From: an uncultured Burkholderiales bacterium
Lineage (GTDB): Bacteria > Pseudomonadota > Gammaproteobacteria > Burkholderiales > Burkholderiaceae_C
Reading direction: 5' to 3'
Length of the DNA: 10,577 nucleotides
NCBI GenBank assembly: GCA_937897495.1
Contig: CALCBL010000075.1
Span: 1 to 10,577 of the forward strand
Part shown: in pieces, positions 1-10,577 of the stretch
Layout: every line of letters starts with the position of its first letter
How positions within the stretch are numbered: the first letter of the stretch is position 1
Position numbers and translations under genes: made by a program
The notes under the pieces: model-generated
Databases searched by the model: none
The model's input: the letters and a program-made list of their open reading frames with translations, nothing else
What the model was told of the DNA's origin: nothing

Positions 1-129
1 CTCCAAATGAAAACAGCGGTGGAGCGTGTTCAAGAAAACTTTCTCAAACCCCTAAACCCTGAAGAGTCCGAACATCTGGCAGCATTGCTTTCCAAGCTGG
101 TGAGAGGTCACGAGCAAAAGGTTTCTTGA
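1..129 (+). CDS. C-terminal end of a probable MarR-family transcriptional regulator (5' part outside window)
   Basis: Frame 1 is open from the first base to the TGA at 127-129 and gives 42 residues. The segment ENFLKPLNPEESEHLAALLSKLV resembles the last helices of MarR-type winged-helix regulators, where a proline followed by E-rich residues precedes a leucine-rich dimerisation helix. MarR proteins are DNA-binding repressors that often control efflux or detoxification genes. The gene is convergent with the monooxygenase-like gene at 187-486. The DNA-binding domain lies outside the window, so the family call rests on the tail alone. It could be another small helical regulator. Confidence 0.5.
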   Translation, partial: LQMKTAVERVQENFLKPLNPEESEHLAALLSKLVRGHEQKVS

Positions 130-160
130 ATTTGGAAGGCTTGCTTTTTCAAGCAAATTC
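128..160. terminator. Stem-loop between convergent genes, possible bidirectional terminator
   Basis: TTGCTT (141-146) and AAGCAA (151-156) pair perfectly around a four-base loop, which reads GAAA on the minus strand. An alternative, longer fold pairs GAATTTG (128-134) with CAAATTC (154-160). It lies in the 57 bp between the stop codons of two convergent genes, where a shared terminator is expected. There is no clear U-tract outside the stem in either direction, so termination is inferred from position and folding only. Confidence 0.4.
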
Positions 161-186
161 AATGGCGGATGGAAGCCAGTTGCCTG

Positions 187-486
187 TTAACTTTTGTAGG
201 TGAGTACAAAATGTTCAACTACTGGTGGTGCAGCAAAGAACGGCCCAACGATGGCGCGCCACTCAGTGAACGAAGCTGACTCTCTGAAGCCAATGGTGTG
301 ATCTTCCAGGGTGTCCCAGAAAATTTGCAAAATAAATCGATCGGGGCTTTCAATGCCTTTGTTGACCTTGGCACCCTGAAAGCCCTTGGCCCCAGAGATG
401 ACGGTTTGAAGACCGCGCGCAATAGCCTCTTCAAACTCAGCTTGCTGGCCGGGCTTGATGCGAATGTCTGCAAGTTCAAGAATCAT
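187..486 (-). CDS. Antibiotic biosynthesis monooxygenase (ABM)-fold family protein
   Basis: This is a 99-residue protein beginning MILELADIRIKPGQ, with a middle stretch DRFILQIFWDTLEDH and an ending HFVLTYKS. The alternation of beta strands and helices, the opening phrase about a 'self-reported' strand plus 'KPGQQAEFEEA' helix, and the length of about 100 residues fit the dimeric ferredoxin-like ABM domain. Members include quinol monooxygenases and heme-degrading enzymes, but many have no known substrate, and I can assign none here. The start at 486 is chosen because AGGA sits about 8 bases upstream on the minus strand. The longer frame to 564 would run into the end of the MATE gene. It is the last gene of a probable three-gene unit, 34 bp after the MATE gene. 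The neighbouring efflux pump is suggestive of a stress or detoxification role but does not prove one. Confidence 0.75.
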   Translation of the reverse strand: MILELADIRIKPGQQAEFEEAIARGLQTVISGAKGFQGAKVNKGIESPDRFILQIFWDTLEDHTIGFRESASFTEWRAIVGPFFAAPPVVEHFVLTYKS

Positions 487-520
487 GGTGGTCCTAGTTT
501 TAAAAAATGAAGTTTTGAAA

Positions 521-1861
521 TTAAGTTCGGCGCTGTTTGGCAACCCACAACACAAGCGCCACAAAAGCCAAGCTCACAATGCTCAAGGCAAAACTGCCGG
601 CGGCCCAAAAAGTGCTGACCTCTGGGCGACTGTTCAAGGGGCCCAAACCATGATACGCCCAAACATATGCGCCCCAAAGACCAACCCCCCACAGCATGAT
701 GCTGTAAATGATCAAAGGCAGAAGGGTCATTTTGTAACACCGCAATATAAACACACACACGGCTTGAAATGCGTCAACCAAATGATGAAGCGCAACCCAT
801 CCCAGCACAGAAGCCGCAGCCAGGATGACCGCCGTATCGGTTGAGAATAAGCTGGCTAACGCATCCTTGCCAATAGCCAACGCGCTGCTGAGTGTCAAGG
901 CCAGTGCCAAAGTTAACTTCAGCCCCGTGTGGGCGGCATCTTCTGCATGACGCGGTTCGTTGGCCCCAATCCAAAAGCCAACCCGTGCACTGCAAGCGAT
1001 GCCAAGCGCCAATGGCACCATGTACAACAGCGTGGCAATGCTCGTTGCAATTTGGTGGCTGGCTGATGCCACGACACCTTGTCTAGATATGAACAAGGCC
1101 ATCATGGTGAAGGAAGTGACTTCCACCATCAAAGACAATGCAGCAGGAACTCCCAAGTGCAAAAAAGCGCGGATCATTTTCCAGTTAGGTGCTTCCAAGG
1201 GCTTCCATATTTTGAATTCTTGGTAAACCTTTTGGTAGCGCAAAAAATAAAGGCCCATGAGCATGAGCCATGTGTTTACCACCAAAGTTGCCCAGGCACA
1301 GCCCACAAGGCCTTGCGCCTCCAAACCCAAGCCGCCAAAAGTGAACCAAATTGAAAGAGGAATTTTGATGCCCAAAGATGCAATTTGAAGTGCCGTGACC
1401 CAGAGCGGCATACCCAAACTCTGGTTAATTGTTGAATACATTCGAAACAGCAGGGAAGGGCCTACCGCAATGGCCAAAACCTGCAGGTAAGCTCGAACAT
1501 CATTTTGTAAAACTTCAGGCACGCCAGTGACATTCAGCCATGGATCAGGAAAGAGCAGGGCCAGGGTACCCAAGGCAATGACAAATAGACACAAGTACAA
1601 GGCCTGCCGCACCGATTGACCCAACGCCACATGAGACCCAGCGCCGCGAAGCTCTGCCCAGACCGGAAGCAGCGCGGTGATCAAGCCATTCAAGGCCACA
1701 TAGATGCTGACGTAAATGGCGGAGCCCACCGATAAAGCCGCGAGTGCAGAGGCGTCGTAGCGACCGGCAATGAGGGTGTCTGCAACACCAAAAGCCATCA
1801 CAGCCAGTTGCCCCACTAAAACCGTACCGGCGTGACGAAGGATGGTGGGCGCTTCAAACAT
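521..1861 (-). CDS. MATE family (NorM-like) multidrug/toxin efflux transporter
   Basis: The 446-residue protein has about twelve hydrophobic segments and the usual MATE length of roughly 450. Near the N-terminus is HAGTVLVGQLAVMAFGVADTLIAGR, a conserved MATE TM1 pattern (a Q in TM1, then D-T-x-x-x-G-R). The second half repeats the architecture, starting at about residue 230 with LHLGVPAALSLMVEVTSF. MATE proteins sit in the inner membrane and export cationic drugs or metabolites using Na+ or H+ gradients. The substrate cannot be read from the sequence. The ATG at 1861 lies 14 bp after the stop of the upstream membrane-protein gene, so co-transcription is likely. No strong Shine-Dalgarno sequence is visible, which fits translational coupling. 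The family call is secure, the specificity unknown. Confidence 0.93.
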   Translation of the reverse strand: MFEAPTILRHAGTVLVGQLAVMAFGVADTLIAGRYDASALAALSVGSAIYVSIYVALNGLITALLPVWAELRGAGSHVALGQSVRQALYLCLFVIALGTLALLFPDPWLNVTGVPEVLQNDVRAYLQVLAIAVGPSLLFRMYSTINQSLGMPLWVTALQIASLGIKIPLSIWFTFGGLGLEAQGLVGCAWATLVVNTWLMLMGLYFLRYQKVYQEFKIWKPLEAPNWKMIRAFLHLGVPAALSLMVEVTSFTMMALFISRQGVVASASHQIATSIATLLYMVPLALGIACSARVGFWIGANEPRHAEDAAHTGLKLTLALALTLSSALAIGKDALASLFSTDTAVILAAASVLGWVALHHLVDAFQAVCVFILRCYKMTLLPLIIYSIMLWGVGLWGAYVWAYHGLGPLNSRPEVSTFWAAGSFALSIVSLAFVALVLWVAKQRRT

Positions 1862-1875
1862 GCCGAAACTCGCGC

Positions 1876-3639
1876 TCAGGGTTTGGCAGTGATAGAGATT
1901 GACAGGGCTCTGAACAAGACGATGTCTTCGTTGTTGTCTGAGGGGCGACGCACTGTGGCGTGTTGTGTCCAGGCGCTGGCATCAACCTCTTGGGTGAATG
2001 CCGCAAGGGCTTGTGTGTCGACAATGAGCCAAGCACATTGGCTTGCATTTGAAGCTGTGCTTTCAGCTCGGGTTGCAACAGGAAGCAGTTTGAGATTGCC
2101 ATGAAATTGAAAAGCTGCGCCTTGCGCCTTGGTCAATCCAAAGTAATGAACACAGTCTGTCGCGCCCATCATGCTGCGAACCTTGTTAACAAGGGGGGCA
2201 TAGCTTCTGCCGAAATCTAGCAAAGGCAACCAAAGCGTCATGACCAAAAGCCAACACAAGATGGCACCACTGGCAGGCAGCACCATGCTCTTCCACAGTG
2301 CCGAGCGATGTCTACCGGCGCGCCATCTGACAAGGCCAGCCCAGGCCAGCGTTGCCAAGCTTGCCAAGATGAATGCAGTGAGGGAGAACTGAAGCACAAA
2401 ACCTGGCGCAAGTCGTGCCACATTGATGGCAGGCTGAGCAGGAAAACCTGTTTGCATTGACAGCCAGACAGTCCAAATGATGAGTGCACCCACGCTGAAA
2501 AAGAGCAAGGTAAACCAATCAATGAAAGCACTGACGCTGCGTTTCAAAGTGGGCAAAGCAAATGCGGCCAGCGTGGCCAATGCAGGCAAACTGATGAGCA
2601 GCGCACGATCACTTAAGCCGGACATCCATGTGGTGGCAATGCCCACAAGCATGAACCAAAGAGGCAGCGACAAATGGGGATTGGCTGAAATACTTTTGAG
2701 TTGATAGCGCCAACGCCAAAGCGTCCAAAGCGCCAAGGGCCAAGCAGGCCAAGTGAACCACAAAAGCAAACGGGCCATGGCCTGGATTTCAAACAAATGA
2801 GACGAGGCAACCCGCCAACGCCACAAGTCCAAGCCACTGGTGATCGCGGCGGTAGCAAGGCAGAAGATCAAGACCCAAGCAACATCGACTTTTCTAACGC
2901 GCAGAGATTGCGGCTGGCCCGTATCCAACGCGATGACCATGGCGCCGCCTGCCCCCAAAATCATCGCCAAAGCAGGTGCGCCTGAAAGAGCCAAGCCCAT
3001 GATGGCGAGGGCCGCGCAAAACAGCGATGTCATTCTTTTGCGAGCCAAGTTGGCCAACGCAAAAAAGAGAAGCGCAGAAAAAGAAAGTTGTGCGAGTGCG
3101 GGGGTGGCCTCGTGAGAAAGTCTGGCCAAGCCCAAGCAGGCAAGCAAGGCAAGCAAACCACCATCGGCAATAGCCCGCGCATAGTCTGCAGGTTTGGCTT
3201 CGCCGCCAAAGGCAAAGCTCACGGGTTGAGCCGCCGGTGTTCGTGCAAGGGCGTAAACCGCGTACCAAGTGGCAGCCAGTGTGAGGCCCAACAAGGCAAT
3301 AAAGGGCAATTGAGCGGCAGTGTCGAGAGGCAGGCCCTTGGGCGCCAATTGAATGGCCCATGCACCGAGCCAATAAGGCAAAAGTGCCGCACCGCTATCT
3401 GTTTGCCCAAGCAGTGTTGGCTTTAACCACGCCACATTGTCTGAGCCAAACGATTGCGCCAAATTGAACATGAAGCCAAAGGCTTCCATGTCATCGGCTT
3501 TCCAAGGCGTGCGGCCCATAAAGCCAGGCAAAACATAAGCCAAGCAAAGCGCCCAGACAATCCAGCGCGGCAAACGCCTGACGGCACTTTGCGCCACGAT
3601 GGCCGGGTTGGCAGAGGTATCTGATGGGTAGGAATTCAC
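1876..3639 (-). CDS. Polytopic membrane protein, ArnT/GT39-like (GT-C fold) glycosyltransferase family
   Basis: The 587-residue protein begins with a short polar segment, then TM1 at about residues 24-42. A periplasmic loop follows with GRTPWKADD (residues 42-50). In GT-C glycosyltransferases such as ArnT the first periplasmic loop carries an acidic pair next to a W/K-rich motif, and D49/D50 fit that place. About ten further hydrophobic segments follow up to about residue 480. A soluble C-terminal domain of roughly 110 residues contains DCVHYFGLTKAQGAAF and CAWLIVDTQ. Such enzymes transfer sugars from polyprenyl-phosphate donors to periplasmic acceptors. Donor and acceptor are unknown here. 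The start codon is GTG at 3637-3639 with no Shine-Dalgarno sequence. A GTG at residue 16 is an alternative. It is the first gene of the unit that continues with the MATE transporter. The family call is moderately sure, the activity inferred. Confidence 0.65.
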   Translation of the reverse strand: MNSYPSDTSANPAIVAQSAVRRLPRWIVWALCLAYVLPGFMGRTPWKADDMEAFGFMFNLAQSFGSDNVAWLKPTLLGQTDSGAALLPYWLGAWAIQLAPKGLPLDTAAQLPFIALLGLTLAATWYAVYALARTPAAQPVSFAFGGEAKPADYARAIADGGLLALLACLGLARLSHEATPALAQLSFSALLFFALANLARKRMTSLFCAALAIMGLALSGAPALAMILGAGGAMVIALDTGQPQSLRVRKVDVAWVLIFCLATAAITSGLDLWRWRVASSHLFEIQAMARLLLWFTWPAWPLALWTLWRWRYQLKSISANPHLSLPLWFMLVGIATTWMSGLSDRALLISLPALATLAAFALPTLKRSVSAFIDWFTLLFFSVGALIIWTVWLSMQTGFPAQPAINVARLAPGFVLQFSLTAFILASLATLAWAGLVRWRAGRHRSALWKSMVLPASGAILCWLLVMTLWLPLLDFGRSYAPLVNKVRSMMGATDCVHYFGLTKAQGAAFQFHGNLKLLPVATRAESTASNASQCAWLIVDTQALAAFTQEVDASAWTQHATVRRPSDNNEDIVLFRALSISITAKP

Positions 3640-3646
3640 AATTCAG

Positions 3647-3676
3647 ACAATAGCAGAGTCAGGTTCAAATTCACAA
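3647..3676 (-). promoter_or_regulatory. Candidate sigma70 promoter for the GT-like/MATE/ABM unit
   Basis: On the minus strand TTGTGA (3671-3676) and TATTGT (3647-3652) are separated by 18 bp. Each box matches 4 of 6 consensus positions. The -10 box ends 7 bases before the GTG start codon, so transcription would begin at or near the start codon and give a leaderless mRNA. The boxes are only fair matches. Confidence 0.35.
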
Positions 3677-3690
3677 GTGTGGGCTGAGGC

Positions 3691-3727
3691 AAAAAACAAG
3701 GGCAGGCCGGTTGCCCGGACTGCCCTT
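3691..3727 (-). terminator. Rho-independent terminator of rpmE2
   Basis: On the minus strand AAGGGCAG pairs with CTGCCCTT (3720-3727 with 3698-3705). After one mismatch, an inner CCGG/CCGG stem is capped by a GCAA (GNRA) tetraloop. A T-rich tract (T6, 3691-3696) follows after one G. This is a textbook intrinsic terminator, 30 bp downstream of the rpmE2 stop. It insulates rpmE2 from the membrane-protein unit. Confidence 0.9.
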
Positions 3728-3757
3728 CGATGGTCACGAAGTGACGCGATGGGAAGA

Positions 3758-4018
3758 TTACTTGGTAATGGACGTTTTGCCAAAACGGTTGCGGAACCTC
3801 TCAACGCGACCACCCATGTTGTCCACAGATTTTTGGGTACCTGTGTAGAAGGGGTGTGATTCGCTGGATGTATCGAGTTTGAACAAAGGCAGCTCGCGGC
3901 CGTCGTCCATTTTCACCATCTCTTTGGCATTGACGCAAGAACGTGTGACGAACTTGAAGCCGTTAGACAAGTCCAAGAAGCAAACTTCTCGGTAGTTGGG
4001 GTGAATGCCTTCTTTCAT
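3758..4018 (-). CDS. rpmE2: 50S ribosomal protein bL31, type B
   Basis: The 86-residue protein starts MKEGIHPNYREV and contains DLSNGFKFVTRS, SSESHPFYTGTQ and GGRVERFRNRFGK, all hallmarks of bL31. It has the long insert and lacks the four-cysteine zinc motif, so it is the type B (zinc-independent, C-minus) form. Only Cys13 and Cys28 are present. bL31 binds at the subunit interface of the ribosome and bridges 50S and 30S. The start has a good AAGGAA Shine-Dalgarno sequence upstream. It lies 126 bp after rho on the same strand, with its own promoter in the gap and a strong terminator behind it. In enteric bacteria type B copies are zinc-regulated backups. No zinc-regulated operator was recognised here, and in many betaproteobacteria this form is the main copy. 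Confidence 0.96.
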   Translation of the reverse strand: MKEGIHPNYREVCFLDLSNGFKFVTRSCVNAKEMVKMDDGRELPLFKLDTSSESHPFYTGTQKSVDNMGGRVERFRNRFGKTSITK

Positions 4019-4029
4019 GATCTATTCCT

Positions 4030-4068
4030 TGGGTTCAGATGCGACAGCCGCCCTCGGACCATCCGGGG
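4030..4068 (-). promoter_or_regulatory. Structured rpmE2 5' leader
   Basis: Between the inferred start site near 4082 and the rpmE2 start codon, the minus strand contains CCC-CGGA-TGG-TCCG-A-GGG, which folds into a 7-bp stem with one bulged A. A GCG/CGC mini-stem follows just before the Shine-Dalgarno region. Ribosomal protein leaders are often targets of autogenous control, but no specific known L31 motif was recognised, so regulation is inference. Confidence 0.3.
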
Positions 4069-4088
4069 TACTTTTCGCTAAGCACGAG

Positions 4089-4116
4089 ATTATGGCATGA
4101 AATCAATGACTTGCAA
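4089..4116 (-). promoter_or_regulatory. Extended -10 promoter of rpmE2
   Basis: On the minus strand TTGCAA (4111-4116) and CATAAT (4089-4094) are spaced by 16 bp. The -10 box is preceded by TGC, which makes an extended -10 element. It lies in the rho-rpmE2 gap and predicts a leader of about 60-65 nucleotides. Read-through from rho may also contribute, since no terminator was seen after rho. Confidence 0.65.
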
Positions 4117-4144
4117 GCCAGATGAGGGTGGGGATAAGCTACTT

Positions 4145-5407
<1,263 letters not shown>

Positions 5408-5425
5408 GGATTTACCTGCGTAAAG

Positions 5426-5441
5426 CAACCCTTGTGGGTTG
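5426..5441 (-). promoter_or_regulatory. Hairpin just upstream of the rho ribosome binding site
   Basis: CAACCC and GGGTTG form a perfect 6-bp stem around an ACAA loop on the minus strand. It ends about 10 bases before the rho Shine-Dalgarno region. It lacks a downstream U-tract and so is not an intrinsic terminator. It could modulate translation or mRNA stability. The role is inferred. Confidence 0.45.
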
Positions 5442-5592
5442 ATGTCAAAAAAATCAGGGGGAGGAAGGAGACCGAAATTTCAAACGTCTAGAAACCAAAG
5501 CTGGGAAGATGCGTCAAAGGGAGCAAGTAGACGCTATGGGCTTTTGTCAATTTCTATCTTGAAACTGTGCTGAAACCCTTTGGGGACTCAAC
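5442..5592 (-). promoter_or_regulatory. rho: Long C/U-rich rho leader, candidate Rho autoregulation region
   Basis: From the predicted start near 5593 to the hairpin at 5441 the transcript is about 150 nucleotides with no convincing leader ORF. Its 3' half is pyrimidine-rich, with runs such as CTTCCTCCCCC and seven U's at about 5447-5453. C exceeds G, 11 to 4, in the 30-base stretch from GGTCTCC to GAC. C-rich, G-poor, unstructured RNA is what Rho binds. In E. coli, rho is autoregulated by termination in its leader. Extending this to the present gene is inference. Confidence 0.45.
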
Positions 5593-5599
5593 GAAGCGG

Positions 5600-5629
5600 A
5601 TTATGACAGGATTTTTTGAAGTGTCGCAA
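5600..5629 (-). promoter_or_regulatory. Extended -10 promoter of rho
   Basis: On the minus strand TTGCGA (5624-5629) and CATAAT (5600-5605) are separated by 18 bp, with TGT directly before the -10 box (extended -10). The predicted start is near 5593, giving a leader of about 185 nucleotides. It lies downstream of the trxA stem-loops, so rho can be expressed independently of trxA. Confidence 0.65.
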
Positions 5630-5642
5630 CTGGGCTTGCCAA

Positions 5643-5669
5643 CCCCCCAAATGGCTTCAAACTGGGGGG
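5643..5669 (-). terminator. Second stem-loop downstream of trxA (weak terminator or processing signal)
   Basis: CCCCCCA and TGGGGGG form a 7-bp GC-rich stem with a 13-base loop. On the minus strand only two U's follow, so it is not a classic intrinsic terminator. It sits between the trxA hairpin and the rho promoter. It may stabilise the trxA 3' end or attenuate read-through into rho. Confidence 0.4.
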
Positions 5670-5676
5670 CAGGCCT

Positions 5677-5701
5677 CAAAGCGCCTTAGATTGGCGCTTT
5701 G
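5677..5701 (-). terminator. Stem-loop immediately after trxA
   Basis: CAAAGCGCC and GGCGCTTTG form a perfect 9-bp stem with a 7-base loop, starting 3 bases after the trxA stop codon on the minus strand. No U-tract follows (the next bases are AGGCC), so it could be a 3'-end-protecting hairpin or a weak terminator rather than a full intrinsic one. Confidence 0.5.
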
Positions 5702-5704
5702 GAT

Positions 5705-6037
5705 TCAAGCCAACTGCTGGTCAATGAATGCGGTTAACTGAGATTTGCTCATGGCACCCACTTTGGTGGCGGCCAATTGACCATCTTTGAAAACCATCAA
5801 GGTTGGAATGCCCCGAATGCCAAATTTGGCGGGGATGTCGCGGTTTTCATCGACATTCATTTTGGTAATTTGCAGTTTGCCTTCATAGCCCGTTGCAACT
5901 TCGTCCAAAATGGGGGCAATCATTTTGCAAGGACCGCACCATTCAGCCCAAAAATCAACGATGACAGGCTTGTCGGCTTTGAGCACGTCGGTCTCAAAAG
6001 TGGCGTCGGTTGTGTGTTTGATCAAATCGCTGGCCAT
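5705..6037 (-). CDS. trxA: Thioredoxin 1
   Basis: The 110-residue cytosolic protein carries the active site WCGPCK (Trp33, Cys34, Cys37), preceded by VDFWAEW, and the cis-proline loop GIPTL (Pro78). Length and motifs match thioredoxin 1, which reduces protein disulfides and serves as electron donor to ribonucleotide reductase and other enzymes through thioredoxin reductase. The start at 6037 (MASDLIKH) is chosen because it gives the canonical N-terminus and has AAGGA about 9 bases upstream. The frame extends 29 codons further, but those residues are not thioredoxin-like. The gene is followed by rho, as in many proteobacteria, and is divergent from the flavoprotein gene, with 117 bp between the two starts. 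No convincing promoter boxes for trxA were identified in that gap. Confidence 0.98.
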
Positions 6038-6097
6038 GGCCTGTTCCTTGTTGAGATTGAAATTACAGCTAAATCGTCTTTGTAAACTTCCTGTATT

Positions 6098-6126
6098 TTG
6101 ACAGAAACGAGCCAAGTTGCTCATTC
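6098..6126 (+). promoter_or_regulatory. Candidate promoter of the flavoprotein gene
   Basis: A perfect -35 hexamer TTGACA lies at 6098-6103. The base window 17 bp downstream reads TCATTC (6121-6126), a poor -10 match. The predicted start near 6133 precedes the ATG at 6155. The perfect -35 box is the only strong part. It also coincides with the TTG that would be the start of the longest reading frame. Confidence 0.35.
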
Positions 6127-6154
6127 ATTACTTGATCCAAATCATTTTCACTGC

Positions 6155-7495
6155 ATGGACGTCACTTCATCTCACGCTTCAAAGCCCTTGGACCTGTCCG
6201 TGGCGGTCATTGGGGGCGGGCCTGCAGGCCTCATGGCGGCTCAGGTTTTGTCGAGTTTGGGCCATTCTGTGCATCTGTTTGACGCCATGCCTTCAGTGGG
6301 TCGAAAGTTTTTGTTGGCAGGGCGAGGGGGGCTGAACCTCACGCACTCAGAGGCGTTCAATCAATTTGTAAATCGCTATGACGCCCATGCGGCTCAACTG
6401 AAACCCCTGCTGAGTGATTGGGGCTCAGATCAATTGAGGGCTTGGGCTCAGGATTTGGGAGTTGAAACATTCATTGGAAGCTCAGGACGTATTTTCCCCA
6501 AAGAAATGAAAGCAGCCCCCTTGCTGCGAGCGTGGTTACATCGTTTGCGCCATCCTCTAACAGGCAAGCCCGTTGAATTTCACATGCGCCATCGATTAAC
6601 AGGTTTGCAAGCAATACCCGCTGACACAGCCAAAGGCAAATGCACTGAATTAAGTTTCGAAGTGCGGCATCTCTCGTCGCCTGAGCTTGAGTTGCGCAAA
6701 GTCAATGCTCAAGCTGTGGTCTTGGCGCTTGGCGGGGGAAGTTGGGCCCGGCTAGGCTCTGACGGTGCTTGGGCACCTTGGTTAACTGAAGTGGGCGTGC
6801 CCGTGAACGCCCTGCTGCCTTCCAATTGCGGTTTTCATGTGGCCGGCAGAGAAGGGCAGGGTTGGACGCCGTTTTTCTTGGCGCGTTTTGCGGGTCAGCC
6901 TCTCAAGTCAGTCGCCATGGAGTGGGTCCATGCCCAAGGGCATGTCATCAGGCGCCAGGGAGAATTTGTGGCCAGCACCTACGGGGTGGAAGGCAGTTTG
7001 ATTTATGCCGCGTCATCAGATTTACGCAAGGCCATTCAAGCGCAAGGGCTGGCTGAATTCAAATTGGATTTATTGCCCGATTGGACCTTGGAAAAAGTCA
7101 TCCATGAGGTTTCACATCCTCGGGGCTCGCGCAGTTTGTCTTCACACCTCAAGGGACGACTTGGCATTGAGGGCGTCAAGATGGCCCTGTTGAACGAATT
7201 GTTGTTGCCTCAGATTTTGCAAGATCCAGCGCAACTGGCCTTGGCCATCAAAGGCTTGGTCGTGGTGCTCACAAAGCCCAGGCCCATCGATGAAGCCATC
7301 AGCAGCGCAGGCGGCGTGACGTGGGAGGGCCTTGATGCAGGGTTGCAAACCAAGGCATTGCCGGGGGTATTTTGTGCGGGGGAAATGTTGGATTGGGAAG
7401 CGCCCACAGGTGGCTACTTGCTGACGGCCTGCATGGCCACAGGGGTGAAAGCTGCTAAGAGCTTGCACGCAAACATGAAAGGTGACGAGCCTTGA
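6155..7495 (+). CDS. HI0933/BaiN-family NAD(P)/FAD-dependent oxidoreductase (TIGR03862-like flavoprotein)
   Basis: The protein has 446 residues from the ATG at 6155. A Rossmann FAD-binding motif, VAVIGGGPAGLMAA, lies at residues 16-29. It is followed by VGRKFLLAGRGGLNLTHSE (about 48-66), the signature loop of the HI0933 flavoproteins in its GLNLTH variant. The C-terminal FAD-binding part, GVFCAGEMLDWEAPTGGYLLTAC, is typical of the family. Relatives reduce unsaturated or aromatic substrates or have unknown roles, and the substrate cannot be told here. The frame continues upstream to a TTG at 6098, but those 19 residues are not family-like. No Shine-Dalgarno sequence precedes 6155, so the start is somewhat uncertain. 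The gene is divergent from trxA. Its last codons overlap the opposing ffs RNA gene. Confidence 0.9.
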   Translation: MDVTSSHASKPLDLSVAVIGGGPAGLMAAQVLSSLGHSVHLFDAMPSVGRKFLLAGRGGLNLTHSEAFNQFVNRYDAHAAQLKPLLSDWGSDQLRAWAQDLGVETFIGSSGRIFPKEMKAAPLLRAWLHRLRHPLTGKPVEFHMRHRLTGLQAIPADTAKGKCTELSFEVRHLSSPELELRKVNAQAVVLALGGGSWARLGSDGAWAPWLTEVGVPVNALLPSNCGFHVAGREGQGWTPFFLARFAGQPLKSVAMEWVHAQGHVIRRQGEFVASTYGVEGSLIYAASSDLRKAIQAQGLAEFKLDLLPDWTLEKVIHEVSHPRGSRSLSSHLKGRLGIEGVKMALLNELLLPQILQDPAQLALAIKGLVVVLTKPRPIDEAISSAGGVTWEGLDAGLQTKALPGVFCAGEMLDWEAPTGGYLLTACMATGVKAAKSLHANMKGDEP

Positions 7496-7577
7496 CCCCG
7501 GCACTGACTCTGCAGTTAGAGCTGCTTGGTTCCCCACCTGACTCGGTTGGCCGCTTTACCATGCGGGAAGGCCCGTC
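7484..7577 (-). ncRNA. ffs: 4.5S RNA, signal recognition particle RNA (small bacterial type)
   Basis: On the minus strand the SRP domain is clear at 7521-7542. GUCAGG and AGCAGC form the Ffh-binding internal loop, and UGG/CCA closes a GGAA tetraloop. E. coli has UCC/GGA at the same closing stem, so the helix is conserved by compensating changes. The two ends pair over 10 bp: GACGGGCCUU (from 7577) with AAGGCUCGUC (ending 7484), including one G-U pair. Inside it, CCCG pairs with CGGG. The length of about 94 nucleotides fits the family. The RNA binds Ffh and targets membrane proteins to FtsY and the translocon. It is divergent from dnaX and overlaps the 3' end of the flavoprotein gene by about 12 bases. 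The exact ends are uncertain by a few bases. No U-tract terminator was seen. Confidence 0.9.
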
Positions 7578-7584
7578 GAGGGCT

Positions 7585-7613
7585 ATTGTAAGACACCGAT
7601 AGAATCCACACAT
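7585..7613 (-). promoter_or_regulatory. Promoter of ffs (-10 box clear, -35 weak)
   Basis: TACAAT on the minus strand (7585-7590) matches the -10 consensus at 5 of 6 positions. It lies 7 bases before the first paired base of the 4.5S RNA, exactly where a start site is expected. The hexamer 17 bp upstream (ATGTGT, 7608-7613) is a poor -35 and overlaps the dnaX start codon. Confidence 0.55.
7600..7605 (+). promoter_or_regulatory. -10 box of a probable leaderless dnaX promoter
   Basis: TAGAAT matches 5 of 6 positions of the -10 consensus and ends 6 bases before the dnaX ATG, so transcription would start at or next to the start codon. No Shine-Dalgarno sequence precedes the ATG. No good -35 is present at 17 bp. 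The element interlocks with the divergent ffs promoter. Confidence 0.5.
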
Positions 7614-9348
7614 GTCTTATCTCGTTCTGGCACGCAAATACCGTCCTCGTAACTTCACTGAAATGGTGGGGCAGGAGCACGTTGTGCAAGCCCTGACCAA
7701 TGCCCTTGTGCAACAAAGGTTGCACCATGCCTATTTGTTCACCGGCACCAGGGGCGTGGGCAAGACAACGGTGTCTCGCATTTTGGCCAAATCACTCAAT
7801 TGCCAAGGCACTGACGGACTGGGCGGTATTACTGCTGAGCCTTGTGGTGTTTGCCAAGCCTGCAAGGACATTGATTCAGGTCGATTTGTCGATTACACGG
7901 AGCTTGATGCTGCCTCCAATCGGGGTGTGGACGAAGTTCAAAGCTTGCTTGAACAGGCGGTTTACAAACCGGTTCAGGGGCGCTTCAAGGTGTTCATGAT
8001 TGACGAGGTTCACATGTTGACCAACACGGCCTTCAACGCCATGTTGAAAACGCTTGAAGAGCCGCCTGAGTATTTGAAGTTTGTATTGGCCACCACCGAT
8101 CCCCAAAAAGTTCCTGTCACTGTTTTGTCTCGGTGCTTGCAATTTAACTTGCGACCCATGGCGCCAGAAACAGTGTTTGAGCACCTCACAAAGGTTTTGG
8201 CACAAGAGAACTTGCCCGCTGAGCCCATGGCACTGCAGTTGTTGGCCCGAGCCGCCAGAGGGTCCATGCGCGATGCACTGAGCCTGGCCGATCAAGCCAT
8301 TGCATTTGGCAGCGGTCAATTGCAAGAAGCCACGGTTCGTTTGATGTTGGGCAGTGTCGATCGCAGCCATGTCATAGGCCTTATTGATGCCCTTGCTAGG
8401 GGCGATGGTGCCTCTGTGGTTGCAATTTCTGAAGGCCTGCGACTGAATGGTTTGTCTGCTGCTTCTGCCTTGGAAGACATGTCCATGGTGTTGCAGCGCA
8501 TGGCCGTGTTGCAAGCAGTCCCCAGCGCTGCCGCTGAATCAGACGACCCGGATCACCAAGAAATGTTGCGTTTGTCAGAGGCCATGCCCGCCGATGAAAC
8601 GCAGTTGCTCTACAGCTTGTGTTTGCACGGCCGCACAGAATTGGGCTTGGCGCCCGATGAGTATGCGGCGCTGACCATGGTTTTGCTGCGGCTACTGGCT
8701 TTCAAGCCAAAAGCTCATCAAGCTCAAGAAGTTCAACAGGTGCAGGCGCCTGCGGCTCAAAAAAAAACTTTAGCGACAGCGCCACCTAGTGCAGCGGCCG
8801 CGCAGCCGGCTACTTCTTCGCCCAAGCCCCTTGCCGTTGACAAGCCTGCAGTCGAGTTGCCTGTGTCAGAAGCCCGCATGGCACCTATTCAAGTTAAAAA
8901 TTTGCCTGTCCGCCAAGCCAGTGAACCGACTGAAAGAACAGCACCGAAAGTGTTGGTCGTCACAGAGGAGGGCCATTTTTGGACTCAAACAGTTCGTCAA
9001 TTGGTAGCTTCTGAAGCTGTATCGGCCTTGGTGCGTGAGTTGGCCTTGCAATCGCAATTGATTGCACGCGATACCGATCAATGGCATTTGAGAATTGACA
9101 GCGAATCCTTAAATCAAGGCACTGCGCGCGAGCGTTTACAAGCCGCATTGAACAGCGCAGGGTATGCCGTCAAGCTGGTGGTTGAAATTGGCAAAGTGAC
9201 CGATTCACCTGCACAGCGCAATGCCGCTGATTTGGCTGAAAAGCAAAAAGCGGCTGAAGATTTGATTCATTCAGATCCCATGGTGCAAGCCATGGTTGAA
9301 AATTTTGGGGCCAAAATCGTGCCCGGCACAATCAAGCTTATTTCTTAA
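7612..9348 (+). CDS. dnaX: DNA polymerase III subunits gamma and tau
   Basis: The full-length product has 578 residues, [15 protein letters not shown] being the conserved N-terminus. The clamp-loader AAA+ core shows Walker A GTRGVGKT (45-52), zinc-module cysteines C64, C78, C81 and C84, Walker B MIDEVH (129-134), the SRC motif (173-175) and sensor 2 [12 protein letters not shown] (217-228). Domain III ends near residue 370. A proline/alanine/glutamine-rich linker follows, then a tau-specific C-terminal domain from about residue 450 that by homology contacts the polymerase and helicase. The protein loads the beta sliding clamp and organises the replisome. A run of nine A's at codons 383-386 probably allows a short gamma form (separate entry). 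The ATG at 7612 is certain from homology but lacks a Shine-Dalgarno sequence. First gene of the dnaX-ybaB-recR cluster. Confidence 0.97.
8742..8753 (+). repeat. Perfect 12-bp palindrome upstream of the dnaX A-run
   Basis: GCAGGCGCCTGC is a perfect inverted repeat ending 5 bases before the nine-A run. In RNA it can form a GCAG/CTGC stem with a GCGC loop. A hairpin this close behind a slippery tract could influence slippage. It may also be chance in an Ala/Pro-coding stretch. Confidence 0.4.
8759..8789 (+). other. dnaX: Probable programmed slippage/frameshift site in dnaX giving gamma
   Basis: Nine consecutive A's (8759-8767) sit in codons CAA AAA AAA ACT for Q383, K384, K385 and T386, just after the clamp-loader core. 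They include an A AAA AAA heptamer in the right phase for -1 ribosomal slippage. The -1 frame (or one added A) reads seven codons (NFSDSAT) and stops at TAG 8787-8789. The +1 frame (or one lost A) reads one Leu codon and stops at TAG 8771-8773. Either path gives a protein of about 386-392 residues that keeps domains I-III and lacks the tau domains. Known precedents are E. coli dnaX (ribosomal -1 frameshift) and Thermus dnaX (transcriptional slippage on A9). A hairpin at 8793-8811 is present but farther downstream than usual. Confidence 0.7.
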
Positions 9349-9355
9349 ATCTCAC

Positions 9356-9361
9356 GGAAGG
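9356..9361 (+). promoter_or_regulatory. Shine-Dalgarno site deciding the ybaB start
   Basis: GGAAGG lies 6 bases before the ATG at 9368 in the 19-bp gap after dnaX. It selects 9368 over the in-frame ATG at 9296 that lies inside dnaX. Confidence 0.8.
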
Positions 9362-9367
9362 AAAAAC

Positions 9368-9691
9368 ATGTTCAACAAAGGTCAACTCGCTGGCTTGATG
9401 AAGCAAGCGCAAGCCATGCAAGACAATTTGAAGAAAGCCCAAGACGAATTGGCTTTTGTCGAAGTGGAAGGCTCGTCTGGCAGTGGCATGGTCAAAGTTG
9501 TGATGACCTGTAAACATGCTGTCAAGCGTGTCACCATCGATCCCTCTTTGCTGACAGACGACAAGGACCTGTTGGAAGACTTGGTGGCCGCAGCCTTCAA
9601 TGATGCCGTCCGGCAGGCAGAGGAAGTGTCTCAACAGAAAATGGGCAAGTTGACGGCCGGTTTACCTCCCGGCATGAAGTTGCCTTTCTAA
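9368..9691 (+). CDS. YbaB/EbfC family nucleoid-associated protein
   Basis: The 107-residue protein begins [29 protein letters not shown], the long N-terminal helix typical of the family. [30 protein letters not shown] forms the central beta sheet, and a C-terminal amphipathic segment ends PPGMKLPF, the usual tail. Members form tweezer-like dimers that bind DNA with low specificity and are encoded between dnaX and recR in most bacteria, as here. The proposed role is in nucleoid organisation and possibly DNA repair linked to RecR. Family length is about 105-110 residues. It is 19 bp after dnaX and 14 bp before recR, so the three are probably one transcript. Confidence 0.95.
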
Positions 9692-9705
9692 TCTTTTCAC
9701 AAACC

Positions 9706-10302
9706 ATGCAAAAACCCAATGCCCATGCACTAGATGCGCTCATTCAAGCGCTGCGGGTTTTGCCGGGAGTCGGTGCCAAGTCTGCCTCTCGCATGGCATT
9801 TCATTTGATGCAGCACGAGCGCGGCGCTGCGCTGCATTTGGCAAAAGCCTTAGAGCACGCTTGTGACAACGTCAAGCATTGCGCCACCTGTCACACACTC
9901 ACTGAAACAGATGTTTGCAGCATGTGTGCCGACCCTGAGCGCGATCGAACTCAGCTGTGTGTGGTGGAAACGCCTGCAGACCAAGCGGCCATTGAGAGAA
10001 CTTCTACTTTCAAGGGCCTGTACTTTGTTCTTATGGGCAAGCTCAGCCCCCTAGACGGCATTGGACCGAACGACCTCGGCTTTGCCAAACTGTCAGAGCG
10101 TTGCAATGACGGGCTGGTGCAAGAAGTTATTCTGGCCACCAATTTCACGGGCGAGGGCGAGGCCACAGCGCACGTGATTGCTGAAATGTTGAAGAAGAGA
10201 GGCTTGCGCGTCACGCGTCTGGCCAGAGGCGTACCTGCTGGAAGTGAACTTGAATATGTCGATTTGGGCACCATCGCCCACGCATTGGTCGATCGTCGAT
10301 AA
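9706..10302 (+). CDS. recR: Recombination protein RecR
   Basis: The 198-residue protein shows all RecR modules. A helix-hairpin-helix lies at LPGVGAKSA (19-27). A four-cysteine zinc finger is formed by C59, C62, C71 and C74. The Toprim domain starts at LCVVETPAD (Glu88, Asp92), with [11 protein letters not shown] (111-121) and [12 protein letters not shown] (144-155), and a C-terminal [14 protein letters not shown] follows. RecR forms ring tetramers and, with RecO and RecF, helps RecA displace SSB at gaps in DNA. Length matches the family (about 200). No Shine-Dalgarno sequence precedes the ATG at 9706, so translation may be coupled to ybaB, whose stop lies 14 bp upstream. It is the last gene of the dnaX-ybaB-recR unit. 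Confidence 0.98.
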
Positions 10303-10313
10303 GGGCGTTTTTT
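10275..10313 (+). terminator. Candidate intrinsic terminator overlapping the recR 3' end
   Basis: CGCCC (10275-10279, inside the last recR codons) can pair with GGGCG (10303-10307), which is followed directly by six T's (10308-10313). The intervening 23 bases can form a small inner TCGA/TCGA hairpin. The position at the end of the dnaX-ybaB-recR unit is right. The stem is short and the loop long, so confidence is moderate. Confidence 0.4.
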
Positions 10314-10319
10314 CTGCGC

Positions 10320-10352
10320 ACACTGAGTTATCAGTGTTCCTCATTACGTAAT
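10320..10352. repeat. Inverted repeats between recR and the next gene
   Basis: ACACTGA (10320-10326) and TCAGTGT (10331-10337) form a perfect 7-bp stem with a GTTA loop and no U-tract. Five bases on lies ATTACGTAAT (10343-10352), a perfect 10-bp palindrome. They may be a terminator remnant and an operator for the downstream gene. No known site was recognised. The rest of the gap up to 10442 shows only the Shine-Dalgarno site of the next gene. Confidence 0.35.
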
Positions 10353-10442
10353 TACCCGCTTGGGATGTTTCCCGATGCGCTGATATCGACGCCTTTGTAT
10401 GCTGAACCCATGATCGATGGGATCTCTTCAAGGGGTATTGGC

Positions 10443-10577
10443 GTGTTACAAAAGCTTCGGCGGCGTGAGTTTTCAGCAGTGGCCATGGCCAGTGTTGTGC
10501 TGGCGCCTGGCTTGGCTCTGTCTGCTGTCACTCCTAAAAAAGTCAGCATTGCACTTGCTGCAAAAACCAGTCTGTTC
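10443..10577 (+). CDS. 5' end of a secreted protein, probable ABC transporter substrate-binding protein (truncated by window)
   Basis: An open frame from the GTG at 10443 to the window edge gives 45 residues. AAGGGG lies 7 bases upstream of the GTG, which decides this start over an in-frame ATG at 10410. The N-terminus MLQKLRRREFSAVAMASVVLAPGLALSA is a signal peptide with an RRxF twin-arginine-like motif (residues 7-10), a hydrophobic core and a likely cleavage after Ala28. The mature start TPKKVSIALAAKTSLF resembles the first strand of NMT1/SsuA-type periplasmic substrate-binding proteins, in which KVSLAVGGK-like openings are common. That resemblance is short, so the family call is tentative. 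The protein-coding and exported nature is better supported. Confidence 0.55.
   Translation, partial: MLQKLRRREFSAVAMASVVLAPGLALSAVTPKKVSIALAAKTSLF

Follow-up and report, generated by a model that had tools for sequence, protein, structure and literature searches.

Does dnaX of an uncultured Burkholderiales bacterium yield one protein or two, and, if two, is it RNA polymerase or the ribosome that departs from the frame? The question arises from a run of nine A's (A9) in the middle of the gene, where the original prediction had proposed that a shorter protein, gamma, is made besides full-length tau. The window considered here is the whole stretch of DNA analysed, that is, the 10,577 nucleotides of contig CALCBL010000075.1 (assembly GCA_937897495.1). 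We compared its dnaX locus with those of other genomes of the same genus, family, order and class, and weighed the mechanisms by which the run might generate a second product.

Results

The dnaX Gene and Its A9 Tract

The features of the locus discussed below are as follows:

7612..9348, + strand: dnaX, a single continuous tau frame of 578 aa (open reading frame; Pfam domains)
8323..8739, + strand: gamma/tau domain III, aa 238-376 (Pfam PF12169), the final domain that gamma would retain
8742..8753, no strand assigned: upstream palindrome, present in the window and not conserved among close relatives; judged to lie outside the signal
8759..8767, + strand: A9 slippery tract, codons 383-386 (sequence; conservation in genus and family)
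8771..8773, + strand: TAG stop of the +1 frame, to be reached by an A8 or A11 mRNA, with a predicted gamma of 386 or 387 aa (sequence; product lengths; conserved closeness)
8787..8789, + strand: TAG stop of the -1 frame, to be reached by a -1 slip of the ribosome or with an A10 or A7 mRNA, with a predicted gamma of 391 or 392 aa (sequence; product lengths; conserved closeness)
8793..8811, + strand: downstream hairpin in a GC-rich segment, not conserved, the stretch being absent from loci L025 and L026; judged to lie outside the signal
8944..9318, + strand: tau domain V (alpha-binding), aa 445-569 (Pfam PF12170), which gamma would lack

The Pfam domains matched in dnaX are DNA_pol3_delta2, DNAX_ATPase_lid, DNA_pol3_gamma3 (domain III) and DNA_pol3_tau_5 (domain V). 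The run starts at base 2 of codon 383 and ends at base 1 of codon 386 (C-AA AAA AAA A-CT) and thus begins just past the clamp-loader part, domain III ending at aa 376. It holds the heptamer A_AAA_AAA in phase, followed by a further A, so that the A_AAA_AAG end is missing. After the run, the +1 frame reads CTT TAG, stopping after one codon, and the -1 frame reads AAC TTT AGC GAC AGC GCC ACC TAG, stopping after seven. On all these points, that is, phase, heptamer, place behind the clamp-loader domains and both stops, the original prediction agrees with the sequence. The computed products are 386 aa (42.0 kDa) from an A8 mRNA, 392 aa (42.6 kDa) from A10 and 387 aa from A11, against 578 aa (62.5 kDa) for tau, from which the proposed size of 386-392 residues for gamma follows.

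Two genes lie 3' of dnaX on the same strand, ybaB (9368-9691) and recR (9706-10302). On the opposite strand, between dnaX and an upstream open reading frame (6098-7495, flavoprotein-like by eye), we found a predicted small bacterial SRP RNA (RF00169, 56.5 bits; 7481-7577, - strand), and the Rfam search over 7300-10300 gave nothing besides it. Elsewhere in the window, positions 5447-5453 hold an A7 on the + strand, which is a T7 on the strand of an open reading frame at 4145-5428 (rho-like by eye) and lies just upstream of its start.

Conservation of the Tract in Genus and Family

The exact A9 was found in the same phase in 85 of the 86 distinct same-genus genomes read, the remaining one having an N at the site. 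Among the 90 genomes of the genus, four (G036, G063, G067 and G076) had no usable locus. In the family, 250 genomes were searched, and 149 outside the genus were read, picked by their place in the hit list and for differing genera rather than at random; 93 of these carry A9, one A8 (L230), one A10 (L215) and two A_AAA_AAG (L186 and L430), 50 are without a run, and of the last two one has an N and one is cut. Counted by genus, the 126 readable family genera comprise 74 with A9, one with A8, one with A10, two with A_AAA_AAG and 48 with none, the last figure taking into account that L487 is cut ahead of the site. An N stands at the site in L081 and L222. Rows left out or doubled are L034, a truncated duplicate of L087, and L088 and L118, which are the window's own locus again. 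Relative to where domain III ends in the alignment, the run starts anywhere from 6 codons upstream to 34 codons downstream, which indicates that the linker moves while the run stays.

The closest named dnaX records, among the best 80 of 527 named loci, are from Comamonadaceae, and our guess for the genus is Limnohabitans. Seventy-nine of these 80, which overlap other genomes counted here, carry A9 in the same phase; they include records of Acidovorax, Comamonas, Delftia, Hydrogenophaga, Limnohabitans, Polaromonas, Ramlibacter, Rhodoferax and Variovorax. Among the loci with A9 is that of L. parvus II-B4 (L353). The one locus of the 80 without the run comes from a Giesbergeria bin near A9 genera (L366, 1960-2340); it lacks both the tract and the Lys-Lys pair, and its alternative-frame stops are 92 and 118 codons off. 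Gamma made by way of A9 is therefore dispensable for some, since this locus and 48 of the 126 readable genera are without the tract.

Two records call for separate mention. In a same-genus bin (L085, genome G032) the dnaX match falls into two pieces, one of them with an internal stop, and A9 is present, which points either to an assembly error or to a broken gene. A record titled Akkermansia muciniphila (L384) holds a Comamonadaceae-like dnaX (86% identity) and is probably a mislabelled metagenome bin.

In a tree of the DnaX N-terminal part, from which the linker was excluded, most A9 genera fall in one branch of 82 rows (SH-aLRT 92), made up of 76 A9, two without a run, two A_AAA_AAG, one A8 and one A10; one A9 genus, represented by L478, lies outside it. 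The tract labels require 9 changes on this tree, in which half of the forks are weak, against 45 in shuffles.

Among the 86 genus and 149 family loci, those lacking a run of eight or nine A's were screened over the 50 codons that follow domain III for AAG-AAG pairs, which had been named as evidence against a slippery run when present at these lysine codons; none was found. Lys pairs with an AAG occur after domain III in L186, L430 and L215 (the last with A10), and all of them still form A_AAA_AAG.

Rarity of the Run and Selection at the Nucleotide Level

Runs of A9 or T9 are rare. The 2,706,258-base genome has only four, of which that of dnaX alone is an A9 lying in the coding strand of an open frame. 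Two of the four adjoin hairpins with no open frame above 52 aa (intergenic, terminator-like by eye). The fourth is a T9 in an open frame of 398 aa, on its sense side (L120, 906-914), and is the sole other A9/T9 of this genome in an open frame of such length. Runs of at least eight T's were absent from the dnaX tails of all 311 loci of the genus, family, order and class (309 distinct genomes), and runs of at least eight A's from all 171 dnaX N-terminal parts.

Parts of four codons make up the run, and the outermost of the encoded residues are variable. Across 178 A9 loci, the Lys pair is preceded by GAA in 156 and CAA in 22, and followed by Thr in 99 and Ser in 79. This variation between Glu and Gln and between Thr and Ser, with the A's unchanged, implies that positions outside the slippery heptamer are fixed as well. 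Wherever Ser follows the run it is encoded by AGY, that is, AGC or AGT (79 of 79), against 43% AGY and 57% TCN in the same genes. As to the lysines themselves, AAG makes up 223 and AAA 47 of the 270 Lys codons in the dnaX N-terminal part of 29 family loci; the genus uses AAA often (356 of 772), so that Lys codon usage is a strong argument where the family is concerned and a weak one for the genus by itself.

Out-of-Frame Stops

The alignment of relatives, suggested beforehand as a check, revealed conservation of the A-run and also of both close stops (86 genus and 149 family loci). Against a null in which the codons after the run were resampled 200 times with synonyms from the same gene, and which treats genes as independent despite their shared ancestry, both stops lie within 16 codons in all 87 genus loci (resampled mean 25, maximum 36) and in 76 of 81 family loci (mean 17.8, maximum 26). 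The genus counts of Lys codons, of stops and, below, of stimulators include L090 and L096, from the same genomes as L063 and L072; the 87 loci with both stops come from 85 distinct genomes. In family genes without a run, both stops were found at only 17 of 1250 positions just past domain III.

Each stop taken by itself shows an excess. The +1 stop falls within eight codons in 81 of 87 genus and 77 of 81 family loci (null means 60.2 and 57.9), and the -1 stop in 46 of 87 and 76 of 81 (null means 14.3 and 19.0). Of the two, it is the +1 stop that lies closer to the run in 67 of 85 distinct genus loci and 75 of 81 family loci, and the -1 stop is hardly ever immediate, lying within two codons in none of 87 and one of 81. 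Outside the family, in small samples, the excess is weaker: both stops are close in 10 of 12 order loci (null 4.6, maximum 8) and in 7 of 10 class loci (null 3.7, maximum 7). The dnaX of E. coli has its -1 stop after one codon and its +1 stop after 12, both within 16 codons.

Search for Stimulators

The fold of the 40 nt after the run was ranked among 40-nt windows of the same gene tail, a test in which the E. coli dnaX control reaches 0.98; with 60-nt windows this control ranks only 0.70. Folding z-scores against dinucleotide shuffles were tried and dropped as a test for stimulators, since the E. coli dnaX control was also near zero. By the 40-nt rank, no stable stem-loop follows the run of the window (0.64, against 0.98 in E. 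coli) and no enrichment of stem-loops was seen downstream of the run in the genus (mean 0.29; at least 0.9 in 2 of 86) or in the family (mean 0.55; at least 0.9 in 11 of 80). Upstream of the run, structure shows a slight excess, with mean ranks of 0.64 and 0.66 and at least 0.9 in 14 of 86 and 15 of 80 loci. Shine-Dalgarno-like cores precede the run in 8 of 87 genus and 5 of 81 family loci, against background shares of 0.08 and 0.11, and none is seen by eye in the 18 nt before the run of the window, whereas E. coli dnaX has one.

Two elements had been put forward as possibly related to the signal. The palindrome at 8742-8753 is indeed present in the window, but it decays within the genus and a role for it is unsupported. 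The same applies to the hairpin at 8793-8811, the segment being present but varying among relatives and missing from the two closest (L025 and L026).

Escherichia coli-Type Sites in the Family and Tracts Outside It

In the two family loci with A_AAA_AAG, L186 and L430 (genomes G187 and G118), the -1 stop comes after three and one codons and the stem-loop ranks are 0.97 and 1.0, respectively. The ranks are mixed (0.68, 0.48 and 0.96) in three class loci that have A_AAA_AAG together with a -1 stop nearby, and 13 of the 95 family loci with A8-A10 reach 0.9, so that the stem-loop is an imperfect divider of the two kinds of site. In the tree, L186 (there as L491) is surrounded by A9 genera, so that a switch from A9 to the E. 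coli design is the simplest reading in its case. The history of L430, whose branch arises close to the base, is less clear.

Outside the family, a run of 8-10 A's was found in the dnaX tail of 12 of 66 loci in other families of the order and 10 of 68 loci in other orders of the class, the loci read (66 of the 149 order genomes with hits, 68 of 142 for the class) being biased to better hits. Their spacing from domain III often differs, and they occur in two phases. A9 or A10 at differing distances and in two phases were noted in L125, L126, L137, L141, L148, L256, L261, L272 and L275 in the order, and in L154, L166, L177, L284, L286, L303 and L309 in the class. It looks as if such tracts arose repeatedly or moved. 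In L125, L126, L137, L148, L256 and L261, all outside the family, the -1 stop lies one codon past the run, whereas loci of the family usually have the +1 stop closer to the run; the preferred direction of the slip may differ between lineages.

Discussion

Programmed Slippage on A9 as the Probable Source of Gamma

It is nearly certain, judging from these comparisons, that the A9 of dnaX is under selection. We further think it probable that it serves for recoding, with programmed transcriptional slippage on this run giving rise to a predicted gamma in addition to tau. RNA polymerase would slip while transcribing the homopolymer, generating mRNAs with 8, 9, 10 or 11 A's. Those with nine A's, or with three more or fewer, would be translated into full tau, and those with other numbers would lead ribosomes to a stop one or seven codons past the run, yielding a gamma form of 386-392 residues. 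Such a gamma would retain the clamp-loader domains I-III without the alpha-binding tail. Slippage by RNA polymerase, and also the accumulation and function of gamma, are what we infer.

The length of the run is compatible with such a mechanism. It is nine, rarely eight or ten, and roughly matches the RNA-DNA hybrid of 8-9 nt inside the polymerase during transcription (PMC6260861). Against such a mechanism, the polymerase of E. coli was reported to be less prone to slip on runs of A than on runs of T, and to require longer ones in the case of A (PMC6260861).

Gamma may instead be produced by programmed -1 ribosomal frameshifting on A_AAA_AAA, or by ribosome sliding, with RNA polymerase copying the run faithfully. 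The in-phase heptamer and the closeness of the -1 stops beyond their null means are in keeping with this explanation, and so is the single kind of tRNA-Lys (UUU) seen in one complete genome of the genus, in which 30 of 39 tRNA places were opened, two of the other nine were seen as neighbours and seven, of 82-90 nt, are too long for tRNA-Lys. Because of this, the two-tRNA reason offered in the case of Thermus does not apply here and would not be general. In addition, a +1 stop happens to lie 12 codons on in E. coli dnaX too, where the shift is ribosomal; two close stops alone are therefore no proof of slippage, and this slightly lowers our confidence in slippage and slightly raises that in a ribosomal shift. 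Nevertheless, a ribosomal shift explains only the -1 stop and provides no reason for keeping a +1 stop, which is within eight codons in nearly all loci of both genus and family and is mostly the nearer of the two, the -1 stops rarely being immediate. It also leaves aside the two A's conserved beyond the heptamer, and there is no enrichment of stem-loops or Shine-Dalgarno-like cores at these loci, whereas strong stem-loops accompany A_AAA_AAG in the two family genera that carry it. Sliding of ribosomes is rated low, since in a published E. coli system little such product was obtained on A9 or A10 (PMC4363877). A purely ribosomal origin of gamma thus seems to us rather unlikely. Our reasons for preferring slippage by RNA polymerase to a -1 shift are that both stops, +1 as well as -1, have been retained and that stimulators of the E. 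coli type are absent; such slippage accounts at once for the nine A's, the missing RNA structure and the stops kept in both frames. Transcriptional slippage, the mechanism preferred from the outset in the original prediction, is consequently the likely one, although both kinds of slippage could contribute together in the cell.

The remaining explanations do without a programmed second product. If the Lys-Lys motif (A-E/Q-K-K-T/S) were kept for the sake of the protein, A9 would be a mere by-product; the motif is nearly constant in the clade at the protein level and AAA is a common Lys codon in the genus, but the invariable use of AGY for the Ser after the run, the preference for AAG in the N-terminal part of the 29 family loci and the conservation of out-of-frame stops beyond codon expectation make this very improbable. 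Homopolymers are mutable, and A8 and A10 occur once each among the 149 family genomes, as might be expected of a contingency locus at which replication slippage switches tau off (phase variation). We rejected such a locus, which we find hardly credible, because there are no A8 or A10 alleles among the 85 readable distinct genomes of the genus; besides, the A8 and A10 genes of the family keep tau open, with tails of 279 and 220 codons, and tau is essential for replication. The linker past domain III diverges fast among relatives, and one might see in the run a chance homopolymer. Its identical length and phase in 74 genera and the lack of any T run of at least eight in the 311 tails, or A run of that length in the 171 N-terminal parts, leave this explanation with a negligible probability.

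A Possible Exchange of Recoding Levels

Taking the family as a whole, we incline, with some reserve, to the view that a large clade of beta-proteobacteria (Comamonadaceae and kin, with 74 A9 genera among those read) makes gamma by transcriptional slippage on A9, and that single genera inside it have exchanged A9 for ribosomal frameshifting of the E. coli type at nearly the same place. If this is true, the level of recoding, RNA polymerase or ribosome, was swapped in evolution while the outcome of two products was kept, and the condition of two tRNA-Lys proposed for Thermus is not needed. The genera with A9, those with A_AAA_AAG and those with neither would also be natural replicates for asking what gamma is for.

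According to a review, most bacteria besides enterobacteria and Thermus keep no dnaX frameshift signature and may make no gamma (PMC3290774); the signature described here is conserved in many genera of common bacteria. Baranov et al. noted that slippage leading to truncation is hard to spot by comparison, no new coding sequence arising (PMC1088944). In the case of dnaX, run length, phase and both out-of-frame stops are kept beyond codon expectation, which sidesteps this difficulty. The kind of recoding is known, and its proposed case in these bacteria is apparently new, and widespread: we found no report of dnaX slippage in this bacterial group in the open-access literature, to which our search was confined.

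Comparison with Known Systems

The dnaX of Thermus thermophilus is expressed with transcriptional slippage on an A9 (PMC1088944; PMC5009743). As in Thermus, we found a single tau frame with nine A's on the sense strand and close stops in both other frames, and the predicted truncated product, gamma, would likewise retain the clamp-loader domains. A system of the Thermus type further calls for mRNAs of variable A number from uniform DNA, and for gamma and tau both being made at about 1:1; in the present genus the DNA is A9 in 85 of the 86 distinct genomes, the other having an N. Thermus has two tRNA-Lys, which was offered as a reason bearing on ribosomal slippage there (PMC5009743), whereas the complete genome examined from the present genus showed tRNA-Lys(UUU) only.

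Antonov et al. (2013) described dnaX genes with A7-A10 in two open reading frames, in which unshifted reading stops at gamma and tau requires a change of frame (PMC3711429). Those genes share with ours a poly-A tract in dnaX and the prediction of transcriptional slippage, but here tau is one open frame of 578 aa. Slippage in tssM of type VI secretion systems (T6SS) was demonstrated by Western blot, GFP fusions and mass spectrometry, and the poly-A tract of Yersinia tssM3, for which nine A's are named in the text on mutagenesis, gave 15-25% frameshifting (PMC4256274). That gene and its role are unrelated to dnaX; the resemblance lies in poly-A slippage in a proteobacterium leading to two lengths of one protein, as predicted for dnaX here.

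With E. coli dnaX, the locus shares the gene itself, about the same relative place of the signal and the same kind of product, predicted in our case. The four elements of the E. coli signal, that is, A_AAA_AAG, a -1 stop after one codon, a stem-loop and an internal Shine-Dalgarno sequence, are all missing from the locus, in which the +1 stop is the nearer one, and yet the E. coli design is present in two other genera of the same family (L186 and L430).
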